IMG/VR virus record: IMGVR_UViG_3300027754_000069
Location: 18,689-82,688 of that record
Length of the DNA: 64,000 nt
From: a virus
Direction: 5' to 3' (one strand)
The translations under genes were made by a program, and so were the position numbers. The notes below the pieces were generated by a model that did no database searches, was not told the origin of the DNA, and was given only the letters and a program-made list of their open reading frames with translations. Shown here in pieces: positions 1 to 64,000 of the stretch. The first letter of the stretch is position 1. Each line of letters begins with the position of its first letter.

Positions 1-667
1 TAGCTGCTTTGGCTGCCTCTGCTGGTGTCTTACCTGCAGCACGAGCTGCTTCGTAAGTTGAAGGTTTAGCACCTGGCTTATTTGACTTCCAGTTTCTACG
101 TTCTTCTGGTGTCATCTTTGCCCATGCTGCTTTATTGGCAGCAGATTTTGTCATCTTTGGCGCATCAGCAGTTTTTGCTGGAGCTTGTGGCTTAGGCGCT
201 GTAGCTTTCTTTGAAGTTGGCTTCTTAGCAGCTGGCTTCTTTGTGTCTGACATAATTTCTTCAGCACGAGCTTTAGATACAACCTTGCCATTTTCTACAA
301 AAGACTTACCTTTAGCTGAAACGGTTGACTTCTTAGTCGTTGGCTTCTTAGGCGCTTCTGCTTCTGCAGGAGTAGCCTTCTTGCCACCGTACTCACCAAA
401 TTCATCCCGCATGCTAGAACGAAACTTTTCACGTGCTGTTTTTTGAGTAGCTTCGTAATCAGATTTCTTGAGATATGCGTTTTTGCCAAGGTCTGTCTTA
501 GCAGATTCTGAAACTTCTTTAGCAACAATTCTATCTTCGGCACTAATTTTTAACTTAGGGTCACGTTTTGCTGCTTGTTTCTTACCAGGAAATGCTGCCT
601 TAGCAGCAGGTTTGGCAGCCTGCTTTGCCTGCCGATACTTTCGTGTGGTTGCCTTTTTGGCTGCCAT
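1..667 (-). CDS. Basic Lys/Ala-rich virion-associated protein (C-terminus off window)
   Basis: Open frame from an ATG at 667 to the window edge without a stop, so the C-terminal part is missing. The visible 222 residues are very rich in Lys, Ala and Pro, with a segment of the type AAWAKMTPEERRNW. The full-length counterpart in the middle unit (39748-41226) carries the same segment and ends in a LysM domain, so this copy probably does too (inference). It is the third gene downstream of the left-unit portal. Its role may be a DNA- or peptidoglycan-binding virion protein. The coding call is firm, the function is weak. Confidence 0.75.
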   Translation of the reverse strand, partial: MAAKKATTRKYRQAKQAAKPAAKAAFPGKKQAAKRDPKLKISAEDRIVAKEVSESAKTDLGKNAYLKKSDYEATQKTAREKFRSSMRDEFGEYGGKKATPAEAEAPKKPTTKKSTVSAKGKSFVENGKVVSKARAEEIMSDTKKPAAKKPTSKKATAPKPQAPAKTADAPKMTKSAANKAAWAKMTPEERRNWKSNKPGAKPSTYEAARAAGKTPAEAAKAA

Positions 668-685
668 GATTATCCTTTACTTAAA

Positions 686-1009
686 TTACTTAGTGCGACG
701 AATGATTGATTCAGCTCGCGATAATGTACGTTTGCGGTCTGCGATTCGACGTGCCTGCATTTGCTTTGTTTCTTTATCAGATAAACTTGTTGCACCTTTA
801 GGGATAGTAAAAAGTGTATCTGCAGTTTTAGGGCTTTGTGCTAATTTACCAAATGCTATTCCTTGGCTAGGTGTCATTGGAAATTTATATGAAGTATTTG
901 GATTATAATTATTTGGTCCTTCTACCTTAACTTTTTTAGCCATTGTCTTTTTCTTAGCGGTAGATGATGCAACTACCTTTTTAGGTGCTGGCTTTTTTGC
1001 TTTTGCCAT
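686..1009 (-). CDS. Small basic protein of unknown function
   Basis: 107 residues with a strongly basic Lys/Ala-rich N-terminus (about residues 1-28) and a basic C-terminus (ARRIADRKRTLSRAESIIRR). It lies between the 49-residue basic gene and the LysM-type gene downstream of the portal. The middle unit has an unrelated Lys/Pro/Thr-rich 180-residue protein at this position (41229-41771), so this slot is variable. Not recognised as a known family. A head-internal or DNA-binding role is only a guess from charge. Confidence 0.6.
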   Translation of the reverse strand: MAKAKKPAPKKVVASSTAKKKTMAKKVKVEGPNNYNPNTSYKFPMTPSQGIAFGKLAQSPKTADTLFTIPKGATSLSDKETKQMQARRIADRKRTLSRAESIIRRTK

Positions 1010-1017
1010 TGTTATCC

Positions 1018-1167
1018 TTACTTAAGTTTGTTTTTGCTACCCTTGATTGTCTTAGGTGCCTTTGCTACGTCAACTTGACCTAGACCAATGCCTTTTCCTG
1101 CTGGCTTCTTGCCCATGATTGCTGAGCTTGTTGGTGCTTTTGTCATCTTTCCTTGCTTTCCGAACAT
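1018..1167 (-). CDS. Conserved 49-residue basic protein downstream of portal
   Basis: Starts MFGKQGKM and ends KGSKNKLK. The middle unit has a 49-residue counterpart at 41802-41951 with the same start, the same end and a shared central AIMGKK, which supports a real gene despite its size. It is preceded on the minus strand by AAGGAGAA a few bases before the ATG and lies 13 bases after the portal stop. Function unknown. Confidence 0.7.
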   Translation of the reverse strand: MFGKQGKMTKAPTSSAIMGKKPAGKGIGLGQVDVAKAPKTIKGSKNKLK

Positions 1168-1180
1168 TTTTTCTCCTTGT

Positions 1181-2938
1181 TTATGCTGGTATTTGACGAG
1201 TTACTCTTGCTGCAAGATTTGGGTTTCCACCGCCAGTTAGACCTGCAAGAAGTTCTTGCATTGCTGGACGTTGTTGTTGGAATTCTGGCGCACCCGCGCC
1301 ACCCATACCCTGTTCTGGACCTGCGCCCATTCCAGATGCTTCTGGCATCTGAGGTTGTGCTGGTTCTGGCTTGAACGCTTTGGCAACCGCGTCTTCTAAC
1401 GAGGTACCCTTTTTACGTTCGGCAATAACTGCAGCCATTTTTTCAACAATCTTCATTGGGTCTTGACCTTGCATTACCATTTGTGGAATTGCTTGAGCCA
1501 TTGATGCAACTGACGCCTTGAGGGAGTCACGCATCTCTTCAATATCAATTGCTCGCTCTTCTTCTCCAGCATTGAGCGAAATCGGTAGATTGCGACGTAG
1601 CATCCCACGAGAGATTAGCTTGTCACCACGAGCTTGTAGACCCCAGACAAGTGCTCGGTTAGGGTCTAGACCTGCCATTAATCCGTATTCAACAGTAACT
1701 CCATAGTTACCTATGATGTCAGATGATGGCTTGTACTTTAACTTGTATGGAACTCCATTTGCTGTAGCAGATACTTCACGTGTTATGTTCTCGAAGAATG
1801 CTTCGTCTGTAGCAAATGCTAGTGAAATTGCTTGACCAATTGCTTCGCCAAGTACTGATTGAATAACTTTAATCTGTGAATCAAATCCAGCCATAAGTGC
1901 CTTGACACCTTGACCAGTAACGATAGAACCTTCAGCTTGACCTGCACGTGCCTGTGGGAAACGAGTTCCCAACTTCATTTCATCGGCTAGGACATTGTTT
2001 TCCGCAAACGCGAACTGAGGTACATCCAGATTAATACGACGAATTTTCTCAGGGGAGTTAGAACGAATAACTGAATCAGGACCAACGGAAAGCTGAGTAA
2101 CGTCATTAGGCAAAGCAAGAGGAGCTTCAACAGATTTTTGGACAGCTTCCATAGTAAGGAGAGCCAAACGTGCTTTCGCCGCGTAGACTGGTAGTACGTC
2201 GTCGAATGACCCTCGGACTTCGCCATCAAGCGAAGGACGCTGAGCAATTGCAACTGGGACTTTACCGATTTTGTTTTCTGTTTGTGCAAGTACTATTCCT
2301 CCACGTTCTGGAATAAACATGACTGTTTGCTTCTTGTCTGACCAACGTACAACTTCAAGTAGCTGGTTGCTATCTCCACGAGAGAATGCACCTGTTTGTA
2401 GAATTTGATTAGCGTACTCAGGGAACTGAGCTGCTAAATCTCCCGCCTTACGATAGTAAGAACGAGCATAAACTTGGACATCGCCAAATCTATCAACGTC
2501 ATAGTATGCACCCATGGAATTTTCAACATGGATGTGAGGACGTTTTTCTTTAAAGTTAGGTTCTACACGGAATACAACAAATCCGTATGTTGCCAACTGG
2601 TCTGCGCCACGCAGTAGTTCCGTTCCAAGACGAGATGATGCTACGTAGTAATTAGCAATCTTAGTTCTCTTGTCAGCCTTGGTACGCTGGTTATCATCGA
2701 GAGATGAATCGCCAGCAGCAGTAATGGTAGGTAGAACACCAGCTTGCTCAGATACATCACGAGCTACAACGTCGATAAGGTTAGCAATAATTGGTCGTGA
2801 CCAATTTCCTTCTGGAAGCAACCCTTTGAATACTTGGTCTGCTTGTCCAGCACGAACTAAGGCAACATCGCGCATGCGCCTGTCGCGCTCGGAGTTTCTA
2901 GCTTTTAACTGTTCAAAAGCTTGTACAAGTTCTTTCAT
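1181..2938 (-). CDS. Portal protein (left unit)
   Basis: 585 residues. It follows the terminase directly and is nearly collinear with the middle-unit protein at 41966-43732. Size, position and a disordered Gln/Pro/Gly-rich C-terminal tail (about residues 520-585) fit a phage portal, the dodecameric ring at the capsid vertex that DNA passes through. The start MKELVQAFEQL is chosen because the other copy shares it. The shared end NPNLAARVTRQIPA marks the same C-terminus in both. The portal call rests on position, size and overall character; no family-specific motif was checked. Confidence 0.8.
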   Translation of the reverse strand: MKELVQAFEQLKARNSERDRRMRDVALVRAGQADQVFKGLLPEGNWSRPIIANLIDVVARDVSEQAGVLPTITAAGDSSLDDNQRTKADKRTKIANYYVASSRLGTELLRGADQLATYGFVVFRVEPNFKEKRPHIHVENSMGAYYDVDRFGDVQVYARSYYRKAGDLAAQFPEYANQILQTGAFSRGDSNQLLEVVRWSDKKQTVMFIPERGGIVLAQTENKIGKVPVAIAQRPSLDGEVRGSFDDVLPVYAAKARLALLTMEAVQKSVEAPLALPNDVTQLSVGPDSVIRSNSPEKIRRINLDVPQFAFAENNVLADEMKLGTRFPQARAGQAEGSIVTGQGVKALMAGFDSQIKVIQSVLGEAIGQAISLAFATDEAFFENITREVSATANGVPYKLKYKPSSDIIGNYGVTVEYGLMAGLDPNRALVWGLQARGDKLISRGMLRRNLPISLNAGEEERAIDIEEMRDSLKASVASMAQAIPQMVMQGQDPMKIVEKMAAVIAERKKGTSLEDAVAKAFKPEPAQPQMPEASGMGAGPEQGMGGAGAPEFQQQRPAMQELLAGLTGGGNPNLAARVTRQIPA

Positions 2939-2942
2939 GGAA

Positions 2943-4832
2943 TCACAATCTCGCTATTCGCTGCGCTGCAGCTAAGTCATCTAAGTTGACAATGTACCTA
3001 GATTCAATCTCATGACGAGGTGTGAATTCGTTTTTGAGGAAGTTGGGTACATTCGCTGAAGTAAGTAAAACATCACGGGCTACGATTTCACAGAACCATA
3101 ACGCCATTACGGCGTCCATCTTTAATCGCTTGCCCTGTACTCCTGGTTGCCAGGTTACAAGTTGTTCTATTAACTTTTTAATATGTTCATTTCTTGAAGA
3201 ATCAGGCAACTCAATTATGTTGTCACCTGCATGCTTCAAGTTGTTATTGGTACCGTCTCGCTTAACTACGGTTCCAAATAACGGAGCCAGAGAGGCTACG
3301 CCAAACTCTGGGTCTTGCTTATTATTACCAGTATAATGTGGTCGGTAATTAATACCACGTGTAGCGAGGAAGTTTCTAATTTCCTCGTCTTGTGTTAAGA
3401 AAAGCTGAAAAGCATTTGATTCCACAATGACAGTATGCGGTTTGTAAGCATCTGTCCATTCTTTTATCAAAGAGCGAATTGCTGCAGGTGTTGGGGCTGT
3501 CATGACGTGAACGTCCATGACGTAGCGTTTGTGTGTTCTGCGGTCAACTGCGTAAGCTACAGCTGCGGTGTCGCCAGACATCGCTGGGTCGATACCAATA
3601 ACGCGATAGAAGTTCTGTGCATTATCAGGATGACCCGCTGCGCCTGCAATCAAAGCACCCGATTTTCTCATTCCATTGACTGCGCCTCTGACGCATGTCG
3701 GGTCGAAGATTGCATTCTCCGCGATATCGAGATTTTGGTAAACCAAGGACCACTTGGAAGGACCAGCCTCGTTGCGAACCGCCGTTAAGCGTTCGCCTGT
3801 CCATCGGTCAAAGTTCCCATTTTCGTCAGGCACATCAGTGTCTGTGAGGGGTTGCTCTGATTTTGCCCAAAGAGTTTTCCAATCCTTTGGATTGTCAGCG
3901 TACTGAAGTACTGCTGGCATGGACAAATATGACCACGGAAGGACACCGTCCGTGTAATGCGTTGAGTTGCGAAGTTCTTTATATAAGTCAACTGCTGATA
4001 CGCGAGTACCAACAACAAGAAGCTGACCACCACCTGGTGGAAGGCGGGAGGCAACTTCTTGTCTAATCCATTCTTGTTGCTTAGCCCATTCATTGGCGTT
4101 AGACAACGTCACAACGTCGTCTAGCACAATTAAATCTGCACGTGCTCCATAGACCTGACCGCCCATACCGATAGCTTCAACGGTTGGGTCTTTAGCGTCA
4201 TTGTCGCGGATATCTCCGCCAAGGTAAATCTTGTTAGCCGACCACTGGTCGGCGGTTGCTTTGTAACCATCTGCTGGTCCAAAAGCTGCCTGTAGGTCAG
4301 CGTACCGAGGATGTGTCAGTCGCTGCTTAATAGCGTAAAGAAACTTCTTAGCCTGCTCCTGGGTTTTCGAAATAACGATAACCGAGATATTAGGGTTCTT
4401 GACGATACGGTAGGTCACGTAGTTAATCGTAATGGTCATAGTCTTGGCGTGGTTTGGTGGTATGTTTACCAACAAACGAGCTAGACCAGCCGAGCCTTTT
4501 TCGTAGGTCATAGCTGGGTCAATCCAGCGGGGCTCTCGACCTTCTAGCATATCGACCACGTTAAGCATGTGGTCCCAGACTTTGGCACCAAGATATTTCT
4601 CGGAGAACTCGGCGAAATCTGAAAGATTCGTCCGAGCATCTTCTGCCAAATCGGCTGTTCTAAACCGAGCATTATCTATAAAGGCAGCGAAGCCTTGAGC
4701 TTCGCGCCGTTGGGTGTCATACCAAGAACGACTTCTACCAATAACTTTTAGAGAATCGGCGATGGTGCGCCCTTGGCGTACCAAGTCGATAAGTTCTTTA
4801 CGTGCCTCTTCTGGGGTTAAGTTTCTTTCCAA
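2943..4832 (-). CDS. terL: Terminase large subunit (left unit)
   Basis: 629-residue DNA-packaging motor. A helix-turn-helix-like N-terminus lies at residues 28-49. The ATPase part has a Walker A-like PPNHAKT at 125-131 and a Walker B LIVLDD at 234-239. The C-terminal nuclease part begins at GIDPA (413-417) and has a later VIVESNAFQ acidic motif. The start is a TTG with GGAG five bases upstream. An ATG two codons earlier is out of frame. The middle-unit gene uses the same TTG-GGAG arrangement. It is the first gene of the leftward structural operon, four bases before the portal. No small terminase was recognised. Confidence 0.92.
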   Translation of the reverse strand: MERNLTPEEARKELIDLVRQGRTIADSLKVIGRSRSWYDTQRREAQGFAAFIDNARFRTADLAEDARTNLSDFAEFSEKYLGAKVWDHMLNVVDMLEGREPRWIDPAMTYEKGSAGLARLLVNIPPNHAKTMTITINYVTYRIVKNPNISVIVISKTQEQAKKFLYAIKQRLTHPRYADLQAAFGPADGYKATADQWSANKIYLGGDIRDNDAKDPTVEAIGMGGQVYGARADLIVLDDVVTLSNANEWAKQQEWIRQEVASRLPPGGGQLLVVGTRVSAVDLYKELRNSTHYTDGVLPWSYLSMPAVLQYADNPKDWKTLWAKSEQPLTDTDVPDENGNFDRWTGERLTAVRNEAGPSKWSLVYQNLDIAENAIFDPTCVRGAVNGMRKSGALIAGAAGHPDNAQNFYRVIGIDPAMSGDTAAVAYAVDRRTHKRYVMDVHVMTAPTPAAIRSLIKEWTDAYKPHTVIVESNAFQLFLTQDEEIRNFLATRGINYRPHYTGNNKQDPEFGVASLAPLFGTVVKRDGTNNNLKHAGDNIIELPDSSRNEHIKKLIEQLVTWQPGVQGKRLKMDAVMALWFCEIVARDVLLTSANVPNFLKNEFTPRHEIESRYIVNLDDLAAAQRIARL

Positions 4833-4909
4833 GTCATCTCCAGTACCTGTAGGGGTCTACAAGAGGATAGACAGAGGTATCCCCACATAAGCATATTTAC
4901 CAAACTAAG

Positions 4910-4926
4910 CAGGCGTTAAGCCTGCG
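4910..4926. promoter_or_regulatory. Stem-loop in terL leader, left/middle boundary
   Basis: GCAGGC-GTTAA-GCCTGC, a perfect 6-bp inverted repeat 78 bases upstream of the terL start. The other boundary has GGCTGGC-ATTAA-GCCAGCC at the same place (45702-45720). The stem sequence differs but pairing is kept, which suggests the structure is selected. It could act in the terL leader RNA or in packaging. Confidence 0.5.
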
Positions 4927-4952
4927 TCTAAGGCTCAGTGGAACTTCGCCTT

Positions 4953-4976
4953 TATACTTATATAGGGGTCTAGAGA
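4953..4976 (-). promoter_or_regulatory. 24-base block conserved upstream of terL (promoter or packaging signal candidate)
   Basis: Identical to 45747-45770 although the surrounding sequence has drifted. On the minus strand it reads CTCTAGACCCCTATATAAG and onward. TATAAG could be a -10 element for the late operon, but a good -35 at normal spacing is not seen. A terminase recognition site is the alternative. Confidence 0.35.
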
Positions 4977-5073
4977 GTCGGCGTGTCTCAATAGCATTTG
5001 GAAATTATTTTTAGTTATTTTATATAACCGCAGGTCAGCAGCTGTTTCTGGTGAAAATATTTTAGGTGATAGT

Positions 5074-5095
5074 GGGGGGCGGGTGGGGGGTGGGG
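5074..5095 (+). other. G-tract cluster with quadruplex potential
   Basis: Four G tracts (6, 3, 6 and 4 bases) separated by one base each, preceded by GATAGT. The other boundary carries GATAGT followed by a similar G cluster at 45869-45889. G-rich sequence next to terL is compatible with a cos site or a structured packaging signal. Quadruplex folding is inferred from sequence only. Confidence 0.45.
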
Positions 5096-5130
5096 TTAAA
5101 AACCCTAGGGGTCGGCAGGGGCGGACGCAC

Positions 5131-5154
5131 AAAAAAAGGGGCAAGGGTTGCCCC
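5131..5154 (-). terminator. Rho-independent terminator after the 90-residue early gene
   Basis: On the minus strand: GGGGCAA, loop CCC, TTGCCCC, then seven T. It lies downstream of the minus-strand gene 5357-5629 and before the terL region. The right unit has a terminator at the same position (45926-45952). Confidence 0.75.
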
Positions 5155-5356
5155 CTGCCCCGCATGAATTACGCCTGCGTAGGTGAGCCCCTCCCCCACT
5201 CCATGGTGTGGAGCGAGAGAGAGGCTTGACTATCTGTAGAGGGTTAACCCTCGTCTATCCATCCGTCCCGTTCAATGTCGGGCTCGCATACGCATCTACT
5301 TGGTTGGACGTTGATGCGCCCACACGTTGGACACGTTCTGAATTGTCCCTTGTCAC

Positions 5357-5629
5357 TCATGCGCTCACCCGCTTGAGAACTACGCGAAGGTTACTCGCGA
5401 CGATACTTAACTCACGCACTCCGAAGCTTTCGACTACGTCGAACACGATACCGACCTTGCCTTTACCTAGTGGAACTAGGTCACCTAGTTGAGCATACTT
5501 GAGCGAGGTTAATTCGAAATCTGGTACATGGTCGAGCGAAGGTACGTTATAGAAACTCTTAACTTCGTTAACTTCATCCTTGAGATTTACTAGTAAATCA
5601 TCGTGTGTCCATGCTGTAATCATCTTCAT
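5357..5629 (-). CDS. Conserved 90-residue early protein
   Basis: Acidic N-terminal half with motif AWTHDDLL, then a segment around LGDLVPLGKGKVGIVFDV that resembles a small beta-barrel. The right-unit homologue is 46030-46302. The start is supported by GAAAGG about 8 bases upstream (CCGAAAGGCATGAAG-ATG). It is transcribed divergently from the plus-strand early operon and ends at the terminator 5131-5154. No family recognised. Its divergent position next to the early promoter region makes a regulatory role possible, but this is only positional. Confidence 0.7.
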   Translation of the reverse strand: MKMITAWTHDDLLVNLKDEVNEVKSFYNVPSLDHVPDFELTSLKYAQLGDLVPLGKGKVGIVFDVVESFGVRELSIVASNLRVVLKRVSA

Positions 5630-5965
5630 GCCTTTCGGTTAATTCAACCAACCCAGCGCTGATTGAATGACACCAGAATACACGACCAGCCCCAGCATGT
5701 CAAATTCAGACGGACAGGAGGCGTGTCTTGAGCCTATCGTCATGTCATACATACATGAACACCCATCCACATACACATCGGCACATACACACACGCGCAG
5801 GGACATGCCTGCATGCATACGGATGGATGACAGTTCACGCGGATTGGTTACTAACAGGCGGGCGCCGTGATGCAGGCGCTACGCGCATCTCAAGATAGCA
5901 AAGCAAAGCTTTGCATTATTAAGGAGTGACCAGCCAAAATTTGGTTGGCAGATTGGAGAAAAGTT
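5630..5965. other. Divergent early intergenic region, middle unit
   Basis: 336 bases between the minus-strand 90-residue gene and the plus-strand early operon. It contains a CA-rich stretch (about 5742-5800), a weak promoter-like segment aligned to the stronger right-unit promoter (TTGGTT at 5844, CTAACAG shared with 46504-46511), the first early hairpin (5898-5914) and a second imperfect palindrome CCAAAATTTGG. The open frame at 5667-5870 has no counterpart in the right unit and is not called. Confidence 0.5.
5898..5914 (+). promoter_or_regulatory. Early-operon hairpin 1 (GCAAAGC-AAA-GCTTTGC)
   Basis: Perfect 7-bp stem closed by C-G over an AAA loop, followed by an A/T-rich stretch, upstream of the first gene of the plus operon. 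It belongs to a family of seven hairpins in the two early operons with the same layout and covarying stems (others at 6943, 8398, 46550, 46984, 49234, 50517). Confidence 0.6.
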
Positions 5966-6139
5966 ATGAACGGTTATGGACTCTATTGGGGAGACTTCCT
6001 TGCAATTGGGATTCTCTTCAGCGTGATTGGCATCCTACTCGTGGCTCTTGCATGGGACTACGTGGACATCAAGATAGCAGACCGTAGGTCTGCAGATATA
6101 GAGAAGCACTGGGCAACAACGATTCGAGAGGAACGATAA
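5966..6139 (+). CDS. Small membrane protein of the early operon
   Basis: 57 residues with one predicted membrane helix (about residues 12-34, rich in I, L, V, A) followed by a charged cytoplasmic tail. The frame can be extended to a TTG at 5945, but the ATG at 5966 has GGAGAAAAG just upstream. The right unit has a 38-residue relative (46864-46980) sharing YWGD before its helix. First gene of the plus operon, overlapping the next start by one base. Function unknown; such proteins in early regions can act on the host envelope (inference). Confidence 0.65.
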   Translation: MNGYGLYWGDFLAIGILFSVIGILLVALAWDYVDIKIADRRSADIEKHWATTIREER

Positions 6140-6315
6140 TGGATTACAAAGTAAAACTCAACTGGCAAGAAGACGAGTTCGCATCTCGCGGAACAACCTA
6201 CTTCGTAGAGTTCCTGAAGATGGATGACACTTCTCTAGGAGAAGTGGATGGCAACTCATGGCAAGAAGTATTCACCAAAGCGGTGAATTACCTACAAGAG
6301 ATAGGAGAAATCTAA
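6139..6315 (+). CDS. Small acidic early protein (58 residues)
   Basis: MDYKVKLNWQEDEF at the start and ending LQEIGEI. The right-unit homologue 47060-47242 shares KLNWQEDE and EIGEI. It is translationally coupled on both sides: its ATG overlaps the previous stop and its stop overlaps the next ATG (TAATG). No domain recognised. Confidence 0.7.
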   Translation: MDYKVKLNWQEDEFASRGTTYFVEFLKMDDTSLGEVDGNSWQEVFTKAVNYLQEIGEI

Positions 6316-6674
6316 TGGGAGCACGTATCAATTTCGTACTGAAGGTATACCCGACAGAGCAAGCACACGTCACGCTCTACTCACATTGGGGCGAGACTAC
6401 TTGGCGTTACGATTTAGCAATGGCATTGCTACATGCCAAGCCTCGATGGGATGACCAGAACTACGGAGCACGAATAGTTGTTTCACAACTAATCGGTGAC
6501 AACTGGAACAATGAGACAGGCTACGGCTTGTTCACAAGCGTTGACGGCGAGGACTTAGGGGACACCACTGTAGTGGTGGACTTTACAAATCAAACAGTCA
6601 ATGATACAGGCAACGAACATTCGTTCGGTGCTTTCATCGAATACCAAACGGAAATGGTGGAATATCATGGGTAA
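6315..6674 (+). CDS. Conserved early protein (119 residues)
   Basis: Starts MGARINFV at the TAATG overlap. A longer frame from 6258 only runs through the upstream gene in another phase. Contains HVTLYSHWGE, a pattern of aromatic and acidic residues, and ends near a DFTNQTVNDTGNEHSF segment. The homologue at 47243-47605 is well conserved, including a 56-base stretch identical at the nucleotide level. Function unknown, though conservation argues for an important early role. Confidence 0.75.
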   Translation: MGARINFVLKVYPTEQAHVTLYSHWGETTWRYDLAMALLHAKPRWDDQNYGARIVVSQLIGDNWNNETGYGLFTSVDGEDLGDTTVVVDFTNQTVNDTGNEHSFGAFIEYQTEMVEYHG

Positions 6675-6939
6675 CGCAACAGCGCAAGACTTAGCAGAGA
6701 ATGTCATAGACATTCGTCAATCAGTGGCGATTCAATTGCGAAGCAATCACTATCCGCCAGTACCTCTCAGCATGGTGGAACCATGTATCGAAGCCATCTA
6801 TGCAGTATCGGATGGTGATACTCATAAGAGTATCCAACTACCAGACGGTGTCGAGTGGCGTGGCTACCCGACAGCCCCTGCATATGCCATCGTCGAGGGG
6901 CATCATCTCGAACCATGGTGTGACTTCGACCATCAATAG
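6667..6939 (+). CDS. Conserved early protein (90 residues)
   Basis: MGNATAQDLAENVIDIRQS at the start, with central YPPVPLSMVEPCIEAIYAV. The homologue at 48770-49042 has the same length. The start at 6667 overlaps the previous gene by 8 bases and matches the start in the other unit. The stop is followed within a few bases by hairpin 2. Not assigned to a family. Confidence 0.75.
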   Translation: MGNATAQDLAENVIDIRQSVAIQLRSNHYPPVPLSMVEPCIEAIYAVSDGDTHKSIQLPDGVEWRGYPTAPAYAIVEGHHLEPWCDFDHQ

Positions 6940-6942
6940 ATA

Positions 6943-6959
6943 GCACAGCAAAGCTGTGC
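6943..6959 (+). promoter_or_regulatory. Early-operon hairpin 2 (GCACAGC-AAA-GCTGTGC)
   Basis: 7-bp perfect stem, AAA loop, followed by ATATATATAAGG and then the strong ribosome site CCGAAAGGAGCAACACA before the GP88-like start at 7002. It differs from hairpin 1 and hairpin 3 by paired changes at the middle stem position (C-G here, A-T and T-A there). Confidence 0.65.
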
Positions 6960-7001
6960 ATATATATAAGGGCTAACCAACCAACCGAAAGGAGCAACAC
7001 A

Positions 7002-7727
7002 ATGGCAGGACTAAAGCGTTCCAATGACCGTAAGGTCACCAACTTACCAACACCAAACGGCAAACGCTCAGCAATCATGAACACGTTCGGCTTACCTAGT
7101 GGTAAGCAGTACTCATGTCCCAACGCCACCAGTATATGCGAGAAGATTTGCTACGCTGGAAAGTTAGAACGTATCTATCCCTCTGTGAGGGATGTGCTAC
7201 TTCATAACTGGAATCTCTTGAAGGATGCAGAGTACGACACTATGGTGTCGCTGATTGATGACATGGTGACGGCATTCGAATACGATTGCAAAGCAAAAGA
7301 TGCAGAACAAATGTTCCGCATCCATTGGGATGGGGATTTCTTCTCCGATACCTATGCCAGAGCATGGCGTGACGTAATCGAAAAGCATACTGATACCCAG
7401 TTCTGGGTATATACCAGAGTTCCATCTGCTGCTCGTTGGTTAGATGGGATAGCAAACTTGTCGCTGTACTTTAGTACAGATGATGAGAACAAAGACAGCG
7501 CTGTCTATCTACGAGAGACAGGACAAAAGATAAAGGTTGCCTATCTGTCTGAGACTTTTGCTGATGCAAAAGAGATAATGCTTAGCATGACTGGCAAGGT
7601 GGGTGCGAAATGTCCAGAGAATCTGGGTTCAATCCCGCTAATCAGTACCGAAGGTAGTGCTTGTGCTACATGCCGTCTATGTATCGACGGTAAATCCGAT
7701 ATCCGATTTGCAATAGCAAAGAAATGA
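7002..7727 (+). CDS. GP88-like cysteine-rich phage protein
   Basis: 241 residues. N-terminal DRKVTNL, then a cysteine cluster SCPNATSICEKICYAGK, an internal RIHWDGDFF and YTRV, and a C-terminal cysteine cluster (CATCRLC). The pattern resembles the actinophage 'gene product 88' family, whose biochemical role is not established. Cysteines at both ends could bind a metal or Fe-S cluster (inference). The strong ribosome site AAAGGAGCAACACA precedes the ATG. The right-unit homologue is 49286-50008. Its conserved size and place make it a core early gene. Confidence 0.7.
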   Translation: MAGLKRSNDRKVTNLPTPNGKRSAIMNTFGLPSGKQYSCPNATSICEKICYAGKLERIYPSVRDVLLHNWNLLKDAEYDTMVSLIDDMVTAFEYDCKAKDAEQMFRIHWDGDFFSDTYARAWRDVIEKHTDTQFWVYTRVPSAARWLDGIANLSLYFSTDDENKDSAVYLRETGQKIKVAYLSETFADAKEIMLSMTGKVGAKCPENLGSIPLISTEGSACATCRLCIDGKSDIRFAIAKK

Positions 7728-7735
7728 GGGCAGAC

Positions 7736-8071
7736 ATGAACACAGTAGAAGATAGTGTGGCTTTACTTAGTAAAGCTGCCGAATCATTAACAACTTATCG
7801 CACATCACTAGAGGTATGGCGTTCCGCCATGACTGACCTAGCAATCTGGCATTCACTAGAAGCCATGCTTGCAGACCAAGAAGAGTACGACATCGCAACC
7901 GTATTCACACGAGATGTACTGATGGCGTGGATTATCCGCGACCATTGGCAACCAGTATCTATCGATGAGGATGGATACGAAGGTATCGACATCGCAGTCA
8001 GAGCCTATCTAATAGATAGCAAACTGGCACTAGACCCACACCACATGGAGGAGGATGAAGATGACGAATGA
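7736..8071 (+). CDS. Conserved early protein with acidic tail
   Basis: 111 residues from the ATG at 7736, preceded by GAGGG at five-base spacing. An upstream ATG at 7724 overlaps the previous stop (ATGA) and is the alternative start. Contains DLAIWHSLEAMLADQEEYDI and a C-terminal run of Asp/Glu. The right-unit homologue 50016-50330 shares DLAIW, the DYDI segment, EGID and the acidic tail. Function unknown. Confidence 0.7.
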   Translation: MNTVEDSVALLSKAAESLTTYRTSLEVWRSAMTDLAIWHSLEAMLADQEEYDIATVFTRDVLMAWIIRDHWQPVSIDEDGYEGIDIAVRAYLIDSKLALDPHHMEEDEDDE

Positions 8072-8207
8072 CAGCATAAGTTGGGGTGAGTTAGCAGAAC
8101 TAACTCATCAGATACAGGTAGAACGCTTTCAATTCTGCATGTGTGAAGACAATGAAGGTAATGAGAATCCATACGCAGACTGCCCGAAAGGGGAAGGCAA
8201 TGAGTAA
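8061..8207 (+). CDS. Short early protein (48 residues)
   Basis: ATG at 8061 with GGAGGAGG seven bases upstream. Overlaps the end of the previous gene and the start of the next one (ATGAGTAA). Contains CMCEDNEG and a later single Cys. No clear homologue in the right unit, where a Cys-rich segment (50330 onward) sits after the same upstream gene. Modest confidence because of size. Confidence 0.45.
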   Translation: MTNDSISWGELAELTHQIQVERFQFCMCEDNEGNENPYADCPKGEGNE

Positions 8208-8382
8208 ACATATCTATGATATGAACGCTGAAGAACTGGCTCAACTTGTGTGCTTCGGATACGAGGGACACCCATGTACCAACACGATGGATGAATATGG
8301 CTGTCGGAATAGCATGAAGGACAACGAACCATTCTGTTCAGAATGCTGTGCCGATACGAATGACGGCGCATGCTGTGGATAA
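8200..8382 (+). CDS. Cysteine-rich zinc-finger-like early protein (60 residues)
   Basis: MSKHIYDMNAEELAQLVCFG then GHPCTNTMDEYGCRN and FCSECCADTNDGACCG, giving eight Cys and two His. The right-unit homologue 49029-49217 is almost identical in its second half. The start is chosen by homology; a longer frame from 8143 is not conserved. In the right unit this gene has moved upstream of the GP88-like gene. A zinc-binding interaction role is likely, the target unknown. Confidence 0.75.
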   Translation: MSKHIYDMNAEELAQLVCFGYEGHPCTNTMDEYGCRNSMKDNEPFCSECCADTNDGACCG

Positions 8383-8397
8383 CAGGCGTCAAAGATA

Positions 8398-8414
8398 GCA
8401 TAGCAAAGCTATGC
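8398..8414 (+). promoter_or_regulatory. Early-operon hairpin 3 (GCATAGC-AAA-GCTATGC)
   Basis: 7-bp stem with AAA loop, then ATATATATAGG and the ribosome site CCGAAAGGAAACGATA of the gene at 8460. Same design as hairpins 1 and 2 with the middle pair changed to T-A. Confidence 0.65.
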
Positions 8415-8459
8415 ATATATATAGGAGGCAAGACCAAACCCAACCGAAAGGAAACGATA

Positions 8460-8927
8460 ATGACAGCAATAGAACAAGCAGTACAAGAAGCAGTAGGCAT
8501 AGCATCACTCAGCGAAGCAGATAAACTGCGAGTTGACCTTGAAAGCGCAAGCACCACAGTCAACGCACTCCGCGTCGCCGTCAACAATCATCGCAATCAA
8601 GTACGTGATTTATACACAGCACTCAACGACACCATCCAAGATGGTGGATGTGAAGAGACAAGCAACATCACCTTCGGTGAGTTGTCCGAGATACTCAAAG
8701 ATGTATTCGGTAGTGAACTGGTGTTCACTAAAGAGTACGAAGTGCAGGTTCGATACACCATGTATGCAACGTTCAAGATAACAGCAGCATCTGAAGATGA
8801 TGCTCGTTCAATCGCCGAAGAGATTGGTATCAGCACAGACCCAGAGTGGGATATCGATACCGATAACACAGAGCCAGACTCATGGCATATCGATGACACA
8901 CGTATCGACTACATACAGGAGGCATAA
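8460..8927 (+). CDS. Early protein with coiled-coil N-terminus (155 residues)
   Basis: The N-terminal half (about residues 15-60) has heptad-like spacing of L, V and A and is probably helical. The C-terminal half contains EYEVQVRYTMYATF and DDARSIAEEIGISTDPEW. The right-unit homologue lies in 50570-51040, within a longer open frame. The ATG at 8460 is set by the CCGAAAGGAAACGATA ribosome site; the frame upstream runs through hairpin 3. Function not recognised. Confidence 0.7.
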   Translation: MTAIEQAVQEAVGIASLSEADKLRVDLESASTTVNALRVAVNNHRNQVRDLYTALNDTIQDGGCEETSNITFGELSEILKDVFGSELVFTKEYEVQVRYTMYATFKITAASEDDARSIAEEIGISTDPEWDIDTDNTEPDSWHIDDTRIDYIQEA

Positions 8928-8929
8928 CG

Positions 8930-9193
8930 ATGGCAACAATCAGACGAGGTGCGACCTGCCCCAATGGGGCAGTCATCGTCGACGCTAAAAACTCATGGGT
9001 AGATGGTGAGAAAATCATCCTCTGCCTATGGCTGAAAGACATACAAGGTAGCGAACCAATGCTACGAAACGCTGACCCTTACGTAACTTGGAGGGCATAC
9101 CTCCACCCAGATACAGGGGAAATCGTATGTAACACTGGTCATTACCATGACAAACTCTCCGATGCAGTTGTTGACTTTGCCAGCCGTATCTGA
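8930..9193 (+). CDS. Conserved early protein (87 residues)
   Basis: MATIRRGATCPNGAVIVD, then a hydrophobic KIILCLW strand and the well-kept segments NADPYVTW and GEIVCNTGHY, ending LSDAVVDFASRI. The homologue is 51040-51297. Looks like a small all-beta domain. The ATG follows GGAGGCATAACG. No family recognised. Confidence 0.7.
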   Translation: MATIRRGATCPNGAVIVDAKNSWVDGEKIILCLWLKDIQGSEPMLRNADPYVTWRAYLHPDTGEIVCNTGHYHDKLSDAVVDFASRI

Positions 9194-9234
9194 GAATATA
9201 TTCTCACAACCAACCCGACCCGAAAGGAAATGAT

Positions 9235-10209
9235 ATGACAACAAGAACAGAACGACGCCAAGCAATGAGCGTGGCAGGTTACGAAGTAACAGCAACATCA
9301 GCACATGATGCAGCAGTACAAGCAGGACTTGACTGGCAAGTTTCACTTGCTGAGGTTGAAGCCATCGCATTAAACAACGACGGCGTTAGCCGTCTGCCAG
9401 TACCGAATACATTCGCCACTGTACGTACCGATAAGGATGGCGGACAGTCTGTACTAGGTACAGTTGGTAGCCGATACAAAGTATTCCAGAATGATGAGAT
9501 GTTCTCAGCGTTGGATGCACTGGTTGACTCTGGTGAAGCCAGATATGCAGCAGCTGGTGCATTACGTGACGGTGCTCAAGTCTGGATGACACTTGCACTT
9601 CCAAAGGAAGTGAAGATTGCAGGTGACCCACATGCAGGGTACTTACTAGCACGAACATCACACGATGGTTCATGTTCACTTGGTATCCAGCCAATCGTTA
9701 ACCGATTGTTCTGCACCAATCAAATCTCTGGCATCTTCCGTAAGGATACGAAGTATTCCTTGCACCACACAACCAACGCTAACCTCAAGGTCAATGACCT
9801 TCGCAAGATGTTAGATGTAATCTATACTGGCATCGAGACATATGAATCTGTGGCTGACCAGTTGTTGAATACAACTGTAAGTGACAATCAAGTTGAAGCC
9901 ATCTTCAAGAAGATGTGGTCATTACCTAGTACAACAGAGTCAGCACCATACTTCCGTCTCTCCACAGGGGAGAAGCGCCAGTTCAACAAAGCAACTGAGG
10001 CTCGTACTCAAGCAATGAATATCTACCAAGGTAGCACTGGTACACAGGAAAACATTAAAGGCACAGCCTTCGGTGCTTTCCAAGCCATCGTTGAGTACGT
10101 CGACTGGTTCAGCCACAAATCAGGAGCAGTACGTGCTGAACGTGTGGTGTCTGGTTCATTCGACCGAACTAAGAGCAAGGCTCTTGAACTAATCACGAGA
10201 GGGGTATAA
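9235..10209 (+). CDS. DUF932 (phage/plasmid-like) protein
   Basis: 324 residues with the features of the DUF932 phage/plasmid-like family: FATVRTDKDGGQSVLGTVGSRYK near residues 61-83, FQNDEMFSALDALVDSG, then LLARTSHDGS and RLFCTNQI, and a late RTQAMNIYQG. The family is common in phages and plasmids, with no settled function. Strong ribosome site CCGAAAGGAAATGAT. The right-unit homologue is 51336-52316. Largest gene of the early operon, so probably abundant early product (inference). Confidence 0.8.
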   Translation: MTTRTERRQAMSVAGYEVTATSAHDAAVQAGLDWQVSLAEVEAIALNNDGVSRLPVPNTFATVRTDKDGGQSVLGTVGSRYKVFQNDEMFSALDALVDSGEARYAAAGALRDGAQVWMTLALPKEVKIAGDPHAGYLLARTSHDGSCSLGIQPIVNRLFCTNQISGIFRKDTKYSLHHTTNANLKVNDLRKMLDVIYTGIETYESVADQLLNTTVSDNQVEAIFKKMWSLPSTTESAPYFRLSTGEKRQFNKATEARTQAMNIYQGSTGTQENIKGTAFGAFQAIVEYVDWFSHKSGAVRAERVVSGSFDRTKSKALELITRGV

Positions 10210-10211
10210 CT

Positions 10212-10442
10212 ATGACGGAGAATCCGTTACAAAAATATGTAGATGAGTTTGACCAAGAGGTTGCTCAGCCTCCGCTATCAGCGGAGGATGGGCAGTACCT
10301 ACTCAAAGCTTTGGATTATCTAGCCATCTACTCAGAAAAAAATAATCAACCAGAATTGGTTGAGCAGCCACGTCATGATGAACTAGAAGTAACCATGACT
10401 GCCGTCACCCTGTATTCACGACAGGAGAATACCGATGGGTAA
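10212..10442 (+). CDS. Small acidic early protein (76 residues)
   Basis: Lies directly after the DUF932 gene. Contains QYLLKALDYLAIYSEKNNQP. The right-unit counterpart 52317-52523 shares KALDYLHIYAQK and a similar acidic character. Probably helical. Ends overlapping the next gene. Confidence 0.65.
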   Translation: MTENPLQKYVDEFDQEVAQPPLSAEDGQYLLKALDYLAIYSEKNNQPELVEQPRHDELEVTMTAVTLYSRQENTDG

Positions 10443-10662
10443 ACTTGAGAACAACACCACGTTAGTGGTGCGTGAACCATCGCTAGTAATTAGACCTGTC
10501 GCTGGATGGTCATGGTATTGTGGATATCATGATACCTATGGTATCGGTGACGATGAGGACGAAGTTCTCTGGATGGCTGGTGCTCACATGTACTACAAAG
10601 AAGCAGACGGTGATGTCTGTGAAATCTATACACGAGAATGGGAAGTGAGGAAAGAAGCATGA
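10435..10662 (+). CDS. Conserved early protein (75 residues)
   Basis: Strongly conserved core AGWSWYCGYHDTYGIGDDEDE and GAHM-Y in both units (other copy 52516-52743). Rich in Trp, Tyr and Asp. Overlaps the previous gene by 8 bases and the next start by ATGA. No known family recognised. Confidence 0.7.
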   Translation: MGKLENNTTLVVREPSLVIRPVAGWSWYCGYHDTYGIGDDEDEVLWMAGAHMYYKEADGDVCEIYTREWEVRKEA

Positions 10663-10790
10663 TACATATAGCAAGTGTGGTTCTTATCTGTGCTTACTGC
10701 AATGCAGAGATTGAACGACGCACAGAACTAGAAGCAACCGAAGCACTGGCTCACCATCAGCAGTACGTCCAGTGTATTAAGAACTACTAA
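10659..10790 (+). CDS. Short CxxC protein (43 residues)
   Basis: MIHIASVVLICAYCNAEIERR; a CAYC pair near residues 11-14 and a later single Cys. The homologue at 52740-52871 has the same length and nearly the same sequence, which supports the call. Its ATG overlaps the previous stop; its stop overlaps the next start. Possibly a tiny zinc or redox protein. Confidence 0.7.
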   Translation: MIHIASVVLICAYCNAEIERRTELEATEALAHHQQYVQCIKNY

Positions 10791-11122
10791 TGGCACGACC
10801 ACGTCCAACTGAAATCAAGTTAGTTGCTAACTTGTTAGACCCAGACAACACAAACTCCGAAAGTGCTAGCGAGTTAGCGTTAGAGATTATCGAAGCTCTT
10901 GATGTATCAAGAGGTAAGCGTGACTCTTATGTACTCGTAGCACAGCTTGCAAGGTGGGCTCCAGTTCAAGCGTGGGGTGAGTTCAACACACAACTACAAG
11001 CAGAGAAGTTTGTTAAGCATCTGACTGCCGTAGATATAGAAGGCGATGGGGGCAGAGCCCTCATCGTCCACCTCGAACAACCAGAAAAACTATTAGAACG
11101 GATTGGAGAATCGAAGAAATGA
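10790..11122 (+). CDS. Conserved early protein (110 residues)
   Basis: MARPRPTEIKLVANLLDPDN, then a helical segment ALEIIEAL and the well-kept segment VQAWGEFNTQLQAEKFVKHL. The homologue is 52871-53194. Couples by overlap to genes on both sides. Not recognised; a small DNA- or protein-binding domain is possible. Confidence 0.7.
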   Translation: MARPRPTEIKLVANLLDPDNTNSESASELALEIIEALDVSRGKRDSYVLVAQLARWAPVQAWGEFNTQLQAEKFVKHLTAVDIEGDGGRALIVHLEQPEKLLERIGESKK

Positions 11123-11262
11123 TTACATTTATTATCGCATCAGCAGTAGGTTTCTTTGCCTATCGGTTGGGTAAGAAGAAAGGCGAAGCCGATATGTATC
11201 GGCTTTGCTATGACGCCGAACAAACCAAGAGAGAATTCTTCTCAGGCATAAGTCGGTGGTAA
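11119..11262 (+). CDS. Small membrane-anchored protein, last of the early operon
   Basis: 47 residues: hydrophobic N-terminus ITFIIASAVGFFAY followed by a basic stretch GKKKG and the motif REFFSGIS. The right-unit homologue 53194-53361 shares the N-terminal hydrophobic segment and REFFSDIS. ATGA overlap with the previous gene. A terminator follows. Confidence 0.65.
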   Translation: MITFIIASAVGFFAYRLGKKKGEADMYRLCYDAEQTKREFFSGISRW

Positions 11263-11267
11263 AGGGA

Positions 11268-11301
11268 GAGGCGGGGGATTATTCCTCCGCCTTTTCTTTT
11301 T
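11268..11301 (+). terminator. Terminator of the early operon
   Basis: GGCGGGGG, loop, CCTCCGCC then TTTTCTTTTT. It ends the plus operon and also covers the last codons of the convergent glycosyltransferase gene. The right unit has the same arrangement at 53375-53403. Confidence 0.8.
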
Positions 11302-12058
11302 CACGCGCCTGTGCCTTCATGCTATTCATCATCGTAATCCAATAGAGTTTATAGAACTCTTCATCATATGCAAACCGTTTCATATGCTTAACCCCAGCAC
11401 CAGTATGACCATACAATGGGACGCCTGCTTCCTTCATGTTCATGAAGAACTGGATATCCTCACCAATAAATCTATCCTTGCCATCAGCGCTGCCACCATC
11501 TGTCTCTAAGAACAGTGGCTTATCGCCATGGAATTCTCGTATCTTGTCAGCTGCATTGCGATGCATAAGTAAGAAGCCAAACCCAGCGTAATCAATCTTA
11601 AGTAATTCATTCGGTGGCAAGGGATGGATGTATGACATGCTGTACTTATCATCCTCCGATGCATGAAACAGCGCAGCATACGGCTGCATGATAGAGCTTT
11701 CCATCTGCTTACTAATGTAATAGGTTCCGCTAACAACAGGTCGGTTGACTGGGTCAGCTGAATCCCATACCAACTTAAGCGCCTCGTTCGTAAGAACGAT
11801 GTCGCTATCTACCCAGAGTATCCAATCAAAGTTAGTCTTCTTATGCCAAGTATCGAACGCTGTCTCACGTTGCCTGCCTATCTGATTGCCTTGCACACGC
11901 TGAGCTGATGTGATTGGTAGACCCGCAGTTAACAGGGAATACACCACACCTTCCATGAACTTGCCATCAACAGTTCCATTGTCACACCAAGTCAACATGA
12001 TTTGATTGTTAACTACCTTTGGTGTTACCTGCTTAGAAGGATTGCCTGACTTACCCAA
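11279..12058 (-). CDS. Glycosyltransferase-like protein (GT-A fold)
   Basis: About 259 residues. FDWILWVDSDIVLTNEAL carries the DxD-type metal and sugar-nucleotide motif of GT-A glycosyltransferases. Later conserved parts are SGTYYISK, DYAGFGFLLMHR and GEDIQFFMNMKEAG, the last typical of the acceptor region. The frame is open to an ATG at 12112, but a TTG at 12058 with GGAGG upstream matches the start of the right-unit gene (54109). The substrate could be virion protein, DNA or host wall polymer. Last gene of the replication operon. Confidence 0.75.
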   Translation of the reverse strand: MGKSGNPSKQVTPKVVNNQIMLTWCDNGTVDGKFMEGVVYSLLTAGLPITSAQRVQGNQIGRQRETAFDTWHKKTNFDWILWVDSDIVLTNEALKLVWDSADPVNRPVVSGTYYISKQMESSIMQPYAALFHASEDDKYSMSYIHPLPPNELLKIDYAGFGFLLMHRNAADKIREFHGDKPLFLETDGGSADGKDRFIGEDIQFFMNMKEAGVPLYGHTGAGVKHMKRFAYDEEFYKLYWITMMNSMKAQAREKEKAEE

Positions 12059-12227
12059 TGCTACTACCTCCTGCCCATCCTCCACCTTTAAAGTGGATAG
12101 GTGCTGCGACAAACAGCTTAGTTAATGTGACGTTGCAGTCTTCACATTTAGGAAACTCTTCCCCATCTTTGATATTAATCTCTGTAACTTTCTCACAGGT
12201 TACGCATTTGAAATCCCATGTTGCCAT
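12051..12227 (-). CDS. FmdB-like zinc ribbon protein
   Basis: 58 residues with CxxC pairs at 8-11 and 28-31, then a stretch PIHFKGGGW, which is the arrangement of FmdB-family zinc ribbons. The start at 12227 overlaps the sigma-like stop (TAATG); a longer frame to 12317 lies inside that gene. The right-unit copy is 54096-54275. FmdB-type proteins are small regulators or accessory factors of unclear function. Confidence 0.75.
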   Translation of the reverse strand: MATWDFKCVTCEKVTEINIKDGEEFPKCEDCNVTLTKLFVAAPIHFKGGGWAGGSSIG

Positions 12228-12865
12228 TAGTATGGTGCTCCCCCTCCAAGTAGTTCTGATATGTCTCGTATCCCTCGTGCTGATATCTGTTCTACTCGCT
12301 GAGGTGAGATGTCCCAAGCTGTTGCTATCTCCGTTAATGGCTGGTCGTGAGCGAAGCGACTGTTAAGTATCCCTTGTGTACGTGGGTCCAGCTTCTTCAT
12401 AGCTCTGTCAACATCAGCCAGCATAGCCAGCAAGTTGTTACCTTCGCTTGCTTGCTTCTTAGCTTTGATGCCATGTACATCTGGGTCTAACACTTGGTTG
12501 GTTAGATGTGCATCTTCGGAACCAAGAACTTTAATTAAACCTTCAATCATTTCAATACGATAGTAGTACTCATCACCAAGCTCATAGCCAAGAGCTCTTG
12601 CCTTTTCTTTGCGAGCGTATCGCTCGCCTGCTCTACGCATGAAAGTAGAGAAAGCTTTGTAACCCATTCGTCTTTCGTTCTCTTCTTCACGCATGAGATA
12701 CTCTTTGACTTTGTCTTTACGTTTCCAAGCGTACTCATTCATAGCTTGCTTGATGTCTGCCTGCTCGGCAAACCTGTGGTATTTCTTTGAAATATTATAT
12801 GAAAGTACAGATGTAATATCGTTTACTTGTTCCCAAATAGAATGGTCGCGGTTCAGCTCAGCCAT
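12227..12865 (-). CDS. Sigma-factor-like protein
   Basis: 212 residues. The C-terminal region LTEIATAWDISPQRVEQISARGI (about 178-200) is a helix-turn-helix like region 4.2 of sigma-70 factors, which reads the -35 element. The helical N-terminal part with KYHRFAEQADIKQAMNEYAW fits region 2. Right-unit homologue 54275-54913. Probably directs host RNA polymerase to phage promoters. Lies in one operon with WhiB, the other presumed transcription factor. Confidence 0.75.
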   Translation of the reverse strand: MAELNRDHSIWEQVNDITSVLSYNISKKYHRFAEQADIKQAMNEYAWKRKDKVKEYLMREEENERRMGYKAFSTFMRRAGERYARKEKARALGYELGDEYYYRIEMIEGLIKVLGSEDAHLTNQVLDPDVHGIKAKKQASEGNNLLAMLADVDRAMKKLDPRTQGILNSRFAHDQPLTEIATAWDISPQRVEQISARGIRDISELLGGGAPY

Positions 12866-13145
12866 GTGCCTTCACCAGATATTCAATTGACTTAAGCAGT
12901 AGAGCAGGGTCATCACCTAATAAACCAAGGGCGCGATTATGGTTACTGCAAAGTAATCCTCGCACCTTGCCACTCTTATGACAATGGTCGATGTCGAGCG
13001 CTCTGCCTTGGGGAGGTTCACCACAAATGTAGCAAGTCCCACCTTGGTCTTCGAGCATTTGGTCGTACTCTTCCACGCTAATACCGTAAGACCGTATGCG
13101 AGAACCACGTGCTTCTTCGTAGGTTTTATTTCTTTTGCGTGGCAT
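12858..13145 (-). CDS. Recombination endonuclease VII-like protein
   Basis: 95 residues. CYIC (38-41), then ALDIDHCHKSGKVRGLLCSNHN (49-70) with DIDHCH and a second zinc ligand pair C66-H69. This is the His-Me finger endonuclease VII pattern, which resolves branched DNA before packaging. Right-unit copy 54906-55193. Overlaps both neighbours slightly. Confidence 0.88.
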   Translation of the reverse strand: MPRKRNKTYEEARGSRIRSYGISVEEYDQMLEDQGGTCYICGEPPQGRALDIDHCHKSGKVRGLLCSNHNRALGLLGDDPALLLKSIEYLVKAHG

Positions 13146-13443
13146 ACTTCTCCCAGATGCCTCGCTCTACCATTAACGCAATGATTGCGTAGTTGGCTAT
13201 GTCAACGAAGCTATCTTCAAGTGCCTCGTTGTTTGGTTCAATATTGTTATAGATTAAATTCTTTAATCGTTCCAGCTTATCTGACATACGAACCATCAAC
13301 CCATTGGTTGCACCACCAGGTGCATTCCATATATTAAGGGGACCGTAATCAATTTGCTTCATTACTAAAATAGATAGAAGCTCATCGTAAATTCCTTGAG
13401 CGTCTTCCTGGAAATTATCGATGGTTAGTTTGTTCGTTGCCAA
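13126..13443 (-). CDS. DUF1599-like (nucleotide-modification-associated) protein
   Basis: 105 residues with KQIDYGPLNIW, VRMSDKLERLKNL and DSFVDIANYAIIAL, the layout of DUF1599 and related MazG-like all-alpha proteins; E and D residues could bind metal and nucleotide. Start is TTG in both units, preceded by AAAGG. The right-unit copy (55174-55491) differs at only four residues, the most conserved pair in the window. Confidence 0.75.
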   Translation of the reverse strand: MATNKLTIDNFQEDAQGIYDELLSILVMKQIDYGPLNIWNAPGGATNGLMVRMSDKLERLKNLIYNNIEPNNEALEDSFVDIANYAIIALMVERGIWEKYATQKK

Positions 13444-13454
13444 CGGAGCCCTTT

Positions 13455-14102
13455 CTAATCGTCTAGTGCATTAATCAATGCTGTTAATGCTTGAGCTCCT
13501 TGGTCAGCAATTATACTATTGATATCAGAATCAGGCGGTAACGACACGCGCATGGCTTGAGGTATTGCATCTACTAATCTGCGAGCCAAGTCCTGTCCTG
13601 GATTAGAACCATCTTCTTTAACATCGTTATCTGTGGCTACAATTACTCTACCTATGCCATCAAAACAACGTGAGAAATAAGGCTTCCAAGCGTTAACGCC
13701 AGCAACAGCGACAGCAGGATGCCCAGCAAGAGTAGCAGATATCGCATCAATCTCTCCTTCAACTATTAATACCTCCCTTACAGCATGAATGATTGCGTTG
13801 ACATTATATAGATGGTGCTTCTGACCAGTAGGTATCATGTACTTAGGGTCACCATCATCAATCCGACGGAACTTGAACCCGACAACACCAGCATTAGTAA
13901 TATACGGAATAGATAAATGCTTTTTAATTCTGTCTTCATGACCAGCAGCAGGTTCTTCCACGTAGCCCAACAGGAATTGTTGGGCGCCAGCAAGGATGCC
14001 ACGCTTCTCAAGGTACGCCTCAGCTGGTGAACCAGCCAAAGAATTATGATAGGTGTGTGCTGCCTTTGTCCAGAGTTCAATGAGCTTAGGATTGGTTCTC
14101 AC
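13455..14102 (-). CDS. Toprim-domain DNA primase (catalytic part)
   Basis: 215 residues. Toprim motifs: LIVEGEIDA at 112-120 with the catalytic Glu, and VATDND at 155-160 with the acidic pair. A substrate-recognition stretch GFKFRRIDDGDPKYM precedes them. It lacks a zinc finger; that domain is encoded separately at 14626-14958, with the Ntn-hydrolase gene between. Start is GTG overlapping the upstream stop (GTGA). Right-unit homologue 55503-56150. Makes primers for replication together with the helicase 16545-17378. Confidence 0.88.
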   Translation of the reverse strand: MRTNPKLIELWTKAAHTYHNSLAGSPAEAYLEKRGILAGAQQFLLGYVEEPAAGHEDRIKKHLSIPYITNAGVVGFKFRRIDDGDPKYMIPTGQKHHLYNVNAIIHAVREVLIVEGEIDAISATLAGHPAVAVAGVNAWKPYFSRCFDGIGRVIVATDNDVKEDGSNPGQDLARRLVDAIPQAMRVSLPPDSDINSIIADQGAQALTALINALDD

Positions 14103-14629
14103 TTCTTCTCCTGTCTATGTGTAATGAATGGAGGCGCAGTATACACATCATTACGAGCAGCAATCTGCATTGCTTGCTTCCATGTTGCCCCGCCTGCCAG
14201 TGCGCCAAGAGCCCATGATGAGCCAGACCCTATCCCATACAGACCATCGTCACGCAGGTATACAGAATAGTTATCATCTACTTGGTAGATGGTGCCGTTG
14301 ATTGCTAATAAAAATTCAAACCCAGCATCCTCGTCATCCTTACTTGGGGTATAGCCAGAATCTTTGATGCACTCTCTCATGCTAGGTACAACTGTTGTAA
14401 TCATAAAATGATATTCATCTTTAATGTTAGCTGGGATAGTTGGTGGTTTCCACACGTGCTGCATCACATCGCATGGTTGTACGTCACCAGCACCAGCAAC
14501 CAACCACTTGCCACGTTTAGTTATCTTAGTAACTATCGGATGCGAGAATGGTCTACCGCCTGCGGTAGTACGTGAGTCGGCTGCAAATATGCAGCCGTTG
14601 TCTTGTTGGATACCAATGATAGTTGTCAC
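14099..14629 (-). CDS. HslV/proteasome-beta-like Ntn-hydrolase
   Basis: Predicted 176 residues from a GTG at 14629 that forms a GTGA overlap with the primase zinc-domain stop. This start gives Met-Thr-Thr-Ile-Ile-Gly, so removing Met exposes Thr1, as in HslV. Counting from Thr1, Asp17 is exactly in the AADSRTT motif, Lys34 is near the usual Lys33, GSGSS is at 133-137 and D-V-Y-T at 160-163. All match the catalytic layout of the 20S/HslV family. The longer frame from 14659 would add ten residues as a propeptide but is not conserved. Partner ATPase not found. Role unknown; self-assembling protease or amidase is possible. Confidence 0.85.
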   Translation of the reverse strand: MTTIIGIQQDNGCIFAADSRTTAGGRPFSHPIVTKITKRGKWLVAGAGDVQPCDVMQHVWKPPTIPANIKDEYHFMITTVVPSMRECIKDSGYTPSKDDEDAGFEFLLAINGTIYQVDDNYSVYLRDDGLYGIGSGSSWALGALAGGATWKQAMQIAARNDVYTAPPFITHRQEKK

Positions 14630-14958
14630 AGTGAAGCCCTCAATCTTGGTGGCGTCCAACGCCCACTTGACTTCTTACGTCCACGAGTTGGAGCAGACTG
14701 CTGTGATTCCTTGCCAATGTTTTTCTCTGCCCACTTACGAGCTTCTGGGTATGTTAGCTTCTCACGAGCCATGATTATCTGTATACCAGAACCACTTCCG
14801 CTACATGCATAACATACCCAGACGCCCTTGTCTGAGTTTACTGAAGCAGACTTACGTGAGTCGTCATGTACAGGACACAAGATTGATTTCTCCCCGCCAA
14901 GTGGCAAGGTCAATCCGTAATGACTGAAGACTGCTTCTAAAAACTCAGACTGATTCAT
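14626..14958 (-). CDS. Primase zinc-binding domain protein
   Basis: 110 residues with a CHC2-type zinc site: C28-P-V-H31 and C49-Y-A-C52, the N-terminal domain of DnaG-type primases. The Toprim part is absent and lies two genes downstream. C-terminus is basic. Right-unit copy 56674-57000 (GTG start). Presumably acts in trans with the Toprim protein at 13455-14102 to find template sites. Confidence 0.85.
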   Translation of the reverse strand: MNQSEFLEAVFSHYGLTLPLGGEKSILCPVHDDSRKSASVNSDKGVWVCYACSGSGSGIQIIMAREKLTYPEARKWAEKNIGKESQQSAPTRGRKKSSGRWTPPRLRASL

Positions 14959-14961
14959 TTG

Positions 14962-15339
14962 TTAATACCAATTCCTTTCCTGGTGGAACCTGTACGCCCC
15001 GCACCAAGTGTCATAACGATGAAGCACATACTTGTGTGCCTCCTGAGTCTGTTTGAGTATAGACCAATGAGGTTTCCCCCATAGTAGCTGCCATACTCCA
15101 CGTGCTCCACTCGATTTGTTGAATGAATCCGTGTTGTAGCGACTCTCTTTGTACGCAATACGTTTTGCACATAGTCGCTGCTCTTTCTCGGTTACGAACT
15201 GAGCAATTGCATACTCCACCTTCTGCTCTTTTGTCATTACTGACATACGAACTTCTTGTGTGAGTATGGGTGACAACGCTTGTGCTGGTGAAACCAGCGC
15301 CATCGCTGTTGCTATGCCCATCGTTATCGCTAACCGCAT
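14962..15339 (-). CDS. Secreted lytic transglycosylase-like protein
   Basis: 125 residues. Signal-peptide-like N-terminus (hydrophobic residues 2-17, ALA-type site near 20-22). The catalytic region AKRIAYKESRYNTDSFNKSSGARGVWQLL has Glu65 in KESRYN and the GxxGxxQ-like segment of SLT/lysozyme-fold transglycosylases. Cleaves peptidoglycan glycan strands. Odd position inside the replication operon, before the primase, in both units (57001-57378). May help late lysis or remodel the wall. Confidence 0.75.
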   Translation of the reverse strand: MRLAITMGIATAMALVSPAQALSPILTQEVRMSVMTKEQKVEYAIAQFVTEKEQRLCAKRIAYKESRYNTDSFNKSSGARGVWQLLWGKPHWSILKQTQEAHKYVLHRYDTWCGAYRFHQERNWY

Positions 15340-15377
15340 AGTTACCTCTTTTCATTTTGTGAGTAGCCGTAACTTGC

Positions 15378-15731
15378 TCACTGATGTCCATTGTAACCTG
15401 CCTGTTTAAGCAGATTCACCCAGAGTTCCGCAGGCATTACTGCATACGACTCTGAGATATTAGAAGTGCCACGCTTCTTGATTAACACAACGCCTGTCTC
15501 TGCATCGGCATGTGTCATCTCATTCTCCAGTTCCCGAAGATACTGAGGAATTCTAATTGCTTTCTCATTCTTACATTCTATAACCACACCATTGATACCG
15601 TCAATATCTCCGACATCATCGTGTCTGCCTGCACCATATGCGCGTTCAGCGCATGGATAGCCCATGGTTACTAACCACTTAACTACATCACGTTCGTACT
15701 GTGAGCCTTTACGTTTAGCTGCTGATGTCAT
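15378..15731 (-). CDS. Holliday-junction resolvase-like nuclease
   Basis: 117 residues of the Hjc-type PD-(D/E)XK fold: KGSQYERDVV with E13, GDIDG with D42, and VIECKN with E52 and K54. Predicted to cut branched replication intermediates. ATG overlaps the WhiB stop region. Right-unit copy 57417-57770 keeps all catalytic residues. Confidence 0.82.
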   Translation of the reverse strand: MTSAAKRKGSQYERDVVKWLVTMGYPCAERAYGAGRHDDVGDIDGINGVVIECKNEKAIRIPQYLRELENEMTHADAETGVVLIKKRGTSNISESYAVMPAELWVNLLKQAGYNGHQ

Positions 15732-15997
15732 ACGTAATCTCCTGGTATCAATGAGTCTAGTTTTATATTTAACTTACGACGTATCTTCATTCTTTCACGT
15801 GGTGTCAATCCACCCCATAGACCATACCCTTCATGGAGTACTGCCCAGTCAAGACATTCTTTCTTTACTTGACAACCAGAACATATTTTTTTACCAAAGG
15901 AATACATTGATGTATCACCTTCGTTCTCAGAATCTGGGTAAAAAAAATCGCTACCAACTTCTCTGCACTGACCACGTGATAGGTCTGGCATACGCAT
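15728..15997 (-). CDS. whiB: WhiB-family transcription factor
   Basis: 89 residues with four cysteines C11, C39, C42 and C48 (C-x27-C-x2-C-x5-C) that bind a 4Fe-4S cluster, the helical CLDWA segment, the G-x-WGG turn (YGLWGG, 58-63) and a basic C-terminal DNA-binding stretch ERMKIRRKL. WhiB proteins are known from Actinobacteria and actinophages, so this gives the host group. It probably binds the host primary sigma factor to redirect transcription. Right-unit copy 57767-58024. Confidence 0.93.
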   Translation of the reverse strand: MRMPDLSRGQCREVGSDFFYPDSENEGDTSMYSFGKKICSGCQVKKECLDWAVLHEGYGLWGGLTPRERMKIRRKLNIKLDSLIPGDYV

Positions 15998-16007
15998 CTG
16001 TAACTCC

Positions 16008-16169
16008 TTAAGGTCGGCGGTTTAATCTATAAAGATTTTCCCAGTACTTTAACGCAACTTCATCCGTAACTGCAAGATATTGTAACCTTTTTCTTTTTTG
16101 CACACCAAGGTAGGCAAGTACATGCCACTTAATCCAAGCACCACGTATATAGATGGTTGGCTTAATCAT
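16008..16169 (-). CDS. Short basic protein (53 residues), middle unit only
   Basis: ATG at 16169 overlapping the upstream gene by 8 bases, stop at 16008 just before WhiB. Aromatic and basic (IRGAWIKWHVLAYLG, QKRKR). No counterpart in the right unit, where WhiB directly abuts the nuclease gene. Supported only by the open frame and its tight fit in the operon. Confidence 0.45.
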   Translation of the reverse strand: MIKPTIYIRGAWIKWHVLAYLGVQKRKRLQYLAVTDEVALKYWENLYRLNRRP

Positions 16170-16554
16170 TCTTTAATTCTTTCATCACATCTAATAGGTT
16201 CTCTACCGTAATCAGATAGCCCTTGCTTCTATTCGGTGGTATCTCACAAGTAATCTCTCGACCAAACTTTTTAATTGCATACAACACATGACCAGTTGGA
16301 ACCATGAGCACACCACGTTCAAGTACGAACGCCCAGTATGCAGCTTTAGTTACCATCACACCTGACGGTTCCCAATTCTGGGAACGTCGATACCAGCATT
16401 CAACTTCTATATATAGGTTATTGGTTGACCACCATTTGCGGTCACGTTTAACTTCTACTGTGCCACCTTCGGTCAGTAGTTGATTTACTAGTGACTCGCC
16501 TTCTTGACCAAATCTAAAATCTAAATCAAATGACGATAGATTTTCTACTGCCAT
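16162..16554 (-). CDS. Possible PD-(D/E)XK nuclease-like protein
   Basis: 130 residues. An N-terminal helix with GQEGE, then GTVEVKRDRKWWSTNNLYIEVEC, which has the spacing of a PD-(D/E)XK core (acidic, E-V-K, then E-V-E). In the right unit the same slot holds an unrelated-looking 173-residue protein with an IQVKTST core (58005-58526). Function as nuclease is inferred from these motifs. Confidence 0.5.
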   Translation of the reverse strand: MAVENLSSFDLDFRFGQEGESLVNQLLTEGGTVEVKRDRKWWSTNNLYIEVECWYRRSQNWEPSGVMVTKAAYWAFVLERGVLMVPTGHVLYAIKKFGREITCEIPPNRSKGYLITVENLLDVMKELKND

Positions 16555-17378
16555 TGCGATAACGTTCTTGCTCTATGTAAATCAGATGGAGAGTTGTAAA
16601 GAACCATCTTGCTTGCTTCCGCCGATAAAGTTACATAGCTTTCTGCAGTTGGGTCTGCCTTGCCATGTCTGTTCTTTACAACAGCAACTCGATAATTAGA
16701 GGAAGCACTATCCAGAGCCACCGAAAGGACCAACTCTGGTAGTGCTGCCACCTTACCCATCAATGCTTTACGTGGTGCTGGGTAGTTCGGCTTAGACATC
16801 TTCTCATTCTCGGAAACGTGGTGCAGGACGATGAATGCCGATTCATACTCACGAGCCATGTAGTGAAACGCTGACATGGCATCGCGTAGTGCAGTCCACT
16901 CGTTATCACTTGCGGATGCTACGTTCATTAAGTTGTCTACATATACAGCAGTAGGTGCCGAACCATGCAATTCAATCCACGCTTCTATCTCCTCTTCAAT
17001 GTCTTGAAGAGAAGGTGCTGGGTCGAACGCGAATCGTACATGGTCGGCACCTTCCGCTAGCGCATCCTCAAGGAGAACGCTTGCTTCGGTATCCATCAAT
17101 CTTTCTACATCAGCAACATCTTTATTCATAAGTATTGCACCAGCGCGAGTAGCGATGGTACGTGAATCAGAGTCAGCTGATATATATAACGACGGAACCT
17201 TAGATGTAATTGCGTACCATAATGCAAGTAGTGTCTTACCTCCGCCTGGTTGACCAGCGACCAAATGCAATTGCGCTTGGCGAAAGACAACTTGACTGGC
17301 TGTGAGTTGAGGCAGGATTTCTGGTAGTTGATGACCAACTGGTGACTCGACACCCACTACTTGCAAGAGGCTACGCAC
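16545..17378 (-). CDS. RecA-fold replicative helicase/ATPase (DnaB/RepA-like)
   Basis: 277 residues: Walker A GQPGGGKT at 42-49, Walker B AVYVDNL near 142-148, and a later FIVLHHVSENEK sensor-like segment with conserved His. Resembles RepA/DnaB-type hexameric ATPases lacking the N-terminal domain. Starts with GTG overlapping the upstream TAG. Right-unit copy 58517-59350 begins with ATG. Works with the split primase in replication. Confidence 0.82.
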   Translation of the reverse strand: MRSLLQVVGVESPVGHQLPEILPQLTASQVVFRQAQLHLVAGQPGGGKTLLALWYAITSKVPSLYISADSDSRTIATRAGAILMNKDVADVERLMDTEASVLLEDALAEGADHVRFAFDPAPSLQDIEEEIEAWIELHGSAPTAVYVDNLMNVASASDNEWTALRDAMSAFHYMAREYESAFIVLHHVSENEKMSKPNYPAPRKALMGKVAALPELVLSVALDSASSNYRVAVVKNRHGKADPTAESYVTLSAEASKMVLYNSPSDLHRARTLSQWQ

Positions 17379-17854
17379 TACTTAGCCCAGATTGTTTCTG
17401 CTTCTACGGCACCTGGTGAGAAAGGCTTCGGTCCCTTGGCTGGGTCAAACCAACCAACATAAGCCTTGCCTGCTTTTGATACGCCCTTCTTCTTGGCGTA
17501 CTTACCGCGTCCGTCTGGTAGGTCTGGTGCATCTGGATGCCCATATGTCCATTCATTACCGTACCTATCTTTGACAACCTCGATTGATTGTACTGTTGTT
17601 CCTGATGTTACTGGCTGTGGGTTTAGCCCAGCATCCTGCAACATTTGGATTGCTTGTTCAGCATTAGGTGTGTATGCGTTGCCTGTTGGTATAGGCAGTG
17701 GTCGACCAAGACGTGCTTGGAGTTGTACAGCCTCAGCGATTGCTTCGACTGCTGCTTCTAGGTTAGTTCTAAATTCACTAACGCTATTACCTCGGACGGT
17801 AAATAGGTCAGTTGAATTTAACTTACCTGTATACGAGAACATAGATTCAGTCAT
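17378..17854 (-). CDS. Conserved replication-operon protein (158 residues)
   Basis: The ends are nearly identical in both units: N-terminal TESMFSYTGKLNSTDLFTVRG and C-terminal KYAKKKGVSKAGKAYVGWFDPAKGPKPF. The middle (about 50-90) is variable and low complexity. Placed between the Cas4-like nuclease and the helicase. A basic, aromatic C-terminus suggests nucleic-acid binding, perhaps a single-strand binding or adaptor role (inference). Right-unit copy 59353-59826. Confidence 0.7.
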   Translation of the reverse strand: MTESMFSYTGKLNSTDLFTVRGNSVSEFRTNLEAAVEAIAEAVQLQARLGRPLPIPTGNAYTPNAEQAIQMLQDAGLNPQPVTSGTTVQSIEVVKDRYGNEWTYGHPDAPDLPDGRGKYAKKKGVSKAGKAYVGWFDPAKGPKPFSPGAVEAETIWAK

Positions 17855-18523
17855 CTACTTTCTCTCCTTTTCTTTCCCTGTTGTTGGTAGTTGTAGTGGG
17901 AAATCTTTTGAGCCCCATGCGGGGCACTTCGCCATGAACGAACACATCTTACAGTTTTCACCAACGAATGTTGGGAAGTAACCTTGCAATACTGAGTGGT
18001 TCATAGATGTAAACGCATGTTCATAGTATTCAATACTGAGGTGGGTTAAGTCAATCAATTCATCAAGCTCGCCTTTGCGAGTCATAAAAAATGCGCCCCA
18101 CTTGGGGCGAATACCAAAAATCTTTTCAACACCACTGGCATACAATCCATTTTGGATTACACCGAACGGTGTCCTGGAACCAGTCTTATAGTCAACGATA
18201 ACCAAGTCTTCCCCTACTTGGTATATCGCATCAATAATAAATCGAACAGGTGTACCCCCGAAATGCACATCTGCTGACCATTCGATTCCAGGACGACCAT
18301 CAGGCATGGTAGCGATTTGCCAACCAGATTGCAACATCCATTGATGGTATGCCTCAACCTGCTTTAGCCCATCGCTTTGCCAGAAGGAGAGGTCCTCACC
18401 GTCAGGACGAGCAGCGGTCTTACGACCAGCTACCTTCCATTCTGATGGGGGTAACCCCGACTTCTCCTCGACATCTCTTACTTCGGCATTGAATATCTCA
18501 AGCCATTTCTCAGTTAAACTCAT
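17855..18523 (-). CDS. Cas4/AddB-like nuclease, C-terminal part
   Basis: 222 residues with the PD-(D/E)XK core: D98 in FIIDAI, then VIVDYKTG with D111 and K113, followed by a helix GVIQNGLYASGV. The end has C-x2-C-x5-C (CKMCSFMAKC), which in Cas4/AddB nucleases joins one N-terminal Cys to hold a 4Fe-4S cluster. That N-terminal Cys is on the separate gene 18721-18924. Likely a recombination or end-processing exonuclease. Right-unit copy 59819-60496. Confidence 0.82.
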   Translation of the reverse strand: MSLTEKWLEIFNAEVRDVEEKSGLPPSEWKVAGRKTAARPDGEDLSFWQSDGLKQVEAYHQWMLQSGWQIATMPDGRPGIEWSADVHFGGTPVRFIIDAIYQVGEDLVIVDYKTGSRTPFGVIQNGLYASGVEKIFGIRPKWGAFFMTRKGELDELIDLTHLSIEYYEHAFTSMNHSVLQGYFPTFVGENCKMCSFMAKCPAWGSKDFPLQLPTTGKEKERK

Positions 18524-18752
18524 CGTACTCTTCCTCTGGTCGGTCAGGTTTCACATAGTCTGGATGGTCAACTGGTGTGGGGGTTGTCATAGGTGAACCG
18601 CAATCAGCACAGAAAGAATCCGTGAACCACATGACCAAGTCGTAGTCTTGGAAGATAGCCCTGATAACCTGAATGTTTGAACCGCAGTTCACACATTCAT
18701 TACTAGGGATACCTCGCTGGTCAATCAAGTTGTTGTTGTTTGTAGAGCTCAT
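18510..18752 (-). CDS. Zinc-ribbon protein between the two nuclease parts
   Basis: 80 residues with ECVNCG and FCADCGSP, two CxxC knuckles 28 residues apart, and an acidic C-terminus. Overlaps both nuclease gene pieces. Right-unit copy 60474-60704 keeps the cysteines. May be an accessory subunit of the nuclease (inference from its place). Confidence 0.75.
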   Translation of the reverse strand: MSSTNNNNLIDQRGIPSNECVNCGSNIQVIRAIFQDYDLVMWFTDSFCADCGSPMTTPTPVDHPDYVKPDRPEEEYDEFN

Positions 18753-18924
18753 GGTTTAACCATTCCAACATAGAGTGGACGGCAGAGCCAGCAGCAAGAT
18801 ACACTGCAGGCTTCTCTGGGACCATGGCTATCTTGCTCAGATAGTATTTCTGAGGACAGGATTGCCAAGTGGATAACTGACTATACGACCGATGAGGAGG
18901 AAGTTGATTCATACCGTAAATCAT
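18721..18924 (-). CDS. Cas4/AddB-like nuclease, N-terminal part
   Basis: 67 residues: YSQLSTWQSCPQKYYLSK with C23, then GSAVHSMLEWL with H50. This is the usual beginning of PD-(D/E)XK_1 nucleases, where the Cys is the first Fe-S ligand and the His belongs to the active site. The gene ends after this segment; the catalytic part is 17855-18523. The same split exists at 60670-60873, so it is not a sequencing error. First gene of the leftward operon. Confidence 0.82.
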   Translation of the reverse strand: MIYGMNQLPPHRSYSQLSTWQSCPQKYYLSKIAMVPEKPAVYLAAGSAVHSMLEWLNHELYKQQQLD

Positions 18925-19044
18925 ACCAATGAATTACCAATCTGTGTCATAGACACGCCAAATGTTATTACCAATAATCTGATAGGGTTGAGGGGTGGTG
19001 GGAGGGAAAGGCTTGCCCGATGGCAAGCCGTGGTAAGAAAAAGA
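18925..19044 (-). promoter_or_regulatory. Control region of the leftward replication operon, middle unit
   Basis: Upstream of 18924. Holds an inverted repeat GTGTC-ATA-GACAC (18944-18956), a 26-base block (18982-19007) shared exactly with 60939-60964, and a hairpin GGCTTGCC-CGAT-GGCAAGCC (19010-19029). The right unit has all three in the same order with changed stems. Promoter and operator function is inferred from conservation and place; a clear -35/-10 pair is not visible. Confidence 0.5.
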
Positions 19045-19080
19045 GAAATAAAAAAAGAGGGGGACCATTAAGTCCCCCTC
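19045..19080 (-). terminator. Terminator after the structural/lysis operon
   Basis: On the minus strand GAGGGGGAC, loop TTAATG, GTCCCCCTC, then TTTTTTTATTT. It follows the gene 19093-19311 and separates it from the replication operon. Same element at 61214-61247. Confidence 0.88.
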
Positions 19081-19092
19081 CTCTTCTATCTC

Positions 19093-19311
19093 CTACCATT
19101 CTGGTGGAGCAACTGCGAGCGCATCCAGCGTGGCTATATTGATGCACCCGACTGCTGGGATGGAAAGCCGATGCTGCAAACCTCTTAGCAATTCAGCAAG
19201 GGGCGCATCTAGCACATCATCGCCAGCAACATTAAGAGCTAGCCTGACTTGATTGACTAACTCATTTCGTTCGCCTAGTGATACCAGTGGTATTAACTTG
19301 TTATCTTCCAC
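19093..19311 (-). CDS. Peptidoglycan-binding-like small protein
   Basis: 72 residues. LVNQVRLALNVAGDD, then LLRGLQHRLSIPAVGCINIATLDAL, the pattern of a PG_binding_1 domain (three helices, LQ...G.I...T...L). Start is GTG overlapping the tail-gene stop. Right-unit copy 61259-61474. May deliver cell-wall binding to the lysis or tail machinery. Confidence 0.65.
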   Translation of the reverse strand: MEDNKLIPLVSLGERNELVNQVRLALNVAGDDVLDAPLAELLRGLQHRLSIPAVGCINIATLDALAVAPPEW

Positions 19312-21224
19312 TACTGGATTGCTTGTTCGTAATCGATTGTCTGCAACTGGATGGTGACTATCCCACCAAATCCTTTAGCAAACGTTGGAGGAGATTGTTG
19401 TTCGAACTGAATAGCTCGGATGACACAGACTCTTTCCTCACCAGAGGAGAAGTCTTGAAACAGTACGGCTCCACCGTTTTGTTCGATACGTTCTAAATAT
19501 CTAATACGTTCCCAAGGAGTGCTTACGTTAGTGACGCCGTTAGAGTCACGTTCTTCCTCGTAACACAGCAATGGAATTGTTATTGTTCTTGACCGAAGTG
19601 GCGCAGGCAATGCTCGACATTGCCACTCTTCAATCGTTGGACCAGAGGTTGCACTTGACGTACTACGGTTAAGGGTCAAGGTTATATTGAAATGGTCAGC
19701 TGGTTGCAGTCCAGCTGAAAGTTGAATCTCGCTAGACATATTAACTGCAATGGAGTCAACAGATGTTTCATTACCTTCTTGGTCTTCAACTTTAAATCCA
19801 ACTGTTCCAGTACCAGATGAACGGACAGATAGTGAAACTGGTTGCTTGCGTTCTGCTGTGCCCCAGCGAACCCAACCAGAACTAATTGTTCCGCTTGTTG
19901 CAAGCTCGGTTGCATGTTCAAGATAAATGCCAGCTGTAGTTGTTATGAATTTTCTACTACTAGTTCCAATAAAAGCAACACCAGTTGGCGCAGCTGCGCC
20001 AATAACTAAATCAGAAGCGTAAGCATAACCAACATTAAGGGGTACGCCTAAGTCAATTCGCCATAATCCATAGTTAAGTTCAGAGTTTGTCGAACTTTTG
20101 GTTGCATATAAATAGTTGCTATCAAAACTTACATCTTTGATTTCATCTTCAATAACCAATGCACCTAAAATAAAGGTCGTTCCATCGGTTGATTGATTGC
20201 CAATACGTAGACCTCGGTTAGTGCATAGGGCAACATACTCATTGAGATACATTCTCATTTGATTGAGAGTCTCACCACGTGGTAGTTCAGCAATAACATT
20301 TGCTTCATTGATGGCAGCTAGTGGATTAGCTAGGTCAATTGAAAAAGAAATTACACGTGATATAGCACCCTGTGTGTAACCAGCAACAATTGCACTGTTT
20401 AGTTCCGTAATAGAATTAACTACAGTGGATGTATTGGTAGTTTCCCATCGTTCGTTGGATGCATTAATAGTTGGAGTAGGTGTTGTGTAGGCTCTAGCTA
20501 CTTCATAGATTCCAACCTCAACTGTGCCTTCCAAAGCTGCTACAACAATACGTTCTTTGATATAAGCAATTGTTTGTGGGAACCATGCAGCTGCTACATA
20601 TGTAGGATGGTTCCATAATTTCCGAACAACACCTGCAGTTGTTACATCATAGATTCCTTCAGTTGCTGCAACAATACAATAGGTTCCATCTGATGTAATG
20701 CAATATGGAATATTGCCTGCACCAAGGGTTATGGCTGTATGTGTATTAGCTGATTGACTATAAAACTTTAACGTTGAGCCTTCAATATAAAAAGTTCCAC
20801 CAGATACGGTTACTGGATTTATTACAGATGCAGTAGTTGCCTGGGTTGTTTTCTTAAGAAGGGACATATTTCCTAAATCCCAAACATCTACGTTATTAGA
20901 TTCCCAAAATTTAAATAAGTCACTTGAGTCTGCATCGTAATACTCTTCTCCAGCACCATGGTGCCATGATGTAGCAGTACGTAACCACCAGTTAGATAAG
21001 GAGTTCTCACCAGCAGATGCACCCTGGTCAATACGTTCCTTCTGGTATGTTGTAGTTACACGAGTGATACGGTTCTGGTCTGTTGCAGCAGATAGCCATG
21101 GCGTATTGCCGATAGCATAACTTGCAGCAAAGTCTTCACGTTTGTATTTAACTAAGGCAGTCGGAATCGACTGGCTTAATATAATCGGTAGGTCACCAAC
21201 AAGTTCTTTGTTATTTGTTGCCAC
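19311..21224 (-). CDS. Large tail structural protein (637 residues)
   Basis: Right-unit copy 61471-63378 is collinear. N-terminal LPIILSQSIPTALVKYKREDFAAS region, then DSYAIGNTPWLSA, aromatic TSWHHGAGEEYYD and many short beta strands, suggesting a beta-propeller or beta-rich tail nozzle. C-terminal SRTITIPLLCYEEERD and GGIVTIQLQTID are well kept. Start GTG in both copies. Lies next to the endolysin. A tail nozzle or hub role is inferred. Confidence 0.65.
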   Translation of the reverse strand: MATNNKELVGDLPIILSQSIPTALVKYKREDFAASYAIGNTPWLSAATDQNRITRVTTTYQKERIDQGASAGENSLSNWWLRTATSWHHGAGEEYYDADSSDLFKFWESNNVDVWDLGNMSLLKKTTQATTASVINPVTVSGGTFYIEGSTLKFYSQSANTHTAITLGAGNIPYCITSDGTYCIVAATEGIYDVTTAGVVRKLWNHPTYVAAAWFPQTIAYIKERIVVAALEGTVEVGIYEVARAYTTPTPTINASNERWETTNTSTVVNSITELNSAIVAGYTQGAISRVISFSIDLANPLAAINEANVIAELPRGETLNQMRMYLNEYVALCTNRGLRIGNQSTDGTTFILGALVIEDEIKDVSFDSNYLYATKSSTNSELNYGLWRIDLGVPLNVGYAYASDLVIGAAAPTGVAFIGTSSRKFITTTAGIYLEHATELATSGTISSGWVRWGTAERKQPVSLSVRSSGTGTVGFKVEDQEGNETSVDSIAVNMSSEIQLSAGLQPADHFNITLTLNRSTSSATSGPTIEEWQCRALPAPLRSRTITIPLLCYEEERDSNGVTNVSTPWERIRYLERIEQNGGAVLFQDFSSGEERVCVIRAIQFEQQSPPTFAKGFGGIVTIQLQTIDYEQAIQ

Positions 21225-21234
21225 GAGTTATCTC

Positions 21235-21741
21235 CTACTTCTTGGATGGACAGTGCTTACAGCAGTTAGATGTATCTTCTGCTGGGTATGCTTTCTTAGT
21301 CGGTACAGCAGCAATTGCTGCTTTAACCTGATTAATTATCTTAGGTTGATTCATCCACCAGAACCACGGAGAAGTATCGGTACCCATAGTGGACTCAATA
21401 GAAACATGTAGATGCTTATTATGAGGATTACTCCCAGTGTACCGTCTGTTTCCCAGCTTGGATTTTTCTTTAGACCAAATCTTTCCCTGAAAGATAAGGT
21501 ACTTAACTCTTTTATCTTCTTTAAGTTTCTCAAATATTTCCTTACAGTCAATACCATTATCTGGGTCATGGGTAAGGTCTGCTGCTAGCCCAGTATTGTG
21601 GTCCGAGTTCGGACTTTGACTGACATGTGCTGCAGATGGTAGAAGACCATCGCTTGCTTTCTTCCGCTTTGGTTGCAGTGCCGTCGCTTGGCGCAGCACA
21701 GCAAGTGCAGCAGGTGTGGCTTTCTTGACTACAGTTGTCAT
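21235..21741 (-). CDS. Endolysin: M15-like zinc D,D-peptidase
   Basis: 168 residues. SDHNTGLAADLTHD gives H48 and D55, and KHLHVS gives H112, the zinc ligands of VanY/M15-type peptidases that cut peptidoglycan stem peptides. C-terminus is Cys-rich (SNCCKHCPSKK), perhaps a metal or wall-binding tail. No signal peptide, so release would need a holin; two candidates follow upstream. Right-unit copy 63388-63894. Confidence 0.82.
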   Translation of the reverse strand: MTTVVKKATPAALAVLRQATALQPKRKKASDGLLPSAAHVSQSPNSDHNTGLAADLTHDPDNGIDCKEIFEKLKEDKRVKYLIFQGKIWSKEKSKLGNRRYTGSNPHNKHLHVSIESTMGTDTSPWFWWMNQPKIINQVKAAIAAVPTKKAYPAEDTSNCCKHCPSKK

Positions 21742-21941
21742 TCACGATTCTTTCCAGCTACTAGTTCATACAGGCTGTCAACACGAAGTTCTAATCTATC
21801 GAGTGAGTCACGCATCGAGCTGCCTGAATTTGGTTTCAATTCTGTGAGGTAGTGTTTTACTAACCAACGAACTGAGCCAGCAAAGCTGGCAACTATTGTG
21901 GCAGTGGCAACAGCCAAGCCAGCCCATTCGTTGGTAGACAT
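21738..21941 (-). CDS. Holin-like membrane protein 1
   Basis: 67 residues: one hydrophobic helix (WAGLAVATATIVASFAGSVRWLV, about 6-28) and a charged C-terminal helix with RDSLDRLELRVDSLYELV, likely coiled-coil. Overlaps the endolysin start by four bases. The right-unit copy begins at 63891 and leaves the window; the shared 99 bases are identical. Confidence 0.65.
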   Translation of the reverse strand: MSTNEWAGLAVATATIVASFAGSVRWLVKHYLTELKPNSGSSMRDSLDRLELRVDSLYELVAGKNRE

Positions 21942-22129
21942 TATTCTGCTCCGCGTCCGAAGTCTGTTGAAGATCCGTCAAGCCACTTAAGAACTGGACC
22001 AAGGAACCCTGTTAGAGCTGCTGTTCCCAGAACCTTAAGGTCCGTCTGACCAGCAAGATAAAGTGCGACAGCAGCAGATGCTGCTGCACGGAACCAAGAT
22101 AATGCTATTGCTTGAAACTTTGCGTTCAT
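21941..22129 (-). CDS. Holin-like membrane protein 2 (r1t-type)
   Basis: 62 residues with two short hydrophobic segments (AIALSWFRAAASAAVALYLAG and VLGTAALTGFLGPVLKWL), resembling small r1t-type holins of actinophages. ATG overlaps the next gene's start region. Together with the neighbour it probably forms the membrane-lesion pair for lysis. Confidence 0.65.
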   Translation of the reverse strand: MNAKFQAIALSWFRAAASAAVALYLAGQTDLKVLGTAALTGFLGPVLKWLDGSSTDFGRGAE

Positions 22130-22145
22130 TGTTTTCTCCTTAAAT

Positions 22146-22172
22146 AAAAAACCCCGCCGAAGCGGGGTTTTT
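22146..22172 (-). terminator. Strong terminator between fibre cluster and lysis genes
   Basis: AAAAACCCCGC-CGAA-GCGGGGTTTTT, symmetric, so it could act in both directions. It lies between the stop at 22184 and the holin start at 22129. Confidence 0.88.
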
Positions 22173-22183
22173 AATAGTTGTTA

Positions 22184-22531
22184 TTATTCGGTTGGTAATT
22201 CAATCCAAGAGGTTGTGTCTTCATCCCATGAATAAAACTTGCCGTCAGTAGGCATTGGGGTTGGTGCTTCCCATAGGTAAGATTCTGTATTAAGAGTCCA
22301 TGATTGGTATGGTTGTGGGGCTGCAAAGCCTATGCCATCCCATGTATATCCAATACCTGCATAGTTCTTATTTAACGGTGTTCCACCTAGAGAGTGAACT
22401 CCACCATATGTATTGTATGAGGTCTTAATCCAAGTGCCTGTGTATCGATCAGGGTTTGCTTGTAGGAAATTATCTTCAACTACATTAACTTGAGTGACTA
22501 CGCCATCTTCTACTTTAGCCCAATGTGCCAT
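22184..22531 (-). CDS. Tail-fibre-associated protein of a common aquatic phage family
   Basis: 115 residues. VEDGVVTQVNVVEDNF, WIKTSYNTYGGVHSLGG, KNYAGIGYTWD and WEAPTPMP are characteristic of a small structural family seen in aquatic phages. Likely beta-rich fibre or baseplate component. Sits before a strong terminator at the end of the fibre cluster. Confidence 0.6.
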   Translation of the reverse strand: MAHWAKVEDGVVTQVNVVEDNFLQANPDRYTGTWIKTSYNTYGGVHSLGGTPLNKNYAGIGYTWDGIGFAAPQPYQSWTLNTESYLWEAPTPMPTDGKFYSWDEDTTSWIELPTE

Positions 22532-22737
22532 TATTTATTATCCTTATCTTCTCCGTAAATAGCTACTGTATTTAGCAACTTAACATCACGCTTGGTGACA
22601 ATGCCACCCTTTTCATCTAATTGAGCCTTTGCTGTAGCTTCATCATCTGCGATGATGTGTACCAACATGGTGACTTCGTATGAAAAACATTGTGTTGGTT
22701 TTGTTTCTTTAATCTTAGTTACATTATCTTTAGTCAT
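22531..22737 (-). CDS. Small protein of the fibre cluster (68 residues)
   Basis: Acidic with CFSYEVTMLVHIIADDEATAKAQLDEKG, a pattern of two strands and a helix. Overlaps the next gene start (TAATG type). No family recognised. Confidence 0.6.
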   Translation of the reverse strand: MTKDNVTKIKETKPTQCFSYEVTMLVHIIADDEATAKAQLDEKGGIVTKRDVKLLNTVAIYGEDKDNK

Positions 22738-22750
22738 TTAGTATCCTTTG

Positions 22751-24478
22751 TTAGACTGCATAACGAACTATAACAATACCAGAACCACCAGCACCAGAAG
22801 GGAGAGATGAATTATTAGATGCTTGTCCACCACCGCCGCCACCTGTGTTTGCAGTTCCGCTAAGAGGCTGCAAGACATCTTGGAAACATCCACCACGACC
22901 ACCGCCACCTGAACCACCTGAACCATTACCAGATGCCTGAAGAATAGAACCTCCACCGCCACCTGCGTAATAACCACTTACACCAGTTCCTGTTGCACTT
23001 GCTATAGCAGAATAAGTATTTACACCAACTCCACCGTTGCCACCAACACTTGTTGTTCCTGTTGCACCTACTGCACCAGCACCACCACCACCACCAGAGC
23101 CGTAGTTTGCATTGTTGTTTGCTCCACCACCAGCGTAACCTTCTACTGGAGAATATGAGCCAGCGTTACCTGCTGAGCCTGTTCCATCTTCACCAGCACC
23201 TCCGCCTGAACCACCAGTTTTACCAGCCTTCCAAGTTCCACCATTACCACCACCACCACCTCCGCCTGTTGCACTATTACCTGCAAAAGATGAGTTAGTG
23301 CCGTTAGGGGCTTCTGTTGATGTTCCATTAATGCCAGCACCGCCACCGCCAACTACTGCATTGTATGTAGTTCCAGAAGCAAAAGATTGTGAAGAGAAAT
23401 ATCGTAGACCGCCCGCTCCACCGCCTCCGCCAATTTGACCACCACCTGCACCACCACCTGCAACTATTAAGTAGTCACAAGTTAATGCAGTTGATGGAAC
23501 AAATGCTCCGTCTGATAAAAATGTGTGATAGAAATATCCACCAGAAAATACAATAGTTCCGCCAGTTGCTTTTGCAGTACCTGTATAAAATGTTTCGTCT
23601 GATAAGAATGTATGGTAGTAATAACCACCAGATGAAACTACAGTTCCACCGTATGCTTTTTGTGTAGCAGATTGATATCGGGCAATAACAATCCCAGAAC
23701 CACCGCCACCACCAATGCCACTTGCATTATTACCTGCACCGCCACCGCCACCGCCTCCTGTGTTTACGGTTCCGTTTGTTCCATTACCCCCTGCAACACC
23801 TGCACCACCGCCACCAGATCCACCAGCACCAACATTTGCAACATACGCAAATACACCGCCACCGCCACCAGCATAATAACCGCTGTTAGCACCAGTTGAT
23901 GTAGCACTAGCAAAAGTTGAATATTGTTTTCCTATGCCACCAATTCCAGCAGTAGTAGCACCACTTGCGTTAGTACCAGCACCACCAGCACCACCACCAC
24001 CGCCACCGCCATAACTAGGTGCAGTAACCATATTTCCGCCAATGTTACCAAAACCTTTTCCGCCGTAAGATGTTTGTGTTGATGTTCCAGCAGAAAGTGA
24101 CGAACCCTCTGCTTGACCACCACCTGAACCACCATTAAGAGTTCCCGAGTTAAATCCTTGTGATCCACCTCTACCACCACCATTAGCAGTATACAAAGAA
24201 CCAAATACTGAATTTCCACCAAGACCACCACCAACACCATAAGTACCAGTAGCAGCACCGCCTGCACCAACTGTTACGGCATATGAAGTAGATAGATTGA
24301 GAGTATCGTTTTCTGAATAAACAAGACCTCCACCACCACCACCACCAGCAGTATAATAACCACCTCCGCCACCACCAGCAACAACTAACATATCAACAGT
24401 CAAAGTTGAGGGTGCAAAAGTTCTCATACCGCCCAAGCCTCTGGCTGAGCCTCCTGCTAATGTACCGATAACTGGCAT
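22751..24478 (-). CDS. Glycine-rich tail fibre/adhesin
   Basis: 575 residues dominated by Gly runs of five to seven separated by short conserved inserts (YYAGGGGG, GNGG, GSGGGG). Two similar halves: each begins with a strand of type LVVAGGGGGG or YLIVAGGGAGGG, and each ends in SGIVIVRY-like strands. Two short repeats KATGGTIVFSGGYFYHTFLSDGAF and its neighbour lie between. Such Gly-rich regions form polyglycine II bundles in phage adhesins (T4-like gp38 is known). Probably the receptor-binding tip. Confidence 0.72.
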   Translation of the reverse strand: MPVIGTLAGGSARGLGGMRTFAPSTLTVDMLVVAGGGGGGYYTAGGGGGGGLVYSENDTLNLSTSYAVTVGAGGAATGTYGVGGGLGGNSVFGSLYTANGGGRGGSQGFNSGTLNGGSGGGQAEGSSLSAGTSTQTSYGGKGFGNIGGNMVTAPSYGGGGGGGAGGAGTNASGATTAGIGGIGKQYSTFASATSTGANSGYYAGGGGGVFAYVANVGAGGSGGGGAGVAGGNGTNGTVNTGGGGGGGAGNNASGIGGGGGSGIVIARYQSATQKAYGGTVVSSGGYYYHTFLSDETFYTGTAKATGGTIVFSGGYFYHTFLSDGAFVPSTALTCDYLIVAGGGAGGGQIGGGGGAGGLRYFSSQSFASGTTYNAVVGGGGAGINGTSTEAPNGTNSSFAGNSATGGGGGGGNGGTWKAGKTGGSGGGAGEDGTGSAGNAGSYSPVEGYAGGGANNNANYGSGGGGGAGAVGATGTTSVGGNGGVGVNTYSAIASATGTGVSGYYAGGGGGSILQASGNGSGGSGGGGRGGCFQDVLQPLSGTANTGGGGGGQASNNSSLPSGAGGSGIVIVRYAV

Positions 24479-24493
24479 TTTTAGATCTCCTTA

Positions 24494-25054
24494 TTAGGCA
24501 AACTTGGTTTGTGTCTCAAGAACTGTAAATGTTGCTGATGCTGTCTTAATAATTGTAAATGAATATGCATCGATAGACGATGCGTTGCCAGCCGAAATTG
24601 TTGCTGGAACCTTTGGGGTTACAGTAGTTCCATCGATCTGGATTGTGTTTGGATAATAAGCACTAGCACCGTTAGTGTTAAGCCATACTACAGTTATTGC
24701 ATCACCAACCGCTAGTGCAGTATTAAGGGATACGCTAGAACTGTATCGAATGTTAAGAGTATGGTTTGCTGTTGCGTTAGATGTGTAATACCAGATAGAA
24801 GCAGTCTCAACATTTAAGTTGATTGTGCCAGTTGCAGCAGAAGCTACAACATTGACATCTTCTTCTAACCCTCGAACTACTGTGTCTTCAAGGGTTCCAC
24901 CCTTTGCACGAGCTAGAGGGAATCCACCTGCTGTGGATCCATCATGTACTACTACAACATCCTTATCAGTATCTACTGTCAATTCGCCCAGTAGTCCTGT
25001 AAAGGATGCGTGTTGTGCCGTAGTTCCTCTACGGCGTTGGAATGCGAATGGCAT
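24494..25054 (-). CDS. Tail fibre protein, beta-rich
   Basis: 186 residues from the ATG at 25054, which forms TAATG with the upstream stop; a GTG-type start at 25069 is less likely. FQRRRGTTAQHASFTGLLGELTVDTDKDVVVVHDG is the typical N-terminal strand of phage fibre and hyaluronidase-like modules. The rest is Thr/Ala-rich with beta strands. Confidence 0.62.
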   Translation of the reverse strand: MPFAFQRRRGTTAQHASFTGLLGELTVDTDKDVVVVHDGSTAGGFPLARAKGGTLEDTVVRGLEEDVNVVASAATGTINLNVETASIWYYTSNATANHTLNIRYSSSVSLNTALAVGDAITVVWLNTNGASAYYPNTIQIDGTTVTPKVPATISAGNASSIDAYSFTIIKTASATFTVLETQTKFA

Positions 25055-26673
25055 TAGATCGTTCCCCAATCTGCTAAGGAAGCCCAGTTAGCTGAGGTTC
25101 CGTTGTTAGTCATGAAATAACCACTTACACCAGAAGTTATAGTTGGTATATAACCTGCTGCCGTAGTGGCACTTGCTGCAGCAGATGATGCTGATGTAGC
25201 TGCAGAAGACGCTGATGTCGCAGCCGAAGTCTGCGATGTTAAAGCACTCGAAGCAGAGGTCGCTGCCGAGGTAGAACTAGTTAATGCATTGCTTGCATAT
25301 ACACCAGCAGATCCTGCTGATGTTGCAGCCGATGAGGCTGAGGTAGCAGCAGCTGACTGTGATGCAGCAGAACTTGTTGCACTTGTCTGTGCAGCAGTGG
25401 CTGATACACCAGCAGATCCTGCACTGGTTGCTGCGCTTGATGCGCTTGTTGCAGCGGATGCTTGTGATGTTGCTGCGCTAGAAGCTGAAGTAGAAGCTTG
25501 TCCTGCAGATGTTACCGCAGTAGCTGCTGATGTAGTAGCCGTTGCTGCAGATGCTGAAGCAGCAGACGCTGACGCAGATGCAGAATTAGCTGATGTTAAA
25601 GAACTTGATGCTGAAGTAGCAGCACTTGCTGCTGATGTATTTGTATTTGCTTCAACAGATGATAATGAAATCCATGTTCCAGTGGAAGTATCAGCGGTTG
25701 TGATATCACCCATGTCTCTAACGAGACCAGATGCAACTTGACCAGCAACTGTTGATGCTGAACCAGCAGCAGAAGATGCTGATGTTCCAGAAGATGTTGC
25801 GCTGGTAGCTGCAGAGTTGGCTGATGTTACTGCTGCCGATGCTGAAGCTGCTGCGCTAGTAGCACTAGTAGCAGCAGATGTAGCAGAAGTTAAAGCAGAC
25901 GATGCAAATGTAGATGCGCTTGACTGTGATGTGCTGGCTGCGGTAGCAGAAGCTGCTGCTGAAGAAGCACTTGTTGCAGCGGAGGTAGCACTAGTGGCTG
26001 CCGATGTGGCAGATGTAGCTGCTGCAGATGATGCTGTACCAGCATTAGTTGCTGCAGTGGTTGCACTAGATGCAGAGGTTGCTGCCGAGGTTGCTGATGT
26101 AGCAGCACTGGATGCGCTAGTTGCTGCAGCAGTTGCACTGCTTGCAGCAGCGGTAGCAGAACCTGCAATAGTAGTTACGTATGCTAAGTTAGCTGCATCA
26201 CCAGATGTTGTTGGTGTTGCTACGTTTGTAATCTTGTAGCTATTAGCATTGATGACACCAGCAGCGGTAATAATTGCTGCAGATAAAGTCTTTGTTCCAG
26301 TAAGGGTTTGTGTCCCACCAGTGCCGACAACGTCGCCTGTAATGCCATGGATATCAGTAGTTGCTACTTCGTGTTGGCGAGACTCGGTAAAGTCTCGAGC
26401 CGATACGCCGTGTTCAACGTTAGCACCAAAGGCGTGTGCCTTAGCACCTGATGAGTCAATGTTACGAGTGATCTGATAGGCAGTACCTACCAGACTGGTA
26501 ACTTCGACTACTTCTTCATTAGCTGTATCCTTCTCAAGAATGAGTGTGTATGGATATTGCGCTGGAAGATTGCTTGCAGCAGCAAGCGTAAGGCTTACTG
26601 CTGAAGAACTTATCGATGCAGCAAGAGTTGTCTTAGCTGCATTCGAACTATAGTAACGTGCTTGTGTTGGCAT
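25054..26673 (-). CDS. Repetitive Ala/Ser/Thr-rich tail fibre
   Basis: 539 residues. The N-terminal 160 residues look like a fibre attachment domain (VTSLVGTAYQITRNIDSSGAKAH, then VEHGVSARDF). After that a long run of near-heptad repeats of the type ATSASSAATSA, interrupted around residue 310-330 by a VASGLVRDMGDITT segment, and an end with TSGVSGYFMTNNGTSANWA. Such repeats form trimeric helical fibre shafts, as in side tail fibres. Frames on the plus strand here are shadows of the repeat. Confidence 0.7.
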   Translation of the reverse strand: MPTQARYYSSNAAKTTLAASISSSAVSLTLAAASNLPAQYPYTLILEKDTANEEVVEVTSLVGTAYQITRNIDSSGAKAHAFGANVEHGVSARDFTESRQHEVATTDIHGITGDVVGTGGTQTLTGTKTLSAAIITAAGVINANSYKITNVATPTTSGDAANLAYVTTIAGSATAAASSATAAATSASSAATSATSAATSASSATTAATNAGTASSAAATSATSAATSATSAATSASSAAASATAASTSQSSASTFASSALTSATSAATSATSAAASASAAVTSANSAATSATSSGTSASSAAGSASTVAGQVASGLVRDMGDITTADTSTGTWISLSSVEANTNTSAASAATSASSSLTSANSASASASAASASAATATTSAATAVTSAGQASTSASSAATSQASAATSASSAATSAGSAGVSATAAQTSATSSAASQSAAATSASSAATSAGSAGVYASNALTSSTSAATSASSALTSQTSAATSASSAATSASSAAASATTAAGYIPTITSGVSGYFMTNNGTSANWASLADWGTI

Positions 26674-26676
26674 TCA

Positions 26677-27576
26677 TCACCTCTGGTACTGGATTATGTT
26701 GAGGAAGTTGGCTTGCTGCTTTGCCACCTCTTCCGCAAGGCGGACGGAGTAAAGCTGGAATAGATATTTAGCAGCAGTAGTAGATGCGCCAGCAGATACT
26801 GGTTGATCTAATGCGTCTGCAGAAACTGATGTGGCAATTACCTTGCCTGGGTCTACTGTTGAAAGTAGGCGATACATAGCACCAAGACGAACAACATCTT
26901 CACATGATGCGGGAAGACCACTTACTGTCAACTCTTGGCTATCTGTAATGGTTGTCGGATAGGCTGTGTACTGAACGTTAATACGAGCACCAGCCATAGG
27001 TGCTTCATTAAGCACAATAGCCTGACCATATGTATCTGTATCTTCGTCATAATAATTGGTATCAATACGCCATCTTTTAATAAGAGCCCATACTCCAGTA
27101 GCGTCTGGCAGTTCCCATGAAACACCAGTGATATCTACAACTGTGCTTGGGATTGAGTATGCGTATTGTGAGCCAGTAAAATCAAAGTTTGTTTCTTTAA
27201 TAACTGGAAAGTTCATTCCTTTTATAGTCTCGAGCAATGCTCGTTTAACTTGTGTCCTTGGAAATAAAGGATTGTTTCTTACTATAGATCCAGACACATG
27301 GCTAGTTGCTGTAGTCCCACGCCATCCTCGACCAACAGGATTAGCTGATGTTCCAAGAATAGAAAGGTTACCGCTTGCTGCAATAGATTTCTTTACATAT
27401 AAGAGTTCATCATCAATCTCAATGATGCCTTTGCTTATAGCTGATGCATCGTCAACTGCAATAGACAAGTCGTCACCATCAACGGTATTAAGTGCAATCG
27501 TTACCGATTCCTGGTTGCGGACATAGCCATTAATCTCACCAAGCGTTTGTTCTGTTAATTGATTTAACGTAGCCAT
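26677..27576 (-). CDS. Head-tail connector or tail structural protein (299 residues)
   Basis: N-terminal helix LNQLTEQTLGEINGY, then beta segments, a VKRALLETIKG helix, a DYAYSI-like region, and a C-terminal helical part CEDVVRLGAMYRLLSTVDPG with AEEVAKQQANFLN. Lies between the small basic genes near the capsid and the fibre genes, which fits a connector or nozzle adaptor. No family confirmed. Confidence 0.55.
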   Translation of the reverse strand: MATLNQLTEQTLGEINGYVRNQESVTIALNTVDGDDLSIAVDDASAISKGIIEIDDELLYVKKSIAASGNLSILGTSANPVGRGWRGTTATSHVSGSIVRNNPLFPRTQVKRALLETIKGMNFPVIKETNFDFTGSQYAYSIPSTVVDITGVSWELPDATGVWALIKRWRIDTNYYDEDTDTYGQAIVLNEAPMAGARINVQYTAYPTTITDSQELTVSGLPASCEDVVRLGAMYRLLSTVDPGKVIATSVSADALDQPVSAGASTTAAKYLFQLYSVRLAEEVAKQQANFLNIIQYQR

Positions 27577-27818
27577 TATGCTTGTAACGCCTTTCCTGCT
27601 TTATCAGACATACGGACAGCTTTTTCAATGTCCTTTATCTTGGTTGATGCTGGCTGAATGCCATCTTTCCTTGCGTTTCTATACGCATTAAGTTCTTTAT
27701 TTGTAAGTTTGTTTGCTGCACTAGACAGAGGGTCTGTAATACTAAAGTTAGCTGCCTTGGCACACTCACCCCAGTTAGCATGGTCTTGGGTCTTACAGCC
27801 TGATCTACAATTAGACAT
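27576..27818 (-). CDS. Small Cys-containing structural-region protein (80 residues)
   Basis: MSNCRSGCKTQDHANWGECAKAANF, three N-terminal Cys with two His, then a basic Lys/Asn-rich helical C-terminus. Overlaps its neighbours. Possibly zinc-binding. Function unknown. Confidence 0.55.
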   Translation of the reverse strand: MSNCRSGCKTQDHANWGECAKAANFSITDPLSSAANKLTNKELNAYRNARKDGIQPASTKIKDIEKAVRMSDKAGKALQA

Positions 27819-28065
27819 TGAAAACGTAATCTCCGTATCCCGCTGCTGCTAGTTCTACTGCTTCTGCATCTGTTATGACGTTGTCATAACCACCACGTAA
27901 TACGCGTTGGTATGTTGCTAGATCTGAATCCTGTGGGACGACTATTGTTTTCCAAACGCCACCAGTTTTAACAACGCTCTTACCAATAGGATAAGAAACA
28001 AACCATAGGTCATACTCACGACCAGGTCTGTATTTGTATGTTGGTCCACGAAATACCTTTGCCAT
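27811..28065 (-). CDS. Small structural-region protein (84 residues)
   Basis: Start MAKVFRGPTYKYRPG at 28065, overlapping the previous stop as TAATG with GAAGTGG upstream; the frame is open to 28089. Contains EYDLWFVSYPIG and a DNVITDAEAVELAAAGYGD end. Probable head-completion-type protein, not confirmed. Confidence 0.55.
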   Translation of the reverse strand: MAKVFRGPTYKYRPGREYDLWFVSYPIGKSVVKTGGVWKTIVVPQDSDLATYQRVLRGGYDNVITDAEAVELAAAGYGDYVFNV

Positions 28066-28340
28066 TACCACTTCACCTTGTCTGCCCAATAGGCTGCTGA
28101 CATAACACCCTTGCTAATATTCTTTGCATGACGTGCCTTAAACGATTGGCGACGTTGGCGGTACTTTTTAGTCTCGCCAGCTTTTTCAGGTGAACCTGAT
28201 ACACCCTGCTGACCAAAACGAATAGTCTTAATTTGTGAGCCAGATTTGGCTACAACAATGTGAGACTTTTTTAGATGCGTTGGTGTAGCTTTTGGTTTAT
28301 TAAAACCAGATACACCTGCTCGTTTTAGCCTTGGGTCCAT
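28065..28340 (-). CDS. Basic protein (91 residues)
   Basis: Many Lys and Arg (KKYRQRRQSFKARHAKN), so probably DNA-binding inside the capsid region. Starts MDPRLKRAGVSGFNK. Couples to genes on both sides by overlap. Family unknown. Confidence 0.55.
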   Translation of the reverse strand: MDPRLKRAGVSGFNKPKATPTHLKKSHIVVAKSGSQIKTIRFGQQGVSGSPEKAGETKKYRQRRQSFKARHAKNISKGVMSAAYWADKVKW

Positions 28341-28511
28341 TTACTTCTTCTTTACTTTAGGTTTTCTAATTCCCGACTTGGCTTTACCAGATGCTGATAA
28401 AGCAATTGCAATTGCTTGCTTTGGGTTCTTAACTACCTTGCCACCTTTACCTGAATGTAAAGTGCCAGTTTTGAACTCATGCATAATTCCTTGAACTGAT
28501 TTCTTTGGCAT
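28341..28511 (-). CDS. DUF6496-like small basic protein
   Basis: 56 residues: MHEFKTGTLHSGKGGKVVKNPKQAIAIALSASGKA is the core of a small family often annotated DUF6496 in phages and bacteria (SGxxxxVKNxKQAIAIAL). Very basic. Stop and start overlap with neighbours. Role unknown. Confidence 0.7.
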   Translation of the reverse strand: MPKKSVQGIMHEFKTGTLHSGKGGKVVKNPKQAIAIALSASGKAKSGIRKPKVKKK

Positions 28512-28705
28512 TATTTCTTCTTTTTAATCGCTGGCTTTTTAACGCCAGGCTTCTTCATATCAGAATTCTTCATCATCTTGCCATTCATCATATGCATGCC
28601 ACCTTTTGTAGAACCATATTCTTTCTTACGTGCAGATGAACCTTCAGTTGTTTCGTGCTTCTTCATTGCTTTCATTGAAGTATACTTTTCATTCTTCGCT
28701 GACAT
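28511..28705 (-). CDS. Very basic Lys/Met-rich protein
   Basis: 64 residues from the ATG at 28705, which has GGAAGAAGAAG upstream; a longer frame runs into the previous gene. Lys/Gly/Met-rich (KKHETTEGSSARKK, KPAIKKKK). Possibly packaged with DNA. Confidence 0.5.
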   Translation of the reverse strand: MSAKNEKYTSMKAMKKHETTEGSSARKKEYGSTKGGMHMMNGKMMKNSDMKKPGVKKPAIKKKK

Positions 28706-28901
28706 CTTCTTCTTCTTCCTCAAAATCATCCATGTCATTCTCTGACATTGGTGCGGGAAATTCCCAGTCTGGCAATTGGCGAGTTAATAGATCCCAAGCT
28801 TCAGCATCACTAAAGCCAGCATCCATAAATGCTTTATACATTTCATGCGCTTCGTAGGCGTAAGCCTGGAGCGGTGTAATTAGATCTAACTCTTCGCTCA
28901 T
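28689..28901 (-). CDS. Acidic protein upstream of the basic cluster (70 residues)
   Basis: MSEELDLITPLQAYAYEAHEMYKAF with a helical N-terminus and an end of Glu/Asp runs. Lies between the capsid and the basic proteins. Possible partner for the following basic gene product, only by charge. Confidence 0.55.
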   Translation of the reverse strand: MSEELDLITPLQAYAYEAHEMYKAFMDAGFSDAEAWDLLTRQLPDWEFPAPMSENDMDDFEEEEEDVSEE

Positions 28902-28948
28902 AATTTCCTTAAGTAGAGAGGGGCAGTTGCCTGCCCCTCCCCATCAAA

Positions 28949-29926
28949 TTAAGCAGACGCGATAGATGACTTGCTCTTGATAACGTAACGTGCTTCTGTA
29001 CGGAAGACGTTCCATCCAAGAAGACCCTTCCAGCCCGCTGGGCGGAAGCGCATCAACTTATCTGTAACTGGACCGATAACAGTCTTTGGCTCGTATGAGA
29101 CAGCCTCAAGAAGAGCCTGCTTTCCAAGTAGAACTGTTGCGTATACCTTTGATGTACCAGAACCTGAAACAGATTCAGCACGAGGTGTTTCGATATAGCG
29201 AACCTGATCGAAGATTCCGATCTCGCCAGACCATAGGTTACCTACACCTGCTTCGGTGTATGTGTGAGGAAGCTGCCATACAGCAGATCCTGATGTTTGT
29301 GCTTCAGAACGAAGATCGTATGAAACATCTGGGTGGATTAGTGCAGTGTAGAGACCGCCTTCGCGTGTCTGAACATTTGCTCCACGTAGCTTTGCTACAC
29401 CACGGCGAGCAAGTGCTGCTGTGAAGTTAGCTGCTGAAGTTGAAGCTGAAACATCTTGTCCATTGAGTGTTGACTCATCGGCAGAAGTTGTTCCTGTGTA
29501 GCGACCTGTTGCTAAGGCAGTTAACTTAGTCCATACAAGTGAGTCCAGTGAGTCACGCATGTTGAAAGACAACATGTCTGCAACTGCTGGATCGATTGCT
29601 GATAGAGACTCAAGAGCAAGACGCTCAGTTGTTAGAACAGCATTACCGTATTCGTTCACTGTTACGTGGACGCGGTTGGTATTGCTTAGCTCTACTGCAT
29701 CTGGATCAGCTGTTTGAGTTAGTGCTGAAGTAGCACGAGATAGATCTGTGTAGACCTGAAATACGACAGTGTTACCTGGGTTTGTTACATCGACAGGACG
29801 CTTGTCCGCAAACTTGCGGAACATTGGTTCTGAACGAAGGTTAAACTCAATGTACTTGTCATACGCAGTCTGGATCAAGTTCGACATCGTTGATGTCGTT
29901 GTTGACGTGGCTGGTGTTGTTGGCAC
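28949..29926 (-). CDS. Major capsid protein (N4 gp56-like family)
   Basis: 325 residues. The N-terminal AYDKYIEFNLRSEPMFRKFADKRPVD and the core NPGNTVVFQVY match the N4 gp56-type HK97-fold capsid family. The end PVTDKLMRFRPAGWKGLLGWNVFR also fits. Start is GTG with AGAAGGA upstream. An internal ATG at 29887 begins closer to the conserved core and is the alternative. Sits after the scaffold, as in tailed phages. Confidence 0.86.
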   Translation of the reverse strand: MPTTPATSTTTSTMSNLIQTAYDKYIEFNLRSEPMFRKFADKRPVDVTNPGNTVVFQVYTDLSRATSALTQTADPDAVELSNTNRVHVTVNEYGNAVLTTERLALESLSAIDPAVADMLSFNMRDSLDSLVWTKLTALATGRYTGTTSADESTLNGQDVSASTSAANFTAALARRGVAKLRGANVQTREGGLYTALIHPDVSYDLRSEAQTSGSAVWQLPHTYTEAGVGNLWSGEIGIFDQVRYIETPRAESVSGSGTSKVYATVLLGKQALLEAVSYEPKTVIGPVTDKLMRFRPAGWKGLLGWNVFRTEARYVIKSKSSIASA

Positions 29927-29959
29927 GTTTAATTCCTTCTATTAGGGTTGATTGTATTG

Positions 29960-30418
29960 TTACCGTTTTAAGAAGTTGGTGAGCTCTTCCACTGAAGTAG
30001 CGTTGCTAATCAATGAATGAATGTCACGACCCACTGATGGGTCGACATCACCATCTTCAAAATTCGACATTTGCTCAAATGCTTGAGCATCAGGGTCTTC
30101 TTCTGAAGACTCTGATTCATCAACGGCAGTAATGCCAAAGGCATCGCCGTATTCATTTAACCATTCAGCTACTGCTTCCTCGTCGGCTTCAATATCCGAT
30201 GGAATAAATGCTGCGATTCTTGGATTGAGACCAAAACTTTCTAGTACTTCCCCGATAGCTGCTTCGTGACTATATGTCTGATACTCCTCAAGCTGTGAAT
30301 CTCTCTCCTTGATTTGCTTGGAAAGTTGATCTACTTGCTTGCGTAGTTTCTTTACTAAGTCAGTACCGTAGTCTTCGGTATCGTCTTCGAACGTTTCGTA
30401 CTCGTTATATTCTGCCAT
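29960..30418 (-). CDS. Capsid scaffold-like protein
   Basis: 152 residues, strongly acidic, with a coiled-coil (LVKKLRKQVDQLSKQIKERDSQLEEY, about 20-46) and a C-terminal helical tail. Immediately upstream of the capsid gene, as scaffolding proteins usually are. GGGAGAAAAAGCA ribosome site. Confidence 0.75.
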   Translation of the reverse strand: MAEYNEYETFEDDTEDYGTDLVKKLRKQVDQLSKQIKERDSQLEEYQTYSHEAAIGEVLESFGLNPRIAAFIPSDIEADEEAVAEWLNEYGDAFGITAVDESESSEEDPDAQAFEQMSNFEDGDVDPSVGRDIHSLISNATSVEELTNFLKR

Positions 30419-30559
30419 TGCTTTTTCTCCCTATTAGTTGTTGGACCCTCATCGGGTTTGCACCACACGTACTCCTCACAAGGGGAAGTGATTCATAGAC
30501 GTGATGACTACCAGACTGATACTCGTTACCTGGGCTGGTCGATCAGGAACGGAACTTAG
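30419..30559. other. 141-base gap upstream of the scaffold gene
   Basis: No gene supported. It may hold a promoter for the capsid cluster, but no good -10 is seen. A short palindromic ACCC-TCATC-GGGT is present near 30454-30466. A tRNA was looked for and not found. Confidence 0.35.
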
Positions 30560-32176
30560 TTATACGTCAGCTTTTTTACTACGACGTCCAAGAGAGGACG
30601 CATCAATTGCTGATTTCTGTGCAAACATTGCACGTTCTTTAGAAGCTAATCGCTTCTTCTTCATTGTTACATCTGCGCCACCTGCAAGAGCAAGCTCTTC
30701 ACGAGCTAGATCTTGAGTGCCACCTTGTTCACCATAGAGACCTGTAAGTCTTTGGTAATCGGCTTGGCTTGCAGCTGCAGACTGGAAGGCTGACTCTGCT
30801 TGAGCACCTTTACCAGATGTGTAAATTTCTTCTGCGAAAGCTTTGTCAGATAGTTGACCAGCACGTGCAGCAGCACCACCGATTTCGGCTGCGCCGTACA
30901 TCTTCTTAGCTTCTTCGGTTGTGTACTTAAACTTAGAGTTAACTAAGTCAAAAGCCTTTTCGCTGTCAAGCATATATGCAGCAAGTTCGCCTTCTGTCCA
31001 ACCGTAATATTCTTTAAGAGCATTCTTAGTGCTGTAATCAGCATTTTGCAAAGCATTCTTTGCAATATTAACACGGTCTGTAAGTTCGCTTACGCTGACT
31101 GAGTTTTCAATAAGACGACGGAAGTCGTCTTGTGTATCATAGAAACCAGTTGGTAATCCAGCCTCACGAAGAATTGATTCGTATCCTTTTTCTGCTTGGA
31201 TGTATTCGTATGGTGTAAGAAGCTTATCGCCAGGTCGACCCTTGCCATCCTTCATACGTGCAGCAATTGTTTCATTTGCAGCAAAACGAGTCTTATATGC
31301 CTCACTGTCATAAATACTATTAAGGATCTGAGCATCGGTTGGCATAATGTTTTCTTCATATACCTTATCGATTGCCTTATTTAATGAATCAATAAATCCA
31401 GCACCAAGACCTGTGTTCTGAAACATCTTTAATACGGAATCTTTAGCACCAAAATCTGTGTATGTATCAACCATGTTGCCCATGGTTCCATCTGACATAA
31501 CCTGCCAGACTTCTACAACTCCACCAGTTTTACGAATAGTCTTTTCGTATGCAACAGTCTTTGCTACTGGCTTATTAAATGTAGCCTGCATTGCTGCAAT
31601 TTGATTAAGCAAATCTGCAATCTGTGTATCAACTGCACCAGTTGCTGCAGTTACTGGATTAACAAATGTTGTAGATCCGCCATAGGTAGCAGTCGAAGTG
31701 CTTGTTGCTGTACTTGTCGCAGTGCTGGTCGCAGTGCTGGTCGCAGTGCTAGTCGCAGTAGAGGTCGCGGTGCTGGTTGATGTTGCTGTTCCAGTATCGC
31801 TTGGTGTATATGGTAAATTTTCAATTGGTGCAGATGGTGCAGCAGGAGCTGCTGGTGCTTTTGGCAGTGGTGGCTCTGTATAAATCTTAGTGCCAGACCA
31901 AATCATAGAACCATTGTTATACTTTGGATTGTTATCAATTGTTGGGTTGATAGCAAGAAGTTCTTTAACTGTCATGCCATTGTCTTTAGCAATTTGCCAG
32001 AATGTATCTCCTGGTTTTACTGTAACAAATTCACGTGGTGCTGGTGCTGAAGCAGCAACTGTACCTGACTTAGATGCAGCGGAAGCATTCTTCTCACTAG
32101 CCGTCATTCCATAATCAGCTACTGCTGACGCAAGCGGTGAATAATCTCCGCCATCTGACATATAATCTCTTGGCAT
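30560..32176 (-). CDS. LysM-containing virion protein with TSTA repeat
   Basis: 538 residues. LysM domain near residues 49-105 (VTVKPGDTFWQIAKDNGMTVKELLAINP) that binds peptidoglycan. Then a linker of Thr-Ser-Thr-Ala repeats (about 132-170), then a long helical C-terminal part rich in Ala, Glu and Lys. Three LysM proteins occur in this unit. Probably part of the internal or ejection assembly that crosses the cell wall (inference). Confidence 0.72.
   Translation of the reverse strand: MPRDYMSDGGDYSPLASAVADYGMTASEKNASAASKSGTVAASAPAPREFVTVKPGDTFWQIAKDNGMTVKELLAINPTIDNNPKYNNGSMIWSGTKIYTEPPLPKAPAAPAAPSAPIENLPYTPSDTGTATSTSTATSTATSTATSTATSTATSTATSTSTATYGGSTTFVNPVTAATGAVDTQIADLLNQIAAMQATFNKPVAKTVAYEKTIRKTGGVVEVWQVMSDGTMGNMVDTYTDFGAKDSVLKMFQNTGLGAGFIDSLNKAIDKVYEENIMPTDAQILNSIYDSEAYKTRFAANETIAARMKDGKGRPGDKLLTPYEYIQAEKGYESILREAGLPTGFYDTQDDFRRLIENSVSVSELTDRVNIAKNALQNADYSTKNALKEYYGWTEGELAAYMLDSEKAFDLVNSKFKYTTEEAKKMYGAAEIGGAAARAGQLSDKAFAEEIYTSGKGAQAESAFQSAAASQADYQRLTGLYGEQGGTQDLAREELALAGGADVTMKKKRLASKERAMFAQKSAIDASSLGRRSKKADV
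31698..31793. repeat. 12-base tandem repeat coding for TSTA
   Basis: About eight copies of a unit close to GTGCTGGTCGCA, encoding the Thr-Ser-Thr-Ala linker on the minus strand of the LysM gene 30560-32176. Copies vary by a few bases. Expected to slip in replication, so length may differ between strains. Confidence 0.8.
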
Positions 32177-32180
32177 TTAC

Positions 32181-33407
32181 TTACCCCAGGAATCCGAAGT
32201 CGCGGAGAATCGTTGATGCAATCTTGGTCTTCTCCTCTTTTGCTGTGCTTGTGTAATCCCAGTTGCCAGAACGACGAGCCATTTTCTTGGCATCGTAAAG
32301 GTTCATGGTTCCAACATTTCCTTTTTCATCTGTGTAGTTAAGGGCTCGTTGTACATAATCATTGTTAAGATCTAGTGAGTTAACATCCTGTTCCCATGTA
32401 TCAGCAATTGCTGTTAACCATGGATCGGCTGCGTCGCGTAGCGTCTTGCCTTGAGATAATTGTGTTGTAAGACCAGGAAACATTGACATTGCTCGCTTTT
32501 GAAGTTCATTATCTAGATCTTCTGCGTTAAGAGTTCCAGCAATAAGACCTTTCATGCTGTTCTCAAACCAGCCTTCGAATCGTGTATTAGACATGCTGTT
32601 AGGGAAACCATATTCCCATGCTCGCTTGTAAAGCTCGTTGGCTACAGTCTCTAATTTGCCAGTTAGGTTATAGATTGTTTTGTCGCCAATAACACTCTTT
32701 TTGCTAAAGTCAATTGCCTTAGACATAATCTTATTAAGAAATTCTTGGTCGTAGCGAACAACCTTTCCATCTTTAATAATAGCTGACTGCATCATTTGCT
32801 GTGCATAATCAATAGCTTGTGCTGCTGTAATGTTTATACCATTACCCATAAATTGCTTAACAATGTTGCTTGCATTAAGTTGCAAGTCTGCAGCGTATTG
32901 ACCTGGGTTAGTTTCTTTATAATAAGCGTATTGACGCTGAGTATCAGTTTGGTTCTTGTACCAAGTAGTACCCTGAATCATCTGAGTCATCAATGCCTCA
33001 GATGTAATTCCTTGTTCAAGGATTGAATTTAAGATATTCTTGAGGCTGTCATCAGCACCAATAACACCAGCAGCAATACCAAACTTGGCTTGTAATGTAG
33101 CCATGTCTAGCTTATCTACGTTTGTTGCAGCCTGTGTTGATGTACTTGTAGATGTTGCAGTAGAAGTTCCAGTACTAGTTCCTGTATTATTGCCACTGGT
33201 TGCATTGTTAACTGCTGTGTTTAAGCCAGTTGATGCACCAGACTGTGTTGGCATCTGAAGGACAGTACCACTAAAGATTGTGCTTCCGCCGTTATATTTT
33301 GGATTAGTCTTTAAGAATGGATTGGCTGCAATAATCTTTGCGGTTGTTGTTCCGTTAGCAGCTGCAATTTTACTAAGCGTATCGCCAGTTTTAACTGTAT
33401 ATGCCAT
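32181..33407 (-). CDS. LysM-containing virion protein
   Basis: 408 residues. N-terminal LysM (YTVKTGDTLSKIAAANGTTTAKIIAANP), then a Thr/Ser-rich linker and a helical C-terminal domain with acidic and aromatic residues. Start ATG overlaps the upstream stop. Role as for the neighbouring LysM proteins: anchoring to the cell wall during entry (inferred). Confidence 0.72.
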   Translation of the reverse strand: MAYTVKTGDTLSKIAAANGTTTAKIIAANPFLKTNPKYNGGSTIFSGTVLQMPTQSGASTGLNTAVNNATSGNNTGTSTGTSTATSTSTSTQAATNVDKLDMATLQAKFGIAAGVIGADDSLKNILNSILEQGITSEALMTQMIQGTTWYKNQTDTQRQYAYYKETNPGQYAADLQLNASNIVKQFMGNGINITAAQAIDYAQQMMQSAIIKDGKVVRYDQEFLNKIMSKAIDFSKKSVIGDKTIYNLTGKLETVANELYKRAWEYGFPNSMSNTRFEGWFENSMKGLIAGTLNAEDLDNELQKRAMSMFPGLTTQLSQGKTLRDAADPWLTAIADTWEQDVNSLDLNNDYVQRALNYTDEKGNVGTMNLYDAKKMARRSGNWDYTSTAKEEKTKIASTILRDFGFLG

Positions 33408-34216
33408 TAGCCACCCACCACATTTCCAATTGCATTAGGATCTTTAAGAAGTTTTTCAACTAAACCTAAGAATGTATTTGCTGCAAATGACTCGGCATAG
33501 TCTGGACGAGACATTGCAAAGTTACGAGCAAACATTGTTGGATCAAATCCAGTAGTCTGTGTTCCAGTTGTTGCAGTTGAACCTAATGTATTCTTACCTT
33601 TAGGAGCAGTAGTTGTAGTTGAACCAGTAAATACTGAAGGTTCTTTTTTAGCTGCTGCATTAACACCTGCAGTGTATGCATCAATTTCAGACTGTGTCGC
33701 TCTGCGACCAAGTCTGCGCTCCATCTCATCGCTGATTTGTTGAGCAGCAGATGAACCACTGTACTGTGTAACACGTGAATCTTTCTGAGCCTGTGTTCCA
33801 TACTTAGGACCAGAACTTTCAGTTCGATATAAAGATGGGTCCATTACATTAAGATATTCAAATGGATTACCACTGGTACTACCTAGTGATTGTGTCCAAC
33901 CAACTGCATCATTCCAAACAACCTGTGCATATTTTTTAGCTATACCTTTACGTGCAAGATCTGCAATAAAGTCATTATATAAAGATTTGTTCTTAGTAGG
34001 TAGATACTTAAACCAGTCTTTAGCTTCATCTGGTGAGGCAAAACGTGCAGGTGGTAGACCTGGCAATTGAATGCCAGGAACGTTAGGAGCAAATGATGGG
34101 TATGATGAACTTGTTCCAGTGTTTGTTACAACTGGTCTTGTTTTAGAACCTGCTGCATACGCAGCAGTTCCTGGTACAAGGCTTTCACCATTGGGACCGT
34201 ATCTTAGTTCAGCCAT
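33407..34216 (-). CDS. Virion-associated protein (269 residues)
   Basis: Start MAELRYGPNGES at 34216 (TAATG with the upstream gene); the frame is open to 34264. N-terminal half Pro/Thr-rich and disordered; the middle contains DDEAKDWFKYLPTKNKSLYNDFIADLA-like helices, then IAKKYAQVVWNDAVGW. C-terminus NFAMSRPDYAESFAANTFLGLVEKLL. Probably an internal virion component. Function not recognised. Confidence 0.6.
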   Translation of the reverse strand: MAELRYGPNGESLVPGTAAYAAGSKTRPVVTNTGTSSSYPSFAPNVPGIQLPGLPPARFASPDEAKDWFKYLPTKNKSLYNDFIADLARKGIAKKYAQVVWNDAVGWTQSLGSTSGNPFEYLNVMDPSLYRTESSGPKYGTQAQKDSRVTQYSGSSAAQQISDEMERRLGRRATQSEIDAYTAGVNAAAKKEPSVFTGSTTTTAPKGKNTLGSTATTGTQTTGFDPTMFARNFAMSRPDYAESFAANTFLGLVEKLLKDPNAIGNVVGG

Positions 34217-37200
34217 TATGAAGCCACCAATTCTGTACTTAGTTCGGGCATGTTCTCTAACCACCTTGCTGCAAATGTTGAAAAGTCATCGCTTGCAACT
34301 TGCATAAAGTTATAATGAAATTGCGAGAACTGTGCTTTAAGATCTGCTTTACGAGCATCGCTGCTCATTGCTTGGGCATACTGTTGTTTGAATGCGTTAG
34401 CTTGGGTTAACCAGTAGGCAATTTCTGTCCACTTGTCACCTTTACCATCGGCATATTGTCTCCACTTAGGATCATTAGCAATCTCCTGGATTGCTGGAAC
34501 TGTTACGCCCCAGAAATCTCTTTGGCTTGCTGAACGATTATCAGCCCAACCTGGAAAGTCTGTTTGGATTGCTTTAACCATTCGGTCATACTCTGCTTTA
34601 ATACCAAGTGATTGGTATCTAACTTGATATGACGAAGTAACTCCATATTGAGCCATAACTGAATCACGCCACTCTGTGGCTTTCTGATATTCAGCCCACC
34701 CACGGCGTGATTCAATGTCAACTCTTAGTTCTTCTGCACTCTTCTTTTGAGTAAGAGGAGAGTTATATCCGCCAGGGAAATTTAATCTCTTGTAGATTGC
34801 AGCGATCTCAGTTGAATATTCATCTGTTAACTCACCATATCCAGCAGATAACATTGATGCGTATTTAGTATCCCAACGACCAATCTTTTCAAGAAGGGCT
34901 GGGTTATTACGAATCATTTTAATATCTGAGTAGTTTGCAGCTACACCAGCAATGTTCTTTTGGTTTGAACCAATCAAAGCAATGGAGTCAATGCCCCATT
35001 CTTCTTCCATCTTCTTCTGCGCTAGGTCGTAGTCGCCACCAAACTGAGTAAGTAGGTCGCTGTAATACTGTGTAGCAGCACGAGTTACTGGATCAAAAGT
35101 TGTTGAGATAGGAGCAAAGAATTGAACCACAGAACGGATGAAAGACATATTACCTGCTGCTTTAGCAGCAACCGCCATGCTAGGAGGTTCGCCTGTACGT
35201 CCATTGCGATCCCATTCTGAATAAAGAACGCGATAGTTAGTAAACACTTCATCGACGAATCGATCACTACGCAGTATGCCAATCTTATCCAGTGCTGAAC
35301 GTAAATAGCCTGGAGCAATTGTATTAACTGCTGTGCTTACTAGGTTGCCACCTTCTTGTGGGTAACCACCATAAAGAATACTGTTTTCATAAAAGTCATC
35401 ACCAAATGTGGAACGTATGTTCTTTGCAATGTCTTCACCATGAATTGTCCATAAACCAAAAGGTGCTGTAAATCCATCTTTAACAAGTTGTGAAATTCCA
35501 ACGGTTCCAAACCAAGACACGCTTGGATCTGCAATCATGAATTCCATTTGCTTTGGATTCCATTTAAGCCCACCACCACGTGAGTCTGTATATGGCTTAA
35601 GCGCATCCTTTGCCCACTGAGGGAGCTTGTCTCCCAATGGAAGCGGATACTTAACGTTTACCTGAGTCCCTGGTGGAACATCTGACATCTTTGCATATGT
35701 GTTTCCATCTTGGTCTTCGTATGCTTCAAAGTTATCAAAAGCATTAGCAATACCGTTATACCAATATGCATTCATTGGGTTCTTAGCCATCAATTTCATG
35801 GCAACTACCTGGCTATTAAAGAACGCTAGAGGGAATGACATTGCAAAACGAGCAGCGTACATACCATTGGTAAGGCGACGTGATGAATACAGTGTTTGTT
35901 CCACACGTGCTAGTGCATTACGATAGGCAACCTGACGCATCTGGTTATTAACCACTGCATCTGATGGGTCAATGCCAGCACGTTGTGCTGCATTGATAAG
36001 TGTTCGCATTTCATCTCTTGTGTAATTCAAGAAGAGTGGATTACGAACCATTCTATTTTCAGATAACGCAAGAACGCGCCATGCTGCATCAGTAACTCCA
36101 GCTAAATTAGCAAATCTCTTTTCAGCCCAGTTCAAATCATTAAGATTAATGTTTGGACCTTCAATAGACTCAAGTAGATCTGGTCTATTGCGAAGAAGGA
36201 TTTCTGTTTCCTTGATTGAAACATCTCGTTCTAGGATAAGTTTACGTAGTTCTTCGCTTGGATACATCTTACGAAGCTTGTCGCTTGTTGTGCTAATCCA
36301 TGATGCAAATTCATCTTGAGTCATTTGATGACCAGCACGTGATGACATACGACGTCGGTATTCTTTACCAGCATCACCTGTATAAAGCCATTTAAGAATC
36401 TGTCCGTCTGATTCACCACGCATCATCATGCCTAAAGGCATCTCAAGTTCGTTACGAATCTGACGATTAGCAATATGTGCTAACGCATTCCAATAAGGCT
36501 TACCCTCGTTACGCTTGATTGTGACAAATCGTGAGCCTTCTGCACGTAGACGACGGCTATATTCAGCCTGCATAGATGTACTATAAAAGTTTTGTGTTGA
36601 ATCGATCTCAGACATGTAGGCTTTAGCACCACGAATGTTGGGATCTGCAAGACCTGCAATTGCATATTCTTTACCATTAACAATAATGACTTCTGCTTCT
36701 TGACCTAGCAGTTTACGATTGCGTAAAGCACCTTGTGCTTTAGCCTCGTCTGAAATAAGAGCACGTTTCTTTTCAATAAGAACTGAAAGACCATTAACAG
36801 CCTGTCCAGTGCGATCTAATTCATCGGTTGCCTTGTAGAAAGCATCTTGTGCTTTCCAAAGTTCGTAATCTGCTGCATGTTTTGCAGCATCTGCTTGTGC
36901 TTGTGTAGCTTTAGTAGCCTTTTTGGCTAGTGCTTCAGCTTTTGCTTGCGCTGTACGTGCTGCTTGCCATGCCATTTCGGCTGCATCAAAATTCTTTTGT
37001 GCTACTTCCCATGGTTCAACAGCAATTTTAAGATCACCAGCAAGGATATCCATCTCTTTGAGGACGGCTTTCTCTTGACGTCGTGATGCTGCGCTATTAG
37101 TTCCAGGAATCCAACGCTTTGCTTGTTCTGCACGTAGGCTTGTATTGTGAACAATGTTCTGTACACCAGGCATTCCGTTTTTTACAAGTTCCATTGATTC

Positions 37201-39171
37201 AAGTGCCATACTTCCACGAGCAAATGGATCAACCATTGAGTTCTTTGGGATGTATGCAAAGCGAAGTAGGTTTAAGTTGTTAAATACCATATTGGCTGTG
37301 TCAAGAACTTGACCTACAGCCATTCCAACCTTAGAGGCAAATGCTCCAAGCTCTTGACCTTTAGTAATTGGTGCTCTTGCACCAAGTGAACGCTTAGTAT
37401 TTACAATAACTTCAATTTCTAACTTACGGAAATCAAGCATTGGTACAGTCTGAGCTTCATTTGATACAGCAAAGAAGTTGGTTACGTTAAGGTTTCCATC
37501 TTCATCTGGTATAAATCCATGCTTAGTTGCATATTGGGTTAATGTTTGGCGACGCTCACTAACTCCAGCATGCCATTTAGTAATTTGGTCTACTGCATCT
37601 TTGTTAGTTTTGATATCATCGATACCACGAACACCGTAATTATTAGCAAGTCTAATCATGACTTGTTGTTCTACTTGCGCAAGAGCCATTGCTCGTTGAG
37701 TATCATCCTGTGCTGCAAGGAACTTCTCAACCATATCGCGCTTAAACTTTGCACCTTCTGAACCGCGCAGCATTTGCAAACGGTTAAGGTCTGATAGTAA
37801 ATCATTGGCTGCTTCAAACCTACGTGGGTTAGAAACATTGATGTGACCTTGTGGTCGACCTGAACCCACCCATGCAATAGCACGTACGGCACGATCGTAA
37901 ACATCTGTTTGATATACAGTTGAACGCCAGCCTTCGCCACCGTCTCGACCAAATAGTTTGATGTCACCATACTTAGCTTGCAAAGCAAGCTTTTGCTTAC
38001 CGAGGTTTAGCTTTTCTAATACGCCATACTTACCTGGTTGATAACTTTCAAGTACGCCACTAGTTGCTTTAGACATAAAGTCATCAAGTGCATCAGAAAA
38101 TTTAGGATCAGATGCTCGCTTGGCGTCAATGATAGCCTGATAGCGAGTTGTCAACTTAGGACTGATTGCATCTAATCCAATTTTAGAAAAATCTGAAATT
38201 GGTTCAAATCGGTTAATGCCATAATTGTCAATATGGTCAGCAAGTACTGGCTTGCTTTGCATTAAACGCATGAATGCTGCAGTATCACCACGTTCGGCAA
38301 GCAAGTAATCTCCAACATCTCGATGATTATCAAGACGAGAGACGATTGTTGCTGTGCGATATGGGTTTGCAGTTTCTGAAATCAAAGGATTCGCAGCAAG
38401 ACGAGTTAGATTTGTCTCTTTAACTGCGTCATCAATAAGAACACCAAGACCAGATGTAGGTGCTTCGCCAGTTTTGGCAGCAGCCCAAGCAACAGTATCC
38501 TCAACTTTAGCGCGGAATGTATTCATATCTGCAGTTGTAAGAATCTTTTTTGATCCAACTGCAGTCTTTACACCTGCACGAGTTATTGCTCCAGCACCTT
38601 TAGTACCAAGCAATGCGAGAGTTAAATCTGTTCCACCTGATGCAACAATTCCAAGCCATTCATCTCTGAATGCATTGTCTCGTTGTTTGTCATCAAAGAC
38701 GTTAAAGTTGCTGTCCATGAATGTAGGAGTAATTGCATCTGGTAATACAGATCCAACAACTCCTCCTACAGATGTGGCAAGAGCCTGACCCATTGAGATC
38801 TTCTTGGCTTGCTGGGATGCGTATCTAAAACTAGATACGCCCTTGCCTTGACCAAGAGCTTGTGGAACAAGAAGAGCAGTAGAGACACCCTGTGTAATAG
38901 GTTGAACTACGTATTTGCCTACTGTCTCCATAACCTTCATGGCTGGATTTACAATAAAACCAAATGGACTATTCTTTGCCTTTTCAATTCCAGAAGCAAT
39001 CTTAGGAACAATAGCTTTTTCAATTCCACCGACTTTAGTATTATCAAACTGTTGTTTCTTAAAAGAATCTACAGGTGAATACGTTGGTCCAGGGGCGGTT
39101 GCTGGTGTTTCAGCGTAGTACTTATCCCACCAGTTGGGAGTTGGTGTTGGCTGTGGTTGCATCTGCGACAT
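34216..39171 (-). CDS. Giant internal virion/ejection protein (1651 residues)
   Basis: Largest gene. N-terminal Pro-rich stretch with hydrophobic segments and Gly (about 50-130), suggesting membrane interaction, then long mixed helical regions with coiled-coil (about 760-860, Ala/Lys/Glu rich) and a C-terminal alpha-rich part. No enzyme motif recognised. Position between portal and capsid genes and size match the large core proteins of short-tailed phages, which are ejected to form a channel. This function is inferred from size and place. Starts ATG at 39171, overlapping the previous gene by 50 bases. Confidence 0.62.
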   Translation of the reverse strand: MSQMQPQPTPTPNWWDKYYAETPATAPGPTYSPVDSFKKQQFDNTKVGGIEKAIVPKIASGIEKAKNSPFGFIVNPAMKVMETVGKYVVQPITQGVSTALLVPQALGQGKGVSSFRYASQQAKKISMGQALATSVGGVVGSVLPDAITPTFMDSNFNVFDDKQRDNAFRDEWLGIVASGGTDLTLALLGTKGAGAITRAGVKTAVGSKKILTTADMNTFRAKVEDTVAWAAAKTGEAPTSGLGVLIDDAVKETNLTRLAANPLISETANPYRTATIVSRLDNHRDVGDYLLAERGDTAAFMRLMQSKPVLADHIDNYGINRFEPISDFSKIGLDAISPKLTTRYQAIIDAKRASDPKFSDALDDFMSKATSGVLESYQPGKYGVLEKLNLGKQKLALQAKYGDIKLFGRDGGEGWRSTVYQTDVYDRAVRAIAWVGSGRPQGHINVSNPRRFEAANDLLSDLNRLQMLRGSEGAKFKRDMVEKFLAAQDDTQRAMALAQVEQQVMIRLANNYGVRGIDDIKTNKDAVDQITKWHAGVSERRQTLTQYATKHGFIPDEDGNLNVTNFFAVSNEAQTVPMLDFRKLEIEVIVNTKRSLGARAPITKGQELGAFASKVGMAVGQVLDTANMVFNNLNLLRFAYIPKNSMVDPFARGSMALESMELVKNGMPGVQNIVHNTSLRAEQAKRWIPGTNSAASRRQEKAVLKEMDILAGDLKIAVEPWEVAQKNFDAAEMAWQAARTAQAKAEALAKKATKATQAQADAAKHAADYELWKAQDAFYKATDELDRTGQAVNGLSVLIEKKRALISDEAKAQGALRNRKLLGQEAEVIIVNGKEYAIAGLADPNIRGAKAYMSEIDSTQNFYSTSMQAEYSRRLRAEGSRFVTIKRNEGKPYWNALAHIANRQIRNELEMPLGMMMRGESDGQILKWLYTGDAGKEYRRRMSSRAGHQMTQDEFASWISTTSDKLRKMYPSEELRKLILERDVSIKETEILLRNRPDLLESIEGPNINLNDLNWAEKRFANLAGVTDAAWRVLALSENRMVRNPLFLNYTRDEMRTLINAAQRAGIDPSDAVVNNQMRQVAYRNALARVEQTLYSSRRLTNGMYAARFAMSFPLAFFNSQVVAMKLMAKNPMNAYWYNGIANAFDNFEAYEDQDGNTYAKMSDVPPGTQVNVKYPLPLGDKLPQWAKDALKPYTDSRGGGLKWNPKQMEFMIADPSVSWFGTVGISQLVKDGFTAPFGLWTIHGEDIAKNIRSTFGDDFYENSILYGGYPQEGGNLVSTAVNTIAPGYLRSALDKIGILRSDRFVDEVFTNYRVLYSEWDRNGRTGEPPSMAVAAKAAGNMSFIRSVVQFFAPISTTFDPVTRAATQYYSDLLTQFGGDYDLAQKKMEEEWGIDSIALIGSNQKNIAGVAANYSDIKMIRNNPALLEKIGRWDTKYASMLSAGYGELTDEYSTEIAAIYKRLNFPGGYNSPLTQKKSAEELRVDIESRRGWAEYQKATEWRDSVMAQYGVTSSYQVRYQSLGIKAEYDRMVKAIQTDFPGWADNRSASQRDFWGVTVPAIQEIANDPKWRQYADGKGDKWTEIAYWLTQANAFKQQYAQAMSSDARKADLKAQFSQFHYNFMQVASDDFSTFAARWLENMPELSTELVAS

Positions 39172-39328
39172 TAGTCATTCCCCCTTCTGGAGCTGTAGTT
39201 AATTCATTAAGTAAATCAATGCGATCACTATCAGACTCAAAAGGAAAACGAGCTAAATCCCATGCTACTGGAGCCAACTCAAACCCAAGATACTCGAGGT
39301 TCTCCTCGAACTTCTTGAATACTTTCAT
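39122..39328 (-). CDS. Small acidic protein (68 residues)
   Basis: MKVFKKFEENLEYLGFELAPVAWDLARFPFESD. Overlaps the end of the giant-gene start by 50 bases and is preceded by the 138-residue gene. The overlap is long, so either this gene is real or the giant protein starts later. Confidence 0.5.
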   Translation of the reverse strand: MKVFKKFEENLEYLGFELAPVAWDLARFPFESDSDRIDLLNELTTAPEGGMTNVADATTANTNSQLVG

Positions 39329-39741
39329 TCAGTTTGACTCCGTAGATATTTAACAAATGCTTTCATTGTTCCAGTTGAATTAGGTGAATCTGCAAACTGC
39401 ATCATTAGAGGTAGATACTTTTGTAACGCAGTTAAGTCTCCTACTTGTACATCACTGGGTGCTTTAAGTCCTAGTACTTCACTGCCTGGACCTGGACCAG
39501 CATCAACACCTGCAGTAACAGGTTCGTTTGGTCGGTTAGTTTGCGCAGATAACGGAATAACACTGCCTAATGGATTAGCAGATTTTGCCATTGGTGCGCC
39601 CGCCTGTTGTGCAAGAAAATCCTTTTGCTCGCCATAGGCTGCATTAGGTAATCTTTTAGCACCCTGCGCTGGGATATCTGGTCGCTTGGAAAACTTTCCA
39701 GGACCAGATACCGCGCCAGGATTGGGTTGCAACATAGACAT
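39325..39741 (-). CDS. Pro/Ala-rich virion-region protein (138 residues)
   Basis: MSMLQPNPGAVSGPGKFSKRPD and a C-terminal helical stretch LTALQKYLPLMMQFADSPNSTGTMKAFVKYL. The N-terminal half is disordered. Coupled to neighbours by overlap. Function unknown. Confidence 0.6.
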   Translation of the reverse strand: MSMLQPNPGAVSGPGKFSKRPDIPAQGAKRLPNAAYGEQKDFLAQQAGAPMAKSANPLGSVIPLSAQTNRPNEPVTAGVDAGPGPGSEVLGLKAPSDVQVGDLTALQKYLPLMMQFADSPNSTGTMKAFVKYLRSQTE

Positions 39742-39747
39742 GAATTA

Positions 39748-41226
39748 CTACTTTCTTGAAGCTTCGTATGCTTTCGCTGCTTTAGATCCTGGTACATATG
39801 GAACTGGACCTGTATACATTGGCTTAGGAGCTGGCTTGTTATTAGGGATCTTCACTGTTGTGTTTCGATAAATCTTGCGAGGATCTTTAATTTTCTTATT
39901 AGCTGCTAGTAACTCTGAAAGAGTTACGCCAGCCTTCTTAGCAATACCTGAAAGTGTGTCACCGTGTTCAACTTTGTAATCAGTAGTTGTTCCACCAGGA
40001 CCGATCTTAAGACCTTTACCGCCACCCTTTGGATACGCACCTGCTGGACGCTTAGGCAATGCTGTTAGACCTGCAGCTGCTGCTGCAGTTGTCTTTCCTT
40101 TTAATCCACCTGGAACTGCACGACCATAAGATGCGTTAGTCATCTTATCTTCACGACCGCGACCAAATGGCTTTCCTGAATTGATCATGTCCCAAGTTGT
40201 GCGATCCTTGGTATCTTTGCTTAATGCTTTATGAATAGGACCTGCAGCAAGAGATGCTGCTGTAATTGCAAGACCGACTTTACCGCCAGTTGCTTTCCAT
40301 GCGCCTTTACCAATTGCACGTGCAACTGTGCCTGCAGTAACTTTCTTAGCTGCTGACTTAGCACCAGTTGTAGCAACTGTGCCTGCGCCCTTCTTTGCAA
40401 CTACTGCAGGAAGGTTAGGTGTTCCGCCTTTAGCAATACGAACCGCTTCGCCCTTTGACTTACCTGACGCAACCGCTGCCTTGTACCTATCAACTTCTGC
40501 TGCTGTCTTAAGTTCACCTGCTGCTGCAACACCTGTTTTAATTTTTGGTGTTGTTACTGTTGGCTTAGTTGTTGTTGGCTTAGCTGTTGTTGTGCCTCTT
40601 GTTGCTGCCCAGTTCTTACGTTCTGCTGGTGTCATCTTTGCCCATGCTGCTTTATTAGCAGCAGACTTTTCTGCACGAGTTACGCCAGGCTTCTTAACGC
40701 CAGGCTTTGGCGAGAATCCCTTGTTAACCTTTGGAGGTTTATTTGGCGGTGTTTGACCACCACCTGCAGCAGCAACCTTTGGTTTAGGTTTTGATATTGT
40801 TTCAGCGGTTCCAGAAACTGGACGAGTTGTCAACTTCTTCTTTGATTTTGGTTTTGGCTTCTCTGGTTTAGCTGCAGCAGGTGCTGTTGCTTTAGCAGGA
40901 GCAGATTTAGCTGCTGCTGCATCTTCTTTTGCATACATGCGATCAACTGCAGCTCTAGCCTCACGGCGATCACGAGCAATTCGCTCTTGTGCTGTTTCAG
41001 TTGGCTTACTAAATACTTTATTTCCGCGATCATCGGTAATGTAACCTGCCTTGGCTTCTTTCTTTACTTCTGAAAGAACTGCCTTATCTTCTGCAGATAC
41101 TTTTGCCATAGGGTCACGGCGTACCGCCTTGGTCTTTCTACTTGTGAAAGCTCCCTTGGCATCGGCTACAGCAGCTTTACGCGCCTGCTTAAACTTCTTC
41201 GGAGCTTTTGGTTTCTTTGCTGCCAT
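39748..41226 (-). CDS. Basic Ala/Lys-rich protein with C-terminal LysM
   Basis: 492 residues. N-terminal 200 residues are strongly basic and low complexity (many KPKP, AAAK). A block near AAWAKMTPAERKNWAATRG is shared with the left-unit partial gene 1-667. A hydrophobic Gly/Ala segment (about 305-320) is followed by the LysM domain DYKVEHGDTLSGIAKKAGVTLSELLAANKKI near the end. Possible cell-wall-binding virion protein; the basic arm could bind DNA. Confidence 0.68.
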   Translation of the reverse strand: MAAKKPKAPKKFKQARKAAVADAKGAFTSRKTKAVRRDPMAKVSAEDKAVLSEVKKEAKAGYITDDRGNKVFSKPTETAQERIARDRREARAAVDRMYAKEDAAAAKSAPAKATAPAAAKPEKPKPKSKKKLTTRPVSGTAETISKPKPKVAAAGGGQTPPNKPPKVNKGFSPKPGVKKPGVTRAEKSAANKAAWAKMTPAERKNWAATRGTTTAKPTTTKPTVTTPKIKTGVAAAGELKTAAEVDRYKAAVASGKSKGEAVRIAKGGTPNLPAVVAKKGAGTVATTGAKSAAKKVTAGTVARAIGKGAWKATGGKVGLAITAASLAAGPIHKALSKDTKDRTTWDMINSGKPFGRGREDKMTNASYGRAVPGGLKGKTTAAAAAGLTALPKRPAGAYPKGGGKGLKIGPGGTTTDYKVEHGDTLSGIAKKAGVTLSELLAANKKIKDPRKIYRNTTVKIPNNKPAPKPMYTGPVPYVPGSKAAKAYEASRK

Positions 41227-41228
41227 GG

Positions 41229-41771
41229 TTATCCTCTTCCGATGTAGCCGAATTGACCATTTTTTGTATTTTTAGGCGTCGGCTTTTTAGTTATTTTTGG
41301 TGTTGGTTTAGCCGTTACTTTAGGTGTTGGCGTAGGTGTTGGTTTAATTGTTATTTTAGGTTTTGGTTTTGCTGTTACCTTAGGCGTTGGCGTTACCTTG
41401 GGTTTTACCACTCTTGGCTTAGGCTTAACAGTTACTGTTGAAGTATCCACTGGTGTAATCACTGTTGAAGTATCCACTGGTGTAGTTACCGTTGAGGTAT
41501 CTTCTGGTGGAATAATTACTTTTGGTGGGACTGTTGCTTTAGGCGTAAGGGTTGGCTTAACTACCTTTGGCTTAGGTTTTGGTGTAGCAGTTGGCTTGGG
41601 TGTTGGCTTTACTACCTTAGGTTTAGGCGTTGGCGTAGCTGATGGTTTAGGTTTTGGTGGAGGATTATCTCTAACCATGCCTTTTTCAAATCGATAAATA
41701 CCCTTGGGGAGCGAACTCATCGGTTTCCAAGTTTTTGATTTGCTATCGTAATACCATCTACTGTCAGCCAT
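41229..41771 (-). CDS. Pro/Lys/Thr-rich repetitive protein
   Basis: 180 residues. N-terminal WYYDSKSKTWKPMSSLPKGIYRFEKGMV is a small conserved-looking domain; the rest is repeats of PTPKPKVVKPT type, an extended PPII-like linker, with a DTSTVTTPVDTSTVITPVDTST block in the centre. The left unit has a different gene at this position (686-1009). Perhaps a spacer or wall-crossing protein. Confidence 0.6.
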   Translation of the reverse strand: MADSRWYYDSKSKTWKPMSSLPKGIYRFEKGMVRDNPPPKPKPSATPTPKPKVVKPTPKPTATPKPKPKVVKPTLTPKATVPPKVIIPPEDTSTVTTPVDTSTVITPVDTSTVTVKPKPRVVKPKVTPTPKVTAKPKPKITIKPTPTPTPKVTAKPTPKITKKPTPKNTKNGQFGYIGRG

Positions 41772-41801
41772 AAATGTCCTTTACTTAAAAGTTATTAAGC
41801 T

Positions 41802-41951
41802 TTACTTAAGCTTGTTGTTGTTGCCCTTTGTGCCTTTTGACAAAGTACCTTGCTTCACCATTCCACCACCAACGACTTTTCCGCCGTTTTTCTTGCCCAT
41901 GATTGCTGTTGAAGTTGGAGCCTTTGCTGATTTTCCTTGCTTTCCGAACAT
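41802..41951 (-). CDS. Conserved 49-residue basic protein downstream of portal, middle unit
   Basis: MFGKQGKSAKAPTSTAIMGKK and the same KLK end as the copy at 1018-1167. Starts after AAGGAGAAACAA. Same position after the portal in both units. Confidence 0.7.
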   Translation of the reverse strand: MFGKQGKSAKAPTSTAIMGKKNGGKVVGGGMVKQGTLSKGTKGNNNKLK

Positions 41952-41965
41952 TTGTTTCTCCTTAG

Positions 41966-43732
41966 TTATGCTGGGATCTGACGAGTTACTCTCGCTGCTA
42001 GATTTGGATTTCCTCCACCTGTTAGACCTGCAAGCAGTTCTTGCATTGCTGGTCTACCTTGAGGAAGTTGTGGTGCTTGTCCTCCGCCCATTCCAGGTTC
42101 AGGAACTGCTGGTTGTTCTTGCATTCCTGGTTGTCCTGCTGGGGCTTCTGGTGCTGGTTCTGGCTTAAAAGCATTTGCTACTGCATCTTCAAGAGGGATA
42201 CCCTTCTTGCGATCTGTAATAACGCTTGCCATTTTTTCTACAATCTTCATTGGGTCTTGACCTTGCATTACCATTTGTGGAATTGCTGCAGCCATTTGTG
42301 ATACGGACGCTTTAAGGGAATCACGCATCTCTTCAATGTCGATTGCTCGCTCTTCTTCACCAGCATTAAGCGAGATAGGAAGGTTGCGACGCAACATTCC
42401 ACGAGAGATTAACTTATCTCCACGAGCTTGTAGACCCCATACCAATGCACGGTTAGGGTCTAAACCTGCCATAAGACCGTACTCAACGGTCACGCCATAA
42501 TTTCCATTAATGTCGGAAGATGGCTTGTACTTTAACTTGTAAGGAACTCCGTTAGCAGTTGCGGATACTTCACGAGTAATCTCTGGGAAATATGCTTCAT
42601 CAGTTGCAAATGCAAATGAGATTGCCTGTCCAATTGCCTCACCAAGAATTGATTGGTAAATCTTAACTTGTGAATCGTATCCTGCCATCAAAGCCTTTAC
42701 GCCTTGACCAGTAACTACTGATCCTTCTGCTTGTCCTGCACGTGCTTGAGGGAAACGTGTTCCCAATTTCATTTCATCCGCTAGGACATTGTTCTCCGCA
42801 AACGCGAACTGAGGTACATCCAGGTTGATACGACGAATTTTCTCAGGAGAGTTAGAACGAATGACTGAATCAGGACCAATGGATAAAGAAGTAACATCAT
42901 TAGGAAGAGCAAGTGGAGCTTCAACAGACTTCTGAACAGCTTCCATAGTAAGGAGAGCAAGTCGCGCTTTCGCTGCGTAAACAGGTAGTACATCGTCGAA
43001 CTGACCCCTGGTCTCGCCATCCAAAGAAGGACGTTGAGCAATTGCAATTGGGACGATACCCGCCTTGTTTGGTGTCGTTGCAAGTACTAACCCTCCACGA
43101 TCTGGTAAAAATAAAACAGTCTTTTGTCTGTCTGTCCAACGTACAACCTGTAACAAACTGTTACCGTCGCCACGTGTATAAGTATTTGTTTGAAGAATTG
43201 CATCGGCATGCTCGGGGAAGTGAGCAGCCAAGTCTCCAGCTTTACGGTGATATAGACGAGCGTAGGTGTTTACAACACCGAAGCGATCCATATCGTAATA
43301 AGCACCCATTGAATTTTCCACATGGATGTGTGGTCGCTTGTCCTTAAAGTTTGGTTCAACTCGTAAAGGAACAAAGCCATAGGTTGCTAACTGATCTGCG
43401 CCACGCAGTAGTTCCGTTCCAAGCCGAGATGATGCAACATAATAGTTTGCAATCTTGGTACGCTTGTCAGCCTTGGAACGCTGGTTATCATCGAGAGATG
43501 AATCACCAGCAGCAGTAATGGTAGGTAGAACACCGACTTGTTCAGCAACATCTCTTGCGACAACGTCAATGAGGTTGGCAATAATAGGACGTGACCAAAT
43601 GCCTTCTGGGAATAAACCACGGAAGACCTGATCGGCATTGCCAGCTCTAACAAGAGCAACCTCGCGCATGCGCTTATCGCGCTCGGAGTTACGAGCTTTT
43701 AATTGCTCGAATGCATTTACAAGTTCTTTCAT
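41966..43732 (-). CDS. Portal protein (middle unit)
   Basis: 588 residues from the ATG at 43732. The frame also reads from a GTG at 43741 that overlaps the terminase stop, but the left-unit copy begins at the equivalent Met (MKELV). Central regions such as NSMGAYYD and ADEMKLGTRFPQARAGQAEGS are almost unchanged between copies; the C-terminal tail (residues about 520-575) is Pro/Gln/Gly-rich and diverges. Role as in the left-unit entry. Confidence 0.8.
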   Translation of the reverse strand: MKELVNAFEQLKARNSERDKRMREVALVRAGNADQVFRGLFPEGIWSRPIIANLIDVVARDVAEQVGVLPTITAAGDSSLDDNQRSKADKRTKIANYYVASSRLGTELLRGADQLATYGFVPLRVEPNFKDKRPHIHVENSMGAYYDMDRFGVVNTYARLYHRKAGDLAAHFPEHADAILQTNTYTRGDGNSLLQVVRWTDRQKTVLFLPDRGGLVLATTPNKAGIVPIAIAQRPSLDGETRGQFDDVLPVYAAKARLALLTMEAVQKSVEAPLALPNDVTSLSIGPDSVIRSNSPEKIRRINLDVPQFAFAENNVLADEMKLGTRFPQARAGQAEGSVVTGQGVKALMAGYDSQVKIYQSILGEAIGQAISFAFATDEAYFPEITREVSATANGVPYKLKYKPSSDINGNYGVTVEYGLMAGLDPNRALVWGLQARGDKLISRGMLRRNLPISLNAGEEERAIDIEEMRDSLKASVSQMAAAIPQMVMQGQDPMKIVEKMASVITDRKKGIPLEDAVANAFKPEPAPEAPAGQPGMQEQPAVPEPGMGGGQAPQLPQGRPAMQELLAGLTGGGNPNLAARVTRQIPA

Positions 43733-43737
43733 TGATG

Positions 43738-45627
43738 TCACAATCTCACAGCTCGCTGTTGTGCAGCGAGGTCATCTAAGTTGATGATGTATCTTGATTC
43801 AATCTCACCACGAGGTGTATATTGATTGTTGATAAAGTTTGGTACGTTAGTCGAAGTTAACAAAGTTTCTCTGGCTACGATCTCACAGAACCATAATGCC
43901 ATCACGGCATCCATCTTGAGTTTCTTGCCTTGTACTCCTGGTTGCCAGGTTACTAATTGTTCTATTAACTTTTTGACGTGTTCATTCTTCGAGCTGTCTG
44001 GTAATTCAATTAAGTTATCATCAGCATGCTTGAAGTTGTTCATGACTCCATCTCGCTTAGTGAGGGAGCCGAACAGTGGAGCCAGAGAGGCAACGCCAAA
44101 CTCTGGATCCTGTTTATTATTTCCTGTGTAGTGAGGTCTATAACTAATACCTCGGGTCGACAGGAAGTTACGAATCTCTTCGTCTTGTGTAAGGAAAAGC
44201 TGAAAAGCATTTGATTCCACAATGACCGTATGCGGTTTATACGCATCGGTCCATTCCCTGATAAGAGAACGAATTGCTGCAGGTGTAGGAGCTGTCATGA
44301 TGTGAACATCTAAGACGTAGCGTTTATGTGACCTGCGGTCAACCGCATAGGCGATAGCAGCGGTATCACCAGACATTGCTGGGTCGATACCTATGACCCT
44401 GTAAAAGTTCTCAGGGTTGTTGGGATGTCCTGCTGCGCCTGCAACCAATGCACCCGATTTTCTCATTCCGTTGACTGCGCCTCTGACGCATGTCGGGTCG
44501 AAGATTGCATTCTCCGCAATATCGAGGTTCTGGTATACCAGCGACCACTTAGATGGTCCTGCCTCATTACGGACCGCCGTTAGACGCGGTCCTGTCCATC
44601 GATCAAACAAACCATTCTCGTCGGGTACGTCAGTATCCGTAAGAGGTTGTTCGGTCTTTTCCCAAAGACATTTCCAGTCTTCAGGCTTGTCTGCATATTC
44701 TAAGACTGCAGGCATGGACAAATATGACCAAGGCAATGTGCCATCGGTGTAATGCTGTGGGTTGCGGAGTTCCTTATATAAGTCAACTGCTGATACTCGT
44801 GTGCCTACAACAAGAAGCTGCCCACCTCCTGGTGGTAGGCGTGAAGCAACTTCTTGTCGAATCCACTCTTGTTGCTTAGCCCACTCTGAAGCATTACTCA
44901 GAGTGACTACGTCGTCAAGAACGATTAAGTCTGCACGGTTTCCGTAAACCTGCCCGCCCATACCGATAGCTTCGACTGAAGGGTCTTTAGCATCGTTATC
45001 GCGGATGTCGCCACCAAGATAGATCTTGGTTGCTGACCACTGGTCTGCAGTAGCTTTGTATCCATCTGCTGGACCAAAAGCTGCCTGAAGGTCAGCGTAC
45101 CTCGGATGCGTCAAGCGTTGCTTGATCGCATACAAAAACTTCTTTGCCTGCTCCTGGGTCTTGGAGATAACCATGACCGAGATGTTAGGATTCTTAACCA
45201 GACGGTAGGTGACGTAGTTAATTGTGATCGTCATTGTCTTGGCGTGGTTAGGGGGTACGTTTACAAGAAGGCGGGATAAGCCCGCCGACCCCTTTTCGTA
45301 GACCATGCTTTCATGTAACCAAGAAGGATCATTGCCTTCTAGCATGTCTACCACATTCATCATGTGAGTGGGTACTTTAGTACCAAGGTAATTCTCAGAG
45401 AACTCTGCAAACCCAGATAAGCCAGACCGAGCGGAATCAGCGAGGTCTGCTGTTCTACCACGAGCATTATCTACATAAGCTGAGAAGCCCTCGGCTTCTC
45501 GGCGTTGGGTATCATACCAAGAGCGAGATCGTCCGATGACCTTTAGGGCGTCGGCGATCGTCCTGCCTTGTCTTACCAGGTCAATGAGTTCTTTACGAGC
45601 TTCTTCTGGTGATAGATTTCTTTCCAA
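43738..45627 (-). CDS. terL: Terminase large subunit (middle unit)
   Basis: About 629 residues from the TTG at 45627 (GGAG five bases upstream), the counterpart of the start at 4832. The frame is open to 45699 but the extra 24 residues are not present in the left copy. Walker A-like PPNHAKT, Walker B LIVLDDVV, GIDPAMSG and VESNAFQ are all kept. N-terminal residues 60-110 and the region around 340-420 differ most. First gene of the leftward late operon. Confidence 0.92.
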   Translation of the reverse strand: MERNLSPEEARKELIDLVRQGRTIADALKVIGRSRSWYDTQRREAEGFSAYVDNARGRTADLADSARSGLSGFAEFSENYLGTKVPTHMMNVVDMLEGNDPSWLHESMVYEKGSAGLSRLLVNVPPNHAKTMTITINYVTYRLVKNPNISVMVISKTQEQAKKFLYAIKQRLTHPRYADLQAAFGPADGYKATADQWSATKIYLGGDIRDNDAKDPSVEAIGMGGQVYGNRADLIVLDDVVTLSNASEWAKQQEWIRQEVASRLPPGGGQLLVVGTRVSAVDLYKELRNPQHYTDGTLPWSYLSMPAVLEYADKPEDWKCLWEKTEQPLTDTDVPDENGLFDRWTGPRLTAVRNEAGPSKWSLVYQNLDIAENAIFDPTCVRGAVNGMRKSGALVAGAAGHPNNPENFYRVIGIDPAMSGDTAAIAYAVDRRSHKRYVLDVHIMTAPTPAAIRSLIREWTDAYKPHTVIVESNAFQLFLTQDEEIRNFLSTRGISYRPHYTGNNKQDPEFGVASLAPLFGSLTKRDGVMNNFKHADDNLIELPDSSKNEHVKKLIEQLVTWQPGVQGKKLKMDAVMALWFCEIVARETLLTSTNVPNFINNQYTPRGEIESRYIINLDDLAAQQRAVRL

Positions 45628-45701
45628 TTGGACTCCAGTGTCTGTAGTGGTACAGAGGGGTCTGGGCAGAAGTATCCCCACTCTTGCATATATAACCATT
45701 A

Positions 45702-45720
45702 GGCTGGCATTAAGCCAGCC
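45702..45720. promoter_or_regulatory. Stem-loop in terL leader, middle/right boundary
   Basis: GGCTGGC-ATTAA-GCCAGCC. A 7-bp stem whose sequence differs from the left boundary stem (4910-4926) while pairing and loop remain. Confidence 0.5.
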
Positions 45721-45746
45721 ACAGAAGGCTCAATAAGTATTTCGCC

Positions 45747-45770
45747 TTATACTTATATAGGGGTCTAGAG
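45747..45770 (-). promoter_or_regulatory. 24-base block conserved upstream of terL, second copy
   Basis: Identical to 4953-4976. Followed on the plus strand by GTCGGCGTGT in both boundaries after one or two changed bases. Confidence 0.35.
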
Positions 45771-45868
45771 CGTCGGCGTGTTTCAAGGGCTTTTGGTAAT
45801 TATTTTTATTTATATATATAAGTGCTGGTCAGAGCTGGTTTTCTGGTGAATATTATTTTGTGGATAGT

Positions 45869-45889
45869 GGGGGGAGGGGAGGGGGGTGG
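45869..45889 (+). other. G-tract cluster, second copy
   Basis: GATAGT then G tracts of 6, 4, 6 and 2 bases separated by single A or T. Position equivalent to 5074-5095. Confidence 0.45.
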
Positions 45890-45925
45890 TGCTAAACATC
45901 AGGGGGGTCGTCAAGGGCGCGACAC

Positions 45926-45952
45926 AAAAAAAGACCCACGCATCTGTGCGTG
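45926..45952 (-). terminator. Rho-independent terminator after the right-unit 90-residue early gene
   Basis: On the minus strand TCACGCA, loop, TGCGTG, then GTCTTTTTTTG. Downstream of gene 46030-46302. Stem sequence unlike the left counterpart (5131-5154) but same place. Confidence 0.7.
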
Positions 45953-46029
45953 AGCCTAGGAAAAACGTGTGCGCGGGCAGGGAAAAACCCCCCGCGCCTG
46001 TGCTGACGCGAGGGGCTTGCCTAACTATC

Positions 46030-46302
46030 TTATAGGGAAATCCTCTTCATTACTACGCGGAAGTTATCGCTTACGATACGCAACTCCCGAGCATTACGCA
46101 CCTCTGCTATGTCATACACGATACCTACGCGACCCTTGCCTATGTGAACAAGGTCTCCTAATTGTGCATACCCGAGCGATACCAACTCGAAATCGGGGAT
46201 GTGATTCAGGCTTGGAACTCCGTACTCATTGCGTACCTCAAGCACCTCTGCCTTGAGGTCTGTGAGTAGGTCGTCGTGTGTCCACGCTGTGATTGTGTTC
46301 AT
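46030..46302 (-). CDS. Conserved 90-residue early protein, right unit
   Basis: Start at 46302 (MNTITAWTHDDLL) preceded by GAAAGGCACACAGCA. The frame is open further upstream to 46383, but the homologue 5357-5629 begins at the same place. Ends in LGDLVHIGKGRVGIVYDI and a basic tail. Transcribed divergently from the plus operon. Confidence 0.7.
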   Translation of the reverse strand: MNTITAWTHDDLLTDLKAEVLEVRNEYGVPSLNHIPDFELVSLGYAQLGDLVHIGKGRVGIVYDIAEVRNARELRIVSDNFRVVMKRISL

Positions 46303-46497
46303 TGCTGTGTGCCTTTCGCTATTTACGTTGGAAGACCACCTCCCAACGACAAACAGTATCTCACACCTCGAGCCGAATGTCAAACACTGAGCGTAAATCC
46401 TCGGTGTGTCGGCTCGTTATGTGTGTCCTGTGATGTGCCGTATGCGCTGGTGTATGCGCCGTGCGTCATAACGCATAAGCATAGCGGGCGATACGTA

Positions 46498-46525
46498 TTG
46501 ACTGCTAACAGCTCGCACGTATGAT
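46498..46525 (+). promoter_or_regulatory. Sigma-70-type promoter of the early operon
   Basis: TTGACT, 16-base spacer containing CTAACAG, then TATGAT. Upstream of the hairpin and the first early gene. The middle unit has the shared CTAACAG in an aligned but weaker form (TTGGTT at 5844). Confidence 0.7.
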
Positions 46526-46549
46526 CCGCACACCTGTCTTTTCTTGATA

Positions 46550-46566
46550 ACAAATCAAAGATTTGT
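46550..46566 (+). promoter_or_regulatory. Early-operon hairpin 4 (ACAAATC-AAA-GATTTGT)
   Basis: 7-bp stem (8 with the flanking A-T pair) and an AAA loop, about 25 bases downstream of the promoter's -10 element. Same family as hairpins 1-3 of the middle unit with an unrelated stem sequence. Confidence 0.6.
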
Positions 46567-46618
46567 TTGATAAAGGGGGTCGAATCAAATTGGTTTGGCA
46601 TTGACGAAAGGAACACAG

Positions 46619-46864
46619 ATGAGAACAGTTGAAACTAAGGCACTAGTCGGCGTCGTAAAGAACGGCGTTGTTCACGTGTCGAAGCCAAATGACAAGCGCA
46701 TCTTCGCAAAGGTACGCATCACCACTAACACCGCTAAATCTTCGAAGAAGATTGAAGCAATCCTCGCCTCATTCAAGGCATACCCGAACTTTACCACAGT
46801 TCTGGCTGAAATCCAAAAGGTTGAGCCAAAGGCTTACCTCACACTGAAGGGAGGTCAAGCCTAA
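46619..46864 (+). CDS. Early protein (81 residues), right unit only
   Basis: Start ATG at 46619 with CGAAAGGAACACAG upstream. MRTVETKALVGVVKNGVVHVSK and then KPNDKRIFAKVRITTNT, a beta-rich basic protein. No counterpart in the middle unit, where the operon begins with the membrane protein. Overlaps the next ATG by one base. Confidence 0.65.
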   Translation: MRTVETKALVGVVKNGVVHVSKPNDKRIFAKVRITTNTAKSSKKIEAILASFKAYPNFTTVLAEIQKVEPKAYLTLKGGQA

Positions 46865-46980
46865 TGTTTTATTGGGGAGACTACGTAGCAATGGCAATCG
46901 CACTATTCACCAGTGGATTCACACTCGGTATCTACGTCGCTCGACGTGCCGTCAAGCAGTGGCTCGCACGTCATTCATAG
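46864..46980 (+). CDS. Short membrane protein (38 residues), right unit
   Basis: MFYWGDYVAMAIALFTSGFTLGIYVARRAVKQWLARHS has one membrane helix and a basic tail. Shares YWGD with 5966-6139. Overlaps the previous stop as TAATG and is followed by hairpin 5. Confidence 0.6.
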   Translation: MFYWGDYVAMAIALFTSGFTLGIYVARRAVKQWLARHS

Positions 46981-46983
46981 ATA

Positions 46984-47000
46984 ACACATCGAAGATGTGT
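46984..47000 (+). promoter_or_regulatory. Early-operon hairpin 5 (ACACATC-GAA-GATGTGT)
   Basis: Perfect 7-bp stem with a C(GAA)G triloop, a stable hairpin closure. Follows the stop at 46980 by three bases and precedes the ribosome site of 47060. Confidence 0.65.
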
Positions 47001-47059
47001 ATAGAAAGGGGGGACGGCAAATCGCTGTCCCCTCTCCACTTATCGAAAGGAGCAACACA

Positions 47060-47242
47060 ATGGATTACAGACTCAAACTCAACTGGCAGGAAGACGAACT
47101 CGCCCCTCGCGGGACTCGTTACTACGTCGAGATTGAAAAACTTGACGACTGGAATACCACGATTGTGGATGTCAATGGCACGTCGTGGCATCAGGCAATG
47201 ACCGAAGCAATGGACAAACTAACCGAGATAGGAGAAATCTAA
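47060..47242 (+). CDS. Small acidic early protein (60 residues), right unit
   Basis: MDYRLKLNWQEDELAPRG; homologue of 6139-6315. Start after CGAAAGGAGCAACACA; the longer frame from 46997 runs through the hairpin region. Stop coupled with the next ATG. Confidence 0.7.
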   Translation: MDYRLKLNWQEDELAPRGTRYYVEIEKLDDWNTTIVDVNGTSWHQAMTEAMDKLTEIGEI

Positions 47243-47605
47243 ATGGGAGCAAGAATCAACTTCGTATTCAAGGCATACGAAAAAGAAATATCACACGTCA
47301 CACTCTACTCACACTGGGGCGAGAGTAACTGGCGAAGTGACTTAGCAGAAGCACTGGCTCACGCTAAGCCTCGCTGGGATGATGCAAGTTATGGAATCCG
47401 AATAGTTGTTTCACAACTAATCGGTGAGGACTGGGGTAATCACACAGGTTACGGCTTGTTCACAAGCACCGAAGATGAAGACTTAGGTGACACCACCGTA
47501 ATGGTGGACTTTACAAATCAAACAGTCAATGATACAGGCAACGAACATTCGTTCGGTTCTTTCGTCGAGTATCACGAAGAGGTAAAGGAGTTTCATAATG
47601 CCTAA
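47243..47605 (+). CDS. Conserved early protein (120 residues), right unit
   Basis: MGARINFVFKAYEKE; homologue of 6315-6674. 47502-47557 is identical in DNA to 6574-6629. Followed by the inserted cassette instead of the 90-residue gene. Confidence 0.75.
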   Translation: MGARINFVFKAYEKEISHVTLYSHWGESNWRSDLAEALAHAKPRWDDASYGIRIVVSQLIGEDWGNHTGYGLFTSTEDEDLGDTTVMVDFTNQTVNDTGNEHSFGSFVEYHEEVKEFHNA

Positions 47606-48236
47606 CTGGGTGTATAACTCCCTCGTAATCGAGGGTGATGCAGACGTACTTACACGGATCGCGCAACAACTAGCAACACCACACGAAACACAACACCTTG
47701 ACTGGAAAACCAACGAGGTCAAGACTGAAATGGTTGAACAACCATTCTCATACTGGAACATCATCAAGCCGACCAACCTTGATGAGTATTACGACAAGCC
47801 CGACACAAAGCAAGACCATCCCGACCACTGGTATTCGTGGAATACCAGCAACTGGGGCGTGAAATGGAATGCATCAAGTGCTGAACGGCACGATACCGAA
47901 GACGGCTCATTGTGCTACACGTTCGAATCCCCTTGGGGTATTCCAAATGAAGCACTGCTCACCTTATCCAAGCAATACCCAACCGTCACGCTTGAGCTCG
48001 AGTTCGAGGAAGAGACTGGCTGGGGTGGAACTATTGTCTACGACAATGGCAATGAGGAAACAACCGAAGAGTACGACAACAAGTGCCGAGACTGTAGCGC
48101 ACTGAACACGCTGGATTACTGCGACGATTGCGGTAATGAACTGTGTTCAAAATGCAACAACATAAGCGAGGCAGATAAGGATGCACTCAAAGAGTGCGAG
48201 ACACATAAACATCTAGCACAGGAGGTAACAGCGTGA
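47598..48236 (+). CDS. Api92-like protein with C-terminal zinc ribbon, right unit only
   Basis: 212 residues. MPNWVYNSLVIEGD, TSNWGVKWNAS, and FESPWGIPNEAL fit the ferredoxin-like Api92 phage family. The last 45 residues add a zinc ribbon (CRDCSALNTLDYCDDCGNELCSKC). First gene of an insertion absent from the middle unit. Function unknown for the family. Confidence 0.72.
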   Translation: MPNWVYNSLVIEGDADVLTRIAQQLATPHETQHLDWKTNEVKTEMVEQPFSYWNIIKPTNLDEYYDKPDTKQDHPDHWYSWNTSNWGVKWNASSAERHDTEDGSLCYTFESPWGIPNEALLTLSKQYPTVTLELEFEEETGWGGTIVYDNGNEETTEEYDNKCRDCSALNTLDYCDDCGNELCSKCNNISEADKDALKECETHKHLAQEVTA

Positions 48237-48427
48237 CCAAATACATAGCCAATGAAAACGGAGACTGGTGGGAATACGTCGAGGACTCTGTCCTCTTCGT
48301 CATTGACGACAGTGAAGGACACATAAGCAAGGCAATGCAAGAGGAAGACGCGTCGCCCGACGACGACAAGTTCGAGAAGTTCATCTGGCGATACGGCAAA
48401 GCCGTAACAATCAAGGAGGTAATCTAA
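48233..48427 (+). CDS. Small acidic early protein (64 residues), right unit only
   Basis: MTKYIANENGDWWEYVEDSVLFVIDD. GTG start overlapping the previous TGA, end overlapping the next ATG. Part of the inserted cassette. Unknown function. Confidence 0.6.
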   Translation: MTKYIANENGDWWEYVEDSVLFVIDDSEGHISKAMQEEDASPDDDKFEKFIWRYGKAVTIKEVI

Positions 48428-48597
48428 TGATGGGCTACAAGTATGCAGACATACAGAAGTTCGGCACTGCTCTGAACAGAGCAGAGTTCTACCTACCACC
48501 AAGTGATACAGAAACAAGGGAGGGTCTCACTCAGGTGTGGGATTTCTTCGAAGGACTACTAGCCGAAGGCTATGTAGAAGGAGAGGAGACAGCGTGA
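48427..48597 (+). CDS. Small early protein (56 residues), right unit only
   Basis: MMGYKYADIQKFGTALNRAEFY, ending in an acidic helix. Start after GGAGGTAATCTA. Overlaps neighbours. Function unknown. Confidence 0.55.
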   Translation: MMGYKYADIQKFGTALNRAEFYLPPSDTETREGLTQVWDFFEGLLAEGYVEGEETA

Positions 48598-48770
48598 CCA
48601 AGTACATAGACATAGACGAACTCAAGGCTATCTATAAAGATAATCGTGAGGGAAATGTATCTGACTCAGCATTTGCTGAGGCAGTAGAAGAAATCAACGG
48701 AAGAGTGGACAACTTCATCGACGCCATACTTGAAGACATACTTCAAGAACTATACGAAGGAGCAAACTAA
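48594..48770 (+). CDS. Small helical early protein (58 residues), right unit only
   Basis: MTKYIDIDELKAIYKDNREGN then AFAEAVEEINGRVDNFIDAILEDILQELYEG, highly helical and acidic. GTG start overlapping the previous stop; ends at TAATG with the next gene. Starts with the same MTKYI as 48233, possibly an old duplication of the leader. Confidence 0.55.
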   Translation: MTKYIDIDELKAIYKDNREGNVSDSAFAEAVEEINGRVDNFIDAILEDILQELYEGAN

Positions 48771-49042
48771 TGGGACGCAATACAGCGCAAGACCTAGCGG
48801 AGAATGTCATTGACATTCGCCAGTCAATAGCAATACAACTAACAAGCAATCACTATCCACCTGTGCCACTGAGTATGGTCGAGCCTTGTATTGAGGCTAT
48901 CTATGCGGTGTCAGAGGGACTCACTCATAAGCAAATCCAACTGCCGAAAGGTGTGTACTGGCGGGAGTATCCAACCGCTCCCGCTCACGTCATTGTCGAG
49001 AGTCATCATCTCCAACCTTGGTGTGATTATGACAACGACTAA
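48770..49042 (+). CDS. Conserved early protein (90 residues), right unit
   Basis: MGRNTAQDLAENVIDIRQS; homologue of 6667-6939. Here it follows the inserted cassette. Confidence 0.75.
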   Translation: MGRNTAQDLAENVIDIRQSIAIQLTSNHYPPVPLSMVEPCIEAIYAVSEGLTHKQIQLPKGVYWREYPTAPAHVIVESHHLQPWCDYDND

Positions 49043-49217
49043 GCATCTATACAGTATGACGGCAGATGAACTCGCACGGATCACGTGCTTCGGCTACGAG
49101 GGACACCCTTGTACCAACACAATGGATGAGTATGGCTGTCGCAACAGTATGAAAGACAACGAACCATTCTGCGCTGAGTGTTGTGCAGATACTAACGAGG
49201 GTATGTGCTGCGGGTAG
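49029..49217 (+). CDS. Cysteine-rich zinc-finger-like early protein, right unit
   Basis: 62 residues, MTTTKHLYSMTADELARITCFGY and the same NTMDEYGCRNSMKDNEPFC core as 8200-8382. Overlaps the previous gene by 14 bases. In this unit it lies before the GP88-like gene rather than after it. Confidence 0.75.
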   Translation: MTTTKHLYSMTADELARITCFGYEGHPCTNTMDEYGCRNSMKDNEPFCAECCADTNEGMCCG

Positions 49218-49233
49218 CACGTGCATTCTTTAT

Positions 49234-49252
49234 AGCATAGAGAATCTATGCT
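49234..49252 (+). promoter_or_regulatory. Early-operon hairpin 6 (AGCATAGA-GAA-TCTATGCT)
   Basis: 8-bp stem with GAA loop, 34 bases upstream of the GP88-like start. Same family; here the closing pair is A-T. Confidence 0.6.
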
Positions 49253-49285
49253 CTTGAATAAGCCGACCAAACCGAAAGGAGAAAG

Positions 49286-50008
49286 ATGCTATCGCTAATC
49301 AGAAGCAATGACCGCAAGGTTACCAACCTAGTCTCGCCAAGTGGCAAGACATCTGCAATCGCTAACACCTTTGGCTTACCAGCAGGCAAGGCATACTCTT
49401 GTCCAGATGCAACCAATATCTGCGAGAAGGTCTGTTATGCAGGCAAGCTCGAGCGTGTATACAAGGGAGTGAGGGAAGTTCTCCTTCACAACTGGCAACT
49501 ACTGAAGGACGCTGACGTCAACCAAATGGTTGACTTGCTTGACGATATGATGCTTGATTTCATCAAGGATTGTGAGAGACGGAATGCCCCGAAGTTATTC
49601 CGCATCCACTGGGACGGCGACTTCTTCAATCAAACCTATGAGTATGCGTGGCAGAAAATAGTAATGATGCACCCAGACATACAGTTCTGGTGCTATACAC
49701 GTGTCAAGTCTGCTGCTTATTCCCTATCGGGGCTTGACAATCTCTCGCTGTACTACAGCACAGATGATGAGAACAAACACATCGGCGAACAAGTTCGCAA
49801 CGAAACAGATACGAAACTAGCGTACCTATCCACCACATTCGCAGATGCAGAGGATGAAATGGTACGTATCACTGGCAAGGTAGGTGCGAAATGCCCTGCA
49901 CTAACCAAGCAAATCCCACTCATCTCAACGAGTGGTTCAGCCTGCGTAACTTGCGGGCTCTGTGTCAACGGCAAAGCCGACATCCGATTCAGCACAACCA
50001 AGAAATGA
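49286..50008 (+). CDS. GP88-like cysteine-rich phage protein, right unit
   Basis: 240 residues, collinear with 7002-7727: SCPDATNICEKVCYAGK, RIHWDGDFF, YTRV and CVTCGLCVNGKADIRF. Start after CCGAAAGGAGAAAG. Cysteine positions at both ends are kept. Confidence 0.7.
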   Translation: MLSLIRSNDRKVTNLVSPSGKTSAIANTFGLPAGKAYSCPDATNICEKVCYAGKLERVYKGVREVLLHNWQLLKDADVNQMVDLLDDMMLDFIKDCERRNAPKLFRIHWDGDFFNQTYEYAWQKIVMMHPDIQFWCYTRVKSAAYSLSGLDNLSLYYSTDDENKHIGEQVRNETDTKLAYLSTTFADAEDEMVRITGKVGAKCPALTKQIPLISTSGSACVTCGLCVNGKADIRFSTTKK

Positions 50009-50015
50009 GGAACAA

Positions 50016-50330
50016 ATGGAAGCATCATTCATGATCGCACAGGTAGAGACAACCATGTCTAACTACACCAACCAACATCACCGCTTAGGTATGCGAGACC
50101 TTGCCATATGGCAAAGCCTCGGCTCATACTATGCAGACCCAGAAGATTACGACATCGTGCTTACCTCAACACGAGAGGAAGCGTTCGACCGTATGGTGGC
50201 AGACCACTGGCATGTACGAGTAAGCGATGCATTCTTCGGGCTTGACTACGAAGGTATCGACGAAGAGGTACTTGATTATCTGAAGGGTAACAAGTTAGTA
50301 GCAAGCACAGACGAAGAGGAGGAAGAGTAA
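50016..50330 (+). CDS. Conserved early protein with acidic tail, right unit
   Basis: 104 residues, MEASFMIAQVETT; homologue of 7736-8071. GAGG upstream. Ends in a Glu run that overlaps the next start. Confidence 0.7.
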   Translation: MEASFMIAQVETTMSNYTNQHHRLGMRDLAIWQSLGSYYADPEDYDIVLTSTREEAFDRMVADHWHVRVSDAFFGLDYEGIDEEVLDYLKGNKLVASTDEEEEE

Positions 50331-51040
50331 TGCCTATCATGTGTGAAGAATGTAAATGTTCGAACTGGATTTGCTCCGACTGTGGAGAATCCAATCATAA
50401 TGATTGTGGTTGCCCATGCTGTGGCTGTAAATGCCAGACAAAAGAAGATGAGAAATGGTGCGACGATTGTGGAAAGAACGTGCCATACACCAGCGAAGGA
50501 TGTGCGTGTCAAGATAGCACAGCTTTAGCTGTGCATATAGATAACCAACCAACCGAAAGGAGCAACACCATGGAAACAGAAGCACCAGTAGTAACGCCAG
50601 ACCAGCAACAGATTGTGTATCTCGAGGAGCAGAAGGTTGCACTAGAGAAGCGCATTGAAGCACTAACGATTGACCTATCCACACAACGCAGTATCGTGGA
50701 TGAACACCGCCGTAAGGTAAGCAGACTATTCACCAAGGTGAATGACTACATTGAAGAGAATGACTGTGATGAAGACAGCGAGATTGTTCTTCATGAACTA
50801 GATGACATCCTCTCAGGTATCTTCAGCAACCGACTCGTATTCGAGAAGGTGTATGAGGTACAGATTACCTACACACTGGACGCTACGTTCGAGATCCGTG
50901 CAAAGGATGAGGATGCAGCACGTGAGATTGCCGAAGAGATTGGCATCAGCACTGACCCAGTGTTCGACCATGAGGAAGACCCAACCGAATGCGTGATAGA
51001 CCAGTCACGTGTCGGATACCTACAACGAAAGGTGAACTAA
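50330..51040 (+). CDS. Cysteine-rich ORF read through into the coiled-coil early protein
   Basis: 236-residue open frame. Residues 1-60 are a dense Cys/His cluster (CEECKCSNWICSDCG, CGCPCCGCKC, CDDCGK). Then an open stretch over hairpin 7 and a ribosome site (residues about 62-80), then the homologue of 8460-8927 from an ATG at 50570 (156 residues). The ribosome site CCGAAAGGAGCAACACC sits directly before 50570, so the shorter product is certainly possible. Either two genes share a frame, or a stop was lost and both forms are made. Confidence 0.65.
   Translation: MPIMCEECKCSNWICSDCGESNHNDCGCPCCGCKCQTKEDEKWCDDCGKNVPYTSEGCACQDSTALAVHIDNQPTERSNTMETEAPVVTPDQQQIVYLEEQKVALEKRIEALTIDLSTQRSIVDEHRRKVSRLFTKVNDYIEENDCDEDSEIVLHELDDILSGIFSNRLVFEKVYEVQITYTLDATFEIRAKDEDAAREIAEEIGISTDPVFDHEEDPTECVIDQSRVGYLQRKVN
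50517..50534 (+). promoter_or_regulatory. Early-operon hairpin 7 (GCACAGC-TTTA-GCTGTGC)
   Basis: Perfect stem, in phase with the surrounding open frame 50330-51040, 36 bases upstream of the ATG at 50570. Loop is TTTA instead of AAA/GAA. Confidence 0.6.
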
Positions 51041-51297
51041 TGAGTATAAACAGAGGAGATGTCTGCGCCAACGGAGCCGTTGTCGTAGATTGCAAGCGAG
51101 CTAACGATGGTGTAACCATTGTGCTCTGCTTGTGGGTAAGAGATACACAAACAGGTGAGCAATTCACCCGCACTGCTGATCCATACGTAACGTGGACAGC
51201 ACGTAGAGATGAGGGAACAGGCGAGATTGTATGCTCGACTGGTCACTATATGGACAGCCTGTCCGATGCAGTTGTTGATTTCAACAGCCGTACCTGA
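51040..51297 (+). CDS. Conserved early protein (85 residues), right unit
   Basis: MSINRGDVCANGAVVVDCKR; homologue of 8930-9193 with ADPYVTW and GEIVCSTGHY. Coupled to the previous stop. Confidence 0.7.
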   Translation: MSINRGDVCANGAVVVDCKRANDGVTIVLCLWVRDTQTGEQFTRTADPYVTWTARRDEGTGEIVCSTGHYMDSLSDAVVDFNSRT

Positions 51298-51335
51298 TAC
51301 ACTCACACCAACAACCCAACACGAAAGGAAGTACC

Positions 51336-52316
51336 ATGTCAAACCTAACAATCAAGTCCCGCCGTAATGCATACAGCATTATCGGTGAAGAAGTAACAGC
51401 AACATCAGCACGAGACGCAGCCACTCAGGCTGGTCTCGACTGGCGCGTATCACTAGCCGACGTCCAAGCGTTGGCTGTATCAAACACAGGTGTTAGCCAA
51501 CTCGAAGTGCCTAACACTTTCGCTACTGTCCGTACCAACGAGGACAACACACAGTCAGTGCTTGGCACTGTCGGTGGACGATACAAAGTATTCCAGAATG
51601 CTGAGATGTTCTCAGGTCTAGATGCTCTGGTCGATTCAGGAGATGCACGATATGCATATGCTGGTGAAGTCAAAGGCGGAGCACAGGTATACATGGTGCT
51701 CGAGCTACCTAAAGGTGTGAAGATTGGTAACGATGAGCACAAGGCTTATCTAGTAGCACGAACTTCACACGATGGTTCAACTGCACTGCAGATTGCACCG
51801 AGTGTGACACGTTTACGCTGTACCAATCAGATCGCTGGCATCTTCTCTAAGTCAGCGACCTACACACTCAAGCATACAACCAATGCTGAGTTCAAGATTG
51901 AGGACATCCGCAAGATTATCCCAGTCACATACACTGGTATCGAGTTCTACGAAACCGTAGGCAACAAGCTTCTCCAAGAGAAGCTAACCGATATAGAGGT
52001 AGACAACATCTTCAAGAAGATGTGGTCACTACCATCCTTCGTTGAGCAATCGCCATATGCACTGCTTTCAACAGGGCAGAAGCGACAGTACAACTCAGCG
52101 ATATCTGCACGAGATGCAGCCAAAGGTATCTACAAAGGTGCAACTGGCACACAAGAAGAACTGTATGGCACAGCGTTCGGTGTGTTCCAATCAGTGGTTG
52201 AGTACGCTGACCACTACAGTCACAAGACAGAAGCAACTCGAGCCGAGCGTGTCATCAACGGTTCGGCTGACAGAATCAAGAGCAAGGCTCTTACCCTACT
52301 AACGAAGGGAATCTAA
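51336..52316 (+). CDS. DUF932 (phage/plasmid-like) protein, right unit
   Basis: 326 residues, collinear with 9235-10209: FATVRTNEDNTQSVLGTVGGRYK, LVARTSHDGS, RLRCTNQI. Strong ribosome site CACGAAAGGAAGTACC. Confidence 0.8.
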   Translation: MSNLTIKSRRNAYSIIGEEVTATSARDAATQAGLDWRVSLADVQALAVSNTGVSQLEVPNTFATVRTNEDNTQSVLGTVGGRYKVFQNAEMFSGLDALVDSGDARYAYAGEVKGGAQVYMVLELPKGVKIGNDEHKAYLVARTSHDGSTALQIAPSVTRLRCTNQIAGIFSKSATYTLKHTTNAEFKIEDIRKIIPVTYTGIEFYETVGNKLLQEKLTDIEVDNIFKKMWSLPSFVEQSPYALLSTGQKRQYNSAISARDAAKGIYKGATGTQEELYGTAFGVFQSVVEYADHYSHKTEATRAERVINGSADRIKSKALTLLTKGI

Positions 52317-52523
52317 ATGGATAAGGAAGACCTATACATCCAGCCTCGCATCTCAACAAGGCTGGCACAGTACATACAAAAGGCACTCGATTACCTACAC
52401 ATCTATGCACAAAAGATGGATGACCCAAGCGTGATCGAGCCTGAGCTACACAAAGAAGCAGATGATGCCATGATTGACATCATCTTAGACGCACCGCTAC
52501 CAGAGGAGGAATCTAATGGGTAA
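52317..52523 (+). CDS. Small acidic early protein (68 residues), right unit
   Basis: MDKEDLYIQPRISTRLAQYI; helical KALDYLHIYAQK as in 10212-10442. Overlaps the next gene. Confidence 0.65.
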   Translation: MDKEDLYIQPRISTRLAQYIQKALDYLHIYAQKMDDPSVIEPELHKEADDAMIDIILDAPLPEEESNG

Positions 52524-52743
52524 GTTAATCAACAAAGATACACTTGGTGTCCGTGTTGGGGGTATGAAAATTACCCCCATCGCTGGCTGGTCATGGTACT
52601 GTGGATACCATGACTCATACGGAATCGGAGATGACCGCGACGAAATCGTGTTCATGTTCGGTGCTCATATGAAATACAACGAGGTCGACGGCGATGTATG
52701 TGAACCGTATTACCGAGAATGGAAAGTAAAGGAGGAAGCATGA
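52516..52743 (+). CDS. Conserved early protein (75 residues), right unit
   Basis: AGWSWYCGYHDSYGIGDDRDE core; homologue of 10435-10662. Confidence 0.7.
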   Translation: MGKLINKDTLGVRVGGMKITPIAGWSWYCGYHDSYGIGDDRDEIVFMFGAHMKYNEVDGDVCEPYYREWKVKEEA

Positions 52744-52871
52744 TACATCTAGTTAGTGTTGTTCTTATCTGTGCATATTGTAACTCAGAGATAGAACGAC
52801 GTACTGAATTAGAAGCACGTGAGGCACTGGCTGAACACCAGAACTACGTGCAATGTATGAAGAACTACTGA
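52740..52871 (+). CDS. Short CxxC protein (43 residues), right unit
   Basis: MIHLVSVVLICAYCNSEIERR; homologue of 10659-10790. Overlap-coupled on both sides (ATGA and TGATG). Confidence 0.7.
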   Translation: MIHLVSVVLICAYCNSEIERRTELEAREALAEHQNYVQCMKNY

Positions 52872-53194
52872 TGGGCAAGCCACGTCCGACAGAGATACGT
52901 CTAGTAGCCAAGCTACTAGATCCAGACGCTGAGAACTCCGAAGATGCTGCAGCATTAGCGATTGAAATCATTGAGGCACTAGATAACTCTAGGCTTAAAC
53001 GAGAATCGTTTATTGTTGTAGCAAAGTTGGCGGACTGGGTTCCCTTGCAGGCATGGGGGGAATTCAGTACCCGCTTACAAGCAGAGAAGTTCTTCCCGCA
53101 TCTATCCGCACCAGGTCCAGATACTGGTGGCAAGGGTGCGATAGCAAGGCTAGAAAATCCAGATGATTTACTCAAACGAATAGGAGCACAGTAA
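52871..53194 (+). CDS. Conserved early protein (107 residues), right unit
   Basis: MGKPRPTEIRLVAKLLDPD; homologue of 10790-11122. The frame is open six codons further upstream but the TGATG overlap sets the start. Confidence 0.7.
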   Translation: MGKPRPTEIRLVAKLLDPDAENSEDAAALAIEIIEALDNSRLKRESFIVVAKLADWVPLQAWGEFSTRLQAEKFFPHLSAPGPDTGGKGAIARLENPDDLLKRIGAQ

Positions 53195-53361
53195 TGTTCT
53201 ACAACGGATTCACTTTGCTCATGCAGATACTAGCAGGCATGAGTATGTACTACGTTGGTCGACACTTTGGTTACCACCAAGGTGAGCAAGAGATGTATCA
53301 GAGATGTCGTAGTGCTGATGCAGTACGAAGAGAATTCTTTTCCGACATCAGTCGGAACTAG
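53194..53361 (+). CDS. Small membrane-anchored protein, last of the early operon, right unit
   Basis: 55 residues, hydrophobic FTLLMQILAGMSMYYV, then REFFSDISRN. Homologue of 11119-11262. Its end overlaps the convergent glycosyltransferase gene by 14 bases. Confidence 0.65.
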   Translation: MFYNGFTLLMQILAGMSMYYVGRHFGYHQGEQEMYQRCRSADAVRREFFSDISRN

Positions 53362-54109
53362 GTTCAGAATCAAGGGCGGGGGCTTGTGCCTCCGCCTTTT
53401 TTTCTGTCTCGTCCGCGACTAGGTGCGTGATCCAAAATAATTTATAGTAGTCATAGTCATAAGAAAATCTCTTCATGTGTTTAACTGTTGCACCTGTATG
53501 TGCGTGAAGTGGGACACCAGCTTGCTTCATTAGCATGAAGAACTGGATGTCTTCCGATACATACTGAGCATCAGTACCACCACTAGAATGCTCAACAAAG
53601 AATGGCTTGTCATGACCATGAAATTCTTTCATCTTGTCAGCCACTGATCTATGCATCAGGAAGAATCCATAGCCAGCATAATCACATTTAACTATGGCAT
53701 TAGGTTCCATTGGATGTAGGTATGACATCTGATGGATGTCATCTGGATGCGCTATGAATAGGCATGGGTACGGAGACATCAACGCCTGTTCATTCTCCTT
53801 GGAAATAAAGTATGTACCACTAACAGCTGGCATTGTCTTAGCGTCAGCTATATCCCAAATTTTTTTCAGCGCATCGTTGGTTACATGGATGTCGCTATCT
53901 ACCCAGAGAATCCAATCAAAGTCTGATGCATACCAAGTATCAAATGCCGTCTGTCGTTGACGCCCGATCTGATTACCTTGCACACGTTGAGCACCTCTGA
54001 TTGGCAAACCACTGGTCAGAACTGTGTAGACCAAACCCTCTGTGAACTTACCGTCTACCATCCCATTGTCACACCATGTAAGCATCATCTTTTCATTAGC
54101 TTTGTGCAT
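53348..54109 (-). CDS. Glycosyltransferase-like protein, right unit
   Basis: About 253 residues from the ATG at 54109 (GGGGAGGTAATC upstream). WVDSDIHVTNDAL metal motif, SGTYFISK, DYAGYGFFLMHR and SEDIQFFMLMKQAG as in 11279-12058. The terminator 53375-53403 lies within its last codons. Confidence 0.75.
   Translation of the reverse strand: MHKANEKMMLTWCDNGMVDGKFTEGLVYTVLTSGLPIRGAQRVQGNQIGRQRQTAFDTWYASDFDWILWVDSDIHVTNDALKKIWDIADAKTMPAVSGTYFISKENEQALMSPYPCLFIAHPDDIHQMSYLHPMEPNAIVKCDYAGYGFFLMHRSVADKMKEFHGHDKPFFVEHSSGGTDAQYVSEDIQFFMLMKQAGVPLHAHTGATVKHMKRFSYDYDYYKLFWITHLVADETEKKAEAQAPALDSEPSSD
53375..53403 (+). terminator. Terminator of the early operon, right unit
   Basis: GGCGGGGGC, TTGT, GCCTCCGCC, then seven T. 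Mirrors 11268-11301. Confidence 0.82.
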
Positions 54110-54275
54110 GATTACCTCCCCATCCTGTCCCTGTAAATTTAATTGGTGGTGCATTATATATTCTAGTTAGTGTGCTACCGCATACAGGACAGTCATACTC
54201 TTGTTCATCCTCTGTCATGCCACGTTCGATGATGACAACTTGTCCGTCACCTGGACATTCATATTCATAGTTCAT
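54096..54275 (-). CDS. FmdB-like zinc ribbon protein, right unit
   Basis: 59 residues: MNYEYECPGDGQVVII, then a CPVCG pair and PIKFTGTGW. The first CxxC is reduced to one Cys (CPGDG), unlike the middle-unit copy 12051-12227, so the zinc site may be altered. Overlaps the sigma-like stop and the glycosyltransferase start. Confidence 0.7.
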   Translation of the reverse strand: MNYEYECPGDGQVVIIERGMTEDEQEYDCPVCGSTLTRIYNAPPIKFTGTGWGGNHAQS

Positions 54276-54913
54276 TAGTAAGGCGTAGCCCCTCCCAGTT
54301 TATCCGCTATCTCTTTGATCCCTTTGGCAATCAGTTGCTCAACACGTTGAGGTGAGATGTCCCAAGCTAGTGCTATCTCAGCTAATGGCTGGTCGTTAAC
54401 AAACCGACACGTAAGAATGCCTTGCATTCTTGAGTCAAGCTTCTTCATTGCTGCATCTACATCAGCAATCATTGCTGCTAAGTTGTTACCCTCATTAGCC
54501 AATCGCTTGACCTTGACACCATGTACATCTGGATCGAATACTTGGTTAGCCAAGTATGATTCATCAGTACCAGCAACCTTGATCAAGCTTTCAATTAACT
54601 CGAGGCGATAGAAGTATTCATCGCCGAGTTCATAACCTAAAGCTTTGGCTTTTTCCTTACGAACATACCGCTCGCCAGCCCTACGTATGAATGTATGAAA
54701 CGCTTTATACCCTTGCTTCTTCTCAATGGGATCTTCGCGGTCAAGGTACTCCTTGACTTTATCCTTACGCTTCCATGCGTACTCATTCATTGCTTGTCTA
54801 ACATCTTCAAGCTCAACGAATCGATGATAACGTTTAGATAAATGCCAAGCGATACCAGATGTTATCTCATTGATCTCTTGCCATATCGGATGGTCTCTTG
54901 TTAGGTCAGACAT
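54275..54913 (-). CDS. Sigma-factor-like protein, right unit
   Basis: 212 residues from MSDLTRDHPIW; the frame extends upstream but the other copy starts here. HTH segment LAEIALAWDISPQRVEQLIAKGI at the C-terminus. Confidence 0.75.
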   Translation of the reverse strand: MSDLTRDHPIWQEINEITSGIAWHLSKRYHRFVELEDVRQAMNEYAWKRKDKVKEYLDREDPIEKKQGYKAFHTFIRRAGERYVRKEKAKALGYELGDEYFYRLELIESLIKVAGTDESYLANQVFDPDVHGVKVKRLANEGNNLAAMIADVDAAMKKLDSRMQGILTCRFVNDQPLAEIALAWDISPQRVEQLIAKGIKEIADKLGGATPY

Positions 54914-55193
54914 ATTGCCTAACCAAGTACGTGTGTGCAGCAAGTAACAGATCGGGATCATCACCCAATAAACCTAATGCTCTGTTGTGATTAGAGCAGA
55001 GTAAGCCACGCACCTTGCCAGTACGATGGTCGTGATCTATATCCAACGCACGAACTGATGGACTAGCACCACAGATGTAACAGCCACCACCTTGTGACTC
55101 AAGCATCTCTTCGTATTGTTCTACGGTAATACCATAAGAACGAATCCGTGAACCACGTTGCTCATTGTAAGTTTTATTTCGATTGCGTGGCAT
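54906..55193 (-). CDS. Recombination endonuclease VII-like protein, right unit
   Basis: 95 residues: CYIC and ALDIDHDHRTGKVRGLLCSNHN. The DIDH core is kept; the second His of DIDHCH is also kept as DIDHDH. Confidence 0.87.
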   Translation of the reverse strand: MPRNRNKTYNEQRGSRIRSYGITVEQYEEMLESQGGGCYICGASPSVRALDIDHDHRTGKVRGLLCSNHNRALGLLGDDPDLLLAAHTYLVRQYV

Positions 55194-55491
55194 ACTTCTC
55201 CCAGATACCCCGCTCTACCATCAAAGCAATGATGGCGTAGTTAGCGATGTCAACGAAGCTATCTTCAAGAGCTTCGTTGTTGGGCTCGATGGAGTTGTAT
55301 ATAAGATTCTTAAGTCGCTCAAGTTTGTCGGACATGCGAACCATCAACCCATTCGTAGCACCGCCAGGTGCATTCCAAATGTTAAGTGGTCCGTAGTCAA
55401 TCTGTTTCATTACCAAGATACCAAGAAGCTCATCATAAATTTCTTGAGCATCTTCTTGGAAGTTATCTATGGTTAGTTTGTTCGTCGCCAA
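55174..55491 (-). CDS. DUF1599-like protein, right unit
   Basis: 105 residues, four differences from 13126-13443. TTG start after GAAAGGTGCTCCG. Confidence 0.75.
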   Translation of the reverse strand: MATNKLTIDNFQEDAQEIYDELLGILVMKQIDYGPLNIWNAPGGATNGLMVRMSDKLERLKNLIYNSIEPNNEALEDSFVDIANYAIIALMVERGIWEKYATQSK

Positions 55492-55502
55492 CGGAGCACC
55501 TT

Positions 55503-56150
55503 TCAGTTGTTAATTGCATTAACTAAATCAGCTAATGCTTGCGCTCCTTGGTTGACAATTATACTATTAACATCGCTATCTGGCGGTAGCGACACGCGGA
55601 CAGCTTGAGGGATTGCATCCTGCAATCGACGAGCAAGTTCCTGCCCTGGATTAGAGCCATCCTCTTTAGCATCGTTGTCAGTACAGATTACAACAGTGCC
55701 AATCCCATCAAAACACCTACTAAAATAAGGCTTCCAAGCATTGACGCCAGCAACGGCAACCGCTGGGAACCCAGCAAGAGTCGCACTAATCGCATCTATT
55801 TCTCCCTCTACTACTAGCACTTGGCTAACTGCATTAACTATTGCACTGACATTGTATAGGTGGTGCTTCTGACCAGTAGGTATCATGTACTTAGGATCCC
55901 CGCCATCAATGCGACGGAACTTAAACCCAACTACACCAGCCTCTGTTATATAGGGGATGGATAGGTGATGCTTAAGTCTGTCCTCATGACCAGGTGCTAC
56001 CTCGGCTACGTAACCTAGCAAAAATTTTTCGGCTCCATCAAGGATGCCACGTTGTGTTAGGTACGCCTCTGCTGGTGAACCAGCAAGGCTGTTGTGGTAC
56101 TGATGTGCTGCTTTAGTCCAGAGATCTATGAGTTTGGGATTAGTCTTCAT
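55503..56150 (-). CDS. Toprim-domain DNA primase (catalytic part), right unit
   Basis: 215 residues, VLVVEGEIDA and TDND motifs as in 13455-14102. ATG overlaps the Ntn-hydrolase stop (ATGA). Confidence 0.88.
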   Translation of the reverse strand: MKTNPKLIDLWTKAAHQYHNSLAGSPAEAYLTQRGILDGAEKFLLGYVAEVAPGHEDRLKHHLSIPYITEAGVVGFKFRRIDGGDPKYMIPTGQKHHLYNVSAIVNAVSQVLVVEGEIDAISATLAGFPAVAVAGVNAWKPYFSRCFDGIGTVVICTDNDAKEDGSNPGQELARRLQDAIPQAVRVSLPPDSDVNSIIVNQGAQALADLVNAINN

Positions 56151-56677
56151 ACTTTCTCCTGCCTGTGCGTAATGAATGGAGGTGCAGTGTATACATCATT
56201 GCGAGCAGCAATCTGCATTGCTTGTTTCCATGTTGCACCACCCGCTAGTGCGCCTAGTGCAAAGCTTGACCCTGACCCTACGCCATACAGCCCATCATCA
56301 CGTAAGTATACAGAATAAGAATCATCTACTTGGTAGATAGTTCCATTGATTGCAAGTATAAACTCAAACCCAGCATCTGCATCATCCTTATCTGGTACAT
56401 ACCCTGACTCCTTGATGCAATCTCTTATGCTTGGTGCAACAGTTGTAATCATAAAGTGATACATGTCTTTGATGTTAGCTGGTATAGCTGGCGGTTTCCA
56501 CACATGTTGTATCACATCACATGGTTGCACATCACCAGCACCAGCAATTAACCACTTACCCCGCTTGCTAATCTTAGTAACAATTGGATGTGAGTATGGT
56601 CTGTTCATTGCAGTGGTGCGTGAATCGGCTGCAAGAATGCAGCCGTTGTCTTGTTGGATACCAATAATTGTTGTCAT
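56147..56677 (-). CDS. HslV/proteasome-beta-like Ntn-hydrolase, right unit
   Basis: 176 residues from the ATG at 56677, which forms ATGA with the primase zinc-domain stop, giving Met-Thr-Thr-Ile-Ile-Gly. Asp17 and Lys34 counted from Thr1, GSGSSFALGAL and the late DVYT are all kept. The residues upstream of this Met differ from the middle unit, while from here on the proteins align tightly, which fixes the start. Confidence 0.85.
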   Translation of the reverse strand: MTTIIGIQQDNGCILAADSRTTAMNRPYSHPIVTKISKRGKWLIAGAGDVQPCDVIQHVWKPPAIPANIKDMYHFMITTVAPSIRDCIKESGYVPDKDDADAGFEFILAINGTIYQVDDSYSVYLRDDGLYGVGSGSSFALGALAGGATWKQAMQIAARNDVYTAPPFITHRQEKV

Positions 56678-57000
56678 CGAGATCGTAACCTTGGTGGTGT
56701 CCACCGCCCACTCTTCTTACTGCGACGATTGTGAACAATCGGAGTAGAAGATTCTTTGCCAATATTTTTTTCAGCCCATGACCGAGCTTCTGGGTATGCT
56801 AAATGTTCACGTGCCATGATGATCTGTATACCAGAACCACCAGCAGCACATGCATAGCATACCCAGACGCCCTTGTCTGAGTTAACTGAAGCAGATTTAC
56901 GAGAGTCGTCATGCACTGGACAGAGAATAGACTTCTCACCTTGCGGTAAGTCCAATCCATAATGATTAAAGACTGCTTCAAGAAACTCAGGCTGGTTCAC
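56674..57000 (-). CDS. Primase zinc-binding domain protein, right unit
   Basis: 108 residues with CPVHDD and CYAC as in 14626-14958. GTG start abutting the transglycosylase stop. Confidence 0.85.
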   Translation of the reverse strand: MNQPEFLEAVFNHYGLDLPQGEKSILCPVHDDSRKSASVNSDKGVWVCYACAAGGSGIQIIMAREHLAYPEARSWAEKNIGKESSTPIVHNRRSKKSGRWTPPRLRSR

Positions 57001-57378
57001 TTAATACCAATTCCTTTCTTGATGGAACTTGTATGCCTTGCACCAAGTCCCGTAACGATGAAGCACATACTCGTGTGCTTCTGATGTTTGTTTCAGTATG
57101 GACCACTCGGGTTTTCCCCACAGTAGTTGCCATACTCCACGTGCTCCACTCGATTTGTTGTAGGAGCCTACGTTGTATCGGCTTTCCTTGTACGCAATCT
57201 TCTTCGCACAAGCTGCCTCTTGTTTGTCCGTTGTTACTGTGCTTATCGCAAGCTCTATCGCTGGTTCCTTGTCCATCGCCATGATGCGTTTGTCCAAGGT
57301 CATGATTGGAGACTGTGCTTCCGCTGGCGACATTAAAACCAATGTCGCCGTTACTACGGTTAATGCAATCAACCGCAT
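57001..57378 (-). CDS. Secreted lytic transglycosylase-like protein, right unit
   Basis: 125 residues. Signal-like N-terminus with an AEAQS site near 19-23, catalytic KESRYN and the GARGVWQLLWGKP segment as in 14962-15339. Confidence 0.75.
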   Translation of the reverse strand: MRLIALTVVTATLVLMSPAEAQSPIMTLDKRIMAMDKEPAIELAISTVTTDKQEAACAKKIAYKESRYNVGSYNKSSGARGVWQLLWGKPEWSILKQTSEAHEYVLHRYGTWCKAYKFHQERNWY

Positions 57379-57416
57379 AGTTACCTCTTTTCAGTTGGTA
57401 ACGCACTGTCACTGTG

Positions 57417-57770
57417 CTACCTATGTCCATTGTAACCTGCCTGTTTTAGCAGATCAGCCCAGAGCCATGCGGGCATTACCGCGTATGACTCTGAGACATT
57501 TGTAGTGCCACGCTTTTTTATTAGCACCACGCCAGTCTCAGCATCAGCATGAGTCATCTCATCTGAGAGCTCCTGCAGATAGCCACTGAGAGTGATCTTC
57601 TTTTCGTTCTTACATTCTATCACTACGCCATCGATGCCATCAATATCACCAACGTCGTCGTGACGACCTGCACCATACGCACGTTCAGCGCATGGAAAAC
57701 CATACGAGACTAGCCACTTGACTACATCTCTTTCGTATTGTGAACCTTTACGTTTGCTTGGTGTTGTCAT
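57417..57770 (-). CDS. Holliday-junction resolvase-like nuclease, right unit
   Basis: 117 residues; KGSQYERDVV, GDIDG and VIECKN kept relative to 15378-15731. Overlaps WhiB. Confidence 0.82.
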   Translation of the reverse strand: MTTPSKRKGSQYERDVVKWLVSYGFPCAERAYGAGRHDDVGDIDGIDGVVIECKNEKKITLSGYLQELSDEMTHADAETGVVLIKKRGTTNVSESYAVMPAWLWADLLKQAGYNGHR

Positions 57771-58024
57771 ACATAGTCCGAGCTAAGAATAGATTCTAAT
57801 TGGATACCAAGTTGTCTACGCATCTGCATTCTAACGCGAGGAACTGTGCCACCCCAGATACCGAAAGCTTCGTGACGCATGCCCCACTCCAAACATTCTT
57901 TAATTACTGGACAACTACTGCAAATCTTTTTTGCTATTGGAACAATGCTTACATCATCTTCTGGATAAAAAAATTCAATGCCAACCTCTTTACATAAAGC
58001 TTCACTAAAGTCTGGATACTTCAT
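57767..58024 (-). CDS. whiB: WhiB-family transcription factor, right unit
   Basis: 85 residues with C11, C35, C38 and C44 (C-x23-C-x2-C-x5-C), FGIWGG turn and a basic C-terminus. Four residues shorter between the first two Cys than the middle copy. Overlaps the nuclease-like gene upstream. Confidence 0.93.
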   Translation of the reverse strand: MKYPDFSEALCKEVGIEFFYPEDDVSIVPIAKKICSSCPVIKECLEWGMRHEAFGIWGGTVPRVRMQMRRQLGIQLESILSSDYV

Positions 58025-58526
58025 TGATTAGCACCTCTATCGGTTGTAGTTGATCAGCGTCCATAACTAATCGGATGCCGTAACCATAGTCATGCTTGTA
58101 ATGATTTGCAAGAAATAATTCTCGTGTCGTCCAACCAAGTATTGAGAATTTACTATCTACATGTGGCAACTGTTTATCGCCAAAGAACTGCACCAATACT
58201 GCATAGTCAGATACAAATAACTCTGGTGCATTAAAGATTAATTTATCTAATGTCGATGTCTTGACTTGTATATTTTTTCCCAGTGGTGTAGATAAGTCGT
58301 GTCCATTATCACCACTCGGCGAAATCGATCTGTCCACCTGAAGCCCAAGCCCTTTGCCACACGCCATCTCACCGAGCTGACCCATAAGATTAACCGAATA
58401 CGATGAATTGTTTCTGTCAAATTTTTTGTCAACAACTTCATATTGTTTTTTGTTTTCTCTCACTAGGTGGATGAAGCGAAGCGCATCCATAGTCTCATCT
58501 AAAGTTAGTTCAATATCTATTGCCAT
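58005..58526 (-). CDS. PD-(D/E)XK nuclease-like protein (replacement at the variable slot)
   Basis: 173 residues. GHDLSTPLGKNIQVKTST gives a D...QVK core of restriction-like nucleases. Does not look homologous to 16162-16554, which occupies the same place in the middle unit. Probably an exchange by recombination between phages. Confidence 0.55.
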   Translation of the reverse strand: MAIDIELTLDETMDALRFIHLVRENKKQYEVVDKKFDRNNSSYSVNLMGQLGEMACGKGLGLQVDRSISPSGDNGHDLSTPLGKNIQVKTSTLDKLIFNAPELFVSDYAVLVQFFGDKQLPHVDSKFSILGWTTRELFLANHYKHDYGYGIRLVMDADQLQPIEVLINEVSRL

Positions 58527-59350
58527 TGACGCATAGTCCTTGCTCTTTGCAATTCACTAGGTGAGTTATACAAAGTCATATGGCTTGCCTCCGCTGACAG
58601 CGAGATGTAAATCTCTGCTGTTGGGTCAGCCTTACCATGTCGGTTCTTCACTACAGCAACGCGGTAAGCATTTGCCTGTCCGTCTAGTGCAACACTAAGA
58701 ACCAACTCTGGTAACGCTGCAACCTTACCCATCAATGCCTTACGCGGAGCAGGATAGTTAGGCTTAGACATCTTTTCGTTCTCGGATACATGGTGCAGAA
58801 CGATAAATGCTGACTCGTATTCACGAGCCATATAGTGGAACGCTGACATTGCATCACGCAATGCAGTCCATTCATTGTCGCTTGTTGAAGCAACATTCAT
58901 CAAGTTGTCTACAAAGATTGCTTGTGGTGCAGAGCCGTGCAGTTCTATCCAAGCTTCTATTTCTTCTTCGATATCTTCTAACGAAGGCGACGGATCAAAG
59001 TTGAATCGAACATGCCCTGCACCATCAGCGAGTGCATCCTCTAAAAGAACGGATGCTTCAGAGTCCATCATCTTCTCAACGTATGCTACTTCTCTCTCCA
59101 TAAGGATTGCCCCTGCGCGAGTGGCTATTGTTCGGGAGTCAGAGTCAGCTGAAAAGTAAAGCGAAGGAACTTTAGAATTAATTGCGTACCACAGTGCAAG
59201 TAGTGTCTTACCACCACCAGGTTGTGCTGCTATCAAATGCAATTGCGCTTGACGAAACACTACCTGTGATTGAGTAAGTTGTGGCAATATCTCTGGAAGC
59301 ATATGACCAACAGGAGATTCAACTCCCACTACCTGCAACAGTGAACGCAT
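58517..59350 (-). CDS. RecA-fold replicative helicase/ATPase, right unit
   Basis: 277 residues, Walker A AQPGGGKT, Walker B AIFVDNL, and VLHHVSENEK as in 16545-17378. ATG start. Confidence 0.82.
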   Translation of the reverse strand: MRSLLQVVGVESPVGHMLPEILPQLTQSQVVFRQAQLHLIAAQPGGGKTLLALWYAINSKVPSLYFSADSDSRTIATRAGAILMEREVAYVEKMMDSEASVLLEDALADGAGHVRFNFDPSPSLEDIEEEIEAWIELHGSAPQAIFVDNLMNVASTSDNEWTALRDAMSAFHYMAREYESAFIVLHHVSENEKMSKPNYPAPRKALMGKVAALPELVLSVALDGQANAYRVAVVKNRHGKADPTAEIYISLSAEASHMTLYNSPSELQRARTMRQWQ

Positions 59351-59352
59351 TG

Positions 59353-59826
59353 TTACTTAGCCCAGATAGTTTCTGCTTCTACTGCACCTGGAGTAAAAGG
59401 CTTTGGTCCCTTGGCTGGGTCAAACCAACCAACATAAGCCTTGCCAGCTTTGGAAGTACCCTTCTTCTTTGCGTACTTACCTCGACCGTCTGGCAATGCT
59501 GGTGCATCTGGATGTCCATATGTCCATTCATTACCGTAGCGATCAATGATTACTTCAATTGCTGCAGCGGATGTGCCTGCTGCAACTGGAGTTGGATTGA
59601 GACCAGCATCTTGTAGCACTTGCACTGCTGCTGCTGAAGCAGCAAATGCACCACCTGACGCACCACCTGAGCGGTTGTTAAGTGATTGCTGTAGCGCAGT
59701 AGCGGAAGCAATTGCTTCTACTGCTGCTGTTAGATTTGCGCTGAACTCGCTAACACTATTACCGCGAACGGTGAATAGGTCAGTTGAGTTTAGCTTGCCT
59801 GTATATGAGAACATAGATTCAGTCAT
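59353..59826 (-). CDS. Conserved replication-operon protein, right unit
   Basis: 157 residues. Same conserved N- and C-terminal blocks as 17378-17854; variable middle rich in Gly, Ala and Ser. Confidence 0.7.
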   Translation of the reverse strand: MTESMFSYTGKLNSTDLFTVRGNSVSEFSANLTAAVEAIASATALQQSLNNRSGGASGGAFAASAAAVQVLQDAGLNPTPVAAGTSAAAIEVIIDRYGNEWTYGHPDAPALPDGRGKYAKKKGTSKAGKAYVGWFDPAKGPKPFTPGAVEAETIWAK

Positions 59827-60496
59827 CTAGTTCATCTCCTTTTCTTTTTCCCTGGATTTGTAATGGGAAATCTTTGCCACCCATTGCAGGACATTGTGCC
59901 GTAAAACTGCACATCCTGCATGAGTCACCAACTGATGGCGGAAACCAACCTTCCCAGACGGAAGCGTTCATCGCACCAAATACATAATCGAAATATTCCA
60001 TTGACAGATGTGATAGGTCAATCAATTCATCAAGCTCGCCTTTGCGAGTCATGAAGAAGGCTCCCCACTTAGGGCGGATGCCATAACTACGTTCAATACC
60101 AGAGGCATAGAGACCCGCTTGGATTGCACCGAAGGGCGTCCTAGAACCTGTCTTGTAGTCAACGATAACCAAGTCTTCCCCTACTTGGTAGATCGCATCA
60201 ACAACCATACGCACTGGTGTACCCCCGAAGAATACATCAGCAGCCCATTCAATTCCAGGACGACCATCGGGCATTGTTGCAATTTTCCAACCAGATTGTT
60301 TGTACCAGTTATAGTACGCCTCAACCTGCTTGAGTCCATCGCTCTGCCAAAAGGGCAGATCTTCCCCATCAGGACGCAAGGTGGTCTTGCGTCCCGCTGT
60401 CTTCCACTCCGTAGAGGGAATGCCAGTCTTCTGTTCTGTTTCTAGAACAGCGTCATTAAATACTTCAGCCCACTTAGTTGTCAAATCGATAGTCAT
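59819..60496 (-). CDS. Cas4/AddB-like nuclease, C-terminal part, right unit
   Basis: 225 residues; VVDAIY, VIVDYKTG and C-terminal CRMCSFTAQC (C-x2-C-x5-C). Same split as 17855-18523. Confidence 0.82.
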   Translation of the reverse strand: MTIDLTTKWAEVFNDAVLETEQKTGIPSTEWKTAGRKTTLRPDGEDLPFWQSDGLKQVEAYYNWYKQSGWKIATMPDGRPGIEWAADVFFGGTPVRMVVDAIYQVGEDLVIVDYKTGSRTPFGAIQAGLYASGIERSYGIRPKWGAFFMTRKGELDELIDLSHLSMEYFDYVFGAMNASVWEGWFPPSVGDSCRMCSFTAQCPAMGGKDFPLQIQGKRKGDELDD

Positions 60497-60704
60497 CGGG
60501 GTTCCATTCTGGGTGATCTACTGGTGTCGGTGCTGTCATTGGTGAGCCACAGTTGGCACAAAAAGAATCTAAGAACCACATAACTAGTTCGTAGTCTGAG
60601 AAGATTGCTCTGATAACTTGGACGTTACTCCCGCAATTAATACACTCATTGCTGGGTACGCCACGTTGGTCAATCCCCTGTGGAGTGTTGTCGGTAGAGC
60701 TCAT
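60474..60704 (-). CDS. Zinc-ribbon protein between nuclease parts, right unit
   Basis: 76 residues with ECINCG and FCANCGSP. Same position as 18510-18752. Confidence 0.75.
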   Translation of the reverse strand: MSSTDNTPQGIDQRGVPSNECINCGSNVQVIRAIFSDYELVMWFLDSFCANCGSPMTAPTPVDHPEWNPDDYRFDN

Positions 60705-60873
60705 GGTTTAACCACTCCAACATTGAATGGACGGCGGAGCCAGCAGCAAGATATACTGCGGGCTTTTCTGGAACCATGGCTACCTTACTCAGATAATATT
60801 TCTGAGGGCAGGACTGCCACGTGGATAGCTGGCTGAATGAGCGGTGCGGAGGAAGTTCATTTATCATAGACAT
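60670..60873 (-). CDS. Cas4/AddB-like nuclease, N-terminal part, right unit
   Basis: 67 residues from the ATG at 60873: FSQLSTWQSCPQKYYLSK and GSAVHSMLEWL as in 18721-18924. The longer frame to 60915 crosses the operator-like inverted repeat and is not used. Confidence 0.8.
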   Translation of the reverse strand: MSMINELPPHRSFSQLSTWQSCPQKYYLSKVAMVPEKPAVYLAAGSAVHSMLEWLNHELYRQHSTGD

Positions 60874-60990
60874 GAGTATACCTGACCAAGAGGCGATGTG
60901 TCGGTTACGACACACCTTGGTTATTTACCAGCATTAGTATAGGGTTGAGGGGTGGTGGGAGGGATAGGCTGCTTTAGCAGCCTTATGAAA
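60874..60990 (-). promoter_or_regulatory. Control region of the leftward replication operon, right unit
   Basis: Inverted repeat GTGTCG-GTTA-CGACAC (60898-60913), the 26-base block identical to the middle unit (60939-60964) and hairpin GGCTGC-TTTA-GCAGCC (60967-60982). Same order as 18925-19044; the stems differ but stay paired. Also lies upstream of the divergent gene 61005-61214. Confidence 0.5.
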
Positions 60991-61004
60991 AGACATGGAG
61001 GAAA

Positions 61005-61214
61005 ATGAAACAGGAAGAACAGGATAAATGGAATGAGTATGTGGGTGGGCTTTTAGCCCACCATAAGAATGAAGAGCACGTAGAGCATATGAAGAAAGTA
61101 ATCATAAAGATTTTAGAGACAAGAATCCCAGCGAAAGATAACTGGTGTGAGGGTTTTAATACTGGCTTAGAGTGGTCAGTTCGTATTTACTTAAAAGATA
61201 AATCTGCTTACTAA
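61005..61214 (+). CDS. Small plus-strand protein (69 residues), right unit only
   Basis: MKQEEQDKWNEYVGGLLAHHKNEEHVEHMKKV; acidic and His-rich, helical. GGAGGAAA ribosome site upstream. Divergent from the replication operon; absent in the middle unit, where only the terminator lies here. Function unknown. Confidence 0.6.
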   Translation: MKQEEQDKWNEYVGGLLAHHKNEEHVEHMKKVIIKILETRIPAKDNWCEGFNTGLEWSVRIYLKDKSAY

Positions 61215-61247
61215 ATAAAAAAAGAGGGGGACGATTAAGTCCCCCTC
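61214..61247 (-). terminator. Terminator after the structural/lysis operon, right unit
   Basis: On the minus strand GAGGGGGAC, loop TTAATC, GTCCCCCTC, then seven T. Matches 19045-19080. Confidence 0.88.
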
Positions 61248-61258
61248 CTCTTCTAGCC

Positions 61259-61474
61259 CTACCATTCTGGTGGAGCAACTGCGAGCGCATCCAGCGTGGC
61301 TTTATTGATGCACCCGACTGCTGGGATGTCATAGCGATGCTGCAACCCTTTAAGTATTTCCTGTAGGGGAGCATCTAGCCGATCATCACCAGCAACATTA
61401 AGAGCTACACGTACTTGTGTAACCAATGGCGATCTTTCTTCTGGTAGTACTAACGGTAAATATGTTTCAATCAA
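61259..61474 (-). CDS. Peptidoglycan-binding-like small protein, right unit
   Basis: 71 residues, homologue of 19093-19311, VRVALNVAGDD and LKGLQHRYDIPAVGCINKATLDAL. TTG start overlapping the tail-gene stop. Confidence 0.62.
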   Translation of the reverse strand: MIETYLPLVLPEERSPLVTQVRVALNVAGDDRLDAPLQEILKGLQHRYDIPAVGCINKATLDALAVAPPEW

Positions 61475-63378
61475 ACTACTACTTCTTCTGTGTCGATTGT
61501 TTGCAATTGCAGTGTGACGATACCGCCGAACCCGCTTGCAAAAGTGGGAGGTGCAGTTTGCTCAAACTGAATAGCACGGATAACACAGATTCTTTCTTCT
61601 CCTGAGTTGAAATCTTGGTAGAGTACTGCTCCGCCATTCTGCTCAATAGACTCAAGGTATTGGATTCTCTCCCATGGGCTGGAGACTCGTGTGTTTCCAT
61701 TTGGATCTCTTTCTTCCTCATAGCAAAGCAAAGGTATTGTTATTGTTCGTGAACGCAGTGGTGATGGAAGAGCACGTACTTGCCATTCAGTTAGCGTTGG
61801 TCCAAGTGATGATGTAGTTGTATCTCGCGCAAAGTTAAATGTAACTTGGAATACGTCAGCTGGTGATATATAACTAGCAAGCGCAGCTTCAGTGTTAGGA
61901 CCAAATGGAACTGTTCCAGTTGTTAATAGTTGGTCAGCGTTATCATCAAGGTTAAACCCAAGTGTTCCGCTAGAATCTGGATCTGACTTAATGCTTAGTG
62001 ATACTGGTTGTTTCTTTTCTCCAGTACCCCATCGGATTAATCCAGAGCTAAGGTAGCCAGATGCAGCCAGGGTAGTTGCATGTTCTACCCATGTGCCAGA
62101 TGAGGATGTCATAAATTTTAATCCAGTAGTTCCAACAAAAGCTATACCGTTTGGAGCATTGCTATCTGTTACAAGATCTGGAGCGTAGGCATAACCGTTG
62201 TCAATAGCTTGACCAAGGTTAAGACGCCATAACCCAGCAGAACCTGAAACAAGATTTGATCTTGTCGCATATACATATGATTCATCTTGTGCTACATCTT
62301 TTACATCGCCATCGACGTTGATGGGACCGTAAGTAAATGATTGACCATCTGTCCCAATAGTTCCAATACGTAAACCTTTTGTTGTAGCAAGGATTACATA
62401 TTCATTAAGGTATGTTCGCAGTTGATTAACTGTTTCACCACGAGGTAGCTCAGCAATAATAGTTGGTCCAACAATTGCAGCAGTAGGTGAGGTTGGATTA
62501 ATTGTGTACATTTGAACACGTGATATAGCACCTTGTGTATAGGCAACCACAACAGCACTTGGTAATTCTGCAATTGAATTAAATGTTATAGATGAATTGG
62601 CAAAGGTAAACCTTATATCACCACTAGCCATGTTTACAGGTGGACTGGTTGGATTTCTTGCCAACTCATAGAGATGCATATCTGTGTTATCGTGCATAAC
62701 TCCAGCAACAATTCTATCTTTGACATATGCAATAGATTGAACTGTTTGTGTGGTAACACCTGTCTTCTTGGAGTATAACTTAGTCACAGCTAACGCTGTG
62801 GTTACCTGATAGATACCATCGTTAGTTCCTACCAATGCATAGGTTCCATCCGATGTCAATGTTTGTGCAGTTGTTGATGTGCCTAATGATGTTGTTGTGG
62901 TGGTTGATCCATTGTAGAACTTAACAGAACCACCAGAAATATAAAAGGTTCCGCTAGATACCGTGGCAGGGCTAGTGGCTGAAGAGGTTGTTAAGTTTGT
63001 TGTAGCGGGAAGAAGCTTTAATTCACCAAGAGTCCATGGGTCTATGTTGTTTGATTCGTAGTAGCGATAGAGATCGCTAGTATCAGCGTCATAGTATTGC
63101 TCGCCCGCACCATGATGCCATGATGTAGCAGAACGTAACCACCAGTTTGTCAATGACTGTTCACCAGTCAATGTTCCTTGGTCAATACGTTCCTTCTGGT
63201 AAGTCGTAGTGATACGACTGATACGGTTGTTGTCAGATGCAGCTGATAACCAAGGTGTGTTACCAATGGCATAGCTTGCAGCAAAGTCTTCCCTGCCGTA
63301 TCGAACCAATGCTGTAGGCACGTTAGTGCTAATAGCAATAGGTAGATCACCTTTAAGATACTTGTTGGTCGTTGCCAC
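61471..63378 (-). CDS. Large tail structural protein, right unit
   Basis: 635 residues, collinear with 19311-21224; the central third (about residues 140-320) is the most diverged, which fits exposed tail loops. GTG start. Confidence 0.65.
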   Translation of the reverse strand: MATTNKYLKGDLPIAISTNVPTALVRYGREDFAASYAIGNTPWLSAASDNNRISRITTTYQKERIDQGTLTGEQSLTNWWLRSATSWHHGAGEQYYDADTSDLYRYYESNNIDPWTLGELKLLPATTNLTTSSATSPATVSSGTFYISGGSVKFYNGSTTTTTSLGTSTTAQTLTSDGTYALVGTNDGIYQVTTALAVTKLYSKKTGVTTQTVQSIAYVKDRIVAGVMHDNTDMHLYELARNPTSPPVNMASGDIRFTFANSSITFNSIAELPSAVVVAYTQGAISRVQMYTINPTSPTAAIVGPTIIAELPRGETVNQLRTYLNEYVILATTKGLRIGTIGTDGQSFTYGPINVDGDVKDVAQDESYVYATRSNLVSGSAGLWRLNLGQAIDNGYAYAPDLVTDSNAPNGIAFVGTTGLKFMTSSSGTWVEHATTLAASGYLSSGLIRWGTGEKKQPVSLSIKSDPDSSGTLGFNLDDNADQLLTTGTVPFGPNTEAALASYISPADVFQVTFNFARDTTTSSLGPTLTEWQVRALPSPLRSRTITIPLLCYEEERDPNGNTRVSSPWERIQYLESIEQNGGAVLYQDFNSGEERICVIRAIQFEQTAPPTFASGFGGIVTLQLQTIDTEEVVV

Positions 63379-63387
63379 GATTTACCC

Positions 63388-63894
63388 CTACTTCTTAGAC
63401 GGACAGTGCTGACAGCATTTAGATGTATCTTCTGCTGGGTAAGCTTTCTTTACTGGTATAGCAGCAACGGCTGCTCTTACTTGATTAATTAACTTAGGTT
63501 GATTCATCCACCAGAACCATGGGCTAGTGTCGTTACCCATATCTTCATTGATGGATACATGTAGATGCTTACGATGCATGTTGCTACCTGTATAATTACG
63601 GTCACCTTGTTTAGCACGTTCTCTTGACCAGATCTTACCGTTAAATATTAAATACTTAACACGCTTGTCTTCTTTAAGCTTTTGAAAAATATCAGCGCAA
63701 TCAATACCGTTAGCAGGATCATGTGTTAGATCAGTTGCGAGCCCAGTATTGTGGTCCGAAGTCGGGCTTTGTTTGACATGGGCAGCAGATGGTAGAAGAC
63801 CATCGCTGATCTTCTTGCGCTTCGGCTTTAACGCCGTCGCTTGGCGAAGCACAGCAATTGCAGCAGGTGTGGCTCTCTTGGCTACAGTTGTCAT
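63388..63894 (-). CDS. Endolysin: M15-like zinc D,D-peptidase, right unit
   Basis: 168 residues; SDHNTGLATDLTHD and KHLHVS zinc motifs and the Cys-rich end as in 21235-21741. Confidence 0.82.
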   Translation of the reverse strand: MTTVAKRATPAAIAVLRQATALKPKRKKISDGLLPSAAHVKQSPTSDHNTGLATDLTHDPANGIDCADIFQKLKEDKRVKYLIFNGKIWSRERAKQGDRNYTGSNMHRKHLHVSINEDMGNDTSPWFWWMNQPKLINQVRAAVAAIPVKKAYPAEDTSKCCQHCPSKK

Positions 63895-64000
63895 TCACGA
63901 GTCTTTCCAGCTACTAGTTCATACAGGCTGTCAACACGAAGTTCTAATCTATCGAGTGAGTCACGCATCGAGCTGCCTGAATTTGGTTTCAATTCTGTGA
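63891..64000 (-). CDS. Holin-like membrane protein 1 (right unit, cut by window edge)
   Basis: C-terminal part only (its N-terminus lies beyond 64000). Identical over 99 bases to the end of 21738-21941; the membrane helix is off window. Confidence 0.6.
   Translation of the reverse strand, partial: TELKPNSGSSMRDSLDRLELRVDSLYELVAGKTRE

Follow-up and report, generated by a model that had tools for sequence, protein, structure and literature searches.

A predicted proteasome-like peptidase of freshwater phages, encoded between two primase half-genes

Why would a phage keep a gene for a proteasome-like peptidase between the two halves of its primase, and what would the product do? The question is raised by the window, a stretch of 64,000 nucleotides analyzed here from the 82.7-kb IMG/VR record IMGVR_UViG_3300027754_000069, which holds two copies of such an Ntn peptidase gene, copy 1 at 14099..14629 (minus strand; 176 aa, GTG start) and copy 2 at 56147..56677 (minus strand; ATG start) in a second phage genome. 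Aligned over 175 residues, the two proteins agree at 154 (88%). The minus-strand frame of copy 1 opens GTG-ACA-ACT at 14629, giving (M)TTIIGIQQDNGCIFAADSR..., the protein of copy 2 also opens (M)TT, and the Ntn start codon shares 4 nt with the stop of the upstream gene. A first-pass annotation of this DNA had described the overlap of start and stop, followed by Thr-Thr, in both copies, and the frames and coordinates bear it out.

The predicted fold is that of a proteasome subunit. An AlphaFold2 model built from 37 sequences (pLDDT 92.5, pTM 0.89) has the strand and helix order of such a subunit, with helices H1-H4 present (H2 at residues 72-90), the C-terminal H5 absent and no helix before residue 50. 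Foldseek returned 1011 PDB chains at E <= 0.001, of which the first were BPH, followed by HslV, Anbu and 20S beta, with BPH 5ovs at the top (E 1.8e-10, TM 0.78 by query length). VIA-align gave Z 18.6 for BPH (2.4 A over 159 residues) and Z 18.3 for HslV, which is a tie because rows within 1 Z do not rank the two. Residue 2 of the model aligned to residue 1 of the BPH and HslV chains, which places the threonine after the initiator methionine on Thr1. The first-pass annotation had called the protein an Ntn hydrolase and had named structure prediction against HslV and 20S beta as the check; the model returned the alpha-beta-beta-alpha, proteasome-type Ntn fold.

Profile searches agree on the family and divide over its closest named member. 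PHROG 1040 ("peptidase HslV family") matches residues 2-175 of copy 1 (E 3e-26) and residues 1-174 of copy 2 (E 1.4e-28), at profile positions 14-158 of 277, and it matched all seven other proteins scanned, two from plasmids and five from phages (E7, DSL-LC01, Vibrio 166E36-1, Microbacterium Pumpernickel and Arthrobacter Hum25). The 22.4-bit cut-off of the Pfam model PF00227 (Proteasome), a model threshold and no structural feature, was narrowly missed by copy 1 (P0001, 19.4 bits) and copy 2 (P0002, 22.3 bits); among relatives, L053 (25.5) and L059 (24.1) lie above it and L054 (18.0) below. With P0001 as a single phmmer query against the PDB, proteasome beta came first (E 0.0028), followed by HslV (0.017) and BPH (0.019); with a profile of 37 family sequences, BPH came first (E 3e-10) and then HslV (2e-8). 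The best NCBIfam model for the window protein is archaeal beta, a weak match far under its equivalog cut-off; at E <= 0.01, HslV models pick up 34 of 37 relatives and archaeal beta picks up 30. The HslV model TIGR03692 scores the two copies at 14.8 and 14.5 bits against an equivalog cut-off of 157.75, and no HslU was found in the phage. The HslV-like label given at first pass does not extend to HslV proper, which is rejected on this score. None of three proteins scanned with PADLOC matched a defence protein.

The residues expected of an active site are conserved throughout the family. From 203 proteins, all of which have [MVL]T[TC] within their first 40 residues, we obtained 123 distinct rows by removing identical rows and those shorter than 140 aa; the set includes both window copies and the INPHARED proteins fetched as loci. 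Rows began at [MVL]T[TC], with an Asp at +17 preferred where a choice existed, so that the invariance of Thr1 (codon ACA directly after the start Met, 14624..14626, minus strand; Thr in 123/123) and of Asp17 (14576..14578, minus strand; Asp in 123/123) is partly built in, and that of Lys34 and of the glycines is independent. Lys34 (14525..14527, minus strand), which is the family Lys33 one residue later, is Lys in 123/123 rows, Gly47 is kept in 122/123, and both glycines of the GSGSS motif (14216..14230, minus strand) in 123/123, the first Ser being Ser in 98, Thr in 24 and Cys in 1. The DVYT motif (14138..14149, minus strand) is possibly the counterpart of Asp166/Ser169; its Thr is found in 119 of the 123 rows and its Asp position holds 83 Asp, 27 Asn, 10 Ser, 2 Thr and 1 gap. 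Counting from Thr1, the earlier placement of Asp17 and Lys34 was correct, and the GSGSS and DVYT motifs that it reported are both present in the window protein. Nei-Gojobori counts over 36 pairs from nine window-type genes gave dN/dS of 0.025-0.123, with some dS values near saturation (up to 2.76), and the Ntn gene is under strong purifying selection. A chance pattern match, considered as an explanation of the resemblance, is ruled out by profile, structure and conservation.

Starts were examined in loci with their surroundings. The best 80 of 364, 80 of 144, 80 of 281 and 80 of 599 matches were kept in the respective scans, and dropping duplicates and loci without a profile hit reduced 204 loci to 175 and finally to 157; counts of starts and gene addresses use 150 of these 157, excluding INPHARED loci and L185 (broken frame). 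A longer frame is formally possible in the window (10 extra residues in copy 1, 9 in copy 2), and an alternative upstream start is kept in 24 of 72 window-type loci. In 126 of the 150 viral loci, an in-frame stop stands ahead of any upstream start codon, which leaves no space for a propeptide there and, by blocking longer frames, identifies Met-Thr-Thr as the conserved start; the earlier claim that no propeptide is made thus holds in most loci. In a separate, unanchored count, [MV]TT stands at the N-terminus of 49/49 viral-contig relatives that reach it, the fiftieth locus (L052), which has no N-terminus, being left out.

One of the phages that carry a relative is in culture. IMG/VR yielded 364 confirmed relatives in one scan and 144 in another, between which overlap is possible. 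In INPHARED, P0001 matches best OX376640 ("Caudovirales sp. ct2KA10 ... LanE43-AprE7", 39,112 bp), which we take as the cultured Planktophila phage E7; its homologue, itself a member of the window clade, has 178 aa and is 41.6% identical to the window protein, that of E7's sister phage is 40.4% identical and the next listed 32.5%. Only 12 of the 41 INPHARED records listed reach E <= 1e-3, and many of the remainder are chance matches. E7 is described as a phage of "Ca. Planktophila", an actinobacterium of the "Ca. Nanopelagicales," in the available text of Kavagutti et al. (2023, PMC10202952). It shares with the window phages the terminase (46%), portal (42%), capsid, a scaffold-like protein, a DnaB-like helicase, the TOPRIM primase and others. 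The first window phage encodes WhiB (53 bits), a mark of actinophages according to the same text, and the hosts of the window phages presumably belong to the same order as that of E7. Pattern scans of bacterial genome contigs confirmed 0/18 and 0/89 homologues, these scans depending on near-exact short stretches that distant homologues could escape.

The 82.7-kb record itself consists of two related phage genomes of about 40.5 and 42.2 kb. Its bases 1-88 recur exactly at the middle junction (window 21749-21947, record 40437-40635) and its last 99 bases (82590-82688) just ahead of that junction. These exact repeats indicate that the two units are probably two phages, not a tandem prophage, and the genomes, circularly permuted, were probably joined in assembly via a shared stretch. 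The window portal has 29 relatives in Streptomyces phages (39.7-42.1%), of which the two examined are Beephvirinae; freshwater acI-type phages and Streptomyces Beephvirinae have homologous portals (window 1181-2938, L369, L370) and a similar annotated layout with a giant protein of ~1640 aa, DnaB, primase, WhiB and sigma-like genes, and the two groups look like one extended lineage.

In the tree, the window clade forms a branch of its own (35 rows, support 98/98) with an inner order only partly resolved; long-branch warnings concern E. coli HslV and, among the phage rows, several that lie beyond this clade. Four plasmid proteins group with one Moorella and one Vibrio phage protein in a separate clade (100/96). 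These plasmid relatives, from rhizobial plasmids and one Streptomyces plasmid (L373:3001-3546, L371:3001-3546, L376:2001-2564, L372:3001-3543), are all annotated as hypothetical, L371 and L372 match PHROG 1040, and the relative on a Sinorhizobium fredii plasmid sits between nifQ and Fe-S/nifS genes. A rhizobial query returned 182 records, among them Salmonella, Escherichia and Vibrio phages, and annotated members in Microbacterium and Arthrobacter phages are called "protease." Some relatives carry C-terminal extensions, of ~150 aa in Vibrio phage 166E36-1 and as a Lys/Arg-rich tail in DSL-LC01 (L058:5001-5984, L054:6001-6690). A nucleic-acid-binding tail was considered for both and set aside, as neither has a significant Pfam domain; the Vibrio 166E36-1 tail matches phrog_2130, a family without an assigned function.

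In both window genomes, the Ntn gene is set between the halves of a DnaG-type primase. Upstream of copy 1 lies the CHC2 zinc-finger half (14626..14958, minus strand; PF01807, 43.9 bits; phrog_360), whose stop overlaps the Ntn start, and downstream the TOPRIM half (13455..14102, minus strand; PF13362, 35 bits; phrog_47), whose start overlaps the Ntn stop. The second genome has its zinc-finger half at 56674..57000 (minus strand), assigned by likeness and position to 14626-14958, and its TOPRIM half at 55503..56150 (minus strand); the TOPRIM halves of both copies match the TOPRIM gene of E7. Overlapped at start and stop by both primase halves, the Ntn gene is probably translated together with them in the window phages. 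A promoter scan around the operon was uninformative (13 found against 15.8 expected); a strong terminator-like hairpin with a T-rich tail is located at 19046-19092 (minus strand), inside the replication gene block. In the Streptomyces phage Kumquat (Beephvirinae), the zinc-finger and TOPRIM genes are annotated as overlapping each other by 149 nt (L369:29919-30795), with no gene between them; a misplaced start or a frameshift could account for the overlap. Most simply, the freshwater line would have acquired the Ntn gene by insertion between two such adjoining halves.

This address is not general. Across the 150 viral loci, the Ntn gene follows the zinc-finger half in 72 (with the 4-nt overlap of stop and start in 64 of these), the portal directly in 66 (the arrangement of E7 and its kind) and the TOPRIM half in 7, and is elsewhere or cut in 5; all three addresses fall within the one supported clade of 35 rows. 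The first-pass statement that the gene sits between two primase genes is accurate for the window and, family-wide, describes one of three addresses.

Searches for a partner were made with two AAA families. PF00004 and PF07724 have no match in the 82.7-kb record, and AAA_2 (PF07724, the HslU family) has none in 18/18 phage records. AAA matches occur in 6 of the 18, four of them above the cut-off, and since all six, in E7 and five other records, fall within the DnaB-like helicase gene, no AAA+ unfoldase was found in these records with the two families searched. The earlier remark that no ATPase partner is coded nearby accordingly stands for AAA+ unfoldases across the record; a DnaB-like helicase is present at 16545-17378. 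The protein has an acid-rich loop after helix H2 (14318..14359, minus strand), which the alignment and model, without superposition of a ring, put near the position of the BPH pore loop; this segment (residues 91-104) has 14-18 residues in 122 of the 123 rows, and Asp and Glu make up 30% of it compared with 11% overall.

Taken together, we consider the protein to be probably a BPH-like, ATPase-independent, ring-forming threonine peptidase of group I that is used in infection, the ring, the activity, the independence of ATP and the role being drawn by analogy. Methionine aminopeptidase takes off Met ahead of Thr, and the host enzyme would thus expose Thr1. Identical subunits would stack into two rings that enclose the active sites, in the manner of BPH and HslV. 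With no unfoldase detected in the phage and an acid-rich loop predicted at the pore, the ring may act without an ATPase on proteins that are unfolded or specifically recognized. As an accessory infection gene, it would clip or clear proteins of the host or the phage inside infected cells and would not be needed for building particles; in the window phages it would be made together with both primase halves. Weighing against a BPH-like peptidase are the variable counterpart of Asp166 (83 Asp of 123), the single-sequence search, in which the nearest names are 20S beta and not BPH, the tie of BPH and HslV in VIA-align, and the near miss of both window proteins at the PF00227 cut-off. Moreover, BPH showed no activity toward casein or standard peptides in the available text of its description (PMC5777263), and an intact active site is therefore no proof of protease activity.

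The same findings have been weighed against other uses of such a subunit. That no unfoldase was found in the phage would also suit a protein that docks on the host's 20S alpha ring or on a host unfoldase (Mpa/ARC, ClpX/ClpC) and so redirects or blocks host proteolysis, and the proximity of proteasome beta in the single-sequence search and the 30 of 37 relatives matching archaeal beta (34 for HslV) point in that direction. We regard docking as unlikely, however, given that the closest structures by profile and by fold are group I rings without alpha subunits.

The inertness of BPH on standard protease substrates (PMC5777263, available text) also invites the idea that the protein is an acylase, an amidase or a peptide ligase and not a protease, and connectase, a member of the same superfamily, is a protein ligase (PMC8665760, available text). 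Connectase carries a two-helix insertion between strands S3 and S4 according to the same text, and the model, with no helix before residue 50, has no insertion of this type; its compact group I fold makes a nonprotease function improbable.

The address after the portal in many relatives raises a further candidate, a head-maturation or virion protease that cuts scaffold, portal or internal virion proteins. The slot after the portal is often occupied by a maturation protease, and an S78 prohead protease, the family searched, was found in none of 21 records. Among 80 E7-type portal loci, the Ntn gene is next to the portal in 65 and one gene later in 1; 4 loci end too early to judge, and the remaining 10 lack the gene, with the slot closed and the following gene starting within 4-11 nt. 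Of the 17 window-type records that reach 31 kb (all such records among the 80 listed), 16 match PHROG 1040, as do 13/13 of at least 39 kb; the single miss, a 31-kb record, is probably a fragment. The family was absent from 3 of 10 E7-type records (39.9, 37.5 and 30.5 kb), which have no Ntn gene anywhere, and from 2/2 Beephvirinae searched, whose portal is homologous; the E7-type sample comprised 10 of the 11 records that reach 30 kb, and the one left out, L336, is the contig of locus L149, which has the gene. These absences indicate that the gene is dispensable in the wider group, and in window-type phages it lies among replication genes. An essential head-maturation protease was set aside on the clean absences at portal loci and in whole records, and any head or virion role is in our view quite improbable; the better reading is that of an accessory gene kept by selection in most lines.

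A passenger gene without function for the phage, which the varying genome position and occasional loss might suggest, is hardly tenable given the dN/dS of 0.025-0.123, the invariant catalytic residues and the presence of the gene in 13/13 long window-type records.

More tentatively, and with somewhat less than even confidence, we suggest that freshwater actinophages may carry a self-compartmentalizing, ATP-independent proteasome of their own, a homo-oligomeric threonine-protease barrel active upon removal of Met, which would act within infected cells by degrading or processing particular proteins of host or phage. The persistence of the gene while it changes between replication and head operons would then tie its job to infection and to neither module.

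In the main texts of open-licence PMC papers, we found none naming the window branch. The main text of the E7 paper (PMC10202952) contains none of the words "protease," "peptidase," "proteasome" or "HslV"; it mentions genes for the breakdown of host proteins, so its supplement may name the Ntn gene. Elsewhere, CDS-113 of Alteromonas phage V22 is annotated "Proteasome-like" in the available text of PMC7289586, a likeness by annotation; the available text of the JSS1_004 paper (PMC12345140) mentions only host hslV, and that of PMC6802176 recognizes actinophages by whiB and mentions no protease. The branch is common in IMG/VR contigs, shows strong conservation and has a member in a cultured phage, and its value lies in this conservation, its moving address, its natural absences and the cultured phage-host pair.

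Among known systems, the window protein resembles in organization the group I homologs (AAH, PPH, CPH), which in the available text of Fuchs, Alva, Lupas (2021, PMC8665760) have a compact subunit with H1-H4, no H5 and no propeptide; it shares H1-H4 without H5, the missing propeptide, a phage-borne gene and the lack of a detected AAA+ partner. According to that text, PPH and AAH are proteasome homologs carried by phages, for which no function, genomic context or AAA+ partner is known. PPH is ~140 aa long without H2, whereas the window protein has 176 aa and H2 and so does not belong there. As for AAH, the plasmid proteins of rhizobia and Streptomyces, which we take to be AAH, fall outside the window clade, and Fuchs et al. 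could find, in the same text, no Actinobacteria-specific phage with AAH, whereas the window branch is carried by actinophages. BPH (Thiobacillus, Cupriavidus; 5ovs/5ovt/5ovu) lacks a propeptide and forms a heptameric double ring with an elongated acidic pore loop, and no ATPase partner was found for it (PMC5777263, available text). It is alike in Thr1 without a propeptide, in the lack of a detected ATPase partner and, by predicted place, in the acid-rich loop; it differs in identity (21-24%) and in being a bacterial and not a phage gene, and the window protein, modelled as a single chain, would form a comparable ring. HslV (ClpQ) is alike in length, in the (M)-Thr-Thr start of the E. coli protein and in fold, and differs in its profile score, with no HslU found in the phage, as detailed above. 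The phage-borne kind is thus already known (Fuchs 2021; PHROG 1040), and the window branch and its genomic context look new; with relatives that have and lack the gene and a cultured "Ca. Planktophila" phage-host pair, the function of phage proteasome homologs becomes testable.
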